64,000 bases of DNA, from the NCBI GenBank assembly GCA_035274845.1, contig DATENU010000022.1, forward strand, positions 310,001 to 374,000, read 5' to 3'. Both the position numbers and the translations under genes were made by a program. Positions 1-64,000 of this stretch are shown here, in pieces; the stretch's first letter is position 1; each line of letters begins with the position of its first letter. The DNA is from Chthoniobacterales bacterium (GTDB taxonomy: Bacteria; Verrucomicrobiota; Verrucomicrobiia; Chthoniobacterales; UBA10450). Below the pieces are notes generated by a model that had not been told where the DNA came from, ran no database searches, and saw nothing but the letters and a program-made list of their open reading frames with translations.

Positions 1-1525
1 CCGGCGTCAGCGTCAGATTGCCGTTCACGGTCGCCTGATAGGACAAGACGAACCTCGCATTCGTCACCATGACATTCCCCTGGATAAGGCCTCGGCCCGA
101 GAAGGTGCCTCCGAGAAGATCTACCTGATCGGCGATCAACCATCCGTTATTGACTGTTTCGCCGGCGCTCTGGATGTAACGAAAACCGGCGGACACGATG
201 AAGCGGCCTTCGTACAAGGTCCCGTGAAGAAAAAACTGGTAAGGCACCGTCTCGATGCGGCCTGCGTTCGTGAAATCCCCGGGCGCGTTGAAATGACGGG
301 AATGGCCGACTACAAAATTTCCGCCACTGAGGTTATCGTTGAAATTCCGAAACGCGTCGTTGCCAGTCAAATCGGTGACCGTCGCCGTATTCGACAGCGT
401 GATTGCCGAAGCGTTATGGACAACGTCGGCGCCGGCGAACTTTAACTGTGCATCCTTTGACAGGCTCCACGTCCCGCCGCTCAAGGTGTGCGTAGCCGGA
501 TCGAAATTCGAGAAACCTCCTGCAATGGTCATCACCGCTCCGAGAGAGAGCGAGATAGTCCCATCGTTCTGGAAAGGCTGGGTGATCGTGATCGCGCGCT
601 GCCCCAGCCCAAAGGTCCCGCTGGAAAGAATGTGACCAAGGTTTCGCAAGCCATCATTCCCCATGAGATCGACGATCCCGGAAGTCGCGCCAGCCAGGCT
701 GATCCAGCTGGCGAGGTTCACGATATCCGCTCCGTTAAAGCGCAACTCGACCGGCCCCGCGGGGGGATCCGCGGAGCCAATTGTAAACAGTCCGCCGGCG
801 AGCGTCCGCGTGGCCGCGTCAAAGTTCACCAGACCCGCCGCCGCCGTAAAGCTCGAAGGCGTGAAGCTCTGCGCCACGTTGAGTTGACCATCATTAAAAA
901 ACGGCGCGCCAGTCACAAACGCGTGATCGCTAATGAAGAGCGTGGCTGTCTTATCCAACCAGGCGAAATCTCGAAACGCGTCGTTCCCTGCTTCATCAAC
1001 CACCTTCGCGGAAGCTCCGGAGAGAGAGAAGTAGGAATCAGTCAGGCGCTCGATGTTGGCGCCATTGAATTGAAAGGTAGCCGCCCCTTGGTCGGCTGCG
1101 ATGTCACAGGAGCCGCTGAGGGTATTGTTCGCGAAGCGCGAGAACGTACCGGCATTGAACAGGGCCGGGCTGCCCGGCGTGGAAATAATCCGAATGTCAC
1201 CTGCCGCCGTTTGATTCGAGGTGGTGCCATTCACGTTCAAGGCGTGACCTGACACCTCGATCCGAGCAAAAAAGCCGGTAAGGTTCAGGTTCGAAATCGT
1301 CGCATCCGTATCGAGCTCGACCCAAAAACCATCTCCAATCGTGACATTGTAGAGCGTCGTCCCGTTGTTGTTCGGAACCTGCGCCGGAGACCAATTGCTC
1401 GGATCGCTGTAGAAGGAGGGCCCGAAGAGATTCAGAAACGTGGAATTCACCACGGTTTGAGCGGTGCAGAGGCTCGTGCCGAAAACGAAACAAATAACCG
1501 GGACGCTGCGCCTCCAAGGGAACAC
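1..1525 (-). CDS. Secreted beta-strand-repeat surface protein, N-terminal part (runs off the left edge)
   Basis: An open frame runs without a stop for about 508 codons from a GTG at 1525 to the window edge, so the C-terminus is missing. The first ~22 residues form a good signal peptide (MFPWRRS, a hydrophobic stretch, then a cut near TAQ). The mature part is rich in Gly, Asn, Thr and Ala, with short repeated units such as 'N..G.....A.....FDAATRTLAGGLF' and 'FSNFDPATHTLSGGTW'. This is the composition of autotransporter-like beta-helix passenger proteins. It starts 20 bases after the stop of the upstream GH15 gene on the same strand. The plus-strand frames across it are short and lack protein-like character. 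Family is inferred from composition; any autotransporter or sorting domain would lie outside the window. Confidence 0.75.
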   Translation of the reverse strand, partial: MFPWRRSVPVICFVFGTSLCTAQTVVNSTFLNLFGPSFYSDPSNWSPAQVPNNNGTTLYNVTIGDGFWVELDTDATISNLNLTGFFARIEVSGHALNVNGTTSNQTAAGDIRIISTPGSPALFNAGTFSRFANNTLSGSCDIAADQGAATFQFNGANIERLTDSYFSLSGASAKVVDEAGNDAFRDFAWLDKTATLFISDHAFVTGAPFFNDGQLNVAQSFTPSSFTAAAGLVNFDAATRTLAGGLFTIGSADPPAGPVELRFNGADIVNLASWISLAGATSGIVDLMGNDGLRNLGHILSSGTFGLGQRAITITQPFQNDGTISLSLGAVMTIAGGFSNFDPATHTLSGGTWSLSKDAQLKFAGADVVHNASAITLSNTATVTDLTGNDAFRNFNDNLSGGNFVVGHSRHFNAPGDFTNAGRIETVPYQFFLHGTLYEGRFIVSAGFRYIQSAGETVNNGWLIADQVDLLGGTFSGRGLIQGNVMVTNARFVLSYQATVNGNLTLTP

Positions 1526-1544
1526 GGGTCGAGTATCCCGCTCT

Positions 1545-3374
1545 CTAGTTTTTATGTAAAGAACTAACCATCTTTGGGCGCTCGGCCCTTTGCCGATAAT
1601 GCAAGGCTCGCGAGCCGCCGGAGAGTAGGTTCGCGGTATTGACCAGGGCGACATGAGTGAACGCCTGGGGAAAATTTCCGAGCTGGCGTTTGGCGTGCGG
1701 ATCGTATTCCTCGGAGAGAAGGCCGACGTCGTTACGCAATTCGAGCAGGCGCTCGAACAATTCGGTCGCTTCCGCCGTTCGCCCGAGCAAATGCAGGCAA
1801 TCGGCCAGCCAGAATGAACACGGCAGGAAGACCCCTTCGCCGCCGGGCAACCCGTCCACGTCATTGATCTCAGCGCGATACCGCAGGACAAAGCCGTTCC
1901 ACATCAGCTCGCGCCGGATCGCTTCGATGGTGTTGACGACCCGTTCGTCGTCGAGCGGGAGAAATCCCGTGAGCGGCATCATCAACAGGCTCGCGTCCAG
2001 CTCATCCGAGCCATAGAACTGGGTGAACGCTTTCTTCTTCGCGTTGTAACCGAGCTCGCACACCTGGGCGTGAATCTCGTCGCGAATTTTCTGCCAGCGC
2101 TCCAGGTTTTCTCCCGCCGCGCAACTGCAATCCTTGACCAGCTTCACCGCGCGATCGAACGCCAGCCAGGCCATCATTTTCGAATGGGTGAATTGCTGCG
2201 GCCCGCCGCGCACCTCCCAAATGCCTTCGTCCGGGTCCTGCCATTTCGTTTCGAGAAACTTCATCAGCTCCACCTGCATCCGCCATTCCACGTCATTCGT
2301 CTCGATCCCGGCCCGATGGGCGACATACATCGCGGCCAGGACTTCGCCGTAAACGTCGAGCTGGAACTGGTTCGACGCCGCGTTTCCAATCCGGACCGGC
2401 TTCGAATTCTCGTAACCGGCCAGCCACGGAACTTCGTACTCCTCGAGCCGGCGCTCTCCCATCACACCGTACATAATCTGCATCTGCGATGCGCTCCCGG
2501 CGATGGCTCGCAGGAGCCATTCCCGCCAGGCCCGCGCTTCGTCGAGATAACCGGAGGTCATCAGCGCGTAAAGGGTCAGGGTCGCGTCCCGCAGCCAGCA
2601 ATACCGGTAATCCCAATTGCGCACCCCGCCGATTTCTTCCGGCAACGACGTCGTCGCGGCCGCCACAATCCCGCCGGTCGGCGCGTAGGTAAGTCCCTTC
2701 AGGGTGATGAGGGAGCGAACAACCGCCTCCTGCCATTTCCCGTGCGGCTGGCATTTGCCCGACCATTCCTTCCAATACGCAATCGTATCGCGCAGGGCGT
2801 GCTCGTGGTTGATCCGGCGCGGCGCCTCCTCGTGCGAGGCAAACCAGGTCAGGACGAATGGCACCCGTTCGCCCTTCGCGACTGTAAACTCGGCCACCGT
2901 CGTCAGGTCTTCGCCGCGCGTCTCAACCGGCGTCCGAAGAACGAGCGCGTCCGGCCCGGCGATCGCTTCCAGCGCGCCGTCGCGTTTTCGCACCCAGGGA
3001 ACGATCCGGCCGTAATCGAAGCGGATGACCAGCTCCATCTTTAGCTCCACCTCGCCGCGCACTCCCTCGATGATCCGGACGATATCGGGGTCTTTTCCCC
3101 GCGGCGGCATGAAATCGATCAGTCGGACCGCGCCTTTCGCAGTCTCGATTTCAGTTTCGAGAATCAACGTGCCGTCGCGATAACATCGACGTGTGGCAGT
3201 CACTTCTTCCTTCGGCGAAAACAACCATCGCCCATTTTTTCGGTCGCCCAACAAAGCCGCAAAACAGGCGCCCGAATCAAAGCGAGGAAAACAGAGCCAG
3301 TCGACCGAACCGTCCCGCCCAACCAGGGCACCGGTCTGGGTGTCGCTCAAGAAGGCGTAATCTTCGATTTTCAT
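1545..3374 (-). CDS. Glycoside hydrolase family 15 protein (glucoamylase/trehalase-like)
   Basis: A 609-residue protein with the usual two-part layout: an N-terminal beta-sandwich (about 1-205, including 'SDTQTGALVGRDGSVDWLC') and a GH15 (alpha/alpha)6 barrel (about 215-600). 'NWDYRYCWLRDATLTL' (254-269) is the substrate-site signature. Candidate catalytic acids are E387 in 'GIWEVRG' and E555/E556 in 'LLSEEYDP', as in bacterial GH15 trehalases and glucoamylases. It would hydrolyse alpha-glucosidic bonds; whether the substrate is trehalose or an alpha-glucan cannot be decided from sequence alone. No signal peptide, so probably cytoplasmic. The ATG at 3374 starts directly with the conserved 'IEDYAFLSD' block. 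It diverges from the cyclase gene across a REP-rich spacer. Confidence 0.93.
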   Translation of the reverse strand: MKIEDYAFLSDTQTGALVGRDGSVDWLCFPRFDSGACFAALLGDRKNGRWLFSPKEEVTATRRCYRDGTLILETEIETAKGAVRLIDFMPPRGKDPDIVRIIEGVRGEVELKMELVIRFDYGRIVPWVRKRDGALEAIAGPDALVLRTPVETRGEDLTTVAEFTVAKGERVPFVLTWFASHEEAPRRINHEHALRDTIAYWKEWSGKCQPHGKWQEAVVRSLITLKGLTYAPTGGIVAAATTSLPEEIGGVRNWDYRYCWLRDATLTLYALMTSGYLDEARAWREWLLRAIAGSASQMQIMYGVMGERRLEEYEVPWLAGYENSKPVRIGNAASNQFQLDVYGEVLAAMYVAHRAGIETNDVEWRMQVELMKFLETKWQDPDEGIWEVRGGPQQFTHSKMMAWLAFDRAVKLVKDCSCAAGENLERWQKIRDEIHAQVCELGYNAKKKAFTQFYGSDELDASLLMMPLTGFLPLDDERVVNTIEAIRRELMWNGFVLRYRAEINDVDGLPGGEGVFLPCSFWLADCLHLLGRTAEATELFERLLELRNDVGLLSEEYDPHAKRQLGNFPQAFTHVALVNTANLLSGGSRALHYRQRAERPKMVSSLHKN

Positions 3375-3394
3375 CGTGGAACGTGGCCAGGCTT

Positions 3395-3572
3395 CAAGGA
3401 GCGGCGGTTTGAAACCGCCGTCTTCCTAGGAGGGACGCTTTCCAAAACGCCCTTCGTCCGGTGTAGCGACGCCGCTCTGTCGGCGTATTGAGCGCCGATC
3501 TCAAAAGCCGCTTTATACGGCGACAGAGCGCCGTCACTACAGTAACCGGCGGTTTCAAACCGCCGCTCCTTG
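3395..3572. repeat. Composite REP element with 26-bp terminal inverted repeats
   Basis: The left arm (3395-3420) and the right arm (3547-3572) are perfect reverse complements. Each contains a GGAG head and the stem GGCGGTTTGAAACCGCC. Nested inside are another partial arm (about 3429-3451) and a GTAG-headed pair (about 3458-3535, arms around 'CTGTCGGCG'). The element fills most of the shared upstream region of the divergent GH15 and cyclase genes, so promoter elements for both must be inside it or squeezed at its edges. Confidence 0.85.
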
Positions 3573-3604
3573 TTTCATCCATTCGCGCTGTCATCTTGTT
3601 CGAA

Positions 3605-4267
3605 ATGTCTGACGGCAACCTCATCGACCTCAGCCACACGGTCGAGCACGGGATGGTAACTTATAAAGGCCTCCCTGCCCCGATCGTTTGCGATTATCTC
3701 AGCCGCGAAGCGTCCCGGACCCGTTACGCCGCCGGGACCGAATTCCAGATCGGCAAGATCGAGATGGTCGCGAACACGGGGACCTATCTCGATAGTCCCT
3801 TCCATCGCTACCCGGACGGCGACGATCTCTCGCAGCTCAAACTCGAAACGCTCGCGAACCTCGATTGCGTCGTTGCGCGTGCAACCCTGCGGCAAAGTCG
3901 CGCGATCAATTCGCTGCCGATCGAACTGGCCGCGGTCCGCGGCAAAGCCCTCCTCGTACACACCGGCTGGGATGTTCACTGGCGGACCGATCAGTATTTC
4001 GAGGGTCACCCTCACCTGACAGGAGAGTTAGCGGAGTCTCTCGTGAAAGCCGGCGTCGCTCTGGTCGGAATCGATTCGTTCAACATCGATTCGACCGATG
4101 ACGGAACACGGCCGGTCCATTCCTCTTTGCTGGGTGCCGGCATTCCGATTGTCGAGCATATGTGCAATCTCGAGAAAATTCCCGATCGCGGCGCGCGCTT
4201 CTTCGCCGTGCCGGTGAAGGTTAAAGGTATGGGAACCTTTCCCGTCCGTGCCTTCGCGAAATTGTAG
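3605..4267 (+). CDS. Cyclase family protein (kynurenine formamidase-like)
   Basis: 220 residues from ATG 3605, which gives the family-typical N-terminus MSDGNLIDLSHTVEHGM; the longer frame upstream only translates the REP element. The family metal-binding motif HxGTHxDxPxH is present as 'NTGTYLDSPFH', so two of the usual His ligands are Asn and Tyr while Asp and the last His remain. 'LLVHTGWDVHW' and 'LVGIDSFNIDS' are further family blocks. Members hydrolyse N-formylkynurenine, isatin or related amides using metal ions. The GTY variant makes the substrate, and possibly the metal site, uncertain. The gene stands alone, convergent with the GNAT gene. Confidence 0.85.
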   Translation: MSDGNLIDLSHTVEHGMVTYKGLPAPIVCDYLSREASRTRYAAGTEFQIGKIEMVANTGTYLDSPFHRYPDGDDLSQLKLETLANLDCVVARATLRQSRAINSLPIELAAVRGKALLVHTGWDVHWRTDQYFEGHPHLTGELAESLVKAGVALVGIDSFNIDSTDDGTRPVHSSLLGAGIPIVEHMCNLEKIPDRGARFFAVPVKVKGMGTFPVRAFAKL

Positions 4268-4276
4268 CTTCCTTTC

Positions 4277-4350
4277 GTCCTCGTCCTCGTCCTCGTGCTC
4301 GTGCTCGTGCTCGATTCTGGCTCCTCTCGATCACGAGCAGGAGCACGAGA
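4277..4350. repeat. CTCGTC/CTCGTG hexamer repeat with inverted arm between convergent genes
   Basis: Six-base units (TCGTCC, then TCGTGC) run from about 4277 to 4312. A partly complementary arm with CGAGCAGGAGCACGAG lies at 4328-4350. The transcript could fold into a long hairpin from either strand. It sits exactly between the stop of the cyclase gene (4267) and the stop of the GNAT gene (4355), so a two-way terminator is plausible, though there is no U tract. Confidence 0.6.
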
Positions 4351-4354
4351 ACGA

Positions 4355-4843
4355 TTACGAATCGGAGCCAGCCAATCTCGCAATCCCATCCCTCGTTAGC
4401 CGGAACACCGTCCACTCATCCATCGGCTGCGCGCCGAGCTTGCGATAAAATTGGATCGCGGGCTCGTTCCAATCGAGGACTGCCCATTCCATTCGGCCGC
4501 AGCCCCGCTCCTTCGCGACTTGCGCGAGGCGTTCCAGCAAGGCGCGACCATAGCCTTTTCCGCGTTTTTCCGGCCTGACAAACAGATCTTCCAGGTAAAG
4601 CCCAGGCCGCCCGAGCCAGGTCGAAAAATTATGGAAATAGACTGCGAAGCCGACCGGCTCTTGCTCCTCCAGCGCGAGCAACACCTCCGCGGACGGCTTT
4701 GCGCCAAAAAGAACTTCGCGCAATCCCGCTTCCGTGGCGACCACCGCATCCGGCTCGCGCTCGTACTCCGCCAGTTCCCGGATCAAACTGAGAATGATCG
4801 GCAAGTCGGCATCCGTGGTCGTTCGAATTTTGAATGTTGCCAT
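4355..4843 (-). CDS. GNAT family N-acetyltransferase (diamine acetyltransferase-like)
   Basis: 162 residues covering one GNAT fold. The acetyl-CoA binding motif A is 'VRPEKRGKGYGRALLE' (R-x-x-G-x-G/A pattern), followed by 'WAVLDWNEPAIQFYRKLGA', typical of the spermidine/spermine (SSAT-like) branch. It transfers acetyl from acetyl-CoA to an amine; the amine acceptor is inferred only from overall similarity to that branch. The start MATFKIRTTTDAD begins the first beta-strand. A REP doublet lies 22 bases upstream of its start codon, leaving little room for a promoter between them. Confidence 0.9.
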   Translation of the reverse strand: MATFKIRTTTDADLPIILSLIRELAEYEREPDAVVATEAGLREVLFGAKPSAEVLLALEEQEPVGFAVYFHNFSTWLGRPGLYLEDLFVRPEKRGKGYGRALLERLAQVAKERGCGRMEWAVLDWNEPAIQFYRKLGAQPMDEWTVFRLTRDGIARLAGSDS

Positions 4844-4865
4844 AGCGTTGGACCAGAAGTTGCCT

Positions 4866-4928
4866 CAAGGAGCGGCGATTTGAAATCGCCGTTTTCGTTC
4901 GGCGGCGATTTCAAATCGCCGTTCCTTG
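4866..4928. repeat. 63-bp REP doublet (GGAG type)
   Basis: Two inverted arms with CAAGGAGCGGCGATTTG heads and the stem GGCGATTT/AAATCGCC. It is almost the same as the copy inside pxpC at 58772-58834, including the 63-base length. It lies between the glycosyltransferase stop (4933) and the GNAT start (4843), where it could also act as a transcript-end hairpin. Confidence 0.85.
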
Positions 4929-4932
4929 ACGC

Positions 4933-6483
4933 TTATCGCGATGCTGAGATCAACCTGTAGATCGTAAACTCAGGCGTTTGCTCGACCAGCGTCGCGTTCG
5001 TAGCGAGGTGCTGGGCGAACTCCGGATAATACTCGAGCCACCACTGGGTGCCGGCGTAAAAGACCAGGTGGGTCGCGCCGCGGGCCCGGAGTTTTTCCAG
5101 GTTCGCAATGATCTGTGCGCTATCGAGCGGGTTGCCGTCGTAAACGCCGTCTCCCAGGAAATGCCAGCCTTTGCGATGCGCATAATAGAAAACCGTCGGG
5201 TCGCCATCGGTCGCCGCGATGATCAAGGCGCTAGGGGTGGTGGCTTCGTTGAGTTCAAGACCGAGATCGCGAAGCGCCGCGGAAGCGGACCGATAAAACG
5301 GTTTCGCGCAGAGGTACGAAGAAACGGAAAACGAAATGACAAGCATCAGGGCAGCCGCCCAACGCAGGACGCGGGGGACTTGCGCGCGTCCGCCCACCCA
5401 GGCGCAGAAGCATCCCGCGAAGACAGCCGCGATCGGGACCAGCGGCAGCTGATACCATTGGTGGCGGTTCCCGTAGCCGGCGACGATAACAAACAGCGTC
5501 ATCGCCGCGAGCCACCAATGAAAGAACCGGGTGTGTTTGCCGCGCGGCGCGATCAGCGCGCCAAAAATCGCGAGCGTGAAAAGAACCAGCGTCAGGCTCG
5601 AAAACGCGGTTTGCCGAAGGATCCCCCAATACCAGGCGAAGTTCATGATTTGAATCCCGCCCGCCCCGAAGAAGTGATGCGGATAAAAACGCTCCGCGAT
5701 CCGATGCGCATGCCAGTACCAAATCGCCGCCGGGACCAGTGCGACCGCCGCGAAGAGCCAAAGCTCCCGGCGAATGAAAATGTCTTTCCAAGGAGCGGCG
5801 CTTTCCAAACCGCCGTCTTCGTTTTCAAGAGCGTCTCGCTCTTCACTTCCAGGATAAATGGGCGGTTTGGAAAGCGCCCCTCCTTGGTTTCGACACAACG
5901 CCAGATAAAACAGCGGCGCGCCGATGATCGCCATCGGCAGCTTGACCAGCAACGCGAGCGAAACCAAAACCGCCGAGGATATGAGCCACTTCAAGCGCTC
6001 TTCCTCAATCCACCGCAGAAAAAAATAACTGCCCGCGATCGTGAGACTGAGCGACGGCACGTCCGGCATGAACGCGCGGCTCGCGGCGATGCTCAGGGGC
6101 GCGAAGGCATAGAAAAAAGTCGCCCAAATCGCCGCGAATTCGCCAAAAATCCGGCGGACCAGCAGAAAGAAAAATGGGAGCGACGCAATGAAAAAGAGGA
6201 CGCCCTGGATCCGCCCGATCCATTCCTGGACACCCGCGCTCCGGTAAGAGAACGCCGCCAGGAATGGCAGAATCGGAAACTCGGTCCCCACGTATCCGCG
6301 CTCGTTGCCCGCCCAATCGATTTGGGGACGCGTGAAATGGAAACCGTTCTCGAAATAATTCCGGGCGATCGCGGCGACATCGCTTTGCCGCCAGCTCCAG
6401 GGATCGATGAACGGCTGGTCGAGCCCGATCATGCGCACCCCGAGAGCCGCCACCACGATCGAAATTAGGAGAAATCGGGACAC
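4933..6483 (-). CDS. ArnT/GT39-like membrane glycosyltransferase with an in-frame REP insert
   Basis: About 516 residues from GTG 6483 (VSRFLLISIVVAALGV gives the first membrane helix; ATG 6431 is the alternative). The long upstream extension of the frame overlaps a real divergent gene and a repeat, so it was rejected. 'DPWSWRQSDVAAIARNYFENG' is the first periplasmic loop of GT-C enzymes that use polyprenyl-phosphate sugars. About ten hydrophobic segments follow, then a soluble C-terminal domain with 'YYAHRKGWHF'. It probably transfers a sugar to a lipid or protein outside the cytoplasmic membrane. Residues translated from 5887-5789 (from 'QGGALSKPP' to 'ESAAPW') are a 33-residue REP insert in a loop before 'FIRRELWLFA'. 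Alone, divergent from the next gene. Confidence 0.85.
   Translation of the reverse strand: MSRFLLISIVVAALGVRMIGLDQPFIDPWSWRQSDVAAIARNYFENGFHFTRPQIDWAGNERGYVGTEFPILPFLAAFSYRSAGVQEWIGRIQGVLFFIASLPFFFLLVRRIFGEFAAIWATFFYAFAPLSIAASRAFMPDVPSLSLTIAGSYFFLRWIEEERLKWLISSAVLVSLALLVKLPMAIIGAPLFYLALCRNQGGALSKPPIYPGSEERDALENEDGGLESAAPWKDIFIRRELWLFAAVALVPAAIWYWHAHRIAERFYPHHFFGAGGIQIMNFAWYWGILRQTAFSSLTLVLFTLAIFGALIAPRGKHTRFFHWWLAAMTLFVIVAGYGNRHQWYQLPLVPIAAVFAGCFCAWVGGRAQVPRVLRWAAALMLVISFSVSSYLCAKPFYRSASAALRDLGLELNEATTPSALIIAATDGDPTVFYYAHRKGWHFLGDGVYDGNPLDSAQIIANLEKLRARGATHLVFYAGTQWWLEYYPEFAQHLATNATLVEQTPEFTIYRLISASR
5789..5887. repeat. 99-bp REP doublet translated inside the glycosyltransferase
   Basis: Inverted arms: the left one (from 5789) starts CCAAGGAGCGGCGCTTTCC, and the right one (to 5887) is its reverse complement with one mismatch. 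Between them is a small GAGCGTCTCGCTC hairpin. The length is 33 codons, the host reading frame has no stop in it and continues normally on both sides. Confidence 0.85.
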
Positions 6484-6497
6484 AATAACGGATGTTC

Positions 6498-6582
6498 CAA
6501 ACTGCAGCGCTTTAGTCGCCCCGCTCGGTCGAGGCGTCTCTTTTTCGCACCATACGGCGACCCAGCGCCGTCGCTGCAGTTT
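6498..6582. repeat. REP-like doublet with GCAG head
   Basis: Inverted ends AAACTGCAGCG/CGCTGCAGTTT with internal stems GGCG/CGCC. It lies 15 bases upstream of the proposed GTG start of the glycosyltransferase and 66 bases upstream of the divergent secreted-protein gene, so it occupies their shared promoter region. The head is GCAG rather than GTAG or GGAG, so family membership is by layout only. Confidence 0.6.
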
Positions 6583-6648
6583 GCATCGCGTCTTGACAAA
6601 CTGCCCGGTTAAAGTCAATCGAGTACAGGCGGTTCGTTCGATTCCGGG

Positions 6649-7179
6649 ATGAAGACAATTGTTACTTTTGCCGTTGTCGCCCTCGCCTTCGCGGGCGTGG
6701 CGCCGGCCCGCGCCGCGGAGGAGCCGCAACTCGTCCAGGTGGTCGATTTTTCCAAGCTCCTCCCTCTTCTGCCAAACGCCCCGGCCGATTGGACGGCAGA
6801 CAAGGCCGAAGGCTCCACCGAAGACATCGGCGGCAACAAGATCACCAGTGTTCATCGCGACTACAAAAAAGGCGATGGCGACACCGCGCCCACGACCTCG
6901 ATCAGCATTCTCGATTCGGCGGCGAACCCGGATTACGTCTCGTCCACGACGGCCGCCTGGAGCATGAGCACTTCCACCCCGGAGGGCTACACCAAGACCC
7001 TGACCATCGAAGACATGCCCGGCTTTGAAACCTTTGAAAATGAAGGCAAACACGGCACGCTCTGGCTGATGGTCGCCAAGCGCTACGTCCTCACCATCGA
7101 GACCCAAAACCAGGAGTCGAAAGAACTCCAGGAATGGCTCAAGCGGATCGACGTGAAGAAGCTGGCGGAAGTGAAGTAA
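6649..7179 (+). CDS. Secreted protein of unknown function
   Basis: 176 residues. MKTIVTFAVVALAFAG followed by 'APARAAEE' is a clear Sec signal peptide with an AxA cleavage site. The mature part is acidic, lysine-rich and free of Cys. It contains 'LPNAPADWTADKAEGST', 'DYKKGDGDTAPTTSISILDS' and a C-terminal 'QEWLKRIDVKKLAEVK'. This resembles small periplasmic proteins from related bacteria in which an 'LP..P.GW....' opening is followed by a single beta-sheet domain. I do not recognise a named family. It is preceded by a REP-like element and has no obvious partner. Confidence 0.75.
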   Translation: MKTIVTFAVVALAFAGVAPARAAEEPQLVQVVDFSKLLPLLPNAPADWTADKAEGSTEDIGGNKITSVHRDYKKGDGDTAPTTSISILDSAANPDYVSSTTAAWSMSTSTPEGYTKTLTIEDMPGFETFENEGKHGTLWLMVAKRYVLTIETQNQESKELQEWLKRIDVKKLAEVK

Positions 7180-7195
7180 AGCAGTTGTGTCATCC

Positions 7196-7271
7196 CCAAG
7201 GAGGGGCGCTTTCCCACCCCCCCATCCCCTCTGCCGGTCCCGCAGTTGCGGGATAAACCGCCGGCACTTGG
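7196..7271. repeat. Degenerate REP doublet
   Basis: The left arm is CCAAGGAGGGGCGCTTTCC. The right part contains a 28-base block (7236-7263: a CCCGCAGTTGCGGG hairpin, then ATAAACCGCCG) that recurs exactly at 55075-55102. The arms are no longer fully complementary. It lies just upstream of the gene starting at 7324. Confidence 0.65.
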
Positions 7272-7323
7272 GCTCCAATTTTCTCGCCGCTCCCGCCTGG
7301 CCAGCTACCATTGTCGCGCCTCC

Positions 7324-8199
7324 ATGAAGCCATTTCTTCCTTGTCTGGCTACGCTGCTGTTTGTCTTCCCGGTGTCGCTAACCGCGCACCGCGACCTCGC
7401 CGGCGACGTCTTTCCAATTGTGAAAGTGGAGAATGGAAATTTCGCGATCTATTTCTACAACAATGCGCGTCCAAGTGTTGACGACAACGATATTCAGGGG
7501 AAGAACAGGCCGGTCTTTCGCATCGTCTATTCTCCAGGCGGAGAACTACTCGGACCTCGCGCGCGCTCAGATAAATTCACAGCGGAAGCGTTGTCGAATG
7601 GAAGTTCCATGGTTTACGACAAGACGATCCGGGTCGGAGATGAGACCGTCTTCTTCGAGAACGACCTGCTCCGGGCGAAACCATCCTATTCCTTCGAGAA
7701 AAATGGGGTGCGACAGCATCGACGGCTGCCCTGGCCGGAGAAGGTGGAGATCGATTATGTGGCCGACGCGCTGGTGGACGAAAGGTCGCTGGCTCTGTCC
7801 GTCGCCCTCGAGAAAGGCAAGCTGGCCGTATATCATTTCGATCGCACGAAATTCGAGATGCCGGCCTCTGTGGTGATTGGCGAGCCAACGTTTATCTACG
7901 ACTTTCCCCGCGCCTCGAACCTTGTCCGGGTGGAGGACCGTTATTGGCTCGGCTGGATTCGCTACAACCGCGAGAAAGATAAATTGGAAACCATCCTGAG
8001 CGATTGGAAGCCCGGCGAAGAGAAGGCGCACGACACCCTCGTGGACTTACCCACCACCTGGAATACCGAGATTTCCCTGGCAGCGATTGGAAACGATTTG
8101 TGCCTCGCCTACGCCGGGCCCCCCGCCGATGCGTCCGCAGCCCAGAGCCGGATCGTAACGCTATTTCGCAAGACCACCGAGCTGACCACCGCTCATTAG
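7324..8199 (+). CDS. Secreted protein of unknown function
   Basis: 291 residues from ATG 7324 (MKPFLPCLATLLFVFPVSLTA is a signal peptide; the upstream frame translates the REP relic). The mature protein has beta-strand-rich stretches such as 'VKVENGNFAIYFYNN', 'FPRASNLVRVEDRYWLGWIRY' and 'ISLAAIGNDLCLAYAG', spaced like blades of a small beta-propeller. No catalytic motif is seen. It ends 7 bases before the stop of the convergent ankyrin gene. Function unknown. Confidence 0.75.
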   Translation: MKPFLPCLATLLFVFPVSLTAHRDLAGDVFPIVKVENGNFAIYFYNNARPSVDDNDIQGKNRPVFRIVYSPGGELLGPRARSDKFTAEALSNGSSMVYDKTIRVGDETVFFENDLLRAKPSYSFEKNGVRQHRRLPWPEKVEIDYVADALVDERSLALSVALEKGKLAVYHFDRTKFEMPASVVIGEPTFIYDFPRASNLVRVEDRYWLGWIRYNREKDKLETILSDWKPGEEKAHDTLVDLPTTWNTEISLAAIGNDLCLAYAGPPADASAAQSRIVTLFRKTTELTTAH

Positions 8200-8206
8200 A
8201 TAATGC

Positions 8207-9715
8207 TTACGGTGCCTTCTCACCGGCCAGCAGCTCGATGCTTTCGGGATCTCCGCTTAGTCGCGCCAGCTCAAGCGGCGTATTTCCCTGTTTGTCCCGC
8301 ACTTCCACGGCCGCTCCGCCCGCCAGCAGCTCCCTGATCGCCGTGGGACACGGCTTCTTCGCCGCGAAATGCAGCGCCGTCATACCCGTCGTCGGCTGGG
8401 CCTCAGTCGTCTTTGCCCCCTTGCAAATCAAACGCGCACACAGCCCGGGCTGGCAGCCGTTGACCGCGTTAATCAGGACGCTCTTCCCCTCCTGATCGTG
8501 AACGTCGATCTTCGCCCCCACGCCAATCAAAAACTCGGACGCAGCTTTCTTGCCTTCCGAGGAGGCAAGCATCAGCGCGGTGGCCCCGTATCGATCCGGC
8601 TTATCGACGGCTGCCCCGTGCTGGACCAGCATTTCTGCGATCTCGACGTTGTCGTTCAGCGCGGCGGTCATTAGCGCCGTCCGGCCATCGATATCGACGG
8701 CGTCCAGGGGCGGCTTGGATCTCATTAGCAACTCAAAGAGGTCCTTTCGATCTTGCGAGATAACGAAGCTCAACACGGGTGCCCCGGACCGGGTCCGGCC
8801 CGCGACCCTGGCGCCTTTGTCGAGCAACGCCCGAACGATTTCGTCCCGGCCATTTTCGACCGCACGGCTAAGCGCCGTATAACGAGGCGATTCGTTGTGC
8901 GTATCGTCCCCCCGTGAGATACCGCCATAGCTGCTCTTCACCTCGCGATTTAAGTCGACCTTCGTGTTATCGAGGAGAAAGCGAACCACGCTTAGGCGGC
9001 CCTCCTCAGCGGCATGTTGCAACGCTTCGTTGAGCAGGACCTTCAAGACCGGTGCATTGCGGCTCCTCGTAATCAGAACTTTGATCATATCGACATTGGC
9101 GGTCACGCCGGCGGAGGTAAAAGCGCTGTCGAAATCCTCGCTGTGCGCCGTGGGATCCATTCCGTTATCGATCAGCCAGGACAAAACTTCGGGATGTCCG
9201 GAGCGGATCGCCCGCTTAAGCCTGTTGAAGTCGTTCCTCCGATTCTTTCCGCCAGCGTTCGCGAAGATCTGGCAAAGCTTCAAATCGCCGTTGCGGATCG
9301 CAAAATCGAGCGGCGTGGGATAAGGCGCATCGTTCGTCGGTCCGCCAAATCGCGACGGATCCTCGCGGTTCACATCGGCTCCGCGGGCCACCAACAACTC
9401 GGCGACGTCGGCATGCTGGTTCTCGGCGGCCCAGAGCAGCGGAGTGCGTTGCAAATTGTCGATGGCGTCGACTTCCGCGCCCTTCTCCAGAAAAATCTGC
9501 GCTATCTCGCGGCGTCCATACTCGGCGGCAAGGTGCAACGGAGTCGCGCCAAAAATCGGCGTCTTCAGATCGGCACCGTTGCCGGCCAGGGTTCGAACCT
9601 GCTCGATGTCATTGTCGATAATGGCCTGCGTCAGCTGCTGCCTACTTTGCGGTCCGGCCGTGCCGTTTTTCAAACCAGTTGCCAGAAGCGCCGCAAAGAT
9701 GATCAGCTTTCTCAT
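8207..9715 (-). CDS. Exported ankyrin-repeat protein
   Basis: 502 residues: a signal peptide (MRKLIIFAALLATGL) and about 12 ankyrin repeats with the usual 'G.TPLHLAAEYGRREIAQIFLEKGAEVDA' pattern filling the rest. Repeats such as 'GRTALMTAALNDNVEIAEMLVQHGAAVD' are close to consensus. Ankyrin arrays bind proteins; no enzymatic domain is attached. Its ATG overlaps the stop of the upstream ankyrin gene (ATGA at 9715-9712), so the two are translated together and probably act together in the periplasm or on the surface. Confidence 0.92.
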   Translation of the reverse strand: MRKLIIFAALLATGLKNGTAGPQSRQQLTQAIIDNDIEQVRTLAGNGADLKTPIFGATPLHLAAEYGRREIAQIFLEKGAEVDAIDNLQRTPLLWAAENQHADVAELLVARGADVNREDPSRFGGPTNDAPYPTPLDFAIRNGDLKLCQIFANAGGKNRRNDFNRLKRAIRSGHPEVLSWLIDNGMDPTAHSEDFDSAFTSAGVTANVDMIKVLITRSRNAPVLKVLLNEALQHAAEEGRLSVVRFLLDNTKVDLNREVKSSYGGISRGDDTHNESPRYTALSRAVENGRDEIVRALLDKGARVAGRTRSGAPVLSFVISQDRKDLFELLMRSKPPLDAVDIDGRTALMTAALNDNVEIAEMLVQHGAAVDKPDRYGATALMLASSEGKKAASEFLIGVGAKIDVHDQEGKSVLINAVNGCQPGLCARLICKGAKTTEAQPTTGMTALHFAAKKPCPTAIRELLAGGAAVEVRDKQGNTPLELARLSGDPESIELLAGEKAP

Positions 9716-11499
9716 TTCACGGCCGAACGTTTCTCCAGTTTATCCGCCACCGGTCCGTAACCAATGGCTCGCGCCCAATCGGCCGCCGTTCGGCCGTTGT
9801 TATCTTTTTCCGAAATGTCGGCGCCACGACCGAGAAGCAGGTCGACCGTTCTGCTCGCGTTCGCCGAAGCGGCCCACATGAGACACGTGCGGCCATCGGC
9901 GGAGCGAGCGCGAATATCAGCGCCCCGTTTCAGGATGGCGTCCAGCGCCTCCGGGATGTTCGACGCCGCCGCCCACATCGCCAGACTCATTCCCTTCGCA
10001 TCGCGGCGGTCGATCTCCAGGGTCTTCACGGCCAGGTCCTGAATGATTTCGGCGTAGGCCGCAGAAGTAATGTCCTGCCGATTGAAACTCGACGCGACCA
10101 GGAACAACGGCGTTTCCCCTTTCCCATTCACGACGTCAACGGTGGCGCCGTTCTGCAACAGGATCGCGCAGGCCGGTCGATCCATCGCTTTCGCCGCCAA
10201 CAGCAACGGCGTGTCACCGTCATTGTTCGGAGTGTTTACGCCAGCAGCGACGAGCAGCTTTATTTTTTCGATCCTCTCGTCCGGTGCGTGGAGCACCCAG
10301 TGCAGCGGCGTATCGCCCTTATTATCTTTGCTGCGCGGATCGAGGCCTCTATCGATCAGCAGCCTGACCATTGCGGCGTAGCCTAATTCAGCCGCAAAAA
10401 AAAGCGCCGATCGCCCCTCTTTGGTCAAACCCTTCAAATCCGCTCCCTTTCCCTCAAGAATTGAGATGAGCTCGAGTTGATTTCGGCGATCTGTCGTTTG
10501 CTTAGGCTCGGTCCAGTCATCTCCCTTGTGACCGGCCGCGAAATGCACCGCGGTCATGCCATCCTTCATCCGGGCCTTACCGTCGGCGCCGCGGTCAATC
10601 AACGCGCGCGCGATCTCGAAGGCACCTTTTTCTGCCGCTCGCATCAGCGGAGTGAATCCCTCATGCGTAGCAAGGTTCACATCAGCGCCGTGCTCGATCA
10701 GGTAAGCATCGATCTTTTCGGTTTGACCGATGGCCAGGAGCAAGGCCGTGCTGCCGTTCGAATCCTGGGCGTCGAGGTCGGCGCCGGCTTCGACCAAAAC
10801 TTTCACGATGGGCAGCCCCTCGTAGTTGTGATAGCCCGCGACGATCAGGGCGGTTTTGCCATCTGCGTCCCGGCCGTTTACGTCCGCGCCTGCGCGAAGC
10901 AAGACCTGAATCGCGTTGATGTTTCGGATTGGCACCGCGCGGTGTAACAAGCGGCCTCCGTCGCTGGTCTCCTGATTCGGATCCGCACCGAGCCTGAGAA
11001 GCATTTCGATATCGGCCGGCGGCGTGCCGCTGCTCCACATCAGGCGCTCAAGAGCAGTCATTTTTTGACTGCTCCTCGAATCGATCGACAGGCCATGCGC
11101 GAGCAGGAGCCGGAGAATCTTCTCGTATTTTGCATGAGCAGCAAAGACCAGGACGGGATCGTGGTTTTCGGTTTCCAAAGAAGGATCGGCGCCATGCTCG
11201 AGAAGCAGCTTTGCCACTTCGAACCGCCCTTCGCTCACCGCTGCCAGAAGCGGCGTGTAGTTCAACCACGTTCCGGGAACTCTGGCATTCGGATCGGCCC
11301 CCTGTTTCAACAGTTTTTCCGCGGCTTTCGCATCGCCTTTTTCTGCCGCCGTCATCAGAAACCGGTCTAGTTCCTGTTTTGTCACGGCCGGGAGCCCGGG
11401 CGCTAATCCCAGGAACAGGAGCGCAACGAATACGCTCCTCCAATTGCTACCCGCGTGAGATTTTGATACCGAAAAATCTGGCTCGTCCCCCGGGGCCAC
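9712..11499 (-). CDS. Exported ankyrin-repeat protein
   Basis: 595 residues from GTG 11499. A hydrophobic N-terminal segment ('VFVALLFLGLAPGLPAV', about 22-38) is a late signal peptide or anchor, preceded by a polar leader, so a start further downstream is possible. The rest is about 14 ankyrin repeats, for example 'GKTALIVAGYHNYEGLPIVKVLVEAGADLD'. A long non-canonical stretch lies near 'DWTEPKQTTDRRNQLELI'. It forms a two-gene operon with the downstream ankyrin gene and diverges from thrS with only 18 bases between starts. Confidence 0.9.
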   Translation of the reverse strand: MAPGDEPDFSVSKSHAGSNWRSVFVALLFLGLAPGLPAVTKQELDRFLMTAAEKGDAKAAEKLLKQGADPNARVPGTWLNYTPLLAAVSEGRFEVAKLLLEHGADPSLETENHDPVLVFAAHAKYEKILRLLLAHGLSIDSRSSQKMTALERLMWSSGTPPADIEMLLRLGADPNQETSDGGRLLHRAVPIRNINAIQVLLRAGADVNGRDADGKTALIVAGYHNYEGLPIVKVLVEAGADLDAQDSNGSTALLLAIGQTEKIDAYLIEHGADVNLATHEGFTPLMRAAEKGAFEIARALIDRGADGKARMKDGMTAVHFAAGHKGDDWTEPKQTTDRRNQLELISILEGKGADLKGLTKEGRSALFFAAELGYAAMVRLLIDRGLDPRSKDNKGDTPLHWVLHAPDERIEKIKLLVAAGVNTPNNDGDTPLLLAAKAMDRPACAILLQNGATVDVVNGKGETPLFLVASSFNRQDITSAAYAEIIQDLAVKTLEIDRRDAKGMSLAMWAAASNIPEALDAILKRGADIRARSADGRTCLMWAASANASRTVDLLLGRGADISEKDNNGRTAADWARAIGYGPVADKLEKRSAVK

Positions 11500-11517
11500 A
11501 TACAGTTCATCCGATTT

Positions 11518-13950
11518 ATGCCTGAGGAAAGCGAGCGGAAAACTTTAGAGCAACGAGCGCAGATGACGGACATCGAGCGACTGCGGCATTCTGCTGCCCA
11601 CGTCCTGGCGACTGCCATTCTCAAGATCTGGCCGGAAGCGCAGTTCGCCGCGGGGCCGCCGGTCGAGAACGGTTTTTATTACGACCTCGAATTGGACCAC
11701 CGCATTTCGCCCGAGGATTTCGAGAAGATCGAGGCGGAGATGAAGAAAGAGGTGAAGGCGAACCACACCTTTGAGCGGGTCGCCGTCTCGCGCGACGAAG
11801 CCCTCTCCATGGCCCAACGCGGCCTCCTCGGCGCGCTCACCGAGAGATCTTCTCCGAGCAAGTTCAAGCTCGATATCATCCAGAACATTCCCGAGGGCGA
11901 AGAAATCTCGCTGTATCGTAACGGCGAGTTCACCGATCTCTGCGCCGGCCCGCACGTCATGCGCACGGGCAACATCGGCGCGTTCAAGCTCACCAACGTC
12001 GCCAGCGCCTATTACAAAGGCGACGAAAAGAACCCGCAGCTCCAGCGCATCTACGGCACCGCTTTCAAGAACAAGACCCAGCTCGACGAATACTTCGCCA
12101 TGCTCGAGGAAGCGAAGAAGCGCGACCATCGCAAGCTCGGCAAGGAACTCGAGCTTTTCACCTTCGACGACGATGTCGGCCCCGGCCTCCCCCTCTGGCT
12201 TCCGCGTGGTGCCGCCATTATCGAGGAACTGGAGAAGCTCGGAAAGGAAACCGAGTTTGCCGCTGGTTATCAGCGCGTTCGCTCAACGAATCTGGCGCGC
12301 GAAAGCTTGTACATTAAGAGTGGCCACCTTCCCTATTACAAAGAATCGATGTTTCCTCCGATGGAGCTGCATGATGTCTCGGGTAGGGTGGGCGTCTCGC
12401 CCGCCGGTTCGGGCATCTTGCCCGAACGCACTTCCTCCGCCGCTTCCTACACGCGTCGCCGTCGCCTCCCCCATTTCGAACAACCCTGGGCGATCTACGC
12501 GATCACTTTTACTACGCGTGATCATCGTCCCCTCTCCCCGCCCTCGCGCACCGCCGTCCTCGACGCCCTCCGTCACTTTCACGACAAACGTTACACTCTC
12601 ATCGCCGCCGCGGTCATGCCCGATCACGTCCATCTTCTCTTGCAGCCTTGGATCAAGGAACAGGATGCGGCTGGCCAAAATGTCTTCTGGTCGTTAGGCG
12701 AACTGATGCATTCGATCAAATCTTTCACGGCTAAAGAAATCAATCGAATCGAAGGCACCACGGGCGAGGTTTGGCAACAGGAACGTTTCGACCGTTACGT
12801 GCGCGGCGACCGAGATCTGGAGGAGAAATTTCATTACATCGTGGCGAATCCGGAACGCGCGGGATTGTTGGATCCGGAGAAAGGATATCCGTGGATCTGG
12901 ACGCCCGATGATGAAGTTCACTCAGGCAAGATGCCCGAGTCGGCGGGCGAGACGCCCACCCTACCCGAGACAGTGACACCGCGCGTGGACCGGTATTACC
13001 TGAAAGCGATGAACTGCCCGCATCATCACAAGATGTTTGCGGCGCTGCCGAAAAGTTACCGCGACCTGCCGCTGCGGTTCGCGGAGTACGGCACCTGTCA
13101 TCGCTACGAGCAGAGCGGCGAACTGTTCGGACTCATGCGAGTCCGCTCGCTCCAGATGAACGACGCCCACATCTATTGCACACCCGAGCAGTTCGAGGCG
13201 GAGTTCAATGCCGTGAACCAGATGTATCTGAAGTATTTCAAGCTCTTCGGCATCGAGAAATACGTCATGCGTTTCTCGACCCACGACCCGGCCAAGCTGG
13301 GCCAGAAATTCGTCGACGAACCGGAGCTTTGGCTGCAAACCGAGGAGATGGTGCGCGGCGTCCTCCAGCGGTCCGGGATTAACTACGTCGAAGTGCCCAA
13401 CGAGGCCGCCTTTTACGGACCGAAGATCGATGTCCAGGTCTGGAGCGCAATCGGCCGCGAATTCACCATCGCGACCAACCAGGTCGATTTCGCCCAGCCA
13501 AAACGTTTCAATCTCACCTACAAAACACGCGAGAACACCGACGCGATGCCGCTCTGCATCCATCGCGCCCCGCTCGGCACCCACGAACGTTTCATCGGCT
13601 TCCTCATCGAACATTACGCCGGCAACTTTCCGCTCTGGCTTTCCCCCGAGCAAGTCCGCATCCTCCCGATTGGCGATGAGGCACCGCTCGTCGACTACGC
13701 CCGCTCGATTCACGACGAGCTCCGGTCCCATCAAGTCCGCGCGGAGCTCGATGCCAGCAGCGACCACATCAAAGCCAAGATCGCAAGCGCCGAACAAATG
13801 AAAGTCCACACCATGCTCGTCATCGGCAACCGCGACCTGGAAGCCGGCGCTGTCAGCATCCGTATTCACGGCAAAGGAAACCTCGGAGCCCAGCCAAGGG
13901 CGGAAGTCATTGCCGATATTCTTCAGTCAATCAGAGAGCGCCGAGCTTAG
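11518..13950 (+). CDS. thrS: Threonyl-tRNA synthetase with an in-frame RAYT transposase insertion
   Basis: 810 residues, against roughly 610 expected for this form without the insert. It charges tRNA-Thr. The start MPEESERKTLEQ is directly followed by the editing domain, so the N-terminal TGS domain is absent. Editing-site motifs are intact: H24xxxH28 and C142xxxH146. The class II core starts near 'ESLYIKSGHLPYYKESMFPPME' (motif 1 region). It is then interrupted at residues ~286-485 by a RAYT domain, and resumes with 'DRYYLKAMNCPHHHKMF' (zinc ligand C500), 'YGTCHRYEQSG' (motif 2), 'NDAHIYC' and 'HRAPLGTHERF' (motif 3 region). The anticodon-binding domain (from 'VRILPIGDEAP') is complete. Every motif needed for charging is present on the two sides. 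Three further copies of its 3' end lie downstream. Confidence 0.93.
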   Translation: MPEESERKTLEQRAQMTDIERLRHSAAHVLATAILKIWPEAQFAAGPPVENGFYYDLELDHRISPEDFEKIEAEMKKEVKANHTFERVAVSRDEALSMAQRGLLGALTERSSPSKFKLDIIQNIPEGEEISLYRNGEFTDLCAGPHVMRTGNIGAFKLTNVASAYYKGDEKNPQLQRIYGTAFKNKTQLDEYFAMLEEAKKRDHRKLGKELELFTFDDDVGPGLPLWLPRGAAIIEELEKLGKETEFAAGYQRVRSTNLARESLYIKSGHLPYYKESMFPPMELHDVSGRVGVSPAGSGILPERTSSAASYTRRRRLPHFEQPWAIYAITFTTRDHRPLSPPSRTAVLDALRHFHDKRYTLIAAAVMPDHVHLLLQPWIKEQDAAGQNVFWSLGELMHSIKSFTAKEINRIEGTTGEVWQQERFDRYVRGDRDLEEKFHYIVANPERAGLLDPEKGYPWIWTPDDEVHSGKMPESAGETPTLPETVTPRVDRYYLKAMNCPHHHKMFAALPKSYRDLPLRFAEYGTCHRYEQSGELFGLMRVRSLQMNDAHIYCTPEQFEAEFNAVNQMYLKYFKLFGIEKYVMRFSTHDPAKLGQKFVDEPELWLQTEEMVRGVLQRSGINYVEVPNEAAFYGPKIDVQVWSAIGREFTIATNQVDFAQPKRFNLTYKTRENTDAMPLCIHRAPLGTHERFIGFLIEHYAGNFPLWLSPEQVRILPIGDEAPLVDYARSIHDELRSHQVRAELDASSDHIKAKIASAEQMKVHTMLVIGNRDLEAGAVSIRIHGKGNLGAQPRAEVIADILQSIRERRA
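12375..12422. repeat. Left REP pair of the RAYT insertion
   Basis: It contains a GTAG head followed by GGGTGGGCGTCTCGCCCGCC and then a second hairpin, TTCGGGCATCTTGCCCGAA, which extends just past 12422. This two-hairpin layout is typical of REP sequences flanking RAYT genes. Confidence 0.85.
12925..12972. repeat. Right REP pair of the RAYT insertion
   Basis: Reverse complement of the left REP pair with two mismatches. The hairpin cores are in the opposite order, so the GTAG head faces outward at both ends of the element. Confidence 0.85.
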
Positions 13951-13983
13951 CAAAGGAGTGGATGGGATTAACCGGTTCCGACG

Positions 13984-16900
13984 TCAATAAACGTGCAGAC
14001 CGGCGTGCAGCTTCTCGAATTCGGCGCTTCCCAATTGAGCAGGCGCGGCGAATTCGCCCTTCAAATAGTTAAGGAGGCTCTCTTCAGCGTCGGAGAGGTC
14101 TCCTAGTTCGCCCATCAATACGTTCTTAACCGATTGCCTCGCCGCTTTGATGTCCTGATCCGGATACAAATATTTGCAGGCGCAAAGGCCAACCAGAATC
14201 CCTTCGTCTATGTGGTTATCGACAACAGTCGGAGTTTCCTCCGGCGTTGCGAGGCGCGGGAAGTATTTCGCTAGGAAGGCTTGCCATCTCGTGCGGACAG
14301 GCTCGGCTCCACGCTGCTTCATCGCAAGGTAGCGGACTCGATTCAGGAAGCGCTTGAGGGAGCGCGGCGTATTGCGTTTCCTCGAAATAATCGGCTGCCA
14401 GAGCCGCAGCGCCTTGGTGAACTCGGCTGAATCATAAACAACGTTTGCCGGAACCAGAAGCTCGCTCCAGACACCGGCGGCGAGCAAGAGCGCGATGAGT
14501 GGCCAGAGCACCCGGCTGCTGGTTATGTCCGGCATCGCGGAATCCAAAGTAGCCGCCGCCGAAGTGGAGGCCGGCACTGTGCGGACATCGGCCGGGGCTT
14601 GCGACGGCGTAACATTCTCGCCCTCGCCAGAAGAGAAAGAGGTTGTAATCGCGGCCGTAATACCCCGGTTTGGAAAAAGGATTTTGCCGGCGAAAAAGGC
14701 AGCGCCGATCAAAAACAAAGCCGTCATGCCAAGAAGAGCGGCCCGCCGCACCTCGGTATAGCGCAGTTTGCGGGCGCGCTGGCGGACGCCGGCCTCTTCA
14801 TCGCGGGCGAGCAATTCACGTGACTGCTCGGAGGTCGCTTCGGGGACGGGAACTTCGATGTTGATTAGTTTTTCCAAATACTGCTGGGCGTACTCGGCGC
14901 GGCGTCGCTTTCGTTCCTCCTCTTGCTGGTCCGTTGTGCCAGTGCCTTGGCCAAAGACTTCTTCGGCCATGTCCTTGAATGCCAGGCCAACACATTGTTC
15001 CACGCGCTCGCGAGCCATTCCGATGACGATGAAACAATCGCCGCAGGTAATGAGAAAATTCACCGCTTCGAGCATCTCGACCACGCTGTCGGGATGGCAA
15101 CGATCGAGGTCGTCGATCAAAATAAGCATGGTGCGACGATGGAAAGCGCGGAGCGCCCGGGTGACGTCCGCGAATTGTCGGGCGAACTTGTAGCGAAAAC
15201 TTGTCTCCGCCTTCAAATCGCGGAGCCGCGGTCTGTGCGAACTGGTGGCGAGAAGACTGGAGGGATTCACTCCAAATGAACGCAGCGATTTGACCAGCGC
15301 GACAACGGCCCCGATCAGACTTGTAACAAAGACGAGCGCCGCGGGCCCGTGACTCTGGTCTTCCGGGTTGGTTCGGCTGGCGTCCGGCATCAAAACGTCT
15401 CCGAGCATCTGCAACGCGGCGGTAGTGAAGGTCGCCGGTTTCTCAGCTGCTTTCGCGACCGGGGAATTTGTATCGGGCCCGGCCGAAGATTTGACGCTCT
15501 TCGACGGCTCCGATTTTTTGAGACGGTCGCCGATGAAATCACCGATGCTGGTAGTGAACCCACGAAGTTCCCGCGCCACTCGTTCCATCCGACTCGGCTC
15601 GGCCGCGAAGTATCCGGCGAATCCCGCGAGAAGGACCCCGAGAAAGAGCGAGATGCGCCAATAACGGCGGGCCCGAAACCAAATCAGCGAAGCCCGATAA
15701 CAAAAACCTTGGATGCTAAAGAGCGCGGGGATCGCCTGCGCCTGGATATTTTCCAGCAAAGCAGCCAGGAGGTGTTCCTCCTTTTGATGGTGCCAGGGAT
15801 TGAACCAGACCGGCCGGAACCCGCGCGCTCGCAGATCGCCACGGAGCAGATTCATGAGGGAGCTCTTGCCAGTTCCCCACTCACCGGTTATGGCGATGCT
15901 CAGCGGTGGCGTGGTGTTCGCATTCCGCAGGAAGCGCGAGAGGCCCAGGGCGACGGCGTTGAATTGCAGCGGGGCCGGCTCGCCTGGCTCAATCGGTCGA
16001 TCCGAAGCGAGAGTGTCGGCAACCGAGCTCTGCTCCTTAATTTCCGGGGATCGACGCAGAACCGGAACACAAAGCCCAAGGCAGACCAGGCAGGCGACAT
16101 AATACCAAGGCGCGGGAAAACGACTATGGTTTCCTGCCTGTTGCCATTGCTTCTTGAGTTCAAGAGAAGGTGTTAACGCCAGCGGTCGCCATGACTTGCC
16201 CGCATCATTCGTTGCGTAAATGATTCCCTCGTCCCCAACTGCCCAGGCGTCATGGTCATTACCCGTGAACAGGATACTCTTGATCCTTTCGTCCGGAAGT
16301 GTTGGAGCATCGGCCGGACGTCGATCGAGCATTCGCATTTTCACCGGCTTTGTCGACGGGCCAATCCAGGCGATGTGCCCCAGGCCTTCGATTGGAATAA
16401 AAAAGGGCGGCACTGTTTTTTTCGCCTCCCAGTCCCCCCATTTCGGGCTGCTCTCGTTCACCCGGTAGAGCACGGAGTTGGAACCCCATGCCCATGCCTC
16501 CATAGTGGTGAAAAGAAAGGCACTCTGCACGGAGGGACGAGGAGCGGCCGACTTATACATCATGGTCAAATCTCCACTTCGCTCGCTCTTATAGAAGTCG
16601 CCGTTTTTTGCGAGAGCAACCAGACGTCTATGTGAATCAAAGGAGACCGCGAGAAAGTCTAGGTAAATACGAGACGGTTCAAATTGCCACGTTCGCCCAC
16701 CATCTGTCGTCCGCGCGATCGCTCCCTCTCTCCCTACTGCGGCACCATGCTCCTTATCGTAGAATGAGATTGCCGTCAGATCCGGAAAGACAATAACGTT
16801 CGTGGAATCTAACTGCGGACCCGGCGTTACAGTGGGAGACGGACTTGGGGGAAGATTCCCTGCAGGACCCTGTCGGATGAGATCTCCGGACGAGTCCGGA

Positions 16901-17352
16901 TGAATTGGACCGGGCGCTATACTTGGCGAGGGTGTGCTGTCCTTCTGAAGTAACGGTTCGTTGTTAGTCACACCAGTAGACGGAGGCATGATGGCGTTAA
17001 TCTCGCGTTTTTCCCAGGTAAGTCCGCCATCCTTACTCGAGGCCAGCAAGCCGCGTGATCCTACGATCCAGAGCGTCTTGGTGTCCGGAACCAAAGTGAT
17101 GTCCTGAATATTCGAACTGATAAAGGTCAGTCGCCGGATCGCATTGGTTTCGATCGGGTGTCTCCACCATGCCCAGGTGAAGGGCAGCGGCGCACTCAGT
17201 GGATCCGGCCGTGGCTGCTGCTGGAAAGCAACAACAGATGCCGTAATCGCCAAAACCGCGGCGAGAAGAAAATAGCCGCGCCGACGAAGAGCGGACAAAC
17301 TGCGGCCACCGGCATTTGTCGACGCTGAAACTAGGGGCTCCGCCTCTTGCAC
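13984..17352 (-). CDS. Membrane KAP-family P-loop NTPase with periplasmic Asp-box sensor domain
   Basis: 1122 residues from GTG 17352. A membrane helix at 27-44 is followed by a ~370-residue exported region with three Asp-box/YCF48-like motifs ('SSKDGGLTW' ~105, 'TTDGGRTW' ~215, 'TNDAGKSW' ~381), interrupted by a Pro/Ser-rich linker (140-180). A second helix (417-432) returns to the cytoplasm and a KAP NTPase: Walker A 'GEWGTGKSS' (490-498), 'WFNPWHHQKEEHLLAAL', and Walker B 'LILIDDLDRCHPDSV' (743-757). Further helices are inserted in the NTPase domain, as usual for KAP proteins. KAP relatives include PifA of plasmid F, which excludes phage T7. The architecture suggests an outside sensor controlling an inside NTPase. 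It lies alone between thrS and the first thrS 3'-end copy. Confidence 0.88.
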   Translation of the reverse strand: MQEAEPLVSASTNAGGRSLSALRRRGYFLLAAVLAITASVVAFQQQPRPDPLSAPLPFTWAWWRHPIETNAIRRLTFISSNIQDITLVPDTKTLWIVGSRGLLASSKDGGLTWEKREINAIMPPSTGVTNNEPLLQKDSTPSPSIAPGPIHPDSSGDLIRQGPAGNLPPSPSPTVTPGPQLDSTNVIVFPDLTAISFYDKEHGAAVGREGAIARTTDGGRTWQFEPSRIYLDFLAVSFDSHRRLVALAKNGDFYKSERSGDLTMMYKSAAPRPSVQSAFLFTTMEAWAWGSNSVLYRVNESSPKWGDWEAKKTVPPFFIPIEGLGHIAWIGPSTKPVKMRMLDRRPADAPTLPDERIKSILFTGNDHDAWAVGDEGIIYATNDAGKSWRPLALTPSLELKKQWQQAGNHSRFPAPWYYVACLVCLGLCVPVLRRSPEIKEQSSVADTLASDRPIEPGEPAPLQFNAVALGLSRFLRNANTTPPLSIAITGEWGTGKSSLMNLLRGDLRARGFRPVWFNPWHHQKEEHLLAALLENIQAQAIPALFSIQGFCYRASLIWFRARRYWRISLFLGVLLAGFAGYFAAEPSRMERVARELRGFTTSIGDFIGDRLKKSEPSKSVKSSAGPDTNSPVAKAAEKPATFTTAALQMLGDVLMPDASRTNPEDQSHGPAALVFVTSLIGAVVALVKSLRSFGVNPSSLLATSSHRPRLRDLKAETSFRYKFARQFADVTRALRAFHRRTMLILIDDLDRCHPDSVVEMLEAVNFLITCGDCFIVIGMARERVEQCVGLAFKDMAEEVFGQGTGTTDQQEEERKRRRAEYAQQYLEKLINIEVPVPEATSEQSRELLARDEEAGVRQRARKLRYTEVRRAALLGMTALFLIGAAFFAGKILFPNRGITAAITTSFSSGEGENVTPSQAPADVRTVPASTSAAATLDSAMPDITSSRVLWPLIALLLAAGVWSELLVPANVVYDSAEFTKALRLWQPIISRKRNTPRSLKRFLNRVRYLAMKQRGAEPVRTRWQAFLAKYFPRLATPEETPTVVDNHIDEGILVGLCACKYLYPDQDIKAARQSVKNVLMGELGDLSDAEESLLNYLKGEFAAPAQLGSAEFEKLHAGLHVY

Positions 17353-17451
17353 TTGCGCAGCATGACTAGCTTAAGCGAAAAACGCGATATGATTCTGTAT
17401 CTAGCGCGATATGCCCACAACAAGATCAACGCTCCGGCTCAGCGGAGGCCG

Positions 17452-17609
17452 AGCAGATGAAAGTCCACACCATGCTCGTCATCGGTAACCGCGATCTGGA
17501 AGCCAACGCGACCAGCGTTCGCGTCCACGGCAAAGGAAACCTCGGCGCCAGGCCGCGCGATGAAGTCATCGCCGATCTATTGAAATCGATCGGGAAGCGA
17601 AGCCGTTAG
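17452..17609 (+). pseudogene. thrS 3'-end fragment, copy 1
   Basis: Translates as 'EQMKVHTMLVIGNRDLEA', then a tail 'HGKGNLGARPRDEVIADLL' ending in TAG at 17607. This matches the last ~53 codons of thrS in the same orientation and reading frame. Differences are spread over synonymous and conservative sites (DNA roughly three-quarters identical), as between orthologues of different species. Weaker similarity continues upstream to about 17411 and is then lost. It has no start codon and lies just upstream of the KAP gene. Confidence 0.88.
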
Positions 17610-17650
17610 CTCGGGGGCCATTGACAGGCACCCGCAAGAATGTGCGTCCG

Positions 17651-19015
17651 CTAATCGGACACCGTCATGGTGCGCGCACCGGGTTCAGTTTTCGGATTCG
17701 TGATGCGGAAGAGCGCGGCCATCATGGCGCGGCCTTCCGGGGTAAAGATAGGCGCGTGACCATGGATGATTTCATCAGGCACATGAATCACCCAGTATGG
17801 CGTGGTCGGATTTCCCCCCACCTTTGTCAGACGCCACCATTTGAAATGATCCGGATTATCTCGGTCGGAGGTGGCAAAAACCAGTCCTCGCGGGTGCCGC
17901 AAATTCTCCTCGAAGGCAGGATTGCTCTCCGAGGGCGGTTCTGTCGCATTTTCCTGCCGGGTAAGCAGCGCCACGGACGAAGCGCTGTCGGGAGGATCAG
18001 AGGGAACGGTGTCGTGCGACCACAAATGAAGATTGTGACCGGGAGTTTGCGTCAGGTACTCGTTCTGATCCACCTGATGGCTCGCGTTGTCATATTTGTC
18101 GTCCCATTGATAACGCCGATGCGCGAATAGATTCGGGAGGAAGGTCCCCAGAGGGAAGTAGGTTTTCGTGGCTGTATCGGATTTGGATGTCATCGAAATG
18201 AGGAGCGGACGATCGGCAGTGACGGTTCCCCGATGCGGCATGCGCGCGAACATGTCCTTCATCTCCTTCGCATAAATGGATTCGGCTGCTGAATTCACCA
18301 GCAGAATCAGGTCGGCGGGCGCACTCACAGGCTGCCCGCGGCTCTGGACATCCTGGGCAAGCAGACTGCCGGTCATCGCCTGAGCCATGGCTTTCTCGAG
18401 CACCAGCGCGCCGAAGGAGTGACCGATAACGACGCATTTCGAACCTTGATGATATTTTCGCGCCTGTCGGATCAGCTGAAAGATTGTCTCGGTCACAGGC
18501 GTGCCCGCAACTCGAGTCGCGGCGCCTTTCCGATCTAGAAATGTCAGGTAATCGAGCGGACCCTGCACCAATCTACCCCGCCAGCCGATGTAAACGCCGT
18601 GCACTTGCAAATGGCGGGTGCTGTCGGACATGGCCAGCTCCGCGAGAAGACGTTGAAAAGTCTCCACATCCCCCGGATTCTTCCCACCCGGCTTGCGGTC
18701 CGCCGCGTTGTGGTGCCAGCCGTGAATGAAAAGGACCAGAAGAACCGGCTTCTTCGCATCCCGGATATACCGGCTCGTTTTCCCGAGTTGGCGCCGATCC
18801 CAGAAGTCGCCTTTCTCATCAAATTCGACGAACGAGAGCCGAACGGAGCGGTCGGACGAAACCATAGTCTCTTCGAAGTGAGGTTTCTGGCCGGCGTAGA
18901 TATCGTCCGCAATGCCTCCGAGGCGATACGGCTGGTTGGCCACGCAGCCGGCTAGAAGCAGGACAAGGACGGACGCGGCCGTGGGACGGGCAGAAAAGAG
19001 AAAGGCTATAGGCAT
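17651..19015 (-). CDS. Lipoprotein alpha/beta hydrolase
   Basis: 454 residues. The N-terminus ends in the lipobox 'LLAGC', so it is probably a lipoprotein. 'VLLVLFIHGWHHNA' is the oxyanion-hole strand and 'VIGHSFGALV' holds the nucleophile Ser. A long C-terminal region with 'NPDHFKWWRL', 'TPYWVIHVPDEIIHGHAPIF' provides candidate His residues. The fold is that of esterases/lipases; the substrate is unknown. It lies on the minus strand between thrS 3'-end copies 1 and 2 with nothing else, as a single-gene block. Confidence 0.85.
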   Translation of the reverse strand: MPIAFLFSARPTAASVLVLLLAGCVANQPYRLGGIADDIYAGQKPHFEETMVSSDRSVRLSFVEFDEKGDFWDRRQLGKTSRYIRDAKKPVLLVLFIHGWHHNAADRKPGGKNPGDVETFQRLLAELAMSDSTRHLQVHGVYIGWRGRLVQGPLDYLTFLDRKGAATRVAGTPVTETIFQLIRQARKYHQGSKCVVIGHSFGALVLEKAMAQAMTGSLLAQDVQSRGQPVSAPADLILLVNSAAESIYAKEMKDMFARMPHRGTVTADRPLLISMTSKSDTATKTYFPLGTFLPNLFAHRRYQWDDKYDNASHQVDQNEYLTQTPGHNLHLWSHDTVPSDPPDSASSVALLTRQENATEPPSESNPAFEENLRHPRGLVFATSDRDNPDHFKWWRLTKVGGNPTTPYWVIHVPDEIIHGHAPIFTPEGRAMMAALFRITNPKTEPGARTMTVSD

Positions 19016-19143
19016 CGCTTCAAGAGCTGAGGGTTTGTTTTCGGCGGAACTCGCTTCCTTCTTACATCTTCCCGGAAACTCCGATCAAGAATATCTACGG
19101 GAAGCGAAGATCGAAGTTTCTGTTGTCGATCTTCAAACGAGCT

Positions 19144-19357
19144 ACGCCGGCCATTCCCGCTCTGGCTCGCACCGAGCAGGTCCGCATCCTCCCGATCGGC
19201 GATGAGACGCCGTTCGTCGATTACGCCCGCTCACGGCGAGCTCCGCTCCTATCAAGTCAGCGTCCGCGTCAGCGGGAAAGGCAACCTCGGCGCCAGGCCG
19301 CGCGGCGAAGTGATCGCAGACATCCTGGCGTCGATCAAAGAGCGGCGCGCGACTTGA
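19144..19357 (+). pseudogene. thrS 3'-end fragment, copy 2 (frameshifted, internally deleted)
   Basis: 19144-19240 matches thrS from about 13614 (coding 'EQVRILPIGDETPFVDYARS'). A small deletion changes frame, about 115 bases are missing, and 19263-19357 again matches the thrS terminus ('GKGNLGARPRGEVIADIL', ending TGA). Same orientation as thrS. More decayed than copy 1 but covering more of the anticodon-binding domain. Confidence 0.85.
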
Positions 19358-19473
19358 GCGGGGGGACACTCCTGTGCGATTCTCGACCTCCAGTCAGGCT
19401 TGAGGTCTTACGATTGGGCTTGGTTGCGTTACCGTACAAACACTAAAGTTCGAGTGATTCGAGACGACCAACT

Positions 19474-19885
19474 ATGAAACCAATCCTGATCCTAATCGCC
19501 GCGATCGTCCTTGGTTTGAGCAACGACGCTTTCGCGCGCATCGGGCAGACCGAGGAGCAAGTCGGCGCGCTTTTCGGAAAAACCGATAGACGCGGGCAAG
19601 CCGGACAAAGCCGGCGTGACGACACACATATACAAGAACCCAAGCGGTGAGTATCATGCTCTCGTCCAATTTCTAAAAGGTCACAGCATCGCCGAAGCGT
19701 ATTCGCGCGTGGATGGGGGCAAGCTCTCCGACAAAGAAATGTCGATCTTTCTCCAGGGAAATTCTGGCGGAAAGCAATGGATAAAAGACCCGGACAAGCT
19801 CGCGTGGGAAAGAAGCGACCATCGCGCAAAGGCGTGGTACGAAACACTTTCGGGACGGCCGACGCTGCTTATCCAGGCGAAGTAA
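19474..19885 (+). CDS. Small secreted protein, frameshifted at an A5 run
   Basis: ATG 19474 opens a signal peptide (MKPILILIAAIVLGLSNDAFA) followed by 'RIGQTEEQVGALFGK'. The frame then shifts at the A run 19578-19582. Reading four A's instead of five joins it to 'PIDAGKPDKAGVTTHIYKNP' and on to 'RPTLLIQAK' and a TAA at 19885, giving one 136-residue secreted protein. 'ARIGQTEEQ...LFGKP' resembles small periplasmic proteins from soil Verrucomicrobiota, but I know no function. The shift may be a sequencing error or a real inactivation. It is the only gene between thrS 3'-end copies 2 and 3. Confidence 0.7.
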
Positions 19886-19900
19886 CATCAGCCGGGATTT

Positions 19901-19973
19901 AGCAAGGTCGCCGCGTAGCGAAGTGATTGCCGAAATCATGGACTCGATCAATGAACGCCGGGCAACCGACTGA
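19901..19973 (+). pseudogene. thrS 3'-end fragment, copy 3
   Basis: The last ~22 codons of a thrS-like gene ('SEVIAEIMDSINERRATD', then TGA), same orientation as thrS. It aligns best with copy 2 ('GEVIADILASIKERRAT'). Shortest and most decayed of the three copies, and the furthest from thrS. Confidence 0.72.
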
Positions 19974-19996
19974 CGATTCGAATCCGTTCCCTCATT

Positions 19997-21955
19997 GTGA
20001 CTGAATTGCTTCCACCCAAGACATGCGCACCAGGCCGCGCGGCCTGGTTCGCGATCGCGTGTTTGGTTTCGAGCGCGACGATGTTATTAGCCGCGGACCC
20101 GACGCCGACGCCATCCCCCACGCCGTCAGATCCCGGGGAGCGCGGCGACGCGGCGATGGACGCGAGGAATTGGGAGGAAGCAGTGAAAGCTTACAGCGAA
20201 GCGATTGAGCGCGAGCCGAAGAAGGCGGGGCGCTACCTCGACCGTAGCACTGCCTACGACGTGCTGGGCGACACCGACAAAGCGGTGGCCGACGCGAACA
20301 AGGCGATCGAGCTGGAGCCGAAGAATCCAGTGGCTTACGAAGTACGCGGCTGGGTTAAATATACCAAACGCCCGAACGCGGAAGCGATCGCGGACCTGAC
20401 AAAAGCAATCGAGTTGAATCCAAAGTTCGCGCGCGCTTTGAACCGTCGCGCCCGCATTCTCACCGACGAAAACCGATCCAAGGAAGCACTCGCCGACGTC
20501 GAAAAGGCCATCAGCCTGGCCGAAGATTACGCGGATGCCTACACCACGCGGGGACGGCTTTATTTCCTCGAGGGCCAATATCGCAAGGCCATTGTTGATC
20601 TGTCGACGTCCATCGGGTTCGATCCGCAACTGGCGCGACCCTACGGGATGCGGAGCCGCATTTGGTCCTTCTGGAAAGACCACAAACGCGCCTTGGAAGA
20701 CGCGGACCAGCTCGTGAAACTCGACCCGAAAAGCTACTATTCGTTTCTGGCGCGAGCTTATGCCTTGGATGGCGACGGCAAGTTTGAAGCGGCCCTGTCG
20801 GACGTCGAAGAAGCCCGGAAGATAAACGATAAGGCGGGGGACGTTTACGCTGAGAAAGCCTACTGCCTGCTTTATCTCAAGAAATTTGACGAAGCGATCG
20901 CGGAATCATCGCGAGCCATCGAGCTTCAGCCGAATTTTTCAGAAGCCCATCGCATTCGCGGAGGCGCTTTGCTGGAGAAAAAGCAACTCGATGGCGCTAT
21001 CACTGACCTGTCGATCGCAATCCGGCTGAATCCGCGGGATGTCCGCGCGTTGATCGGGCGCGGGAGTGCTCGCTACCAGCGTTCTCAATTTGCCGACGCG
21101 CTGGCTGATTTCGACGCGGCGCTGAAGATCGATCCGACATCGTTCGAGGCCCGGTTGGACCGCGCGGACACCTACAAGCAACTGGGGCAGAATGAGAAAG
21201 CGAGCGCGGACTTCAAACAATTGGCGAGCACGAAGCCGGACCGGCCGGACGCCTATTTGCGGCGCGCGATCGCCTATGAGGGTGACGGACAATACGATGC
21301 CGCGATTGCCGACGCGCAAAAAGCGATGGAGCTCGATAGCAAGCTGACGGCGCCTGCTCTTATGCTCATGACGTTTTCCAAAAACAAAAAGGGGGATCGG
21401 GAAGGCGCGCTCGTAAGCGCGAACCGCTGGATCGAATTAGAGCCTTCCAACGCTAACGCATTCCAGGCCAGAGCCGGGGTGTTCGGCAGCCTGAAACGTC
21501 ATCGCGAAGCATTGGAGGATTCTCGCAAAGCGGTGGAGCTGGCGCCGGCCGATCCGGTTTGCCGATTGAATAATGCCTACTTTCTCTCACGGGTTGGCGA
21601 TTACGCGGGGGCTCGCCGGGAATTAGACGAAGCGGAAAAAATGGGCAGCCGTTTCGCCTGGTTTTATAACAACCTGGCCTGGCTTCTCTCGACCGCCGAC
21701 GACGACAATATTCGGGACGGCAGGAAAGCGGAGGAAGCGATCAAGGAAGCGATGGAGTTGCTGCCTAACGAGGGACGCATCTGGGACACAAAGGCGGCGG
21801 TCTGCGCGGAGGTTGGCCAGTTCGATGAAGCCGTAAAGTGGCAGAAACGATATCTCGCTCTCAAGACGCTGACCTCGGAACAGCGAAAAGATGGCCAACA
21901 TCGTCTCGATCTTTATCAAAAACATCAGCCCTACCGGCAAGCGCCGGGCCAGTAG
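19997..21955 (+). CDS. Secreted TPR-repeat protein
   Basis: 652 residues from GTG 19997. It has a signal peptide (hydrophobic 'WFAIACLVSSATMLLAA'), a short 'DPTPTPSPTPSDP' linker, then about 16 tetratricopeptide repeats of the 'A......AI.L.P....AY..RG.......' type. The C-terminus ends in a distinctive 'LDLYQKHQPYRQ'. The convergent TPR gene at 22221-23915 ends in a very similar 'MALFEKHQPYHQ', so the two are related. TPR arrays bind partner proteins; no catalytic part is present. It follows the last thrS fragment by 23 bases. Confidence 0.88.
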   Translation: MTELLPPKTCAPGRAAWFAIACLVSSATMLLAADPTPTPSPTPSDPGERGDAAMDARNWEEAVKAYSEAIEREPKKAGRYLDRSTAYDVLGDTDKAVADANKAIELEPKNPVAYEVRGWVKYTKRPNAEAIADLTKAIELNPKFARALNRRARILTDENRSKEALADVEKAISLAEDYADAYTTRGRLYFLEGQYRKAIVDLSTSIGFDPQLARPYGMRSRIWSFWKDHKRALEDADQLVKLDPKSYYSFLARAYALDGDGKFEAALSDVEEARKINDKAGDVYAEKAYCLLYLKKFDEAIAESSRAIELQPNFSEAHRIRGGALLEKKQLDGAITDLSIAIRLNPRDVRALIGRGSARYQRSQFADALADFDAALKIDPTSFEARLDRADTYKQLGQNEKASADFKQLASTKPDRPDAYLRRAIAYEGDGQYDAAIADAQKAMELDSKLTAPALMLMTFSKNKKGDREGALVSANRWIELEPSNANAFQARAGVFGSLKRHREALEDSRKAVELAPADPVCRLNNAYFLSRVGDYAGARRELDEAEKMGSRFAWFYNNLAWLLSTADDDNIRDGRKAEEAIKEAMELLPNEGRIWDTKAAVCAEVGQFDEAVKWQKRYLALKTLTSEQRKDGQHRLDLYQKHQPYRQAPGQ

Positions 21956-22069
21956 CTCAGCCACGCGATGACCGCTGTGAGCAGGAATGAAATGGTCGAG
22001 CGAGCAACCCAAACCCGCTGATTGGAACCCGGCAGGGCGAGGCGTGTCGAATCCCCGCGGCAAAAAGAA

Positions 22070-22137
22070 GTTGTAATGGCGGGTGTCACCACCCGCAGTC
22101 ATAGCAGATGCGGCTGGTGACAGCCGCCTCTACAACC
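22070..22137. repeat. REP doublet (GTAG type) between convergent TPR genes
   Basis: The right end reads, in reverse complement, GGTTGTAGAGGCGGCTG; the left end begins GTTGTAATGGCGGGTG. Each arm has its own stem (GCGGGTG/CACCCGC and GCGGCTG/CAGCCGC). It sits in the 265-base gap between two convergent stops. Nothing else is visible in that gap. Confidence 0.8.
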
Positions 22138-22220
22138 AAAAGCGCTCCACCGCTCGGCTTCGATGGCGCACGCCGTCGTGCAACGCCTGATCGATACTGC
22201 GTTCAGCGAATGAACAGCCT

Positions 22221-23915
22221 TTAAGGATTCTCCTGGTGATACGGCTGGTGCTTTTCAAAGAGCGCCATGCGCTTTTGCATCCCCGCACCGATGTCGTCCG
22301 ATTTCTCGTGTAGTTTGAGTGCTTCAGACTGCCGCTTGATGGCCTGGTCAAAATCTCCGACCTCAGCGAAGGCGGCGGCGAGCGTATCGAGAATTTCCGG
22401 ATCTTTCCATTCCCGCATCTCGCAGGCTTTCGTCGCCAGATCGACGGCCCTTTTCCCATCGCGACATGCCTTGTCAGGACAGGTGGCGAAGAACCAGGCC
22501 GCGGCGTTCAGGAGCGTCGACTCGCCGTTGCCAAAGTGTTCAAGGGCATGCTGGTAATCGTCCCGGGCCTGCAAATATTCGCGCCGATCCGCCCGGAGCC
22601 GCGCCCGCGAATAATAGGGTTCGGCGGTCTCGGGACTGAGTGAAACCGCTGTGTCGGCGTCCTTCAACGCCTCGTCACTCCGTTTCAGACGCAACAAGAC
22701 TCTCACGCGCCGCGTGTAGGCCGGCGCGAACTTGGGGTTCAAACGGATCGCCTCGTTGAGATCCGCCAGGGCGCGCTCCAGATCGTTGGCGGCGAGATAA
22801 TTCAAAGCGCGGTTAACGAACGCTTGGAACAACTTCGGATTCAGCCGAATCGCTTCGTTGTAATCGCTGGTCGATTTCGCGAGCTCGTTCTTGTGCGCGT
22901 AGGCGTTGCCGCGATTGGTCAAAGCGTCGGCGTTGGTTGGCTCGAGTCGAACCGCCTCTTCGTAATCACGGAGGGCGCGATCCCAGTCCCCCTTGCCGGC
23001 ATACGAGCTGCCGCGGATATCGAGAATGATTGAGGTCTGGAAATTATTCGGGTTCGCCTCGAGCGCTTTGTTACAGAGATCGATCGCTTCGTCATAACGA
23101 CGGCTGATTTGCGCAACCTGCGCGGCGGAACGGAGCTCGGAGACCAGCGGGTTGGGATTACGTCGCCGCGGAGTCGAGTTGATAGCAGGAACTCTGGGAG
23201 CGAGTTGCATCGCGTGAAGAGCGTCCGCGTCGGCGCGAGCCGTATCCCCTTTCAACTGGTGAATGCGCGCCCGGGCCGAATAGGCCTCCGCCAGGTCCGA
23301 ATTAATCGAAATAGCGGAATCAAAGCTGGCCAGGGCGCCATCCAGGTCGTGGAGCTCGAGAAGCGCGGCGCCGCGGCGAAAATAGGCATAGCTGTTCTTC
23401 GGCTCGCACCGAACGCATTCGTTGAAGTCCTCCGCTGCTTTCGCCCACTCTTTGCGCTGGCTGTAAATCAGGCCGCGATTGAAATAAACCCAGGCCGCGT
23501 TCTCATCGTAACGCAGGCACTCCGCATAATCGGCCAGAGCTTTGTCCAGCTCGCCCTTGAGGTGATAGGCGTAACCGCGGCTCCCATACGTTTCCCCGTT
23601 TTCAGAATTAAGCCGAAGAGCTTCTGAATAATCGCGGATGGCATCCGCGTACTTGCCCGTCTCCGTTTCAGCATAACCGCGCGCCGAGTACACCCATGCC
23701 GCCTTCGCCGCGGTCAAGTGCAGCGCGAAAGCTTTGTCGAAAAGCGCGAACGCTGTTCCGAAATCGCGTTGGGCGAGGGCGTCGCTCGCCTTTTGCAAGG
23801 CGCGGTCCTGGCTACGATTGAGCAAGGACCAGTAGAGCCCGAACGCGATCCCGCCGGCGCCGAGAAGCAACACCATCGCGGCACCGGCCAGGAGAATTTT
23901 CGCGGATCTGCTCAT
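22221..23915 (-). CDS. Membrane-anchored TPR-repeat protein
   Basis: 564 residues. An N-terminal membrane anchor (about 7-30, 'ILLAGAAMVLLLGAGGIAFGLYW') is followed by about 13 TPR units ('GETYGSRGYAYHLKGELDKALADYAECLRYD' is typical). The C-terminal 'LFEKHQPYHQENP' tail is shared with the convergent TPR protein at 19997-21955. Its start overlaps the stop of the upstream membrane-protein gene (ATGA, 23915-23912), so the two are co-translated. Likely a scaffold at the inner membrane. Confidence 0.88.
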   Translation of the reverse strand: MSRSAKILLAGAAMVLLLGAGGIAFGLYWSLLNRSQDRALQKASDALAQRDFGTAFALFDKAFALHLTAAKAAWVYSARGYAETETGKYADAIRDYSEALRLNSENGETYGSRGYAYHLKGELDKALADYAECLRYDENAAWVYFNRGLIYSQRKEWAKAAEDFNECVRCEPKNSYAYFRRGAALLELHDLDGALASFDSAISINSDLAEAYSARARIHQLKGDTARADADALHAMQLAPRVPAINSTPRRRNPNPLVSELRSAAQVAQISRRYDEAIDLCNKALEANPNNFQTSIILDIRGSSYAGKGDWDRALRDYEEAVRLEPTNADALTNRGNAYAHKNELAKSTSDYNEAIRLNPKLFQAFVNRALNYLAANDLERALADLNEAIRLNPKFAPAYTRRVRVLLRLKRSDEALKDADTAVSLSPETAEPYYSRARLRADRREYLQARDDYQHALEHFGNGESTLLNAAAWFFATCPDKACRDGKRAVDLATKACEMREWKDPEILDTLAAAFAEVGDFDQAIKRQSEALKLHEKSDDIGAGMQKRMALFEKHQPYHQENP

Positions 23916-24679
23916 GCCCGTCGCTTCTTATTCGAAGCGTGACCGCGGCAGACCGCGTTTCTCTGCGCTGACTTATTTCTTTCACTCCACAGTCTCGGAA
24001 AAATGCGTTGGGCGAGGTCTGGGCGCGCATCGAAGAAAACAAGGAGGGCGGCAAAGAGGATCGGAAGGATGAAGAAGCCGCGCTGGCCGAAATTGCTCAG
24101 GAAATAAGAGAGCGCGACGTAGGTGGCGATGATGGTCACCTGGGCGGCGTTGGCGGCTTTTGAGCGACGGCGATCGGCCTCGATGTCACCAATGACCGGC
24201 GTGGCATGGGGAGATGTTCCAAGCTCGCCTGGTATCGTTACGGCTTCAAAACTTTGCTGGGCACGCACGCCGGTCGCCAGCGCCATGGCGCCAGCCGTTA
24301 TCCAAAAGCTCGGACGCGAGAGAAGTGCAGGCAGGTCTCCAGCCGTCGCCAAACCGAAGATCAACGCCGGCATTCCGATTGGCACGCTGATGATGGCGGC
24401 AACGATTCCGAGAAAAATGGCCAACCCAATAACCGCGGTTAGGCGCGAAGCCAGCAAGGTAGCTCGTGGGTCGACCGTGGTTGGATCGCTCCGGTCCCGG
24501 GTCGTGGCCACGATCAGCATCAAACCGAGCGACAGATCGAATGCGGTCAGGAGCAGGTAATTCGTGATGCTCCCGCGCCAAAAATAAAGAGGGAGCAGCG
24601 GCAGCGCGTGGCGCAGGACGTCCAGCGCAATCGCCGCTGTTCGTCCCGTGCCAGTCTGGTTTGGTTGAGCCAACGCCAT
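23912..24679 (-). CDS. Polytopic membrane protein of unknown function
   Basis: 255 residues with about six hydrophobic segments, including 'YLLLTAFDLSLGLMLIVATT', 'LTAVIGLAIFLGIVAAIISV' and 'FFILPILFAALLVFF'. The general layout recalls DUF6498-type membrane proteins, but I cannot confirm that by eye. The polar C-terminus is rich in Arg and Lys. It is the first gene of a coupled pair with the TPR protein and diverges from the beta-lactamase gene. Confidence 0.7.
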   Translation of the reverse strand: MALAQPNQTGTGRTAAIALDVLRHALPLLPLYFWRGSITNYLLLTAFDLSLGLMLIVATTRDRSDPTTVDPRATLLASRLTAVIGLAIFLGIVAAIISVPIGMPALIFGLATAGDLPALLSRPSFWITAGAMALATGVRAQQSFEAVTIPGELGTSPHATPVIGDIEADRRRSKAANAAQVTIIATYVALSYFLSNFGQRGFFILPILFAALLVFFDARPDLAQRIFPRLWSERNKSAQRNAVCRGHASNKKRRA

Positions 24680-24743
24680 CGAAAAAGGTTAACACGGAAT
24701 GTGTCCTCCTTGCAGGCGAACGATGTCTTGCAAAGATGCAGCG

Positions 24744-25610
24744 ATGAAATACTTCACCGCTCTGGTTGCCGGACTGCTGGTGACGCCGCTTTTCTTGGCC
24801 AAGGCTGAAAATGAGAAGGACGCCTCCGAGAAATTTGCTGCGCTGGAAAAACACGCTTCAGCGCGGATTGGCATCGCTGCATTTGATGTTTCGCGGAACA
24901 AACGGATCGAATATCACGCGGACCAACGCTTCCTAATGTGCAGCACGTTTAAGGTGCTGGCGGCGGCAGCCATCCTGAAACGGGTGGATGAGAACAAGGA
25001 GAAGCTCGATCGGTTTGTGCGCTACGACGAAAAGCAGCTGCTCGAGCATGCGCCGGTCACGCGTCAGCATGTGAAGGAAGGCGGGATGACTTTGGACGCG
25101 CTCTGCGCGGCCGCGATTACGCAGAGCGATAACACCGCTGCCAACCTCCTGCTCGACGCGATCGGCGATCCCAAAGGCGTAACGGAACTTGCCCGGGCCC
25201 TGCGCGATAATTCCACGCGGCTCGATCGCATGGAGCCGGAGCTGAACACCGGGAAGGATGGCGACGACCGCGATACAACTACGCCCGCCGCGATGGGCCG
25301 CGACCTGGAACGATTGCTGACCTCGGATTTCCTCACTCAAGCTTCGCGGACACGCCTGGAAGGTTGGATGCAGGCGAACCAGACCGGAGCAACGCTGATC
25401 CGAGCGAGCGTGCCGAAGGATTGGAAGGTCGGCGATAAGACCGGCCGCAGCAGCAACGGCGCTACCAATGACATCGCCATTTTGAGGCCGCCTTCGGGTG
25501 GGCCGGTGTTTCTGTCCATCTACACAATCGTTCCCGCCGTTTCATCTGAAGAGCGCGACAAGCTGGTGGCCGAGGCGGCGGAAATTGCGATCGACCTGCT
25601 CAGCAAATAA
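24744..25610 (+). CDS. Class A beta-lactamase
   Basis: 288 residues from ATG 24744 (signal peptide MKYFTALVAGLLVTPLFLAKA; the upstream in-frame extension is not protein-like). All class A motifs are present in order: S67-T-F-K70 (Ambler 70-73) within 'MCSTFK', S128-D-N130, E164-PELN168 (omega loop with the deacylating Glu) and K232-T-G234. The protein hydrolyses beta-lactams in the periplasm through an acyl-serine intermediate. There is no mobile element, integron or regulator (AmpR/BlaI) next to it, so it looks like a resident chromosomal enzyme. Substrate range cannot be read from the sequence. Confidence 0.94.
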   Translation: MKYFTALVAGLLVTPLFLAKAENEKDASEKFAALEKHASARIGIAAFDVSRNKRIEYHADQRFLMCSTFKVLAAAAILKRVDENKEKLDRFVRYDEKQLLEHAPVTRQHVKEGGMTLDALCAAAITQSDNTAANLLLDAIGDPKGVTELARALRDNSTRLDRMEPELNTGKDGDDRDTTTPAAMGRDLERLLTSDFLTQASRTRLEGWMQANQTGATLIRASVPKDWKVGDKTGRSSNGATNDIAILRPPSGGPVFLSIYTIVPAVSSEERDKLVAEAAEIAIDLLSK

Positions 25611-25630
25611 GAGCAAAAGCAGCTTCGGTT

Positions 25631-25712
25631 AACCGCGGATCGCGCGGATGACACGGATTTTTTCTTAATTCCCCCTCCCAGGCATCCGCGTAATCCGCGT
25701 AATCCGCGGTTT
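25631..25712. repeat. Imperfect inverted repeat of ATCCGCG units
   Basis: The left arm AACCGCGGATCGCGCGGAT (25631 on) is partly complementary to the right arm ATCCGCGTAATCCGCGGTT (to about 25712). A solo copy of the right arm with the same GGTTTTATTT tail occurs at 50147-50170. It lies in the gap after the beta-lactamase, where it may end transcription. Confidence 0.6.
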
Positions 25713-25733
25713 TATTTTTCTTCCTAATTGTGG

Positions 25734-25755
25734 GGCGTCCGCCGCGGCGGACGCC
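25734..25755. repeat. Perfect 22-bp GC palindrome
   Basis: GGCGTCCGCCG followed by its exact reverse complement. It lies 69 bases upstream of the next start codon, with no T tract. It could be an operator, a hairpin or a REP remnant. The rest of the gap 25611-25823 holds the preceding repeat and no gene. Confidence 0.6.
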
Positions 25756-25823
25756 GCGCACCCAGATGAGGTGTCTCATTTCGGGCGTGCCTTGCCAGGC
25801 CCGGGATTGCTAACCTGCGTCGG

Positions 25824-26411
25824 ATGCACCCGATCACCACAGCCGTAATCTCCGTCTTGTTTGCCGCCGCGGCCCACGGCGCGAACCCATTTCTCAGCGC
25901 GTCGAACGATAAGCCGATTTTAGCTCAGTTCCGCGGGACGGAATGGGGAGAGCATCTCGCGGACGACAGCCCCTTCTCCGCTCGCGGGGTCACGACGCGG
26001 GTAGCTAAAACTGCCTGGGGCGCGGTCTTCAAAATTGAATTCGTCGACCTGAAATCGAAGGCCGCAAAGAAACGGGAAATTCCTCCTCTCTATTTCATCG
26101 TGACCGACGAGCAGATTGTCTTGCTGAACGAAGAGAATAACGACGCAGCGGTGAAGAAAATCGAGCAGCTGACTTCACCGCCCCCGTTCGAGCCCGACAA
26201 TGTTTACGGCATCACAAAAGGAGTCGTTTCGCGCGAAGACGGACTGCGCGAAACCAAGATCGAGGTCAAAGGCGATCTCTGCACTTATCTCTGGAGCCAC
26301 AATTCCGGCCACTTCACAAAACTCGTCTGGAAGAAAGGCGTCGGCCTGGTCGAGTATGGCAGCGGCTCCGGCGCGCAGGCGGACGGCTACCGCCTAAAGC
26401 GCGCGAAGTAG
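25824..26411 (+). CDS. Secreted protein of unknown function
   Basis: 195 residues with a signal peptide (MHPITTAVISVLFAAAAHGA). Motifs such as 'RGTEWGEHLADDSPFSARG', 'IPPLYFIVTDEQIVLLNEEN' and 'SHNSGHFTKLVWKKGVGLVEYGSGSG' suggest a single globular beta-rich domain. Short 'L..Y..GSG..ADG..LKR' C-termini like this are seen in small exported proteins of soil Verrucomicrobiota, but no function is known to me. A hairpin follows its stop. Confidence 0.72.
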   Translation: MHPITTAVISVLFAAAAHGANPFLSASNDKPILAQFRGTEWGEHLADDSPFSARGVTTRVAKTAWGAVFKIEFVDLKSKAAKKREIPPLYFIVTDEQIVLLNEENNDAAVKKIEQLTSPPPFEPDNVYGITKGVVSREDGLRETKIEVKGDLCTYLWSHNSGHFTKLVWKKGVGLVEYGSGSGAQADGYRLKRAK

Positions 26412-26419
26412 CCGCTGGA

Positions 26420-26441
26420 GACGGCACGCCTTCGTGCCGTC
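26420..26441. terminator. Hairpin between convergent genes
   Basis: A perfect 9-bp stem GACGGCACG/CGTGCCGTC with a 4-base loop, placed between the stops at 26411 and 26454. It has no U tract, so intrinsic termination is only suggested by position. Confidence 0.45.
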
Positions 26442-26453
26442 AGCTGTCGCGAA

Positions 26454-26867
26454 TCATTCGTTAACGTTATCGAGGCCGGCGAATTTCCAGCCGGCGGCGG
26501 TTAGCTCAAAATAGTAACGAATCGGGGTGTTTTCTAGGTCCTTTGGCGTCGCCTTAAAAGGACAGTAAATATCGTAATCCTTGGCGGACTGTTTTTTTGG
26601 GTTAGCCTTGGCAAAACATTGGGCGGCATTGGCTTCACCGTTAAAGACTTCATCGTAGCGACGGAGAAGATCCGCTTTGTCTTTTACTTTCTTTTGAAGG
26701 TACGGCATCGAGAGCGGGAATTTTGTCATCGCCACGACGGCGGCCCTATCACCGGCGGTGACAGCCGATTTAAACTTCTTCCAGAACGCCGGAAAATCGG
26801 CCTGGGCGAACACATTCGAGGACATCAGCAGAATCAGACATCCGGCTAAGAACGATTTGGTTTTCAT
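26454..26867 (-). CDS. Secreted protein of unknown function
   Basis: 137 residues with a signal peptide (MKTKSFLAGCLILLMSSNVFAQ). The mature part 'FPAFWKKFKSAVTAGDRAAVVAMTKFPL' has the helix pattern of small periplasmic proteins built on an NTF2-like fold. Two Cys ('QCF', 'IYCPF') could pair. Its first ~98 bases overlap, in another frame, the 3' end of the long TPR gene upstream. The signal peptide and family-like mature start argue that this gene is the real one in the overlap. Confidence 0.75.
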   Translation of the reverse strand: MKTKSFLAGCLILLMSSNVFAQADFPAFWKKFKSAVTAGDRAAVVAMTKFPLSMPYLQKKVKDKADLLRRYDEVFNGEANAAQCFAKANPKKQSAKDYDIYCPFKATPKDLENTPIRYYFELTAAGWKFAGLDNVNE

Positions 26868-29800
26868 GGGCTTGTCTCGCCTCTTCGAGGGCGGCGAAGA
26901 TATTGGCGAGGCGCAACGAGGCCTCCTGAATAAGCTCGCGCTTGGTCGTGTCGGTCAACTGCGCGAGGGTGAGATCGAGGGCGCCCGGCCAGTCGCGCAT
27001 CCGCCAGAGAGTCATCGCGCGCAGATTGCGAACTTCGGCGGCGTAACGGCCCTTGGGAAATTCACGATCGTAATCGTCGAGCGCACCGAGGACGCGCTTC
27101 GGGTCGAACTGCTCACGCTGATACAATTTCTGCTGGATCTCGACCAGCGCATCTTTCGGATCGACCTCAGCCAACGGCACGCCGTTACGGGTGTAGTAGG
27201 GACGTGAGAGCGCGTGCACCGAACGGGCCAGGACGAAAACCGCGGCCTCGCGCTTCTTGCTCTTTGGATATTTCGCCAAAAAATCGCGCGCCATTTTCTC
27301 CATGCCGGCATGATCGCGCGTCGTGTAAACCGAATGGCTGTCGGGTTCCTTCGCGTCGGCCATATCGGTTTCCACCTCGACGCGGTTGCCGGCTTTCAGG
27401 GCCAGCAGGGACATCTCGAGATAATCGGCGATCGGCTTGTTCGCCGGATCGCTTTGCGCCTGCGCGATTTCTGCGGCGACCGCTGCGTCGGTATCCTCTT
27501 TCGTCGAAATGGGAGGCGGCCTGTGCTCCGACAAATTCGTGCGGTGCAACACGTCGAGCCGAATGTTCACGTAGGTCTGCTGCATTTTCGGAGTGAGATT
27601 CGGCTCGGAGAAAAACTGCGCGAGGTCGTCGAGGAAGTTGATCCAATAAGAATCGCCCGTGTCCGTGATCGCCCCCTGGGCCTTGGCCTGGAGCTCGCGC
27701 ACCATCACGCCCGTGCTGGCGATGTCTCCCTCGTGGAGATGATCGCGCATGGCCGCGACCCGTTTTTGGATGTCGCTCCATGCTTCCTCAGGGTTCTGGT
27801 TGTCGCCCGAGGTAGCCTTCTCTTCCGGCGCGAGCCCGCCGAAATCATGGATCGGATAGCCCATGATATTCGCGTCCCGCAGATCCGTATCGTCCTCCCA
27901 GTTGGTTGCGTTCGTATTTTCCGCGGAGGGAAAACTCCAGTAAGCGGCCAGTCGCGTGGCTTCTTTTGAATTCGGAGATTCGGTGCGGAGCCGCTGATAA
28001 ATTTCGCGCGAAACCGCTTCGCCGTTTATCTCTCGCGCGAGCTGCTCCGCGTAGTCGGAAGCGCGCGCGAGTTTCGGCATCGCTTCGAGCGCTTTCCAGC
28101 GCGCCTCCGCGGAAATGGGCGACCCAGGGCGGGCGCGGGCCGCGTTCATCCACCAGCGGGACGCGTGACGCAGCTCATCGCGTTCGGCGAGCTCGGCGTC
28201 CGGGTTCTTGATCCCCATTGAGCGGGCGTTTTCGCGGCGATGAGTGAGGGTGAGCGCAGGGTTTACCTGCAACAACGCGACCGGCCTTTCCGCGACCTGC
28301 TCGGGACGCTCGTGATTGTAGGTGACGTTGTCGGCGCCGGCGTTGGCGTCGAGCGGCACGCGCAACAGCTTCCCGCGCGCCTCCGCCCACGTGTTTGCCA
28401 ATTGCAACATTGGCTCGGCCTTGTCCCCTGCCCCGCTCGTCGCCGCGGCGGTCAGCTTTTCCAACTGCGCCGCGATCGTTTTCGCTCCGCCGTCATCGAG
28501 AAATTTCCGGGCTTCGGCAAAATTCTCCTGCGCGAGATAACGTTCCGCGATGATCTGCCGGAGTTCCTTGCGCGCGCTTTCGGCGAGGCGATCGCTTGTC
28601 GCGGCGGTCACCAGCTCCGGCAGCGGCGCGAAGTTGAGCAAGGTATCGATCGCTTCCTGGATCTGCTCGAACTCGGCCCCGGTGATGTTTGGATAGATCG
28701 CGCTAGTCCTCATTTTCCAATCGCTGACTGAGTAGCGGTAATTGGTGCCGTCGACGAACCGGCCTGTTTCGAGCTGGCTCCGCTCCTCGATCGGTGCCGG
28801 CGTTTCCTCTTCTTTCTCCGCGTTTTCTTCAGACGGGGTGGCGCTTGGCGACGGCGCCGGCGCCGTCTTGTTTTTGTCGTTGATGGCGAGCAATTGCACC
28901 AGTTCGACGAACGCCTCGCCCGCCTGGTGATTATCCTGGAGCGCCAGACCGAGCCGGAGGCGCACGCCGAGCGTGAGGGGGCCGTCTGGAAAATTCTTCA
29001 GCAACTTGCGATAGGCCTCAATCGCGTCCGCCGGTTTTTTCGCGCGCTCGAACGCGATCGCCCGGACGAACAACAGATCGTCACTTCTGTCGAGCTGTGC
29101 GGGCGAGAGATTCGTCAGCTGCAAGGCTTCGGCTTGATTTCCGGACGCGCTCGCCGCCTGGGCGAGAAGCGCCAGGTAGCGTGGCTGCCAATCGCCGGCC
29201 TTGTAGAGGTCTTTTTGTTGCGCGACCGCCGCGGCGATCTTTGGCAGGACGATACGCCGCCATTTTTTCACGGTCGCCGGCGGATCGTACTCGCCGTTGT
29301 AATTGTCCGCCTCCGGCGCGCTCAGAACGAGATAAGCAAATCCCATCGCGATGCGCGGATGGCGTGCGACCAAAGTATAGGCCGCCGGCGCGTCCGGCTT
29401 CGCCGCGATGATGACCAGGCATTTTTCGCACATGTATAACGCCGACTTCAGCGTCTCGGGGTGTCCGGGGGTCTCGGCTTGCGCGATGTAATGCTCGAGG
29501 GCCTTCAGATAATCGTGGCCATCGAAAGCGAGCGCGCCGAGCCAGCCGAGCGCGTCGGCATCGTAGCGCCCGCGCGGATAAGCAGTTCGGAATCGGTCGA
29601 ACAGGACCTGGGCATCGAGCCGAAGCTTGGCGCCTTTGCGTTCGTCGTCAGTCTTGCTGGAAGAGTCGTTATCGCTTCCGCGGCGCGAATCGAAAAAGGA
29701 GCAGCGCGCGAGGAGGAATTGCGCGGCTTCGGCCCGCGGATGTTTCGGAAATTCCTTGAGCACGCGTTCGAACCACGGCCGGCACTTGTCGCGATCGCCC

Positions 29801-30381
29801 TGGACGTAGGTCAGGGCGCCGGAGAGGAAGAGCCAGTGGGCGCGCAGTCCGTCTTTTGCCGCTTTCGCTTTCTCCTCCAACTCACCAGCCGCCCCCGGCG
29901 GCGTCGATGGCGTCTCCTCCTCGTCCCAGCGGTTTTTCTTTTCCGTAGGGAAGCCGAAGTAGTGCCGGTGCGCGACACGCCATTTGAGGTAATCAGCCGC
30001 CGCCGCGCGGTCCGTGGCTGAGCCGACTAGCAAATCGCGCACGTCCTCCAGCAAATTGCACCACCATTTCGCGTTCTCAGGATCGCGGCGCGCCTGGGCG
30101 AGCAGTTCATCCACCTTCGTCGTGAGCGCGGCCGGCGATTCGGTCCGGAGCTGATCGGCGATCGCATTTAACTCGCCCTCGAAGTCGGGCGCTTTGCCGT
30201 CGTCTTTCAGGTCCGGTGACGTCTCAAGGAAAATTTCGCCGAGCGATTTGCCGGGAAGACAGTCGAGAGTTTCGCCAAGGATGATGGCCGGCTGATCGAA
30301 TTCGCCGCCGCCGGTTGCCTGCGCGAGGCGGAAGGCGAGACAGATCACCGCCGCGCAGAGGAAAAAGGATCGAATTCTCAT
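26770..30381 (-). CDS. Large secreted TPR/solenoid protein
   Basis: 1203 residues from ATG 30381 (MRIRSFFLCAAVICLAFRLA is a signal peptide; the earlier in-frame start lies inside the upstream gene). Almost all of the mature part is helical-repeat: 'AIAFERAKKPADAIEAYRKLLKNFPDGPLTLGVRLRLG' and 'YDADALGWLGALAFDGHDYLKALEHYI' are TPR-like units, with an Ala/Pro/Glu linker near 'NKTAPAPSPSATPSEENAEKEEE'. It starts in an ATGA overlap with the DUF3142-like gene. The last ~33 residues ('ENQIVLSRMSDS...') are translated from the next gene's signal-peptide region in a different frame and may not be genuine. Confidence 0.82.
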   Translation of the reverse strand: MRIRSFFLCAAVICLAFRLAQATGGGEFDQPAIILGETLDCLPGKSLGEIFLETSPDLKDDGKAPDFEGELNAIADQLRTESPAALTTKVDELLAQARRDPENAKWWCNLLEDVRDLLVGSATDRAAAADYLKWRVAHRHYFGFPTEKKNRWDEEETPSTPPGAAGELEEKAKAAKDGLRAHWLFLSGALTYVQGDRDKCRPWFERVLKEFPKHPRAEAAQFLLARCSFFDSRRGSDNDSSSKTDDERKGAKLRLDAQVLFDRFRTAYPRGRYDADALGWLGALAFDGHDYLKALEHYIAQAETPGHPETLKSALYMCEKCLVIIAAKPDAPAAYTLVARHPRIAMGFAYLVLSAPEADNYNGEYDPPATVKKWRRIVLPKIAAAVAQQKDLYKAGDWQPRYLALLAQAASASGNQAEALQLTNLSPAQLDRSDDLLFVRAIAFERAKKPADAIEAYRKLLKNFPDGPLTLGVRLRLGLALQDNHQAGEAFVELVQLLAINDKNKTAPAPSPSATPSEENAEKEEETPAPIEERSQLETGRFVDGTNYRYSVSDWKMRTSAIYPNITGAEFEQIQEAIDTLLNFAPLPELVTAATSDRLAESARKELRQIIAERYLAQENFAEARKFLDDGGAKTIAAQLEKLTAAATSGAGDKAEPMLQLANTWAEARGKLLRVPLDANAGADNVTYNHERPEQVAERPVALLQVNPALTLTHRRENARSMGIKNPDAELAERDELRHASRWWMNAARARPGSPISAEARWKALEAMPKLARASDYAEQLAREINGEAVSREIYQRLRTESPNSKEATRLAAYWSFPSAENTNATNWEDDTDLRDANIMGYPIHDFGGLAPEEKATSGDNQNPEEAWSDIQKRVAAMRDHLHEGDIASTGVMVRELQAKAQGAITDTGDSYWINFLDDLAQFFSEPNLTPKMQQTYVNIRLDVLHRTNLSEHRPPPISTKEDTDAAVAAEIAQAQSDPANKPIADYLEMSLLALKAGNRVEVETDMADAKEPDSHSVYTTRDHAGMEKMARDFLAKYPKSKKREAAVFVLARSVHALSRPYYTRNGVPLAEVDPKDALVEIQQKLYQREQFDPKRVLGALDDYDREFPKGRYAAEVRNLRAMTLWRMRDWPGALDLTLAQLTDTTKRELIQEASLRLANIFAALEEARQAHENQIVLSRMSDSADVLECVRPGRFSGVLEEV

Positions 30382-31739
30382 GGTGTCACTTGTTGCCATT
30401 GCGATTGCGAAGCGAAATTGAGGATGCGCCATTGAGCTTGCGAAAAGTTCGCCGCCGGTGCGAGCCGAATCGGTCCGGTCCGCAGCGCCTGGCGGGCCCG
30501 CAGGTGACTGAACCAAAACGTCAGCCGCGTGGCCAATTGAATCGGCGCCGCCCGTCCATCGGCTTCGCCGGTTACCCGCCAGAATTCGCCCTCGCCGGCA
30601 TCGCGAAAAACCGGAGCTGGCGCTTCGATTTGCAGGACGTAGCCGCGTTCGCCGGCGGTAGCGGAAAACACGAGATCGGCGTCGCTGTTATTCAGCAGCT
30701 CGATTTGGGACGTCTCCGGATTTACATGGACTGACAACTGCGGCGCGGCGTCGAGATGTCCAAGCTGGCGCAACGACCAGCCGCTCGGGTCGGTCGAATC
30801 GGGAAATCTGAAGTAAACCACGCCGCGCGCGTTCGTTTTCTGCGCTGCCGACACGGCACGCGAGAGCGCGGCCCGATCGGGCAACCGCGCCGTGACCAAC
30901 TGCCCGGCGCGAACCACCGCGTTGTCCACGCGAGTATCGCGTTTCGCCCGCAGCGTGGTCACGCCGAGGTTGGTCGGCGCGACAACCTCGAGGGCGCTGC
31001 TGAAACAGACATCGTCCCAGTTCCAGTTGCGAACGTGACCGCGCGACTTGCCGTCGGGATCAAACACCGTCATGCGTGCGAATACCGGCAGGCCGACACG
31101 CCATGGAATTTGGACCTCATTCCACTCCGACAAATATCGATCGATTTTGTCCGGCACAATTAACGGCAACGGCGGTCCTCCCTTCGGATCGGGTTCGAAA
31201 TCGTAGAGCATCACGAGCAGCTCGTCCGCGGCGCCGCGGAACTCGCCGGCGCCGGAGCTGTGCGCCCAGTGCGGCAGGGCCGTGATCGTCACCCGCGGCA
31301 CGAGCTTGTGAAGCTGTCTCAGAGTCGCCGCGTAATCGCGAAGCAATCGATCGGGCGCATCGTAATCGATCTGCAATTCATCGGCGCCCCTGGTTGCGGC
31401 CGTCAGGGCCGAGAAAAGAGACTCGTTGGCTTGCGCGGTAAATGGGTTGCGCTCCTGCGATTCCAGGCGCACGACCGGAACGAAGCGCAGTCCGGCGACG
31501 TTCGGCGGCAGATCAAAGCGCGCGCGCCACCGCCAGTCCGCGCCGCTCTGGACCAGCTCACCGATTTGCCAGTGGATCGCGCGCACACCTTGGGCCTCGA
31601 GTTCCGCCAACTCTTGCGCGCTTGCTGGCTCGTTCCGCTGCCACGCCCAATACTCCGTGTCGAACCCGAAAGCCGCCGCGCTGCCGAGACTCAGGAGTAA
31701 CAGCGTGAGGCAGCAATTCTGAAGGCAAGTCCGAGTCAC
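30378..31739 (-). CDS. DUF3142-like secreted protein
   Basis: 453 residues from GTG 31739, with a signal peptide ('LTLLLLSLGSAAAFG'). The N-terminal half looks like a TIM-barrel-type domain: 'VRAIHWQIGELVQSG', 'LQIDYDAPDRLLRDYAATLRQL', 'VTITALPHWAHS', 'LLVMLYDFEP'. This is the pattern I associate with DUF3142, and resembles glycoside-hydrolase-like folds. The C-terminal half has beta strands ('SQIELLNNSDADLVFSAT'). It starts 3 bases after the stop of the upstream hydrolase and ends in an ATGA overlap with the large TPR gene, so the three form an operon. Confidence 0.72.
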   Translation of the reverse strand: MTRTCLQNCCLTLLLLSLGSAAAFGFDTEYWAWQRNEPASAQELAELEAQGVRAIHWQIGELVQSGADWRWRARFDLPPNVAGLRFVPVVRLESQERNPFTAQANESLFSALTAATRGADELQIDYDAPDRLLRDYAATLRQLHKLVPRVTITALPHWAHSSGAGEFRGAADELLVMLYDFEPDPKGGPPLPLIVPDKIDRYLSEWNEVQIPWRVGLPVFARMTVFDPDGKSRGHVRNWNWDDVCFSSALEVVAPTNLGVTTLRAKRDTRVDNAVVRAGQLVTARLPDRAALSRAVSAAQKTNARGVVYFRFPDSTDPSGWSLRQLGHLDAAPQLSVHVNPETSQIELLNNSDADLVFSATAGERGYVLQIEAPAPVFRDAGEGEFWRVTGEADGRAAPIQLATRLTFWFSHLRARQALRTGPIRLAPAANFSQAQWRILNFASQSQWQQVTP

Positions 31740-31741
31740 GC

Positions 31742-32632
31742 CTACGGACTCATCAGCCTTCGCAACGCATCCTCGAAAACCGATGCCGTTTGCGGCAACG
31801 GCACGCAGGCTTCGAAATGGCCCGCCTCAGCCAGCGGCAAAATCTCTGCGTGATCGCCCGCCTTCTTCGCGGCTTCGACGTATTCGCGGACGGACGCCGC
31901 CTCGACGATCGGATCTTTTTCGCCCTGGATGAAGATTTGGCGAACGCCGATCGGCAGCCGCTGGCTCGGAGAGGTCTCGGCGTAACGCGACGAAACCTTA
32001 TCCGGCCCGCCGCCAAGCAAAGGTTCGACGGAAGAGTGACAACTGTTTGGCGGGCCGATCCGATATTTTTCCAGGTTGGTTATCGCGGCGAGTCCGAGGA
32101 CGCCCTGGATCGCGACAGGATTTTCACGGTAAAGCTCGCTGGATTTCGGAAGCTTTCCCCGGCTCGCCAGCCAAAGGGCCAGGTGGCCGCCGGCTGAATG
32201 TCCGGTTGCGAAAACTCGTTTCAGGTCGAGGTGCGCTTTCTCGGCCATTCCGCGAAGCGCGTCGGTCCCGTCAGCGACGTCGAGAAAAGTGCCGGGCCAC
32301 CCGCCACCGGCGTCGCCCAGGCGCCGATACTCGATCGTCCAGGTCGCGACGCCGTGTTCGGTCAACCATTCGGCGAGCCGCGTCATGTAAACGTAATCGA
32401 ACTCATTCTGCCAGCAGCCGCCGTGAATCACAATCATCACTGGAAACGGACCCGGACCACTCGGAACGCGGAGCTCGCCAAATTGCTGCGGTCCATTGCC
32501 GTAAGTGATGCGTTCCCCGGCCGCCGGCAGCGGCATTCCGCCGAGCTCGGACCAGGTCAGGGTCTTGGCGTCGAGGTTAATGTGTGGCGAGGTCATGGTG
32601 ATAAATACCAAAGCCCGGAGAAATTTTTTCAT
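31742..32632 (-). CDS. Secreted alpha/beta hydrolase (BD-FAE/kynurenine formamidase-like esterase)
   Basis: 296 residues. An N-terminal hydrophobic stretch (MKKFLRALVFITM) is a short signal or anchor. 'VMIVIHGGCWQNEF' is the HGG oxyanion motif, 'VFATGHSAGGHLALWLA' has the nucleophile Ser, 'FIQGEKDPIV' the acid and 'EAGHFEACVP' the catalytic His. The triad is complete. Members of this group cleave carboxyl esters or amides. It is the first gene of the operon running down to 26770. Confidence 0.88.
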   Translation of the reverse strand: MKKFLRALVFITMTSPHINLDAKTLTWSELGGMPLPAAGERITYGNGPQQFGELRVPSGPGPFPVMIVIHGGCWQNEFDYVYMTRLAEWLTEHGVATWTIEYRRLGDAGGGWPGTFLDVADGTDALRGMAEKAHLDLKRVFATGHSAGGHLALWLASRGKLPKSSELYRENPVAIQGVLGLAAITNLEKYRIGPPNSCHSSVEPLLGGGPDKVSSRYAETSPSQRLPIGVRQIFIQGEKDPIVEAASVREYVEAAKKAGDHAEILPLAEAGHFEACVPLPQTASVFEDALRRLMSP

Positions 32633-32696
32633 TTAACGCCGCGCAATTTCACAGTCTGGGTAGTCATTTGTACCCAGTTTCAACGAATCGGTTGCT

Positions 32697-35681
32697 CTAA
32701 TGCACGTTATAAATCTCGACGAGACCTATCCCAATCCCACCGCTCTTCCCGGCGAGAATAGCGGTAAATGCTCCGGGCGGCAGTGATGTAAAGATTCCCG
32801 ACTCTTTCGGATCGGAGAGCCCCAAACCGGCCGCGCTTAGTTGCGCGGCTGAGACAGGATCGTCCAGCCAGCCGTCGTTCATGACGAGGGTCGTCCCGTT
32901 ACTGTCGTGCAGCTCTAAGACAGGGTCAGCCAGCACGGGACTAAGGCCAAACTGCTCCAAGGAGGGCCCGATTCCTCGGACTGCCACCTGAGTATTGTTC
33001 GTTCCACTAAGGATAAATCCTCCGATCATAACGTTCTCGGCAGTCCGGACAAAACCGCGAGTACTGATGTTCGCCAGTTGTGAATCAGCGAGGCCGTTTG
33101 TGTCGTAGATTTCCACCAGTCCTACGCCAGTGCCTTGGTCCTTCCCGGCCACGATCGCGGTGTACGCTCCGGGCTGGAGCGTCGCGACCAATCCCGCCTC
33201 TTTCTGGTCGGTCGGAGCCAAGCCGAGAGCGGTCAATTGGGCCGCTTGCGCGGAATTATCCTGCCAATCGTCATTTCCTAAAATCAATGAGCCGTCGCTG
33301 GCACGAAGCTCGAGGGTGGGATCGGCGAGTGTGTCGCTAATTCCAAACTGGGAAAGGGACGGCCCAATACCACGGACCGCCACGGTCTTGGGCGCGTTTC
33401 CAGTGATAATGAAGCCGCCAATGAGCACATTGTTGCCCGTTTCGACTCGAATCCGCGTCGAAATATTCAACGCCCGGGCCGAGACCGGAGTGGAAGACGG
33501 AGTCGCTGTCGGACTCGGTGTTGCCGTGGTCGCGGGAGTCGGAGTCGGAGTCCCAATAGGCGTGCCGGTCGGGGTCGCCGAGGGGGTGGGCGTGGGAGTG
33601 GCCGGGCCCGGTGTAGGTGTGGGAGTCGGTGTTGGACCCGCGGGAGGCTGGAAAAGGCGTATCCCCGCTGGCGTTTCTAAAGCGAGCCAGCGGCCGTCGG
33701 CACTCGCCACCAAGGTTCCGGTTCCAAATTGAGTTGAACCGCCGGATACGTTTTCGCCGATGTTGAGGCGGAACAATTCCGCAAACGTTTGCGTGCTATA
33801 CGCAATGATTTGGTCGGTCGAACTGTGGACGCCGTACAGGGTGTCCGACATTGGATTGAACGCGACAGCTCCATCAATAAAGCCAAAGGTACGAAGCACA
33901 GTCAAAGCCGGTGCGGTTCTTAATGAGGGCTGGCTGACATATGTTTGAAGGACAACAAAGCTGCCACTTCGCTCCACTGCCCCAGTGGAGCTCGACAAAT
34001 CGACTCCATTGGTTACAAGAGGCCCGAAAGTATTGGCACTCGCATCATAGGTAAACATTGGTCCGCTGGAGTCGTTGGACTCCAGCAAAAAAAATCGGGT
34101 TCCGCCACCGTTGCGATGAATTTGCGTATTCTGCCGCGGCTCTCCCCCAGGATCAGGGACGGATCTGATGCTTATGGCGTTAGTCGCCAAATTAATCTGT
34201 CGTAGCGGAGTCGTTCCAGACCCAGAAAATTGGGTCGTCACCAATGCCAATCCATTTGACCCAATCGCCACATCCCAGGCGCCGGCCTCGCCCGAGGCGC
34301 GCGTGTAACTGATGTTGGTAACATTTCCCGTAGGTAGAGCTACCTTGTGAAACACCCCTTGTGCAGCGCCGATGGCGTTTTGCGCTACGAGGAGAAATGA
34401 GTCGTCTCGCGCTATGTCAACTCCATTAAGGGAGCCGCCCAGATCATAGCTCGGTCCAAAGGTCAGCGTTGCCAGATCCAGAGTTTGGACGATGCCGTTG
34501 GAGTTCGTAATGTAAAGTTTTTGTCCGGCAAAATCGAACACCATATCCCGCCGGGTCGTGCTCGGTATCAGCACCCCACCAGCAGGCGTGGCAGTGGGTG
34601 TCGGCGTGGGTGTGGGAGAACCTGGGGTAGACGTTGGCGTTGGAGTCGGAGTCGGTCCCGGTGAAACTTGGAAAAGACGTATACCCGCGGGGGTTTCCAA
34701 GGCAAGCCAGTGGCCGTCCCCACTTGCTACCAATGTTCCGATCCCAAATTGAGCTGAACCGGAAGAAATGTCTTCGCCAATGTTGAGGCGGAACAATTCG
34801 GCGAATGTTTGTGAGCCATACGCGATAATCTGGTCGGTCCCACTGTTCACACCGTAAAAGATTTCCGACATGGCGTTGAAAGCGACACCCCCATCTAGCC
34901 CGTTAAAGGTATGAATATAGCCAAAATCCGGCGCCGTATTTAATGAAGCCGGGTAATTAAATACGCGAAGCCCGATCAGGCTGCCGTTGAAATTTACCGC
35001 TCCGCTGGCGCTATCCAGGGATATACCAGTGTTCGCCTTCAGCCCAAAAGTGTTCGTCGTCGCGTTATATGTGAAGACTGGTCCGCTAGAAACACCCCCT
35101 TCCATAAAAAAGAACCGCGTTCCGTCGCCGCTACGATGAATCGCCGTACCTGCCGTTACCAGTCCGCCGGGCGCATCCGATCGAATGCTGATGGCATTGG
35201 TAGCCAATTCAATCTGCCGCAGAGGAACATCGCCTGAGCCAGCATACCGGGTCGTTGCCAGCGCCAATCCATTTGATCCAATCGCCACGTCCCAAGCGCC
35301 GGCTTCGCCAAATGCCAGCGGGTAATTGATGTTGGTAACAGTTCCGGCAGGCAAAGCGACCTTGTGAAAGGTGCCTTGAGAGGCGGTGGCTGTGTTCTGC
35401 GCCACCAGCAGGAATGAGTTGTCCCGCGCGATGTCGAGCCCGTTGAGTGAGCCGCCCAGGTTGTAGCTCGTTCCAAAGGTAAGGGTGGCCAGATCGAAAG
35501 TCTGGACTATGCCCGTGGAGTTTGTGATGTAGAGCTTTTGCCCGGTAGAGTCGAACACCATGTCTCGCCGCGTCGTGCTTGGAATGAGCACACTTTGCGC
35601 TTGGACGGAGGCCAGAGTGAGCGCTGCGTAACCCGCGATCAGCCAATTACGCGCCGTTAGCTTCCTGTGGAGGTTGAACAT
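32697..35681 (-). CDS. Surface protein: two duplicated beta-propellers, Pro-Thr linkers, C-terminal NISTR module pair
   Basis: 994 residues with a signal peptide. Two ~310-residue propeller-like units (about 30-340 and 370-690) are strikingly alike; for example 'TRRDMVFDSTGQKLYITNS' appears in the second as 'TRRDMVFDFAGQKLYITNS'. They are separated by 'PTPTPTSTPGSPTPTPTP' and followed by a second, longer Pro-Thr linker (about 690-745). The C-terminal ~245 residues are two copies of a module containing 'NISTR..V..G.NVLIGGFI', 'VAVRGIGPSL', 'LADPTLEL' and 'YTAIVAGKDQGTGVGLVEIYD'. The same module pair ends two other proteins in this window (52873-54993 and 63089-64000). Probably displayed on the cell surface; ligand unknown. 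Confidence 0.87.
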   Translation of the reverse strand: MFNLHRKLTARNWLIAGYAALTLASVQAQSVLIPSTTRRDMVFDSTGQKLYITNSTGIVQTFDLATLTFGTSYNLGGSLNGLDIARDNSFLLVAQNTATASQGTFHKVALPAGTVTNINYPLAFGEAGAWDVAIGSNGLALATTRYAGSGDVPLRQIELATNAISIRSDAPGGLVTAGTAIHRSGDGTRFFFMEGGVSSGPVFTYNATTNTFGLKANTGISLDSASGAVNFNGSLIGLRVFNYPASLNTAPDFGYIHTFNGLDGGVAFNAMSEIFYGVNSGTDQIIAYGSQTFAELFRLNIGEDISSGSAQFGIGTLVASGDGHWLALETPAGIRLFQVSPGPTPTPTPTSTPGSPTPTPTPTATPAGGVLIPSTTRRDMVFDFAGQKLYITNSNGIVQTLDLATLTFGPSYDLGGSLNGVDIARDDSFLLVAQNAIGAAQGVFHKVALPTGNVTNISYTRASGEAGAWDVAIGSNGLALVTTQFSGSGTTPLRQINLATNAISIRSVPDPGGEPRQNTQIHRNGGGTRFFLLESNDSSGPMFTYDASANTFGPLVTNGVDLSSSTGAVERSGSFVVLQTYVSQPSLRTAPALTVLRTFGFIDGAVAFNPMSDTLYGVHSSTDQIIAYSTQTFAELFRLNIGENVSGGSTQFGTGTLVASADGRWLALETPAGIRLFQPPAGPTPTPTPTPGPATPTPTPSATPTGTPIGTPTPTPATTATPSPTATPSSTPVSARALNISTRIRVETGNNVLIGGFIITGNAPKTVAVRGIGPSLSQFGISDTLADPTLELRASDGSLILGNDDWQDNSAQAAQLTALGLAPTDQKEAGLVATLQPGAYTAIVAGKDQGTGVGLVEIYDTNGLADSQLANISTRGFVRTAENVMIGGFILSGTNNTQVAVRGIGPSLEQFGLSPVLADPVLELHDSNGTTLVMNDGWLDDPVSAAQLSAAGLGLSDPKESGIFTSLPPGAFTAILAGKSGGIGIGLVEIYNVH

Positions 35682-35799
35682 TTGGAAGGCCAGTGAAGGA
35701 GATCGTCGCTTTTTCCGGCCTTAACTGAATTATCGGAACCGGTCAAGGATTTGTGCAACGCCAAACAGAGAGAAATGTTTCATTCAGGGTCTGGCAATT

Positions 35800-38700
35800 T
35801 CAGGAATTGGGTTTGGCCGACAGGGCACCTTGCTTCATCGTCGAGATCGTTTTTCCATCCAGGCCGAAATAGATTTTGGTCATTTGCTTTCCGCGCTCGT
35901 CGTAGGTCGCTTCCCAACCGTGGTAGCCCTCCTTGTGCAGGACAGGCTCGCCGTTCACCCCATGATAAGTCTGCCGGGTAACATTCCCTCGCGGGTCGAA
36001 GGTCGCCTTTACGATGGCAAATCCATTCGGCAAAAGACCGGCCTTCTCATCCAGGCCGAGGTAGGTCGTTTTGATTTCATTGCCGCGCTCGTCGTACTCC
36101 GCTTCCCATCCGTGGTGGCCGTTCTTGTGCAAAACGGGCTCGTCATGGGCGCCGTGAAACGTCATCCGGGTCATCCTGCCATGGACATCGTAGGTACCCT
36201 TGACGATCGCGAAGCCATTTTCCTGCGTGATTGGCTCCCCATCCAGACCGATAAACGTCCGGACGATCTCATTGCCATGATCGTCAAATTGCGCCTTCCA
36301 GCCGTGATACGATTTTTGGTAGAGCGCCGGACGATCATCGGGCCCAAAATAGGTCGCGCTGGTTTCATTTCCGCGCGCGTCGTAGCTCCACTTCACCGTG
36401 GCGTAACCGTCCGGCAGCAGGAGCGGTTTTCCGTCGAGACCAAAAAACGTTTTCGACGTCCTTCTTCCCCGCTCGTCAAAGCGCGCGTCCCAGCCGTGAT
36501 GGCCTTCCTTGTGCAAAACCGGTTCGCCATTGACCCCATGCAAGCTCAGGCGGGTCTGCTTGCCGCTGGCGTCATAGTCCGACTTGATCGTCGCAAAGCC
36601 GGCGACAAGCAGCATCGGTTTCTCATCCAGGCCTACATAGGTATCGACGATCTCGTTCCCTCGCTCGTCGTATTCGGCGTTCCAACCGTGGTTGCCGTCC
36701 TTATGCAGCACCGGTTCGCCGTTGACGCCGCGATATCTCTTCCGGATCACCTTTCCCCGGCCGTCATAACTATTAACCGCCTTGTGAATCCCGGATTCCT
36801 TTTCAATCGTCGGATTCCCGCCCGCGTCGAAATAAGCGTGCTCCAGCTCATTGCCGTCGGAATCGTATTTCTTTCGAACGATGGCGTAACCGGCCAGCAA
36901 GGCAGCAGGTTTATCGTCCACTCCCAGGAAGGTAGTCGAGATTTCGTTTCCCCGGCCGTCGTATTCGGATTCCCAGGCATGGTTGCCATCCTTGTGCAGG
37001 ACTGGTTCTCCATTGACGCCGAAGTAAGCTTGCCGGGTCTTCCGGCCCCTGGCGTCGAAGGTCGACTTCATCATCGCGTAACCTGAGGTCACCAGGGTCG
37101 GTTTCCCATCCAAACCGACGTAAGTGAGGGCAACCTGATTTCCGCGGCCGTCGAACTGTGCTTTCCAGGCATGGTTGCCGTCCCGGTGCAGAACGGGCTC
37201 ACCGTTTAGGCCGTGGTAACTCATCCGCGTGGTCTTGCCTTGCTCATTATAAGTAGACCTGAAGATAGCGACCCCGGCCGCCAGCAGGGTTGGCTTCCCG
37301 TCCAGCCCCAGATAGGTCGACGTGATCTGGTTTCCGTGTTCGTCAAACTCGACTTCCCAGCCGTGATAACCATCCTTGTGCAGGACCGGCTCGCCATTTG
37401 CCCCGTGGAAGGTGCTGCGACGCAGCCTCCCATGTTCGTCAGTTTCGCTCTTGGAAATATACCAGCCATCCTTGACCGGCATCGGCTTCAGGTCGGGCCC
37501 CACGGAACGGACCTCGGTGACAAATCCCTTTTCATTGTAGGTGTACTGCAAGCCACAGTTGCCGGCGCTGTCGCGCATGTTCTTGCCGTCGGCGTCGAGC
37601 GAAAGCAGCTGAGTGACCTGGCCGCGAGAATTGTAAGTCACGCTTTGTCCAAACGCGCCGTCGGGTCCGGCAGCAGGGAGGTTCTTACCATCTCGATAAG
37701 TAATGCGGTCCTCCCATCCGTCTTTGTCGTAGTGGATGGAAACATACTCGGCCTGGGAGGCGCGTTGTATTTGCGGGAATCCATCCGGCCCCACGAAGTG
37801 AGCCAGCCGGGTGGACGACCGGTCCGTCCCAGGCAACGAATAGACGAAGCCAAATACCATGTTGCCGTCCCGGTCCAGCCCGCGCTCGTAGATGATTTCG
37901 CCGTTGTCGTTCGACACTAACTCCCATTGGCAGAAAGTGTGGAGACCGAGCCGCTCGGCGCGCGCTTGCGATTGGCCGCTTTCGCTGTCACCGGAATCCG
38001 AATCGCGTTTCCACAAGTAGGTCCCGAGGTTGTGATTCGTCGTTGGCTTCAGGTTGGAATCAACGACGACGACTCTGAAGGCGGGTTTCCACCGGACCCG
38101 CCACCCTTCCAAAGTAACGCCTTTGTTGATTAGGAGGTAGGAAACACCATGGTGGCGTGCTTCCTCCTCGGAGATGGGAATCGATCCCACGGGGAACCCG
38201 TTCCGCTTGATGAACTCGCTGTAGTAGGCCTTGTGTTCCTTGACGAAAACGTAGTAGCCGCCCCACAGGGTAGCCACCAGGGCGACCGCCAGGGCGCAGG
38301 CGATCGCGAACGTTAGGCGTTGCTTCCGCTGTTGCGCTACCTGTTGAACGCGGAGACGCTCTGCCTGGGCCAGAGCGTCGCGGGTCAGCCGCGAATCCCG
38401 GCTGGCTTTGATGACGGGAACGAGGACGTCATGGGTAAGTTCCACCCTGCGGGTGTGGTGGCGGTCTTCGTAGGCCAGAAGCCGGCGATTCACCAACTCA
38501 TTGAGAATCGGCAGGGTCACATCCGGCCGGGTTAGCGCGTCATCCAGCGCGGAACTGTTGCGATGCCCGCTCGCGGTGAGGAGTTCGTCTTCGATAAAGA
38601 GGCGCACGCCCGGCGGAAAATCGTGAAGCGTGCGAAGGTAAAAATCCTCGAAGATCTTGTGCTGCTCGACATCCAGGAGGTCGGGCGTAATCTTCGCGTC

Positions 38701-39588
38701 CGGACCGCGCGTGAGGCGGCGCTCGTTCAATTCCCTCAGCACGAGACTGAGCAAGGCCGGGGCAACGGTCATCTCGCCGGTTTCAGCCGTGGCCCCGGCC
38801 ACGTACTTCACGATGCGCTCCTCGACGCCCGGAGCCAGTAACCCGGCTCCGAGAGCAATCACCTGCCGCGCCTGTTTTTCGCCCATCGGCAAAAGGCGCA
38901 GGCGGTTCTGGCCGAGGGCACGGAATTGGGAGCGAATGCGATCGAGGTCCGCGAGATAATCTTCCCGCATCGCCAGGAGGACCTTGAGCGGCGCCGGCTT
39001 GAAGTTGAAACCTTTCACGCGTGAAGGATCCTCGCGCAAGGCCGCCGGCGGACGGTTCTCGACCAGGTCGGCAAGCTCGACGATGAATGCTTCCACCCGC
39101 GCCACGCGCGACGCCGTTTCCCGCCCGAGCGTGAAAGCTTCCTCGAATTGATCGAACGCCAGGAACGGCGTCACCAGGTCGTTCCGCGCGCTCCAGAAAT
39201 GGTTGCCCTCGCGATGGAAATATTCCCAGAGCGTTTCATCCGGCTGCGGCTGCGGCGCTTCCACTCTCGCCGCGACCGCAGCCTCGGTGATGGCGTTCAG
39301 GATTTGTCGGGCCAGGGGCGCGGCGTCTTCGAGGAAATCCAACCGGATGGGGACGGGCAGAAAATTATCTTCCCGCAACGCCGGAAACAAACCGGCCTGG
39401 ACCAATGATGTTTTCCCAAGACCCGAGACACCGTAGAGCAAAGTGAGCGTATCGCGCCGGACCAGGCGAACGAGGTCCTCAATCTCATCGCCGCGGCCGG
39501 CGAAAAATTCGCGATCGCCTTCGGTAAAGGAGGCCAGCCCGATCCAGGGATGCTGCGCGTCGGCCCGCTCGGCCACCGGTTCGCTCAT
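35800..39588 (-). CDS. Membrane STAND NTPase with a C-terminal YD-like repeat array
   Basis: 1262 residues. 'PWIGLASFTEGDREFFAGRGDEI' leads into an nSTAND1-type P-loop domain: Walker A 'GVSGLGKT' (53-60), Walker B-like 'FLAFDQFEEAF' (142-152), then a winged-helix-like region ending in 'RRVELTHDVLVPVI'. One membrane helix lies at 424-449. From about 690 to 1250 there are roughly eleven linked units of 45-52 residues built on 'YDERGNEI...Y.GLDGKP', 'GYA..K..YD..G', 'GVNGEPVLHKDG.HGW', similar in spirit to RHS/YD repeats. Known STAND proteins use such arrays as sensors that trigger oligomerisation. Its ATG overlaps the stop of the SIR2-like/TIR gene (ATGA, 39588-39585), implying that the two work together. 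Confidence 0.86.
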   Translation of the reverse strand: MSEPVAERADAQHPWIGLASFTEGDREFFAGRGDEIEDLVRLVRRDTLTLLYGVSGLGKTSLVQAGLFPALREDNFLPVPIRLDFLEDAAPLARQILNAITEAAVAARVEAPQPQPDETLWEYFHREGNHFWSARNDLVTPFLAFDQFEEAFTLGRETASRVARVEAFIVELADLVENRPPAALREDPSRVKGFNFKPAPLKVLLAMREDYLADLDRIRSQFRALGQNRLRLLPMGEKQARQVIALGAGLLAPGVEERIVKYVAGATAETGEMTVAPALLSLVLRELNERRLTRGPDAKITPDLLDVEQHKIFEDFYLRTLHDFPPGVRLFIEDELLTASGHRNSSALDDALTRPDVTLPILNELVNRRLLAYEDRHHTRRVELTHDVLVPVIKASRDSRLTRDALAQAERLRVQQVAQQRKQRLTFAIACALAVALVATLWGGYYVFVKEHKAYYSEFIKRNGFPVGSIPISEEEARHHGVSYLLINKGVTLEGWRVRWKPAFRVVVVDSNLKPTTNHNLGTYLWKRDSDSGDSESGQSQARAERLGLHTFCQWELVSNDNGEIIYERGLDRDGNMVFGFVYSLPGTDRSSTRLAHFVGPDGFPQIQRASQAEYVSIHYDKDGWEDRITYRDGKNLPAAGPDGAFGQSVTYNSRGQVTQLLSLDADGKNMRDSAGNCGLQYTYNEKGFVTEVRSVGPDLKPMPVKDGWYISKSETDEHGRLRRSTFHGANGEPVLHKDGYHGWEVEFDEHGNQITSTYLGLDGKPTLLAAGVAIFRSTYNEQGKTTRMSYHGLNGEPVLHRDGNHAWKAQFDGRGNQVALTYVGLDGKPTLVTSGYAMMKSTFDARGRKTRQAYFGVNGEPVLHKDGNHAWESEYDGRGNEISTTFLGVDDKPAALLAGYAIVRKKYDSDGNELEHAYFDAGGNPTIEKESGIHKAVNSYDGRGKVIRKRYRGVNGEPVLHKDGNHGWNAEYDERGNEIVDTYVGLDEKPMLLVAGFATIKSDYDASGKQTRLSLHGVNGEPVLHKEGHHGWDARFDERGRRTSKTFFGLDGKPLLLPDGYATVKWSYDARGNETSATYFGPDDRPALYQKSYHGWKAQFDDHGNEIVRTFIGLDGEPITQENGFAIVKGTYDVHGRMTRMTFHGAHDEPVLHKNGHHGWEAEYDERGNEIKTTYLGLDEKAGLLPNGFAIVKATFDPRGNVTRQTYHGVNGEPVLHKEGYHGWEATYDERGKQMTKIYFGLDGKTISTMKQGALSAKPNS

Positions 39589-40937
39589 TGGGCAGCGGCC
39601 TTCAAGCGGCGCTCGCGCACGATGTCGGTCAGAACCTTGACGAACTCCGGCTTGGGCTCGCCGCCGGCCGCGCGGGAATAGTGGAACTCGCGGAAGCCGC
39701 TAAAGCTCACCGCGCTCTCGGGCGTTTCATCAATGATCACCGGATGAATCAGCCGGGCCGTCGCCCGGTCCATGTCGCGCAGCCGCTCAAGGGCGCGATT
39801 CCATTCCCGAATAAAAATGCCTTCGTCGCGTTTGTTGGTGTTCGCGGAGATGACCGGCACAAAAACGTCGCAGCTGGCGATGTTCTGCTCGATCACCGGC
39901 CACCAGGGATCGCCCGAGCCCAGCCGTCCCTTGTCGAACCAGACATCGAGTCCGGCGCTGCCGAGCGTGCTTTGGAGCCGCTCCACCGATTCGACATCCT
40001 GGCTCGCATAACTCACGAAAACCGCCGGCGGCTTGGACGAGGTGAACGAGGCGTGCACCTCGGAAGGGGCGGGCTTGTCCGTGAATGCTTCCCATTTTTC
40101 GGATAACTGATCGACAAACTGGATCGGATTGGCGACGCCAAATGATTTCGTCTGCGGGCTGAAGTTCTCCAGGAAATCGCGCAGGTGAGCGTCGGACACC
40201 ACCGCCCCATCGGCGACGAATTCCCGCGCTTCGTTGCCGCTATAAAGGCGCTCGCGGCGGCTGAGCCGGACGAAAAACCGCGCGAGCCAATCGGGGTGGG
40301 CATTGCCGATGAGCAACAGGCGCTTGGTCCGCAACTCGTCGAACAGATTCGCGAGACGCCCCGACATCGATTCTTCGTGGAGCTTCCAGATAAACTCGAG
40401 CGTCTCCTCGTCGATCAACGCGCTGTCCGGGATGCCGGAAATTCTTCCGAAAAGATGAAAAACGACTCGGTGAGGCGAGCGCGCGTAATCGCGCGGGATG
40501 TCGCAGAGAGCGGAATTCGGAGCGTAGGCGAAGACGTGATCCGCCGGGGCGCCGAGGGCTTTGGCAAGCAACGAATCCACCGTCGTGCTCACGAACAGAC
40601 GAAGCGGCTCGATGGCGGCCAGCTTTCGGAGCGGCTCGGGAACTTCAACCTGTCCCTGCACCTCCGCGAGAATCTCGAAGCTCTTGACGTTAACGTCGTC
40701 GCGGGAATTGCGGCGGCTGGCGTTGAGATAGGCGGCGACCACCTGGTCGATGCTCGAGCAGGGACCGCATTCCTCGACTTCCAATTCCCGGGCCAGACGC
40801 CGCGCCAGATATTCGTAAAGAAGCTGTGATTGGCCCTCGATCTCGATTCGCAGGAGATCGCGGCCAACAATCGGGACCACAACGCCCTTGGAAATCGCCT
40901 GGAGCAATTTGCTCCATTGTTTCGAGTCGTCGTTCAC
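39585..40937 (-). CDS. SIR2-like/TIR domain protein (predicted effector)
   Basis: 450 residues from GTG 40937 (a longer frame would overlap the divergent gene and is not protein-like). Residues 10-285 resemble SIR2-like domains ('VVVPIVGRDLL', 'RLFVSTTVDSLLAKAL', 'VVFHLFGRISG', 'LLIGNAHPDWLARF'). But the usual Asn of TTNxD is Val120 and the His of HLHG appears to be Phe163, so NAD cleavage there is doubtful. Residues 304-448 are a TIR domain ('AVFVSYASQDVESVERL', 'GLDVWFDKGRLGSGDPWW', 'CDVFVPVISANT') with the expected catalytic Glu at E378 in 'FIREWN'. TIR domains of bacterial defence systems degrade NAD or make cyclic-ADP-ribose signals. Coupled by ATGA to the STAND gene. Confidence 0.85.
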   Translation of the reverse strand: MNDDSKQWSKLLQAISKGVVVPIVGRDLLRIEIEGQSQLLYEYLARRLARELEVEECGPCSSIDQVVAAYLNASRRNSRDDVNVKSFEILAEVQGQVEVPEPLRKLAAIEPLRLFVSTTVDSLLAKALGAPADHVFAYAPNSALCDIPRDYARSPHRVVFHLFGRISGIPDSALIDEETLEFIWKLHEESMSGRLANLFDELRTKRLLLIGNAHPDWLARFFVRLSRRERLYSGNEAREFVADGAVVSDAHLRDFLENFSPQTKSFGVANPIQFVDQLSEKWEAFTDKPAPSEVHASFTSSKPPAVFVSYASQDVESVERLQSTLGSAGLDVWFDKGRLGSGDPWWPVIEQNIASCDVFVPVISANTNKRDEGIFIREWNRALERLRDMDRATARLIHPVIIDETPESAVSFSGFREFHYSRAAGGEPKPEFVKVLTDIVRERRLKAAAQ

Positions 40938-41039
40938 GCTGGGCGTGAGATTGTCAGGAACCGGGCAAAATCGCAACTGTTCGCGTGCCGCCCTTTCCGG
41001 TCTTGTGTCGCTCTGGGGCGAACGGGCAGACTCCGCTTC

Positions 41040-41846
41040 ATGAACCCACCCCGCGCCCTCGCGCTTACCGCTTTCCTGATGCTCTGCTTCTGCCGCCTGG
41101 CGGCGGGCGGCCCGGCGAACGTGATTATCGATTTGAAGAACAACTACATCCTCGGAGCGCTGGATAATGGAAAATGGCTCGATAGCGCCAAGGCCGGCGC
41201 TCTGCTGAAAGAGGGCACTTCGTTTCGCGCTTACGGCCTGGATCGAGAAATGGGCTCGACCAAAGCGGGCACACCAGAGTCGATGAGCGAACCGTGCCCC
41301 GATACGTGGACGGTGAAACTTTCTCCTCCGCGGGAAGAGGGGGCGATCGCGCTGAGTGGTTCGTGGAACGCCTTGCCGCGCAAACCGCGCAGCGCCGATG
41401 TTACCCAGCCCGTTTATGTGCAGGCGGTCCGCGAATTTCTTCAAACAAAAGGCCTGAAGGATCCCGAGGTCCACATCACGCAAATCCTGCGCGTCGACCT
41501 CGATGGCGACAAGGAAGAGGAGGTGTTGATCAGCGCGACCAATTACCTGACGAAGAAGAAGGGCATGCCGTCGAGCGCCACGGCCGGAAGTTATTCATTT
41601 GTCCTGTTGCGGCGGGTCGTGGAGGGCAAAGTGAAAACGCAGTCGGTCGAGGGCGAATTCTATCCGAAGCAAAAGGAATTCAACGCGCCCAGTCGGTATC
41701 GCGTCCTCGCCGTGCTCGATCTGGACGGCGACGGCAAAATGGAAGTGATCGTCGACAGCGAGTATTACGAAGGCGGCGCCACCACAATCTACCGATGCAC
41801 GCCGGAGAAAATCGAAGAGCTGATCTCGACTGGCTGCGGGGCGTGA
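41040..41846 (+). CDS. Secreted protein with FG-GAP-like calcium motifs
   Basis: 268 residues from ATG 41040 (signal peptide 'LALTAFLMLCFCRLAAGG'; the longer in-frame extension overlaps the divergent SIR2/TIR start). Two DxDxDG-type motifs, 'RVDLDGDKEEEVLIS' and 'VLDLDGDGKMEVIVDSEYYEGG', are typical of VCBS/FG-GAP repeats that bind calcium. The N-terminal half contains 'DLKNNYILGALDNGKWLDSAKA'. Function unknown. It diverges from the SIR2/TIR gene with about 100 bases between starts. Confidence 0.78.
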   Translation: MNPPRALALTAFLMLCFCRLAAGGPANVIIDLKNNYILGALDNGKWLDSAKAGALLKEGTSFRAYGLDREMGSTKAGTPESMSEPCPDTWTVKLSPPREEGAIALSGSWNALPRKPRSADVTQPVYVQAVREFLQTKGLKDPEVHITQILRVDLDGDKEEEVLISATNYLTKKKGMPSSATAGSYSFVLLRRVVEGKVKTQSVEGEFYPKQKEFNAPSRYRVLAVLDLDGDGKMEVIVDSEYYEGGATTIYRCTPEKIEELISTGCGA

Positions 41847-41848
41847 AG

Positions 41849-41871
41849 TTGGAGCGACGGCGTCGCTCCAA
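41849..41871. repeat. Perfect palindrome just after a stop codon (possible terminator)
   Basis: TTGGAGCGACG and its reverse complement around a central G, beginning 3 bases after the stop at 41846. It has the GGAG head of the REP family here but is a simple hairpin. No U tract follows. Confidence 0.6.
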
Positions 41872-41987
41872 GGCGCGGGGACAGCCAGCCCACGCTTTCC
41901 TGTTGCAATTCGCGCCGGGAATCGTTCTCCTCGCGCAAGCGCAAGGATCCGCCGCCAGCCGAATTCATTCATAACCGGACGCCAACC

Positions 41988-44060
41988 ATGGACCCAAATC
42001 CGCCAAGCCCAACTGCCGACCTCAGCGAACGAAGTCGCCCCGAATTAACGATTCGTGGCCTGATCATCGGCGTGATCATCACGCTCGTCTTCACGGCCGC
42101 CAACGTTTACTTCGGCCTCAAGGCCGGCCTCACTTTTTCAACCTCCATCCCCGCCGCGGTCATCTCGATGGCGATCCTGCGCTATTTCAAAAACGCCACT
42201 GTGCAGGAAAACAATATCGTCCAGACCGTTGCCTCGGCGGCCGGCACCCTGTCGTCGATCATCTTTGTTTTGCCGGGCCTCATCATGATCGGCTGGTGGA
42301 CCGAGTTTCCCTTTTGGATCTCATTCCTGATTTGCGCGCTCGGCGGCATTCTCGGCGTGATGTATTCGATTCCGTTGCGGCGCGCTTTGGTGACCAATTC
42401 CGATCTGCCGTACCCGGAAGGGGTCGCCTGCGCGGAAGTGCTCAAGATCGGCAGCGGCGATCAAGCCCATGCGGCCGACATCGAACATAGCCGCGCTGGA
42501 TTGCTCGCGGTGTTGTGGGGTTCGATCGTTTCCGCGGGTTTCGCCATCATCGTCGCGACGCAAATCTTCGCGGCCGATGTGGCGCAAACTTTCCGGATCG
42601 GCAAACGCGGCGCGGTCAGCGGTTACGATTTTTTCCTTTCCTTCGCGCTGCTCGGGATCGGGCACCTGGTCGGGCTCTGGGTTGGAATTGCGATGCTGGT
42701 CGGCGCGTTGATCGGCTGGGGATGGGGCGTCCCACATTTCTCCCAAATGGTGACCGACCTGATCAATTCCGGAGCCACCAATCTTCCGAAGGCGGTCGTG
42801 ACTGCCGTCGGCACGGGCGACCCCGCCAAAATCACGGGGGCCGTGTGGAGTAATTATGTCCGCTTCCTTGGCGCGGGCGCCATCGGGGTTTCCGCGATTT
42901 GGACTTTGCTCAAGCTGGTGAAGCCGGTCGTGAGCGGACTGGCCGGCGCAATGGCAGCGAACCGCGCGCGCAAAGCTGGCCAGGCCCACACCTTGCCGAT
43001 CACGGAGCGCGACATTCCAATCGGGATCGTGGCCATCGTCACTCTGGTTTGCATGCTGCCAATCGGATGGGTCCTGGCCTATTTCGCGAACTCAAGTGGC
43101 CTGGGCAGCCATATGTGGACTCTCACCATCGGCAGCGTTTTCTATGTTGTCCTGATGAGCTTCTTTGTTTCCGCGGTCTGCGGCTACATGGCTGGACTCA
43201 TCGGTTCTTCGAATAGCCCGCTGTCCGGCATTGGCATTCTCGTCGTCATTGGCGCTGCCTTGCTCCTGGTCTTTGGCGTGAAATCGCAACTCCCGGCGGA
43301 CGCGGGCAAGGCGCTCATCGCCTTCGCTCTGTTCACCACCGCCGTCATTTTCAACGTCGCCGCGATTGCCAATAATAACCTGCAGGATCTGAAGACCGGC
43401 CAGCTTGTGGATGCGACTCCGTGGAAGCAGCAGGTGGCGCTGATCATCGGCGTGCTCGCGGGCGCGGTCGTTATCCCGCCCGTCCTCGATCTGATGAACC
43501 AGGCCTACGGATTCGTCGGCGCTCCCGGCGCGGAGACGCGCGCCACCCCCTTGGCCGCGCCCCAGGCGGGTTTGATTTCTTCCCTCGCCAAAGGCGTGAT
43601 CACCGCCGACATCGACTGGAGCCTGATCCAAACCGGCGCGCTGATTGGCGTCGTGGTCATTATTCTGAACGAGACTCTTTCCCGGACGACAAAATCCATG
43701 AGTCTGCCGCCACTCGCCGTCGGCCTCGGGATTTATCTGCCGACCCAGAGCACGCTGATGATTGTGGTCGGCGCGGTGGCCGGCTGGTTCTTCGACCGCG
43801 CCGCCGATCGGACCGCGAGACCAAAATCGACCAAGGATCTCGGGGTCTTGCTGGCGTCAGGTCTCATCGTCGGGGAAGGGATCATCGGCGTCGTGCTCTC
43901 CGCGATCGTTGTCTTCTCCGCCAAAGATGCGCCGCTCTCGGTGGTCGGTCCGCACTTCGAAACCGCCGCCGTCTTTATTGGCGGCGCAGCCTTCATCGCG
44001 ATCGCATTCGTTCTTTATCGCTGGATTCTGCGAATGGCGAACAAGGCGGGGACGGCATAG
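41988..44060 (+). CDS. OPT family oligopeptide transporter
   Basis: 690 residues with about 14-16 membrane helices. OPT signatures are clear: 'AANVYFGLKAGLTFSTSIPAAVIS', 'NNIVQTVASAAGTLSS', 'PYPEGVACAEVLK', 'GYMAGLIGSSNSPLSGIGI', 'NNNLQDLKTGQLVDATPWKQQ' and 'LPPLAVGLGIYLP'. The family imports oligopeptides or metal chelates by proton symport. A second OPT gene follows on the same strand after a REP doublet. Paired OPT genes may give two transporters of different specificity. Confidence 0.94.
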   Translation: MDPNPPSPTADLSERSRPELTIRGLIIGVIITLVFTAANVYFGLKAGLTFSTSIPAAVISMAILRYFKNATVQENNIVQTVASAAGTLSSIIFVLPGLIMIGWWTEFPFWISFLICALGGILGVMYSIPLRRALVTNSDLPYPEGVACAEVLKIGSGDQAHAADIEHSRAGLLAVLWGSIVSAGFAIIVATQIFAADVAQTFRIGKRGAVSGYDFFLSFALLGIGHLVGLWVGIAMLVGALIGWGWGVPHFSQMVTDLINSGATNLPKAVVTAVGTGDPAKITGAVWSNYVRFLGAGAIGVSAIWTLLKLVKPVVSGLAGAMAANRARKAGQAHTLPITERDIPIGIVAIVTLVCMLPIGWVLAYFANSSGLGSHMWTLTIGSVFYVVLMSFFVSAVCGYMAGLIGSSNSPLSGIGILVVIGAALLLVFGVKSQLPADAGKALIAFALFTTAVIFNVAAIANNNLQDLKTGQLVDATPWKQQVALIIGVLAGAVVIPPVLDLMNQAYGFVGAPGAETRATPLAAPQAGLISSLAKGVITADIDWSLIQTGALIGVVVIILNETLSRTTKSMSLPPLAVGLGIYLPTQSTLMIVVGAVAGWFFDRAADRTARPKSTKDLGVLLASGLIVGEGIIGVVLSAIVVFSAKDAPLSVVGPHFETAAVFIGGAAFIAIAFVLYRWILRMANKAGTA

Positions 44061-44063
44061 CGC

Positions 44064-44168
44064 TGTAGCGGCGGTCTCGGACCGCCGAAATCGTGAACCG
44101 TAACTCATCCGTCCGACGGCCATCCTCCTTCGTTAAAACGCGTTCGGCGGTCAGAGACCGCCGCTACA
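44064..44168. repeat. REP doublet (GTAG type) between the OPT genes
   Basis: The outer ends TGTAGCGGCGGTCT and AGACCGCCGCTACA are reverse complements; each arm folds on itself (GGCGGTC/GACCGCC). It fills nearly the whole gap, from 4 bases after the first OPT stop to 4 bases before the second OPT start codon at 44172. Confidence 0.88.
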
Positions 44169-44171
44169 AAC

Positions 44172-46538
44172 ATGCAGAATCCGCCTAACGAATTCCCGGA
44201 CATTGTTGGCGTGGTCCCGGCAAACCCGGTCCTGGCCCGGTTCCGGCCGTTTATTCCACCCTCGGCGCGACTCCGCGAGCTCACTCCCGTGCCGGTCATC
44301 CTGGGGACGGCGCTCGGGATGCTCTTCGGCGCGTCCTCGCTTTATCTCGTCCTCAAAGTCGGGCTGACGGTGAGCGCGTCGATCCCGGTGGCCGTTCTTT
44401 CCATCACGGTTTTCCGGTTCTTCTCCTGGATATCGAAGGGCAGGCTTCGGAACGCCACCATCCTCGAGCACAACATCGTCCAGACCGCGGGATCGGCAGG
44501 CGAATCGATCGCTTTCGGGCTTGGCGTCACGATGCCCTCGATCATGATTCTCGGGTTCGATCTCGAGGTGACGCGCGTCATGCTCGTCGCCACCCTCGGC
44601 GGACTCCTCGGCGTCCTGATGATGATCCCGTTGCGACGCGCCCTGATCGTCCAGCAGCATGGATTTTTGAAATATCCCGAAGGCACCGCCTGCGCCGAGG
44701 TGTTGAAAGCGGCCGCCTCCCCCGAATCTCGCGATGCCGCCCATGCCGGCGACGCAGTGGCGCGGGCCGCGGCCGACGAAGCGGTCAGCGGCGGCAAAAC
44801 TATCATCGGCGGCTTCGCGATCGGCTTTCTCTATTACGGGCTCCAGCAAGTCTTCAAAGTCATGAAGGAAGTTCCGGAGAAGATTTTCGGAAAGCCGTAC
44901 GACGGCGCATCGATTTCTCTCGAGAATAATCCCGCTCTTCTCGGGGTCGGCTACATCATCGGCCCGCGCATTTCGGGTCTCATGATGGGTGGCGGCGTCC
45001 TTTCGTATCTGGTCCTGATTCCGGCCATCAAATATTTCGGCTCGGTCGGGAGTTTGCCGCTCGAGCCGGAGAAAACGCACAGCATCGCCGACATGTCGGT
45101 CGAGCTAATCCAGAAGCGCTACATTCTTTACATCGGCGCGGGCGCGGTCGCGGCGGCGGGCATTATCAGCCTCTTCCGGTCGATCCCTCTCATCTGGCAT
45201 GGATTGAAAGGCGGGTTGGCCGACTTGCGCCGCTCCGGCACGGCCCAAACTGATGTCCCGCGGACGGAGCGGGATCTGTCGATGAAATGGGTGGTCGGCG
45301 GCATCATCGCCCAGCTCATCGTCATCATGATCGCGCCCCAGTTGAACCTGCGCTTTAACTTGTTAGGCGCGCTCCTCATCGTTTCGTTCGGTTTTCTCTT
45401 CGTCCTGGTATCGTCGCGGCTGACTGGCGAAGTCGGCTCCTCTTCCTGCCCGACCTCCGGCATGACGATCGCGACCGTTCTCCTCACCTGCCTGGTCTTC
45501 CTCCTCATCGGTTGGACCGCGCCGCCCTATTTTGTCACCGCGCTTTCGATTGGCGGGATCGTCTGTATCGCTTCGTCGAACGGCGGAACGATTTCGCAGG
45601 ACCTTAAGACCGGTTTTCTCGTCGGTTCTACCCCCAGCGCGCAACAAATCGCGATCCTGATCGGCACGCTGGCCTCCGCCCTTATCCTCGGGCCGATCCT
45701 TTTACAGTTTAACCAATCCGCGACTGTTTATGTTCCCGTCGCCGGCAACGCTGATTTTGCCGCGCTCTCGGGCGCGCATGTCAGCCCGGCCGATTACCTG
45801 AAGGACGACCGCGGCCAGCCGAAGCGCGAACGCGTTTCGGGCGCGCAAGCTGGAAACGATTCGACCGAATATTTCGTCTATCACAAAACGGATACCGAGA
45901 ATGGGCCCGCCGGCCGGTATCTGGTGAATAACGACGGCTTCCCGGTGTATCTGGTGGACCCTGGAATCAACGGCGTTTACGAAAAGCGGCCGGACGGCTC
46001 GAGCGTCGAGAAGTTCACCGCCCCGAAGGCGACCCTCGTCTCCTACATCATCAAAGGGATCCTGGGCGGCCAGTTGCCCTGGGGCCTGGTTTTGTTAGGC
46101 GTCTTCATCGCCATTGTCCTGGAACTCTCGGGCGTCTCGGCCCTGGCGTTCGCGGTCGGCGTTTACCTCCCATTCTCCACTTCCGCGCCGGTCTTTGTCG
46201 GCGGAATGGTGCGTTGGCTGGTGGATCGTTATACGCGGAGCAAGCACGCCGGATCCGCTTTGAGCGAGGACGAACTCATCGCGGAAGGCGACAAGAGTAG
46301 CGGTGTGCTGCTTTCCTCCGGTTACATCGCCGGCGGCACCCTGGCCGGGGTGATCTTTGCTTTCATCAACATTCCCTGGAAAGAGTGGCTCGACGCGTTT
46401 CAAAAGTGGGCGGAACTGCACAACCCGTTCTTCGAAGGGCCCCAGTCCGACTTGCTCTCGATGATCCCGTTCGTCGCGCTCTGCGTCCTCCTTTATCTGG
46501 TCGGACGCGAAGTCTGGTTTGCTCCGAAACGCAGGTAA
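44172..46538 (+). CDS. OPT family oligopeptide transporter
   Basis: 788 residues, a paralogue of the preceding OPT protein. 'LYLVLKVGLTVSASIPVAVLS', 'ATILEHNIVQTAGSAGESIAFG', 'KYPEGTACAEVLKAA', 'SSSCPTSGMTIATVLL', 'SNGGTISQDLKTGFLVGSTPSAQQ' and 'LSGVSALAFAVGVYLPFSTS' match the family blocks. A soluble loop of about 90 residues ('SPADYLKDDRGQPKRERVSG' to 'KRPDGSSVEKFTAPKA') between late helices is absent from the first OPT. The ATG used here is preceded by the REP element and no ribosome-binding site is visible; the internal ATG near 'LGMLFG' would cut the first helix, so ATG 44172 is kept. Confidence 0.92.
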   Translation: MQNPPNEFPDIVGVVPANPVLARFRPFIPPSARLRELTPVPVILGTALGMLFGASSLYLVLKVGLTVSASIPVAVLSITVFRFFSWISKGRLRNATILEHNIVQTAGSAGESIAFGLGVTMPSIMILGFDLEVTRVMLVATLGGLLGVLMMIPLRRALIVQQHGFLKYPEGTACAEVLKAAASPESRDAAHAGDAVARAAADEAVSGGKTIIGGFAIGFLYYGLQQVFKVMKEVPEKIFGKPYDGASISLENNPALLGVGYIIGPRISGLMMGGGVLSYLVLIPAIKYFGSVGSLPLEPEKTHSIADMSVELIQKRYILYIGAGAVAAAGIISLFRSIPLIWHGLKGGLADLRRSGTAQTDVPRTERDLSMKWVVGGIIAQLIVIMIAPQLNLRFNLLGALLIVSFGFLFVLVSSRLTGEVGSSSCPTSGMTIATVLLTCLVFLLIGWTAPPYFVTALSIGGIVCIASSNGGTISQDLKTGFLVGSTPSAQQIAILIGTLASALILGPILLQFNQSATVYVPVAGNADFAALSGAHVSPADYLKDDRGQPKRERVSGAQAGNDSTEYFVYHKTDTENGPAGRYLVNNDGFPVYLVDPGINGVYEKRPDGSSVEKFTAPKATLVSYIIKGILGGQLPWGLVLLGVFIAIVLELSGVSALAFAVGVYLPFSTSAPVFVGGMVRWLVDRYTRSKHAGSALSEDELIAEGDKSSGVLLSSGYIAGGTLAGVIFAFINIPWKEWLDAFQKWAELHNPFFEGPQSDLLSMIPFVALCVLLYLVGREVWFAPKRR

Positions 46539-46575
46539 GATCATCGCGCTGCGATGACTCGCGAACGGCGAAGCA

Positions 46576-47388
46576 CTAGATTTGCCGCGCCGCGATCGCC
46601 ACCTGAACGGTGGCGAGAACGTTTATGAGGCAGTGCAACAACATGGTCAGCAGGGTCGAGTTGGTCATGGCCCGCGCCGTGCCGAGGAGCAGGCCCAACC
46701 CGAACGCCAGGCAAATCCAATACCAATCGAATGTTAGATAAAAGATGGTCCACAGCACTGCCGTAATAATTGCGGCGCCCTGCCAGCGCAGGCGAGAGGC
46801 GGCCAGTCCTTTAAAGATGAATCCGCGGAAGCAAACCTCTTCGAAGATCGGCTCAGCCGTTACGACGACCAGCCAAAGCATCCAGCTCGGAGAGACAGCA
46901 CCATAGGTTGCCAGCAGAAACCGCCCCACCATCGGACGGTGCAGCAACAAGGAGATCCAATCGAATAGCAAACAAAAGCCGAAGGTGATAAGACTCCAAA
47001 GCAGCACCTGTTTCAGAGGAGGCCACCTCAACGCCAGATAGTCTGTCGAGTTCGAACCCCGTTTCAGCCTCACGATACCGAGGACAAGCGACATGCCCAC
47101 AAGCAGACTCGCGAGCGTGCAGTAGGCGTGAAAGCCCCCGTCGAATCGCAGTTCTCTGACGAATGCTGATACCGCCGCTCCGTTAGGCCTCAATGAAGCA
47201 TACGCGATCATAGCAACAAACTCCGTGAGGACGAATACGACCGCGATCAAGACGCTCCAAAGCACGGTGGCGAACGGGCCCCACACCCCGAAGCGGGTTG
47301 GGTTCGCTGGCTCAGGCGGCTCAGCTACGGTTTGGGGAGCTTGAAATTCCACGGGCGGCTCGCGCCTTAGATCCGGGCCGTCTCCCAC
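46576..47388 (-). CDS. CPBP-type intramembrane protease family protein
   Basis: 270 residues from GTG 47388 with about seven membrane helices. Motif 1, EExxxR, is present as E183-E184-VCF-R188 ('FEEVCFRGFIFKGL'), and the C-terminal 'LLHCLINVL' gives H252 and N256. The middle FxxxH motif is not obvious in 'VLWTIFYLTFDWYW', where the expected His position is Phe220. Type II CAAX-protease-like proteins cleave prenylated or peptide substrates, or protect against bacteriocins. The unusual motif 2 makes activity uncertain. Its start lies inside the 3' end of the DUF1232 gene. Confidence 0.82.
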   Translation of the reverse strand: MGDGPDLRREPPVEFQAPQTVAEPPEPANPTRFGVWGPFATVLWSVLIAVVFVLTEFVAMIAYASLRPNGAAVSAFVRELRFDGGFHAYCTLASLLVGMSLVLGIVRLKRGSNSTDYLALRWPPLKQVLLWSLITFGFCLLFDWISLLLHRPMVGRFLLATYGAVSPSWMLWLVVVTAEPIFEEVCFRGFIFKGLAASRLRWQGAAIITAVLWTIFYLTFDWYWICLAFGLGLLLGTARAMTNSTLLTMLLHCLINVLATVQVAIAARQI

Positions 47389-47850
47389 GCCATAAACGTG
47401 TCGAGATCGGCTCGAACCGATTTCAGCGCGAGGCTCACCACGAACGCGTCATCGATGTGTCCGAGCACCGGTATCCAATCGGGAATGACATCGAACGGCG
47501 AAACGAAATAAAGGATTGCCGCGATAATCGTGAGCAGGTTCGTCTCGGAGACGTCCCGATATTCCGCCCGATGATAATCACGGAGCACTCGGATCATCGC
47601 CATCAAATACGGCCAGGTATCGGCAAAGGGCCCGCGGGGAATCACGTTGATCTTTCCGATCGCGTCCTCCACCAGCTGGCGCATTCGATCCGGGGTCTCG
47701 CGCGTAGTTCTCCGCATCCATCGCCGCGCGGCGAAAGGCAGGGCTTCGCGTGATCTCGTCACCCACCGTTACGACGGGCTGGCGCGCGCTCGGTTTCGCC
47801 ACGGTCTTGGCCGGGCGCCGGGCTCGGGATGCTGGCTTGGATTTTTTCAT
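47367..47850 (-). CDS. DUF1232 (YkvA-like) protein, frameshifted at a C4 run
   Basis: ATG 47850 begins 'MKKSKPASRARRPAK' and continues to 'DAENYARD'. At the GGGG run on the plus strand (47692-47695) the frame shifts. Reading three bases instead of four joins directly to 'PDRMRQLVEDAIGKI', giving the continuous family sequence 'AENYARDPDRMRQLVEDA'. The C-terminal part has the DUF1232 signature 'ILYFVSPFDVIPDWIPVLGHIDDAFVV' with a membrane-dipping helix pair. About 160 residues if repaired. Function of the family is unknown. The shift may be a sequencing error or a true inactivation. Confidence 0.78.
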
Positions 47851-47953
47851 TGGACCGTCGCGAACACTATCTCCCCGATTCCCGCATCACAACGCCAAAG
47901 CGCGGCCGGAAATTTCCTTGTCTCCACCACCGCTCTGCTTCGAACATCGGGGA

Positions 47954-48373
47954 ATGAAGATCAGGATTTTGGTTTGTCTCGGGCTCTTGCTCGGTCCACT
48001 TGCACTCATCGCGGAAGAAACAAAGCCGGCCGCCTCCGCGACGCCCTCTGCGAGTGCGCCGATGGAATTTGACTCATTCATCCTGGTTCTGCTGGTCCGT
48101 CCGGCGAACGCGCCGGAAAAGCCAAAGGCCGAATTGGACAAGCTTCAGGAGGGACACATGGCCAACATGCGACGGCTTGCGGACGAAGGAAAACTGTTCA
48201 AAGCGGGTCCGACCGAGGATTTCTCCGGGCGCAATGTCCGCGGCATCTTTATTCTGAAAACCGATTCGGTGGACCAGGCGCGCGAATGGGTCGCAACCGA
48301 CCCATCCGTGAAAGCGGGGCGGTTGACACCGGAGTTTCTGAAGTGGTTCGTGCAAAAGGGCAGTTTGAAGTAA
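47954..48373 (+). CDS. Secreted YCII-domain protein
   Basis: 139 residues from ATG 47954. Signal peptide (MKIRILVCLGLLLGPLALIA), an Ala/Ser/Pro-rich spacer, then a YCII-like ferredoxin fold ('SFILVLLVRPANAPEKPKAELDKLQ', 'HMANMRRLADEGKLFKAGP', 'GIFILKTDSVDQAREWVATDPSVKAG'). Cytoplasmic YCII proteins are putative dehydrochlorinase-like enzymes; an exported member is less usual. It is followed 13 bases later by the next gene on the same strand. Confidence 0.85.
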   Translation: MKIRILVCLGLLLGPLALIAEETKPAASATPSASAPMEFDSFILVLLVRPANAPEKPKAELDKLQEGHMANMRRLADEGKLFKAGPTEDFSGRNVRGIFILKTDSVDQAREWVATDPSVKAGRLTPEFLKWFVQKGSLK

Positions 48374-48386
48374 GCCCGGCGATCCC

Positions 48387-48863
48387 ATGAACTCGACTCC
48401 GTCCCTTCCCTCGCCCGATCGAAATGAACGCTGGAAGTTCGTCCGGGACGTCGTCGTTTTTCAGATCAAGATGCTGCTCGATAATGTCCGCGACCTCGTC
48501 CTGATGCCGGTAGCGCTCGGGGCGGCGTTGATCGATCTCATCCTCCGCGGCGAGCGCGAAGGGACGCTCTTCTACAAGGTGCTGCGCTGGGGATGGCACA
48601 GCGAGAAGGTGATCGATGTTTACAGCGCGATCGAGGACCACCCTCCGGGCGATTTCGAGGTCGGCCGCAATTACACGGTGGATGGCGTGATCGCGCGGCT
48701 GGAAGACGTGGTGGCGCGCGAAGTAGAAAAAGGCGGCACGGCGGCGAGCATCAAGAACGCGATGGATCGCGCCATCGATCAGCTTCACGCCGGCACCGGC
48801 GGCGCGCGCGACGCCGTCGTTCGCACCGCCGACAAGATTCGGGAGAAATTCGAGACTGACTGA
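48387..48863 (+). CDS. Unknown protein with one membrane-like segment
   Basis: 158 residues. A hydrophobic helix 'LVLMPVALGAALIDLIL' (about 42-58) is preceded by 'WKFVRDVVVFQIKMLLDNVRD', and a charged helical C-terminus ('VDGVIARLEDVVAREVEKGGTAASIKNAMDRAIDQL') may form a coiled coil. It begins 13 bases after the YCII gene and probably shares its transcript. I recognise no family. Confidence 0.72.
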   Translation: MNSTPSLPSPDRNERWKFVRDVVVFQIKMLLDNVRDLVLMPVALGAALIDLILRGEREGTLFYKVLRWGWHSEKVIDVYSAIEDHPPGDFEVGRNYTVDGVIARLEDVVAREVEKGGTAASIKNAMDRAIDQLHAGTGGARDAVVRTADKIREKFETD

Positions 48864-48878
48864 TTACTTCAACGGGCC

Positions 48879-49769
48879 CTAGTGCCCGTGCCCGTACGTT
48901 TTCTCTCCGGCGTTCACCTCCACGTCGAGCTTGTTCCCTGGGGGCGGCAACGGGCAGGTCGCATAGGGCGTGAAAGCGCAGGGCGGGTTCTCCGCCTTGT
49001 TGAAATCGAGCGTGACTTCTCCGTTCACCGGCTTCTCGGCGTAAAGAAATCGCCCCGACTTGTAGGTCGCGTTTTCATTCGACGCGTCGCCAAAGATGAG
49101 AAAGAGCGTCCCATCATCTTCCTCCACCGCCTGAAGCGACGAAGGCTTTCCCTTCAGCGTGAATTTCAGCGTGCCCGGGCTCTTCATCTTGAAAAAGCCG
49201 CCGAGTACATTCGGCACTTTCATTTCCCTCGCTTCCGTGCCCGGTTCGAGCCGCGCGGTCACTTTGTAACTTTCGTCCACCGGGAACCAGTTCAGTCCTT
49301 TGAAATTTCGCCGCGCCTCACTATTGCTGTCCTTCAGCCGAATCCCAAAGCGCTCCTCCCGCTTGATCAGGTAAAATGTCTGCGTTCCCGTCCGAATCTC
49401 AGTCGGCTTCCCCCTTTCGTCGGAAACCAGAGTCTGTGGTCCCGTGATGCGTTTGCCATCGGCCTGCGCCTCGACTCCCTCAGCCACCTTCAAGACGGCC
49501 GCGTCATTCTTGAACTCGATCTCTCCGAATTCGCCGGGCGGAAAGTTGTTCGTCAGACGCACATCAAACTTGTCGCCGGCGCCGACCGTGTTCACTCCCT
49601 CCTTCAGCCAAAACAGTCCCGCCACCGTCAGCCAGCCTGTCTCCGTCTTGAGCCTCGTCTCCCGGTCGCTCCGCCATTTTTCAATCTCTTTGGCGTAATC
49701 CGTCTGCGCCCACGCCGAAGTCACTGACGCAAACGCCAGCGCCATCAAAATGCCAAGATTTCGTTTCAC
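48879..49769 (-). CDS. Secreted DUF1684 protein
   Basis: 296 residues with a signal peptide (MKRNLGILMALAFASVTSAWA). DUF1684 blocks are clear: 'ETGWLTVAGLFWLKEGVNTVGAG', 'RFGIRLKDSNSEARRNFKGLNWFPVDE', 'LFLIFGDASNENATYKSGRFLYAE', and the terminal 'NPPCAFTPYATCPLPPPGNKL' with two Cys. The family is a beta-barrel of unknown function, often exported in Bacteroidota, Verrucomicrobiota and soil Actinobacteria. Convergent with the preceding gene, with 15 bases between stops. Confidence 0.9.
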   Translation of the reverse strand: MKRNLGILMALAFASVTSAWAQTDYAKEIEKWRSDRETRLKTETGWLTVAGLFWLKEGVNTVGAGDKFDVRLTNNFPPGEFGEIEFKNDAAVLKVAEGVEAQADGKRITGPQTLVSDERGKPTEIRTGTQTFYLIKREERFGIRLKDSNSEARRNFKGLNWFPVDESYKVTARLEPGTEAREMKVPNVLGGFFKMKSPGTLKFTLKGKPSSLQAVEEDDGTLFLIFGDASNENATYKSGRFLYAEKPVNGEVTLDFNKAENPPCAFTPYATCPLPPPGNKLDVEVNAGEKTYGHGH

Positions 49770-50165
49770 GGACCAAGTCTATAGCAAGATCCTGTTTCGT
49801 TCTTCTGTCTTTCAAGTGCCGGAGGCATGCCGGATTAAAGCCCGGAGCGAGCCCCGGCGAGGTCCGGGATCTCGCAGCAGAAATCCAAAGCCCCCGCGAG
49901 TTGCGACGGATGCGGATCATGTTCCGGCGCCCAATCGAACAACCGATATTCCGCCGCCCCTTCGGGGCTTTGAATCCTGGGGACAGCATGAGCCCGGCAG
50001 TTCCGCTGACGCTTCACTGCCGACTTTATTCCGCCGCCCCTTCGGGGCTAGAATTCTTGGCGATCGCCGTCCGGAGTTTCGCTCTCGCTGTACTCCCGGC
50101 CTCAATCGAACGCGTATGGTGCTTTGATCACAATCCCATTCGCGAAATCCGCGCAATCCGCGGTT
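49770..50165. other. Non-coding gap with short GC-rich repeats
   Basis: No credible gene in 396 bases. A 22-base unit, ATTCCGCCGCCCCTTCGGGG plus CT, occurs twice (49948-49969 and 50028-50049); each contains the hairpin GCCCCTTCGGGGC. A looser CCCGGAGCG.../CCGGGATCTC pair lies near 49840-49872. At 50147-50170 is a solo copy of the ATCCGCGCAATCCGCGG repeat also found at 25684-25712; it directly abuts the stop codon of the next gene. Confidence 0.65.
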
Positions 50166-50639
50166 TTATTTCCTTTCAAACGCGTTTTCCATCTTCGCCA
50201 GATCGAGCTTCACCATCTGCATTACTTCGTGCATGACCCGCTGCAAGCCGGCCGGGTCTTTCGCCCATTCGGAGAAGAATTTCGACGGCGTCACCTGCCA
50301 CGAGAGCCCGTACTTGTCCGTGAGCCAGCCGCATTGGACTTCTTCGCCGCCACCGGCCGTGAGTTTATCCCAGTAATAGTCGATCTCCTCCTGGGTATCG
50401 CAGTTGATCACAAGGGAGATCGCTTCCGTGAACTTGAACTGCGGTCCGCCGTTCAAGGCCACGAATTGCTGTCCATCCAGCTCGAAGTCCACCGTCATCA
50501 CCTGCCCTTTTCTCCCTGGCGGCTCGTCACCGTAATGCGTGATCTGTCCGAGCTTCGCATTCTTGAAGACCGACACGTAAAACCTCGCCGCCTCTTCCGC
50601 CTGCCCATCGAACCAGAGCATTGGAGTAATTCTTTGCAT
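50166..50639 (-). CDS. VOC family protein (PhnB/YjdN-like)
   Basis: 157 residues: 'MQRITPMLWFDGQAEEAARFYVSVF', 'MTVDFELDGQQFVALNGGPQFKFTEAIS' and 'DKYGLSWQVTPSKFFSEWAKD' are the signature of the '3-demethylubiquinone-9 3-methyltransferase' type of glyoxalase-fold proteins, which are not real methyltransferases. These bind a metal in a beta-alpha-beta-beta-beta fold, and their true reactions are mostly unknown. The ATG at 50639 gives the conserved start. Cytoplasmic, single-gene unit. Confidence 0.9.
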   Translation of the reverse strand: MQRITPMLWFDGQAEEAARFYVSVFKNAKLGQITHYGDEPPGRKGQVMTVDFELDGQQFVALNGGPQFKFTEAISLVINCDTQEEIDYYWDKLTAGGGEEVQCGWLTDKYGLSWQVTPSKFFSEWAKDPAGLQRVMHEVMQMVKLDLAKMENAFERK

Positions 50640-50722
50640 CGCTCACAATGTCGTCGAGGCAGGCGCCACGCAAGCCGATGGGGCGTGCGGTGCCCTCATA
50701 AATTGTCGCGAATCGCGAGTTT

Positions 50723-50766
50723 TGAAACGAACGGCCGAGCTGAAGGTGTCGAGACCGCAAGGATCC
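50723..50766 (-). pseudogene. Fragment of a Cdd1-like gene
   Basis: A 44-base stretch matches 52534-52577, within the 3' part of the intact Cdd1-like gene, with 4 mismatches. It translates in the same frame and orientation as 'DPCGLDTFSSAVRF' (intact gene: 'DPCVLDTFISAVRF'). It has no start codon and is isolated from other Cdd1 sequence. It sits on the far side of the phosphoesterase gene. Confidence 0.7.
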
Positions 50767-50880
50767 ATGTGGTTCAGTCTTATGCCCCGCTAAAGTCTGG
50801 CGGGGCTCGCACCTTGTTGTATACTGCAACCGCCCGCCTCCACCCTGACCGAACCAACTTCTTCACCCAAAGGAGAGATC

Positions 50881-52434
50881 ATGGAAAACCCCCAATCACT
50901 CTTGGAAACTTTCGAGCACGTCGTTGTCCTCATGCTCGAGAATCGCTCTTTCGACAACCTGCTCGGCTATCTTTACCAGAATGGCGTCCCGCCCGGAAAA
51001 CAGTTTGCCGGCGTCGTGGGCAACAACCTGACTAACCCAGATGAGAACGGGAATCCGGTTCCCGTCTCGACCCAAACGGACTACCACCAACCCTACCCCG
51101 ATCCGGGTGAGGAATTCGATCACGTTACCGCGCAAGTGTTCGGCGTTCCGGCCTCAGACACTCCGACTCCGACAATGCAGGGCTTCGTGCGGGACTATTT
51201 CAATACCCTGACGGCGCTGCCGAAATGGCCAGGTTCGGCCGACGCCCAGAGCAGGGAGATCATGCAATGTTTCACCCCGGATTCTCTTCCGGTGCTAAGC
51301 CAGCTGGCCCAGCAATTCGCGGTTTTCGATCATTGGTTCTGCGCCGTGCCCAGCCAGACATGGTGCAACCGGGCGTTCTGGCATGCGGCCACTTCCTGGG
51401 GCTGGGTTAACAATCCACCCGCGTACGGCGACCCTCCCTGGAACCTCGACAATTGGGCTGAATCGAGCAAGGGCGCAACGCTCTTCGATTTGCTGGAGAC
51501 GAAATTTGGAACCGGCAGCTGGCACATCTACGAGGACCTGGCGGTAGGTTTGACCAAGCTGGTTCACTGGGGAGATTTGAAAGACAAAATCGGCGAAAAC
51601 TACTTTCGTTACTTCGAAGGTGGCCAACCTTTCTTCCGGAATTTCTTCACCGATTGCGCGGCAGGTGAACTGCCGAAGTACTCATTCGTCGAACCGCATT
51701 TCATTAACTTTTTAGAGGACGTCCTGTGGCATGACGACATGCACCCCTCTTCGTTCGGCTCGGAGCTTTACTCGGATGGTGGCCCCGGCAGTGTCCTGCT
51801 CGGCGACCGGCTCGTCTGGAAGGTTTACCAGGCAATTCGCAATTCCCAAACCGCTAATGGCAACAACTGGCAGAACACTTTGCTGATCATCACCTTCGAT
51901 GAGCACGGCGGCGGCTACGATCATGTTCCCCCGCCATCAATCGCCCCACTCGACCCCTGTGGATTTAACACCGGAGCCGGAGAGGAAGGTTTCACGTTCA
52001 ATCGGTTGGGCGTTCGCGTGCCGATGGTAATGGTGTCGGCGAACATTGCGGCAAACACGATCGTGAACACTCCCATGCATCACTGCTCCTTCTTGCAGAC
52101 AATGCAACAGAGGTGGGGCCTGTCTTCGCTCGGGCCTCGTCAGGACACCGCGCCGCCCTTTACCGAAGTGTTCACTGCAACCGCACGTGACCTCAGCACA
52201 TGGCCTGATTGGACCGTTTATCCCGGACCGTCGTCAACCCTCGTTGAAGGTCTGATGGGGCAAGTCGAGCCGGGCGCTCAGCCGCTCAACGATCTGCAAA
52301 AATCAATTATTGAGGCGATTGGTAAGTTTTACGTACACGATCCGCTGTTGAGCGGCCTGTTGGTCAACAGCGCCGCGGATGCGAAGGAATTTCTTGAGAA
52401 GGTCAGGAAGCTTCGCCACCCGGGATTTTTTTGA
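50881..52434 (+). CDS. Phospholipase C/phosphoesterase family protein (PF04185 type)
   Basis: 517 residues preceded by a strong ribosome-binding site (AAAGGAGAGATC before ATG). 'FEHVVVLMLENRSFDNLLGYL' is the N-terminal metal/nucleophile block of bacterial phospholipases C and acid phosphatases. 'SQTWCNRAFWHAATSWGW', 'HDDMHPSS', 'TLLIITFDEHGGGYDHVPPP' and 'GVRVPMVMVSANI' are the remaining metal-site blocks. It would hydrolyse phosphoesters, perhaps phospholipids. No Tat or Sec signal is visible (MENPQSLLETFEH begins directly with the domain), which is unusual for this family. It lies between the intact Cdd1-like gene and the Cdd1 fragment. Confidence 0.92.
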   Translation: MENPQSLLETFEHVVVLMLENRSFDNLLGYLYQNGVPPGKQFAGVVGNNLTNPDENGNPVPVSTQTDYHQPYPDPGEEFDHVTAQVFGVPASDTPTPTMQGFVRDYFNTLTALPKWPGSADAQSREIMQCFTPDSLPVLSQLAQQFAVFDHWFCAVPSQTWCNRAFWHAATSWGWVNNPPAYGDPPWNLDNWAESSKGATLFDLLETKFGTGSWHIYEDLAVGLTKLVHWGDLKDKIGENYFRYFEGGQPFFRNFFTDCAAGELPKYSFVEPHFINFLEDVLWHDDMHPSSFGSELYSDGGPGSVLLGDRLVWKVYQAIRNSQTANGNNWQNTLLIITFDEHGGGYDHVPPPSIAPLDPCGFNTGAGEEGFTFNRLGVRVPMVMVSANIAANTIVNTPMHHCSFLQTMQQRWGLSSLGPRQDTAPPFTEVFTATARDLSTWPDWTVYPGPSSTLVEGLMGQVEPGAQPLNDLQKSIIEAIGKFYVHDPLLSGLLVNSAADAKEFLEKVRKLRHPGFF

Positions 52435-52465
52435 GGAGTGGCAGAGTCGTCACGCGCTGTCGGCT

Positions 52466-52801
52466 TCAAGCGGGAAATTTCCTTTTTCGCTCCGCGGTAT
52501 AGGACCACCACGGACGCGCGGGGGCTCCTTCCATGAAGCGAACGGCCGAGATGAAGGTGTCGAGAACGCAAGGGTCCTGCCGGGCGCGGGTTCGCTCGCA
52601 TAAGGCCTGGTAAAGAGATTGCGGGTTCTTCCCGATCAAGTCCCGCGGCTGTTTGATCCCGATCGATCGCAGATCACGGGCGATCGATGCACCGACATTG
52701 GGGATGGCTTCGAGGACTGTGGCCAGCCGCGCCTGAGTCGCCTTGCGTGTGGTCAGCCTCGATGGCTGGCGTCTCCTGGTGGGCAAGCTGGACGTGTTCA
52801 T
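52466..52801 (-). CDS. Cdd1-like helix-hairpin-helix protein
   Basis: 111 residues. 'LEAIPNVGASIARDLRSIGIKQPRDLIGKNPQSLYQALCERTRARQDPCVLDTFISAVRF' is the 'pathogenicity locus' (Cdd1) pattern: an HhH DNA-binding motif ('IPNVGASIARDLRSIG') followed by a conserved DPCVLD motif. The N-terminal extension is basic (RRRQPSRLTTRK). Family members are small proteins of unknown role, possibly DNA-binding. Convergent with the phosphoesterase gene, 31 bases apart. Confidence 0.85.
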   Translation of the reverse strand: MNTSSLPTRRRQPSRLTTRKATQARLATVLEAIPNVGASIARDLRSIGIKQPRDLIGKNPQSLYQALCERTRARQDPCVLDTFISAVRFMEGAPARPWWSYTAERKRKFPA

Positions 52802-52872
52802 CGTTAAGGTAATCCGGAAGGAGACGTTCTCATTACAACCTGGGAAGGACCAGACCGGTTTCCCCCGCGACG

Positions 52873-54993
52873 CTAATTCAGATTGTAGACTTCCACCAGG
52901 GCAACGCCGGTGGTGTTGTTGAAACCGCGGACAATGGCGGTGTAATTGCCGGGCGCCAGATCCCGCACAATCGCCGACTCCAGATTGTTTGATGGCGGGA
53001 GGCCCGTCGCATTGATTTCCGCTTCCTGATCGTCACGCCAATCGTAATTAATGGCGAGGAGTTGGCCATTGCCGTCGTAGAGCGCCACGACCGGATCTGC
53101 CAGCGCATTGGTAACGCCAAAATTCATCAGACTGGGACCAATGGCGCGGAAAAGCACCTTCGCCGGAGGACCTCCAACGATGATCGTGCCGCCAATCATC
53201 ACATCATCGCCCGTCCCAACGAAGCCGCGCGTCGAGATGTTGGCCAACTTGGAATCGACCGTCTGGTCAAGGTCGTAGACTTCGAACAAGCCTGTGCCCA
53301 CCGTATTGCCCGCTCCCCGGACAACAACAGTATACGACCCGGGAGCCAGCGCGCCCCAGAACGACGATTCCAAATCGTTCGCAGGTGACAACCCGCTCCC
53401 GATAATTTCCTGTCTCGTCGCAGCGTCCCGCCAGTTGTCGTTGGTAGAGAGAATCTCGCCCGCAGAGCCGTGAACTTCGATGACCGGGTCGGCCAGCGCT
53501 CCGGTCACAGGCAACGAAGGTCCAATCCCACGAATGATTACGGTCTTCGGCTCGGCGCCGGTAATGATGAACCCGCCGATCATGGCATTGTCGTCCGGTT
53601 GAACTCGCAGGCGCGTTGAAATGTTCGCAAGGGGAGCGGGCTGCCTACCCTGGTATTCGAAAGCGCCAATGTCCGGCGGACCCGATCGCAGATAAGAGCG
53701 TTGGTCCCGCGTGGGCGCGGCCGCGCTTCCGGCGTCGATGGCCGGGCTATCAGGTAAGAGCGGCAACGTTTCGGTTGGACCGCCATAGTTGCCCAGAGTG
53801 CCGAGCTTCGGATCAAGCCGCGTGGCGTCGGTCGTTCCACCCTGGAGATCGTCCGTTGTAATACCGCTGCAACCATCTGAACGGCCAAACAGATTGTGCC
53901 CCTGACTGGTAATCGCGGCATTTACATCCTGCCCTGTGGCGGCTCCGTCAGTCGCCGGCGCGCCGCCTCCCGCTCCGCCTACCGCAATATTCGGAGCAAA
54001 AATCGTATCGCGGGTGACCAAAACAGAGCCAGACGCGCTGTAAATCCCGCCTCCGGAACTCGGTGCGCCGTCGTATGGCCCAAAGATGGACGCCGTATAG
54101 GCATCACCTCCAGACGCAGAATTGTTCGCCAGGGTGCAATGCACAATTGACACGTTGCCGAAGTTCGCGACGCCACCGCCCTGCGCGGCGGCACCCTGGC
54201 TCGAGGTATCGCCAAATTGCCGAGCATCGGCGCCAACAGAAGTGTTCGACGTAATTGTGCAATTGCTCAGAGAGAGAGTGCCGGTGGCTGAATTATGGAT
54301 CGCGCCTCCGGACCCCGCTCCACCGGTTGCGCCGCCAGAATGGATTCCCGTATGGACGAAAGTTCCGCCGGGACCGCCCAGAGCAGAGTTGTCGGCCACG
54401 GTGCACGCAACGAGGGAAAGGTTGGCTTGGTTAGCAATGGCACCCCCCAGGCCATCCCCACCCTTTCCGGCCTGCGTTCCAGAGCCGCCCCTTCCACCGA
54501 GGGCGGTATTGCTCTTGAAGGTGCAACCTTTGAAAACGAGCGTCCCTTGATTCAGAATGGCGCCGCCGATCCCTGGAGAGCCGTCGTCATCAAATGGACC
54601 GTCAGTTCCCTTGGCGGTACCATCGATGAGGGAAATAGCGGAAATTGCCACATTACCGTTGGTGATGTGAAAGATGCGGCCGGCGTGATTGCCACTGATG
54701 GCAATGCGCTCTCCAGGAGCGGCGATGTTCAAATCCTTGTCGATCACAATTTCCCCACTGAGAAGAGTGATTGTGAAAACGCCGGTGGCAACGTTGTAAC
54801 CCGGATCGCTCGTGGGGATGTTGAACTCGATCGTGTCGCCCACGGCCGCCACCGCCACCGCCGCGCGCAGCGAATCGGCGCCAAAATCCTGGGTGTTTGT
54901 AACGATGAGAACTGCTGATTGGGCGGAGACCGTAGCCAGGACAATAATCGCGAATCCGAGAGAGACGCGGAGGGGTCTACTGGGGAATCGCAT
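52873..54993 (-). CDS. Surface beta-helix protein with C-terminal NISTR module pair
   Basis: 706 residues with a signal peptide ('LGFAIIVLATVSAQSA'). 'SAVLIVTNTQDFGADSLRAAV' is the typical opening of right-handed beta-helix, choice-of-anchor-Q-type proteins. Residues ~80-420 are Gly/Ser/Asn-rich helix rungs ('NQGTLVFKGCTFKSNTALGG', 'NQANLSLVACTVADNSALGG'), closing with 'LLPDSPAIDAGSAAAPTRDQR' and 'PDIGAFEYQG'. The last ~245 residues are two copies of the module 'NISTRLRVQPDDNAMIGGFI ... VIIRGIGPSL ... YTVVVRGAGNTVGTGLFEVYD', shared with two other proteins in the window. Probably displayed at the surface. Confidence 0.88.
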   Translation of the reverse strand: MRFPSRPLRVSLGFAIIVLATVSAQSAVLIVTNTQDFGADSLRAAVAVAAVGDTIEFNIPTSDPGYNVATGVFTITLLSGEIVIDKDLNIAAPGERIAISGNHAGRIFHITNGNVAISAISLIDGTAKGTDGPFDDDGSPGIGGAILNQGTLVFKGCTFKSNTALGGRGGSGTQAGKGGDGLGGAIANQANLSLVACTVADNSALGGPGGTFVHTGIHSGGATGGAGSGGAIHNSATGTLSLSNCTITSNTSVGADARQFGDTSSQGAAAQGGGVANFGNVSIVHCTLANNSASGGDAYTASIFGPYDGAPSSGGGIYSASGSVLVTRDTIFAPNIAVGGAGGGAPATDGAATGQDVNAAITSQGHNLFGRSDGCSGITTDDLQGGTTDATRLDPKLGTLGNYGGPTETLPLLPDSPAIDAGSAAAPTRDQRSYLRSGPPDIGAFEYQGRQPAPLANISTRLRVQPDDNAMIGGFIITGAEPKTVIIRGIGPSLPVTGALADPVIEVHGSAGEILSTNDNWRDAATRQEIIGSGLSPANDLESSFWGALAPGSYTVVVRGAGNTVGTGLFEVYDLDQTVDSKLANISTRGFVGTGDDVMIGGTIIVGGPPAKVLFRAIGPSLMNFGVTNALADPVVALYDGNGQLLAINYDWRDDQEAEINATGLPPSNNLESAIVRDLAPGNYTAIVRGFNNTTGVALVEVYNLN

Positions 54994-55074
54994 GCCCGCT
55001 TATACAAGTAAAGATACGCAAGACAAGGAAATTCGATGCTGTCCGCGTGGCTCACAAAGCCCAATCAAGTCGAC

Positions 55075-55109
55075 GGTCCCGCAGTTGCGGGATAAACCGC
55101 CGCTCCTTG
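55075..55109. repeat. Half REP element
   Basis: A CCCGCAGTTGCGGG hairpin followed by ATAAACCGCCGCTCCTTG. The first 28 bases are identical to 7236-7263. It ends 4 bases before the stop of the small membrane-protein gene. The rest of 54994-55112 shows nothing further. Confidence 0.65.
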
Positions 55110-55112
55110 ATC

Positions 55113-55319
55113 TCAGTGCCGATGCTCAGCCTGGTAATCGTTGACCACCAGGCAGGCGTGAATGACGCCGGGAACCCAGCCGAGCAGGGTTAGTAGAAGG
55201 CTCAGGATGAAGCTCAGAATCCGGCCCGTCATCAAGACCGCGATGGGCGGAAAGACGACACAGAAAAAGTAGCGGAGTGCTTTCAATTTGTGGTTAGCGG
55301 TGCGGCCATAACCTTCCAT
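55113..55319 (-). CDS. YqaE/Pmp3 family small membrane protein
   Basis: 68 residues with two membrane helices: 'FFCVVFPPIAVLMTG' and 'FILSLLLTLLGWVPGVIHACLVV'. The GW.PG.IHA pattern and length are characteristic of the UPF0057 (Pmp3/YqaE) family, which affects membrane potential and salt tolerance in yeast and plants; the bacterial role is little known. The N-terminal tail is basic and polar. It diverges from the small lipoprotein gene. Confidence 0.87.
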   Translation of the reverse strand: MEGYGRTANHKLKALRYFFCVVFPPIAVLMTGRILSFILSLLLTLLGWVPGVIHACLVVNDYQAEHRH

Positions 55320-55419
55320 GCAACTCCGAAGACCCGCAATGACGGATTGCCGGCATCCCTGTGAGCACGCTGCGAATCAACCCATCCGCGGCGCCGGGCA
55401 AACACGTTTCTTCTGCATA

Positions 55420-55551
55420 ATGAAAAAGAACCTGATTGCACTTACGTTCCTCTCACTGGCCGCGATTTTCATCACCGGCTGCTCGACCACGACTGAAACC
55501 ACGACCACCACCACGCGCACCCGCGAGCAAAGCTCGATGTACGCCCGGTAA
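55420..55551 (+). CDS. Small lipoprotein with Thr-rich tail
   Basis: 43 residues from ATG 55420 (MKKNLIALTFLSLAAIFITGC). The lipobox 'ITGC' gives a lipidated Cys after 20 residues, and the mature peptide is just 'STTTETTTTTTRTREQSS' plus four residues. The in-frame extension upstream is not protein-like. Such tiny Thr-rich lipoproteins are common and of unknown function. The lysine-rich start followed by a clean hydrophobic segment supports a real gene. Confidence 0.72.
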   Translation: MKKNLIALTFLSLAAIFITGCSTTTETTTTTTRTREQSSMYAR

Positions 55552-55587
55552 GCCGCAGCTATCGTGACCGCGCAGGGCCCTGCGCAT

Positions 55588-56028
55588 CTACCTCAGAGGT
55601 CCTGCGGCTTCCAGCTCAAGTTCGTCCACCGCCCATCGTGGCGTCCTGTCTTCGAAATTGATGAGTCGTTCGTAAATCGGAATGAAAAGGTGTGCCCGGT
55701 GTCTCAAGATTGTGAGACGCCAGACGAGCTGTTTCGCTTCAGGCGGTCTGCTGTAGGGCGCTGGGCCGGCGAATCGAATCTCGAGGAAAACCCCGCTCTT
55801 GCCTTTCGGCGTTGGAATTACTTTACCGGTGAATGGCACAGCTGCGGTTGGCTTTCCCCCGTAAGGGCGTGAACTGAATGAGCCGGCCACGGTTTTTCCC
55901 GAGACTTCGAGCGTTACGATGAACTTCTCCTTCAACCCGGCGGCTGTGAAAGTGATCGGGGTTGCGAAAACACCAGGGACACCGAGGAATAAAGCTAGCG
56001 GCAATAAGAATGATCTGATCGTTTTCAT
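55588..56028 (-). CDS. Secreted protein of unknown function
   Basis: 146 residues from ATG 56028, which overlaps the stop of the permease gene (ATGA). Signal peptide (MKTIRSFLLPLALFLGVPGVFA), then a beta-rich domain: 'TFTAAGLKEKFIVTLEVSGKTVAGSFSSRPYGG', 'GVFLEIRFAGPAPYSRP', 'LTILRHRAHLFIPIY'. Last gene of the 5-oxoproline operon, but no role in that pathway is evident. Confidence 0.72.
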   Translation of the reverse strand: MKTIRSFLLPLALFLGVPGVFATPITFTAAGLKEKFIVTLEVSGKTVAGSFSSRPYGGKPTAAVPFTGKVIPTPKGKSGVFLEIRFAGPAPYSRPPEAKQLVWRLTILRHRAHLFIPIYERLINFEDRTPRWAVDELELEAAGPLR

Positions 56029-57533
56029 GCGCTGCGGTCCGCTAAAAACCCGCGGCGCCAGATGAAATAAACCGGGATCCCACTCAGGACGAATAGATAA
56101 CCGATTCCGGAAGTGGTGGGCGCCAGATAGGCCAGATCGGCGATGAGAAATCCGGCCAGAAGAAGGGAGATCACGGGGACGTACGGATAGCCCCACATGC
56201 GATACGGGCGCTCGGCTTCCGGGCGTTTCTTTCGCAGAACGACCACGGCCACGACGAGCAAGAGGTAAAAGACCAGGTCGGCCGAAACGATGTACTCGAG
56301 CAGCTGGGTATAAACGTTGCCGTAGGTGACGGCATCAGTCGCCGGGTCGCGAATGATGGTGCGCGGCAGCGTGAGCAGCACCGTCCAGATGGCCTGCGCA
56401 AAAAGCGCGGCCGCGGGAACATTGCGTCTGCTGATCGTGGCAATTCGCCGGAAAAACAAACCATCGCGCGCCATCGCGTAATAGACCCGCGCGCCCGCCA
56501 GGATGAGTCCGTTATTGCAACCAAAAGTCGAAATCATGATCGCGGCCGCCATCACGCTGGCGCCGGGCGCGCCAAAAATGGAATTCATGGCCGCAACCGC
56601 AACGCGATTCTGCGGAGCATGCTGAATCCCCGAGAGCGGCAGGATCGCGACGTAAGCGAGATTCGCAAGAACGTAGAGGACGACGACGACACCGCAGCCG
56701 CCGAGCAGGGCACGGGCGAGGTTGCGGCCGGGGTCGCGGATTTCGCCGCCAATAAAGGTGACGTTTGTCCACGCGGTCTGGGCAAAGACAGGACCAACCA
56801 TTGCCTTGCCAAAAAGGAGCACGAGAGCGAGGCCGCCGGCGGCGCTGAGGCCCGGTTGGACTGTCTGTGGATTCCAGCCGTTCTTCCATGAGTTCCACCA
56901 ATCCGACGCGCGCGCCGCGCTCTCGGGCTTCCAGCCTAACGACAGGCCGAGAACGATGAGTGCGAAAAGCGCCGCGGTTTTCGCGAAGGTGAAAGTGTTC
57001 TGCACAAACCGCCCAGTCTCGAGTCCGCGCGTGTTGACCCAGGTGAGCAAGAGAATCAGTCCGATCGCGACCAGTTGCTCCGTGGAGCAGCTGATCGCGT
57101 ATCCGCCGAAAAGATGGATGGGAGCGACCAGGTAATTGTCGGAGGCGATCGCGGGCGCGAAGACGCCAGTGAACTTCGCAAACGCAATCGCCACGGCGGC
57201 AATCGTGCCGGTTTGAATGACGAGAAACAGGGTCCAGCCGAAAAGAAAACCGAGGGCTGGGCCGTAGGCTTCGCGAAGAAAAACGTAAACGCCTCCGGCC
57301 CGCGGCATCATGGCGGCGAGCTCCGAGCAACAGAGCGCCCCCGTGATTGTCATTACCCCGGCGACCGTCCAGGCGAGGAGCAGCCATCCCGGCGCGCCGA
57401 CTAATCTCGTGGATTCCGCCGAGGTGATGAAGATGCCGGACCCGATCATCGAGCCGACGACAATCATCATCGCGTCGAGCGGACCAAGCCGACGGACCAG
57501 CTGGTGATTATCGGATCGCAGCGGCGTTTCCAT
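56025..57533 (-). CDS. APC-superfamily amino acid permease
   Basis: 502 residues with about 12-14 membrane helices. The first helix has the APC signature 'VGSMIGSGIFITSAES', followed by 'GALCCSELAAMMPRAGGVYVFLREAYGP' and 'TFIGGEIRDPGRNLARALLGG'. It is of the LAT/APA type (amino acid antiporters or symporters). Lying 11 bases after pxpA in the same operon, it may import 5-oxoproline, glutamate or a peptide precursor; this is inferred from position only. Confidence 0.92.
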   Translation of the reverse strand: METPLRSDNHQLVRRLGPLDAMMIVVGSMIGSGIFITSAESTRLVGAPGWLLLAWTVAGVMTITGALCCSELAAMMPRAGGVYVFLREAYGPALGFLFGWTLFLVIQTGTIAAVAIAFAKFTGVFAPAIASDNYLVAPIHLFGGYAISCSTEQLVAIGLILLLTWVNTRGLETGRFVQNTFTFAKTAALFALIVLGLSLGWKPESAARASDWWNSWKNGWNPQTVQPGLSAAGGLALVLLFGKAMVGPVFAQTAWTNVTFIGGEIRDPGRNLARALLGGCGVVVVLYVLANLAYVAILPLSGIQHAPQNRVAVAAMNSIFGAPGASVMAAAIMISTFGCNNGLILAGARVYYAMARDGLFFRRIATISRRNVPAAALFAQAIWTVLLTLPRTIIRDPATDAVTYGNVYTQLLEYIVSADLVFYLLLVVAVVVLRKKRPEAERPYRMWGYPYVPVISLLLAGFLIADLAYLAPTTSGIGYLFVLSGIPVYFIWRRGFLADRSA

Positions 57534-57544
57534 CCCGGCGTCCT

Positions 57545-58312
57545 TTACGTCTCGAATTCAGGCGGAGGGGACGGCGCCGCGATCATCACATCTTCCTTGT
57601 CCAGGCGCTCGCGCAGCCTGCGCACGAACTCCACCGCCTGCGGATTGTCTCCATGCACGCAAACCGTGGTCGCGAGAACCGGCACGTCGGGGCCATCAAC
57701 GGCCTGCACTTTCCCTTCCACCAGCATGCGGATAATGCGCTCGGCGGCTTCGACGGGGTCGTGGACAAACGCATCGTCTCGCGACCTAGGCACGAGCGAA
57801 CCGTTCGAAAGATAATTCCGATCCGCGAAAACTTCCGATGCTGTTGCCAACCCAAGTTCCGTGGCGGCGTAATCGAGTTCGCTCCCAGACGGAGCGAAGA
57901 GAATCAGCTTCGGATCGAGATTAAAAACCGCATTCGCGATCACGTCCGCCAGCTCTCGATCGCGCGCGGCCATGTTGTAAAGCGCGCCATGCGCTTTCAC
58001 GTGATTCATCCGGCCGCCCGCCGCCCGGGCCAGGGCCTGGAACGCTCCGATCTGGTATGCCACCAGCGAATAAACTTCCGCGGGAGGAATGGTGATCTCA
58101 GTGCGGCCGAAGTTTTCCCGATCGGCAAAACTGGGATGCGCCCCAATGGAGACACCTCGCTCGATGGCTGCCTGGATCGAGCCGAAGACCGACGCCGGAT
58201 CGCCCGCATGAAAACCGCAGGCGATGTTGGCGGAGCTGACCAGGTCCAAAATCTCCAAATCGTGTCCGGCGCCTTCGCCCAGATCGGAATTGAGATCGAC
58301 CACCAGGTTCAT
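57545..58312 (-). CDS. pxpA: 5-oxoprolinase subunit PxpA (LamB/YcsF family)
   Basis: 255 residues from ATG 58312, which overlaps the pxpC stop (ATGA) and gives the family start 'MNLVVDLNSDLGEGAGHD'. 'SSANIACGFHAGDP', 'GAHPSFADRENFGR' and 'NHVKAHGALYNMAARD' are conserved metal- and substrate-site blocks; 'TTVCVHGDNPQAVEFV' closes the fold. With PxpB and PxpC it hydrolyses 5-oxoproline to glutamate using ATP. Third gene of the operon. Confidence 0.95.
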   Translation of the reverse strand: MNLVVDLNSDLGEGAGHDLEILDLVSSANIACGFHAGDPASVFGSIQAAIERGVSIGAHPSFADRENFGRTEITIPPAEVYSLVAYQIGAFQALARAAGGRMNHVKAHGALYNMAARDRELADVIANAVFNLDPKLILFAPSGSELDYAATELGLATASEVFADRNYLSNGSLVPRSRDDAFVHDPVEAAERIIRMLVEGKVQAVDGPDVPVLATTVCVHGDNPQAVEFVRRLRERLDKEDVMIAAPSPPPEFET

Positions 58313-59298
58313 GGGTGGTGCAGGCTCAAGCCGACGCGGAAGCGAGAAAAATCCTCTTCGCGTTGGCGCAGGATTTCCTGGGCGCCCGCCAGCGAAACCT
58401 GGTGGAAGCGAACGGCTTCGCCGGGCCAGAGCTGGGCGGCAACGGGCAGGTCTACGGTGATCACGTGCGCGATTTTTGGATAACCGCCGATGGTTTGGCA
58501 ATCCCCGAGCAAGAGAATCGGTTTCCCACTCGGTGGCACCTGGATGGTTCCCGGAGTTACTGCCTCGGAGATGAGATCGCCCGAGTCCAAGCGTTCCAGG
58601 GTCGCGCCTTCCAGCCGCGCTGCCATGCGGTCTGAGTCAGACAGGACTGTAAAAGCGCTATCTAAAAGAGAACGCTGGGCGACGTCTGTGAATCGTTCCC
58701 AATCCGTTCCTCTCACAATGCGCAGGACGGGCTTTCGATTCTCGGAAGAGGCCCAAATCGCAGGAGCGCCCCAAGGAGCGGCGGTTTGAAACCGCCGTTT
58801 CAATCGGTCGGCGATTTCAAATCGCCGCTCCTTGACGCCTAACGACAACTCATCGCCATCGCGAAGCGCGCGTCCTTCGTAACCACCAAAACCTCCGCGC
58901 AAATCCGTCGATCGGCTCCCAAGAATGAGCGGCACGTCGATCCCGCCAGAGAGCGCCAACCAGGCACGTCCCCCGGCATTTGGCGCTGTGATCGTCAGCT
59001 CCGTGTCTTTCGCGACAAATCCGGCGTGCCCGGGCGGAAGATTGTCGTCGCCAATCCGGATCGAGAACGCGCCGCCGCACCACGCGACCATATGTTCATC
59101 CTCAAACCGAAGTCGCACCCGGCCGAGAGTGAGTTCGAGGCCCGCCGCATCGTCGTCATTGCCGACCAGCGCATTGGCCACGCGGAGGGCAAAGGAATCG
59201 AGCGCGCCGCCGCTCGAAACACCGGATCGGCGGTAGCCCGCGCGGCCCCGGTCCTGGACGGAAGTCACAAAACCGGCGGAACGAACCAGGACATTCAT
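58309..59298 (-). CDS. pxpC: 5-oxoprolinase subunit PxpC with a 21-residue in-frame REP insert
   Basis: 329 residues. 'SAGFVTSVQDRGRAGYRRSGVSSGGALD' is the family start, followed by 'LELTLGRVRLRF', 'GGAFSIRIGDDNLPP', 'GGIDVPLILGSRSTDLRGGFGG' and the C-terminal 'GKPILLLGDCQTIGGYPKIAHV'. The domain forms the 5-oxoprolinase together with PxpB. Between 'DGDELSLG' and 'SSENRKPVLRIVRG' the residues from 'KERRFEIADRLKRRFQTAAP' plus W derive from a REP doublet (58772-58834); homologues normally have only a short Pro-rich spacer there. Coupled by ATGA overlaps to pxpB upstream and pxpA downstream. Confidence 0.94.
   Translation of the reverse strand: MNVLVRSAGFVTSVQDRGRAGYRRSGVSSGGALDSFALRVANALVGNDDDAAGLELTLGRVRLRFEDEHMVAWCGGAFSIRIGDDNLPPGHAGFVAKDTELTITAPNAGGRAWLALSGGIDVPLILGSRSTDLRGGFGGYEGRALRDGDELSLGVKERRFEIADRLKRRFQTAAPWGAPAIWASSENRKPVLRIVRGTDWERFTDVAQRSLLDSAFTVLSDSDRMAARLEGATLERLDSGDLISEAVTPGTIQVPPSGKPILLLGDCQTIGGYPKIAHVITVDLPVAAQLWPGEAVRFHQVSLAGAQEILRQREEDFSRFRVGLSLHHP
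58772..58834. repeat. 63-bp REP doublet translated inside pxpC
   Basis: Inverted arms with CAAGGAGCGGCG heads and stems GGCGGTTTGAAACCGCC and GGCGATTTCAAATCGCC. The length is 21 codons and the pxpC frame stays open across it. Near-identical to the intergenic copy at 4866-4928. Confidence 0.9.
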
Positions 59299-60005
59299 TG
59301 GGAGAACGCGTCGAATTCCTCCCGCGAAATCTCCCGGAACTGGACGCGATCCCCCGCCCGGAGTCTTGTCGGGGGATCGTTCGTTACGTCAAATAGACGC
59401 TGCGGGGTGCGCCCGATAATGTTCCAGCCGCCCGGCGATTTTTTCGGATAAATCCCGGTCTGCGCGCCGCCGATGCCGACCGAACCCGCTGGCACTTCCT
59501 GGCGAGGACTAGCGCGGCGCGGCGTCGCAAGCTTTGGCGGCAGACCGCTCAGGAACGAGAATCCGGCGATGAACCCGACACAAGCGACGCGATAATTCGC
59601 GTTCGCATGGAGGCGGACGACCTCGGCCTCAGGCAATCCTGCTATCCGCGAAACATCGGCGAGATCCGGCCCCAGCTCTTCGCCGTAGCAAACTGGAATC
59701 TCGACCACCGGCGTCTCGATCGCCGATTCTTTTCCAAGGAACGAACCGCTCAAAGCGTTTCGAATCTTTGTCTCGAGCACATCGAAAGGCGATTGGCCGC
59801 CGGCGCCTGGTTCTACCCGCATCGGATCGTAAAAAACGCCGATGGTGGTATAAGCGGGCGCCATTTCGATCGTTCCCGGAAGTTTCGCGGCTTCCAGTTG
59901 CCGAAGCGCAGCCAGGACCGCGTTCAACGCTCCATCCGGATTTTTCTCGAAATCGTCGACCACGCGAACGATCAGCGCGGAATCGCCGAGCGGTTCGATT
60001 TTCAT
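59295..60005 (-). CDS. pxpB: 5-oxoprolinase subunit PxpB (KipI-like)
   Basis: 236 residues. 'MKIEPLGDSALIVRV' is the family start. 'GTIEMAPAYTTIGVFYDP' and 'VACVGFIAGFSFLSGLPPKLATPRR' then 'VPAGSVGIGGAQTGIYPKKSPGGWNIIGRTP' form the conserved carboxyltransferase-fold core. The stop overlaps the pxpC ATG. It is the first pxp gene, preceded 7 bases upstream by a small membrane-protein gene. Confidence 0.95.
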   Translation of the reverse strand: MKIEPLGDSALIVRVVDDFEKNPDGALNAVLAALRQLEAAKLPGTIEMAPAYTTIGVFYDPMRVEPGAGGQSPFDVLETKIRNALSGSFLGKESAIETPVVEIPVCYGEELGPDLADVSRIAGLPEAEVVRLHANANYRVACVGFIAGFSFLSGLPPKLATPRRASPRQEVPAGSVGIGGAQTGIYPKKSPGGWNIIGRTPQRLFDVTNDPPTRLRAGDRVQFREISREEFDAFSQ

Positions 60006-60012
60006 TCCGACG

Positions 60013-60276
60013 CTAGGCTTTCTGCGACGAAACCTTGTTCGACACGTCTTTTACCGATTCCTTGATCTCTTCGACCTTGGGATGCACTTCCTGGATCAGA
60101 TCGTGCTCGGCCTTCGAAAGCTTTTCGATCCGCTTGGTGACGTCATGTAATTCCTGCAACATGGTTTCCTGCCGCGACGAGAGCCGGTGCATCCACCAAA
60201 AACAAACGGCCCAGCACGCCGTCCCGACCCAGGCCAGAAGCAACGCGACCGTCTGGACATCGAATTGCATGTTCAT
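60013..60276 (-). CDS. Small membrane protein with coiled-coil tail
   Basis: 87 residues: one membrane helix ('VALLLAWVGTACWAVCFWWMHRL', about 9-31) followed by an amphipathic, charged helix ('ETMLQELHDVTKRIEKLSKAEHDLIQEVHPKVEEIKESVKDV') likely to form a coiled coil. The start is MNMQFDVQ at 60276 or the second Met at 60270. Same strand as, and 7 bases before, pxpB, so probably the first gene of that transcript. No known family. Confidence 0.75.
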   Translation of the reverse strand: MNMQFDVQTVALLLAWVGTACWAVCFWWMHRLSSRQETMLQELHDVTKRIEKLSKAEHDLIQEVHPKVEEIKESVKDVSNKVSSQKA

Positions 60277-60387
60277 ATTTTCAGTGAGGACCGGCGCGTA
60301 ATTTGAAATCTCGCGTCATCAGGATAATAGGCAGGTATTAATCGCCGCACTTTGGCGCGAAAGCCAGTCCAGGCGATATCTCATGCC

Positions 60388-60963
60388 ATGTCCGAACAAT
60401 TCGTCACCTGCCTGATTGCGGTCGCGGCCAATTTGATCGGGATGACAGTCCTTTATTCCGCGATGAGTATTGCGATCGCCCGTCGCAACACGCTGGCGAC
60501 GGTGGTGCTTATTGTGATCTCGCAATTATTCTGGATCGCGCCGGGAGTGTGGATCGTCATCCTGCAAGGCGCGGGTCTGCCCGGTGCGTATGCTGTATGG
60601 CTCGGCAACTGGCTCGTCGGCGGATTCAGCATCGTCCTTTTCAACAAAACGATCGCGCTGATTCCGGCTTCCCTGAACGACACGGTCCGGATGGATGGCC
60701 TGGGCTGGTTCGCGGCGTGGCGGCTCGCGGTCCTTCCATTCGTTAGGCGCGATCTCGTGATTCTCGGTATCTTCACGGTGATGGCGACCCTGCTGCCATT
60801 CTGGGGAGTGATTACTCAGCCCGAGGCCAGCAACGCCATAACCATTTTCCAGCGACTCTCGACCCCGACCGAACGCCTCGTCAGAATGGTCGAGGGTTCG
60901 CTTATCGGCGCATTGCCGTTGATCGCGATTTTCCTGGCAGTTCGAACCAAGGAACGCGCATGA
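60388..60963 (+). CDS. MalG-like ABC permease subunit, short
   Basis: 191 residues from ATG 60388 (MSEQFVTCLIAVAANLIGM; a TTG-start extension is less likely). About five membrane helices. 'LIPASLNDTVRMDGLGWFAAWRLAVLPFVRRDLVILGIF' carries the EAA-type ATPase-contact loop of MalG-family sugar-importer permeases. The N-terminal helix and periplasmic region of a normal ~280-residue MalG are missing. Its TGA overlaps the modA start (ATGA, 60960-60963), so it is translated with the molybdate transporter, an unexpected partner. Confidence 0.72.
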   Translation: MSEQFVTCLIAVAANLIGMTVLYSAMSIAIARRNTLATVVLIVISQLFWIAPGVWIVILQGAGLPGAYAVWLGNWLVGGFSIVLFNKTIALIPASLNDTVRMDGLGWFAAWRLAVLPFVRRDLVILGIFTVMATLLPFWGVITQPEASNAITIFQRLSTPTERLVRMVEGSLIGALPLIAIFLAVRTKERA

Positions 60964-61706
60964 AAGCCAGCGCCCTTCTTCTCCTGAGCCTGTTTCTCAA
61001 TGCCACTCTCTCCGCCGCCGAGCTCTCTGTGCAGGCGGCCGCAAGTTTAGCCGATGCCATGAAGGAAATCGGCGCCGCTTATGAAATGAAAGGCGGCGAC
61101 AAAGTGCAGTTCAACTTCGGCGCGTCGAGCCTGCTGGCGAGACAGATCGAACAGGGCGCCCCGGCCGACCTGTTCTTCTCCGCGGACGAGGCAAAAATGG
61201 ACGACCTCGACAAGAAAGGCCTCGTGCTGCCAGCAACGCGGCGCAGCCTGCTCTCTAATTTGCTCGTCCTCGTCGTCGCAACGGACTCGACCCTGACCCC
61301 GAAATCGGTTTCCGATCTGACCCAGCCGGCCTACAAAAAACTCGCCCTCGCCGAGCCGCAAACGGTGCCGGCCGGAATTTACGCACGCGAGTATCTCCAG
61401 AAACTCAAGCTTTGGGACGCAATCAAAGACAAAGTCGTTCCGACCGAGAATGTCCGCGCAGCTCTGGCTGCAGTTGAATCGGGCAACGTGGAAGCGGGCT
61501 TTGTTTACAAAACCGATGCCCTTATTTCAAAGAAGGTGAAAGCCGCGGTGGAAATCCCCGCTGCCGAAGGGCCGAAAATTTCCTATCCGGTCGCGGTGTT
61601 AAAATCTTCCAGGGAACCGGAGCGGGCCAAGATATTTGCCGACTATCTCGCTGGCCCGGAAGCGCGAGCAATCTTCGAGAAATTCGGCTTCATGGTGGCG
61701 AAATAG
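60960..61706 (+). CDS. modA: Molybdate ABC transporter substrate-binding protein
   Basis: 248 residues with a signal peptide (MKASALLLLSLFLNATLSAA). 'VQAAASLADAMKEIGAAYE', 'FNFGASSLLARQIEQGAPADLFFSADEAKMD', 'LALAEPQTVPAGIYAREYL' and 'VESGNVEAGFVYKTDAL' are ModA family blocks; the Ser residues of the first two contact the oxyanion. It captures molybdate or tungstate in the periplasm for ModBC. Second gene of a four-gene overlapped operon. Confidence 0.95.
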   Translation: MKASALLLLSLFLNATLSAAELSVQAAASLADAMKEIGAAYEMKGGDKVQFNFGASSLLARQIEQGAPADLFFSADEAKMDDLDKKGLVLPATRRSLLSNLLVLVVATDSTLTPKSVSDLTQPAYKKLALAEPQTVPAGIYAREYLQKLKLWDAIKDKVVPTENVRAALAAVESGNVEAGFVYKTDALISKKVKAAVEIPAAEGPKISYPVAVLKSSREPERAKIFADYLAGPEARAIFEKFGFMVAK

Positions 61707-61716
61707 CCGCCGCGTC

Positions 61717-62388
61717 ATGACGGGCGAAGCGTGGCAGATCGTCTTCTTCACGATTGAGGTTTCGGCGCTTAGCACGCTCCTGATTTTACCGCTGGGGATC
61801 GCGATTGCGTGGCTGTTGGCGCGCCGGGACTGGCCCGGAAAGGCGATAGTCGAGACGCTGGTGATGCTGCCGTTGTTTATTCCACCGGTTGCGACCGGAC
61901 TCGTTCTGCTGCTCCTGTTCGGCCGCTACGGGCCGCTTGGTTCCGTGTTCCAACGGAGCTTGGGATTGGAAGTTGTCTTTACCTGGCGCGCGGTCGTCCT
62001 GGCAGGCGCGATCATGTCCTTCCCGCTCCTGGTCCGCACCGCCCAGAGCGCGTTTCAAGAAGTGAATCCGCGCCTGGAAGATATCGCCCGCACTTTGGGC
62101 GCAAATGAATGGCGGATCTTCGGCACGATCACGTTGCCCCTGGCTTTTCGGGGAATCGTGGCCGGGGCCGTGCTCGCCTTCGCACGCGCCATGGGGGAAT
62201 TCGGCGCCACGGCGGTAGTCGCCGGAATGATTCCGCGAAAAACCATGACCATCTCGCTCGCGATCTACCACAACATTCAGCTCGGCCATGACGTCGCCGC
62301 CGTGCCGCTCCTGTTGGTTTCGATCGGCATCGTCTTCGTCACCGTTTTTTGCGGACAGATTATCTCGAAGCGCAAACGGTCCGTATGA
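61717..62388 (+). CDS. modB: Molybdate ABC transporter permease
   Basis: 223 residues from ATG 61717, ten bases after the modA stop. Five to six helices; the EAA loop is 'EDIARTLGANEWRIFGTITLPLAFRGIVAGAVLAFARAMGEFGATAVVAG', typical of ModB/CysW permeases. 'PLFIPPVATGLVLLLLFGRYGPLG' precedes it. It forms the membrane channel for ModA-delivered molybdate. Overlaps the modC start (ATGA). Confidence 0.95.
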   Translation: MTGEAWQIVFFTIEVSALSTLLILPLGIAIAWLLARRDWPGKAIVETLVMLPLFIPPVATGLVLLLLFGRYGPLGSVFQRSLGLEVVFTWRAVVLAGAIMSFPLLVRTAQSAFQEVNPRLEDIARTLGANEWRIFGTITLPLAFRGIVAGAVLAFARAMGEFGATAVVAGMIPRKTMTISLAIYHNIQLGHDVAAVPLLLVSIGIVFVTVFCGQIISKRKRSV

Positions 62389-63056
62389 GTCTCCGCCTTC
62401 ATCATATTCGGCTGCCGCTGGCCAGTTTCACATTGGAAGCGGACGTCGCTTTTGATCGACCCATCACCGGAATTTTCGGCCCCTCCGGCGCTGGAAAAAC
62501 CTCTCTCCTTGATTTGATTGCCGGTCTCCGCCGGCCTGTCGCGGGAACGGTCCGGATAGAGGACGATCTTCTCTTCGACGCCGAAGCACGCCTGAACGTT
62601 CCACCGCGGGTCCGCCGGATTGGGTACGTCCCGCAGGACCTCGCTCTCTTCCCGCACCTCAACGTCCGCGAAAACCTCGTTTACGGTCATCGTCCCGCGC
62701 AGAACAAGAGCGACTTATTCAGTCTCGCTCACGTGGCCGAAGTAATGGAGATCTCCCACTTGCTGGGACGAGACGTCACCACGCTCTCGGGCGGCGAACA
62801 ACAGCGGGTCGCATTTGCCCGTTCCATTCTTTCCGCTCCGCGCCTGCTCTTACTGGACGAACCGATGAGCAGCCTCGACTCCCGCCTGAAAAGCCGGCTC
62901 ATTCCGCTGCTTCTCCGGATTCGAGACGAATTCAGAATTCCGCTCATCTACGTCACCCACGATGCGGGCGAGTTGTCCGCCCTTTGCGACGAGGTGCTGG
63001 TCCTGGAGCAAGGCCGTCTGGTTGAGCGCGGTGCCCCGGCTGACGTGCTCGGCTAA
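62385..63056 (+). CDS. modC: Molybdate ABC transporter ATPase, lacking the Mop/TOBE domain
   Basis: 223 residues from ATG 62385. Walker A is 'GPSGAGKTS', Q-loop 'YVPQDLALFPHL', signature 'LSGGEQQRVAFARSIL', Walker B 'LLLLDEP', H-loop 'YVTHDAGE'. E. coli ModC is about 350 residues because of a C-terminal Mop domain that binds molybdate and feeds back on transport; here the protein stops right after the ATPase core ('APADVLG'), so that regulation is missing. The longer 5' frame overlaps modB. Confidence 0.93.
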   Translation: MSLRLHHIRLPLASFTLEADVAFDRPITGIFGPSGAGKTSLLDLIAGLRRPVAGTVRIEDDLLFDAEARLNVPPRVRRIGYVPQDLALFPHLNVRENLVYGHRPAQNKSDLFSLAHVAEVMEISHLLGRDVTTLSGGEQQRVAFARSILSAPRLLLLDEPMSSLDSRLKSRLIPLLLRIRDEFRIPLIYVTHDAGELSALCDEVLVLEQGRLVERGAPADVLG

Positions 63057-63088
63057 CGCCAATCTGTCTCTTCGCCAGTCCGCCAGGC

Positions 63089-64000
63089 TCAGGGCGCCAG
63101 CGCGTAAACTTCCACGACAGCGATCCCGGTAAATCCGCCCGCGCCGCGCACCACGGCCGTGTAACCGGCGTTGTTGGCTGGCAATGTCGCCAGGATGGCC
63201 GATTCCAAATCGTTACTGGGCTGAAGCTGGGTGGCGAGAATGTCGGCTTCCTGGTCGGTGCGCCAGTTGTCGTTCGAAGCGACCAGTCCACCATTGGCAT
63301 TGCGCAATTCCAGAGCCGGATCCTCCAGCCTTGTCGGAATCGGCAACGATGGACCGATCGCGCGGACCAATACTTTTTGCGGCGCCGGACCGGAAATGAT
63401 AGTTCCGGCGATCAGGACGTTGTCCCCGATCTGGACGAGCCCGCGCGTCGAGATATTGAGCAGCTTCGAACTGTCCGTGCGGTCGAGATCGTAGACTTCC
63501 ACCACCGCCGTTCCGATTCCGTTGTCTACTCCACGCACGACGGCGGTGTAGGCGGTGCCGGCCGCACTGGAAGGAAGGGTTGCCAAAATCACCGCTTCCT
63601 TTTGCGAGGAGGGAGCAATGCCGGTGTCGCTGATTTCCTGGCGATTGTAATTGTCCGACCAACTGTCGTTAGTCGCGATCAACGCCCCGGCGCTATCGTG
63701 CAATTCCAGAATCGGATCTGCGAGGGGATTGGCGATTCCATAGGCGCCGAGCGAAGGCCCATCCGCACGGACCAGAACCCGCTTCGGCGAACTGCCGCGC
63801 ATGATAAACCCGGCAATCAGGACCTCGTCGCCCGTGCCGACCTGAAGCCGCGTGGAAATGTTCGCCAGCCGGGCCGTCGTGGGCAGCTGCTCAAACTGAG
63901 CAGCGAACGATTTCTGGCTTTGCGGCCAGATGGTGTTCGCCGAGGGAGCCGTGTCAGTCACATCGCTCACCGTCAGCAGGTAGGTTTGACTCTGGTTCAA
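63089..64000 (-). CDS. Surface protein C-terminus with NISTR module pair (runs off the right edge)
   Basis: 303 codons, open to the window edge; the first codon in the window (TTG) is internal. The first ~48 residues end a preceding domain ('SQTYLLTVSDVTDTAPSA'). The rest is two copies of the NISTR module: 'NISTRLQVGTGDEVLIAGFI', 'VLVRADGPSL', 'YTAVVRGVDNGIGTAVVEVYD' and then 'NISTRGLVQIGDNVLIAGTI', 'VLVRAIGPSL', 'YTAVVRGAGGFTGIAVVEVYA'. Third protein in the window with this ending. Convergent with modC. Confidence 0.85.
   Translation of the reverse strand: MNQSQTYLLTVSDVTDTAPSANTIWPQSQKSFAAQFEQLPTTARLANISTRLQVGTGDEVLIAGFIMRGSSPKRVLVRADGPSLGAYGIANPLADPILELHDSAGALIATNDSWSDNYNRQEISDTGIAPSSQKEAVILATLPSSAAGTAYTAVVRGVDNGIGTAVVEVYDLDRTDSSKLLNISTRGLVQIGDNVLIAGTIISGPAPQKVLVRAIGPSLPIPTRLEDPALELRNANGGLVASNDNWRTDQEADILATQLQPSNDLESAILATLPANNAGYTAVVRGAGGFTGIAVVEVYALAP

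Follow-up and report, generated by a model that had tools for sequence, protein, structure and literature searches.

A REP-flanked RAYT transposase in frame inside threonyl-tRNA synthetase, and related insertions in other core genes

Within the stretch of Chthoniobacterales DNA analysed here (64,000 nucleotides, referred to below as the window), a RAYT transposase flanked by REP sequences occupies, in frame, a loop of the one full threonyl-tRNA synthetase gene (thrS) that we found in the genome. Judging from sequence comparison, we consider it very probable that this transposase is a tethered domain of a likely working enzyme and that it likely still moves REP pairs. Insertion of a transposon into an essential gene would be expected to kill the cell. 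The insertions described here are tolerated, and conserved across the order, in ThrRS, AlaRS, ValRS, LeuRS, RecG, MetH, CarB and Sua5; the thrS case is one instance of a widespread habit of such elements, accompanied by REP pairs at other places of the genome.

The thrS frame with its internal RAYT (11518-13950, plus strand) is open for 810 codons, as the first-pass annotation had stated, and its product, of a predicted 92.7 kDa, scores 589.7 bits against the thrS model TIGR00418 (cut-off 383.65). Alignment to solved ThrRS enzymes assigns aa 1-288 (11518-12381, plus strand) to the editing part and the start of the catalytic part, with no TGS domain, and, together with domain profiles, aa 491-810 (12988-13947, plus strand) to the catalytic core after the motif 1 region and the anticodon-binding domain. 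The match to ThrRS starts, within 11518-11570, at residues 67-70 of the solved enzymes, and the N-terminal TGS domain is apparently missing. Editing, zinc, motif 2 and motif 3 residues had been claimed on both sides of the insert, and alignment to E. coli ThrRS bears this out: H24, H28, C142 and H146 occupy the places of H73, H77, C182 and H186, C500, H551 and H682 those of C334, H385 and H511, and R529 and R691 those of R363 and R520. We take these E. coli residues to be the editing, zinc, motif 2 and motif 3 residues, respectively. The insert itself falls between residues matching S. aureus ThrRS 327 and 329, in a loop, as had been proposed.

The whole inserted element, from arm to arm, spans 12375-12972 (plus strand). 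Its ends were set from the inverted arms and the comparison of loops and are approximate; automatic arm extents ran past them into host codons, and an arm score of at least 50 was reached in 100 of the 134 elements considered. Inverted arms do bound the transposase, as first described. They measure 63 nt each with 89% complementarity (12375-12437 on the plus strand and 12910-12972 on the minus strand) and not the 48 bp reported earlier. Folded as single-stranded DNA, each arm forms two hairpins; the two arms have z-scores of -4.2 and -3.6, which none of 200 shuffles equalled, and the hairpins of the left arm lie at 12387-12405 and 12407-12427. The left arm holds a REP core with the GTAG tag (12381-12402, plus strand), and the right arm holds the core in inverted orientation (12945-12966, minus strand); the exact core occurs twice in the window, with 0 occurrences expected from shuffles. 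Unlike a gene with its own start and stop between the REPs, the thrS RAYT is part of an open frame that enters and leaves it through host codons.

Between the arms, profile and alignment matches delimit a RAYT core at aa 311-467 (12448-12918, plus strand). The HUH motif H370-V-H372 (12625-12633) and Tyr440 (12835-12837, plus strand for both), the likely nucleophile, were found exactly where the first-pass annotation had placed them, Y440 being the Tyr of FHYIVANP and not that of FDRY. The REP_Tyr_transpos model NF047646 matches aa 319-459 with 79.8 bits in the whole protein and 84.1 bits in the genome search (cut-off 80), and Pfam at E 0.001 returned no transposase match in the fused protein. 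Of eight profile matches listed, that to E. coli TnpA_REP (PDB 4er8) is the best, though weak (E 0.032); this alignment pairs the HUH motif of the insert with LPEHMH and its Tyr with DYIYINP. When the RAYT was used as a single sequence against the PDB, the matches listed were weak, at E 0.24 and worse, one of them a putative transposase at E 0.8. According to the consulted part of PMC2817692, RAYTs carry the motif NP(L/V)(R/K)xG adjoining the Tyr; in NPERAG, the corresponding motif here, the third position differs and the others fit.

The fusion had been left with two options, a working synthetase with an internal transposase or a second thrS elsewhere. A search of the 4.54 Mb assembly (95.92% complete) recovered one full thrS and two C-terminal fragments nearby, and a second thrS as the working copy was rejected. 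Given also that this copy keeps its key residues, the option of a working fusion is favoured, and we infer from sequence that the fused synthetase likely works. The two fragments are decayed copies of the thrS 3' end downstream of the gene (window 17421-17607 and about 19126-19357; 72% and 52% amino acid identity). They lie apart, with minus-strand genes between them, as if elements had entered the thrS 3' end repeatedly. Structure prediction of the fused protein reached a middling pTM of 0.56 with 58 sequence rows, an earlier run with 32 close sequences having given 0.28. Confidence is below 50 at the REP arms and also in the synthetase stretches 504-509 and 529-544. ThrRS and its kin occupy the Foldseek/VIA matches listed for this model, and a RAYT fold is absent among them.

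The REP core flanking the thrS RAYT is not confined to thrS. The genome holds 20 copies at no more than three mismatches (thus 19 besides the one in the left arm), 11 of the 20 without any mismatch, and the reversed pattern used as a control gave 0. This number is low against the 100 or more that are usual for REPs according to the part of PMC2817692 consulted. The 20 copies make up 10 inverted pairs, the tenth being the thrS element and the other nine RAYT-free pairs of 108-148 nt. Among these nine, two are in frame in uvrA, one in alaS and one in an error-prone DNA polymerase gene, one lies near the end of a quinone-oxidoreductase-like frame, and for four the frame lists gave no recognised host gene. 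Genomes with a ThrRS RAYT have 20 (the genome of the window), 30 and 34 copies of the thrS-type REP, compared with 0-5 copies in 17 genomes whose thrS loop is RAYT-free and 1 copy in genome G026, where thrS was not recovered. These counts tie REP spread to the embedded RAYT, on groups that are small and non-independent (three genomes with the RAYT, kinship ignored). Genome G114 also has an AlaRS RAYT (contig C149) flanked by some REPs of the thrS type.

Two further frames of the same genome, of 1165 and 1318 aa, contain RAYTs and correspond to valS and carB, each single in the genome, so that three core genes of one genome (thrS, valS and carB) carry a RAYT in frame. The REP of the carB element has 6 copies in the genome and that of the valS element 11. 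Eight genomes of the genus gave 67 RAYT-like rows, counting fragments, and 12 of these fall in frames of at least 400 aa; the host is RecG in five genomes, MetH and CarB in two each, and Sua5, ValRS and ThrRS in one each. At the level of the order, 84 of 213 genomes gave a match at E 1e-20. The 138 RAYT rows obtained from them are distributed as 122 in frames of at least 400 aa, one in a frame of 372 aa and 15 in frames under 300 aa, and the in-frame hosts include RecG, CarB, MetH, AlaRS, LeuRS, ValRS, Sua5 and ThrRS. When order and genus loci are taken together, there are 135 distinct RAYT cores, hosted by RecG (43), CarB (19), MetH (15), AlaRS (14), Sua5 (4), ValRS-like proteins (4) and ThrRS (3), with 20 more in long frames that received no label and 13 in short frames. 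Host labels come from motif patterns; 10 representatives were checked against NCBIfam, which named eight (MetH, Sua5, CarB, ValRS, LeuRS, RdgB, RecF and AlaRS) and left L122 and L227 without a name.

A protein search with the RAYT part returned 1215 matches (proteins of 0.55-1.75 times the query length), and among the 120 listed are ThrRS, AlaRS, RecG, an aminotransferase and DNA methylases. Some of the 46 named loci lie outside Verrucomicrobiota, namely ValRS-like frames of Phycisphaerales and two proteobacterial frames; in-frame RAYTs are thinner in Planctomycetota and Pseudomonadota than in the order. In L122 and L123, RAYTs are in frame within long proteobacterial frames, the former being the one just noted as unnamed by NCBIfam; both hosts presumably are DNA methylases, judging by their appearance. 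Several individual arrangements are worth recording. A single AlaRS protein can carry two complete RAYTs, each at its own site (L108, P0007, P0008), RecF carries a B-type RAYT at its N-terminus and not internally (L242:2155-3897), and in one and the same CarB region some species have an A-type RAYT and others a B-type (L074, L075, L164). There are also free-standing A-type RAYTs whose frames pass through both REP arms (L086, L088, L090, L105, L140).

Embedded RAYTs appear to have kept their catalytic equipment. The 120 listed proteins yield 128 segments; all of these retain the Tyr, and the two His are retained in 126 and 128, respectively. Among 134 distinct RAYTs in frames of at least 400 aa, HUH is lost in three and the Tyr in three; for this count seven pattern misses were inspected by eye, and one of the seven keeps HxH. 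Median dN/dS, taken over pairs with dS of 0.1-1.2, is 0.168 for RAYTs in RecG (13 pairs), 0.147 in AlaRS (6), 0.132 in MetH (2) and 0.145 in CarB (2). These values indicate that RAYTs inside hosts are under purifying selection, and from sequence the embedded RAYTs are likely active as protein domains. Of 134 cases, 93 have an in-frame ATG, GTG or TTG within 40 codons before the core, and 23 of them also have a Shine-Dalgarno-like 4-mer; in those 93 a second start may exist within the host gene.

RAYTs inside hosts form lineages tied to their host gene, and these are gained and lost among close relatives. Host labels mapped on a tree of 167 RAYTs require 24 changes compared with a shuffled mean of 91.6 (none of 200 shuffles as low), and the 31 ThrRS RAYTs need only 3. 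A ThrRS tree of 64 rows, built without the insert, requires no fewer than 10 changes in RAYT presence; on it the ThrRS of the window groups with its own genus, adjoining RAYT-free copies. Distances of ThrRS hosts and their RAYTs are correlated (Mantel r 0.52, 0 of 2000 permutations, 28 fused proteins), and so are those of RecG (r 0.37, 0 of 2000). One pair, P0046 and P0048, combines a host distance of 0.199 with a RAYT distance of 0.013 and may reflect an assembly error. The RecG tree comprises 37 fused and 19 other genes, the latter RAYT-free and including one (L269) with a REP pair alone, while the empty row L272 was left out. RAYT presence needs at least 14 changes on it, and 64 of 500 shuffles were as low; clustering of presence in RecG barely exceeds chance, as would be expected from loss no less than from gain. 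In 83 family genomes, recG is split in 30 (frames of 839-989 aa) and unbroken in 30 rows (686-804 aa), and several REP types occupy the RecG loop.

Relatives were compared at thrS, as the first-pass annotation had suggested. The same fusion recurs at the same site in proteins from many contigs. RAYT is absent from all 41 other readable thrS loops of the family (47 loci fetched, 5 not readable). The thrS RAYT is therefore dispensable. These other loops measure 20-103 aa, are all in frame without stops and consist of short loops, REP pairs or unrelated inserts. The unrelated inserts, present in many relatives (for example L035, L036, L038, L040-L045, L048, L051-L059), are mostly of 50-95 aa, look helical by eye, and differ between close species.

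We propose that the RAYT is translated as a tethered extra domain of the synthetase, with the REP arms, where model confidence is below 50, possibly serving as flexible linkers. The transposase would be expressed from the start and stop signals of its host, and the element would survive because translation can pass through its arms, two of the three frames of the left arm being open. Insertion, recombination or loss would bring copies into the same loops and take them out again, and the embedded RAYT likely still mobilises REP pairs around the genome. A different possibility, which we regard as improbable, is that the host has taken over the RAYT domain and keeps it for use to the enzyme or for REP-based regulation, not for movement. 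Purifying selection and long residence at fixed sites would agree with this, as would the description of published RAYTs as domesticated single-copy genes in the available portion of PMC8049555. However, presence is patchy between close relatives, several RAYT and REP types are found within one RecG or CarB loop, and REP number follows RAYT presence. Less probable still is a decaying hitchhiker, in which the RAYT is dead and tolerated in the loop. A catalytic residue is indeed lost in 6 of 134 copies, and some RecG loops hold a REP pair alone, but dN/dS of 0.13-0.17, the retention of HUH and Tyr in nearly all copies and the mismatch-free REP cores in the genome speak against it.

The mature enzyme might also be normal if the insert were removed after transcription or translation, or if the ribosome skipped it; with their length, the inverted arms could draw both junctions close to each other. 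We find this very unlikely. Rfam revealed no intron over 11400-14100 up to E 1, and Pfam and NCBIfam at E 0.001 revealed no intein family in the fused protein, so both an intron and an intein were rejected, and all 41 other readable thrS loops are in frame and free of stops, which neither removal nor skipping would require. An assembly or binning artefact, finally, can practically be dismissed. The genome is apparently a draft of an uncultured organism in 24 contigs; however, proteins from many separate contigs, one of 4.02 Mb (P0015), show the same fusion at the same site, and valS and carB are built likewise. It is mainly because of this recurrence that a chimera was rejected.

The preferred reading of a tethered, translated RAYT opens a broader one, toward which we lean with considerable reserve: a class of mobile elements that are read through, terminal repeats included, have no gene signals of their own, are translated as a domain in loops of essential enzymes, are carried by their hosts and re-enter the same loops in related species. 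If true, such elements would add to self-splicing introns and inteins a third way of persisting within a gene. Embedded RAYTs would provide natural maps of permissive loops, and the purpose of RAYTs and REPs would become testable, since the transposase would be made whenever the essential enzyme is made.

Inteins with a homing endonuclease form gene-specific lineages, are patchily present and lie in frame in conserved genes. Embedded RAYTs resemble them in all three respects but differ in that a splicing domain was not found in the fused protein and the insert is predicted to stay. IStrons are IS605-type elements with a group I intron. They too place an IS200/IS605-type transposase inside host genes, whereas here an intron was not found, so that the insert has no known means of removal at the RNA level. 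Quentin et al. 2018 (PMC6006769), in the portion consulted, surveyed TnpA_Y1 transposases, which belong to the same enzyme superfamily, and excluded proteins that were longer than expected, which it took for fusions or annotation errors; embedded RAYTs would explain such proteins. Among the matches listed in our literature search, open-licence titles and abstract openings do not describe a RAYT inside a synthetase or another essential gene. One source already has the automatic name 'threonyl-tRNA synthetase/REP element-mobilizing transposase RayT'; as an annotation, therefore, the fusion is present but has gone unremarked. With RAYT/TnpA_REP proteins and REPtrons of E. coli (yafM) and Stenotrophomonas, as presented in the excerpts of PMC2817692 and PMC8266576, the thrS element shares the HUH motif, the Tyr and the NP beside it, as well as inverted REPs with a GTAG tag and REP pairs elsewhere in the genome. 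Unlike it, the RAYT of the REPtrons in those excerpts is a reading frame of its own between two REPs. REPs inside genes are described, in the available part of PMC3733652, mainly for Opitutus terrae and Rickettsia conorii. The intragenic GTAG REPs of the former and the RPE of Rickettsia are likewise in-frame palindromes in protein genes, uvrA and tRNA synthetases among them. Set apart by the description given there, those elements encode about 20-82 aa, whereas here a whole transposase is encoded and REP pairs of the same family are also in frame in other genes.
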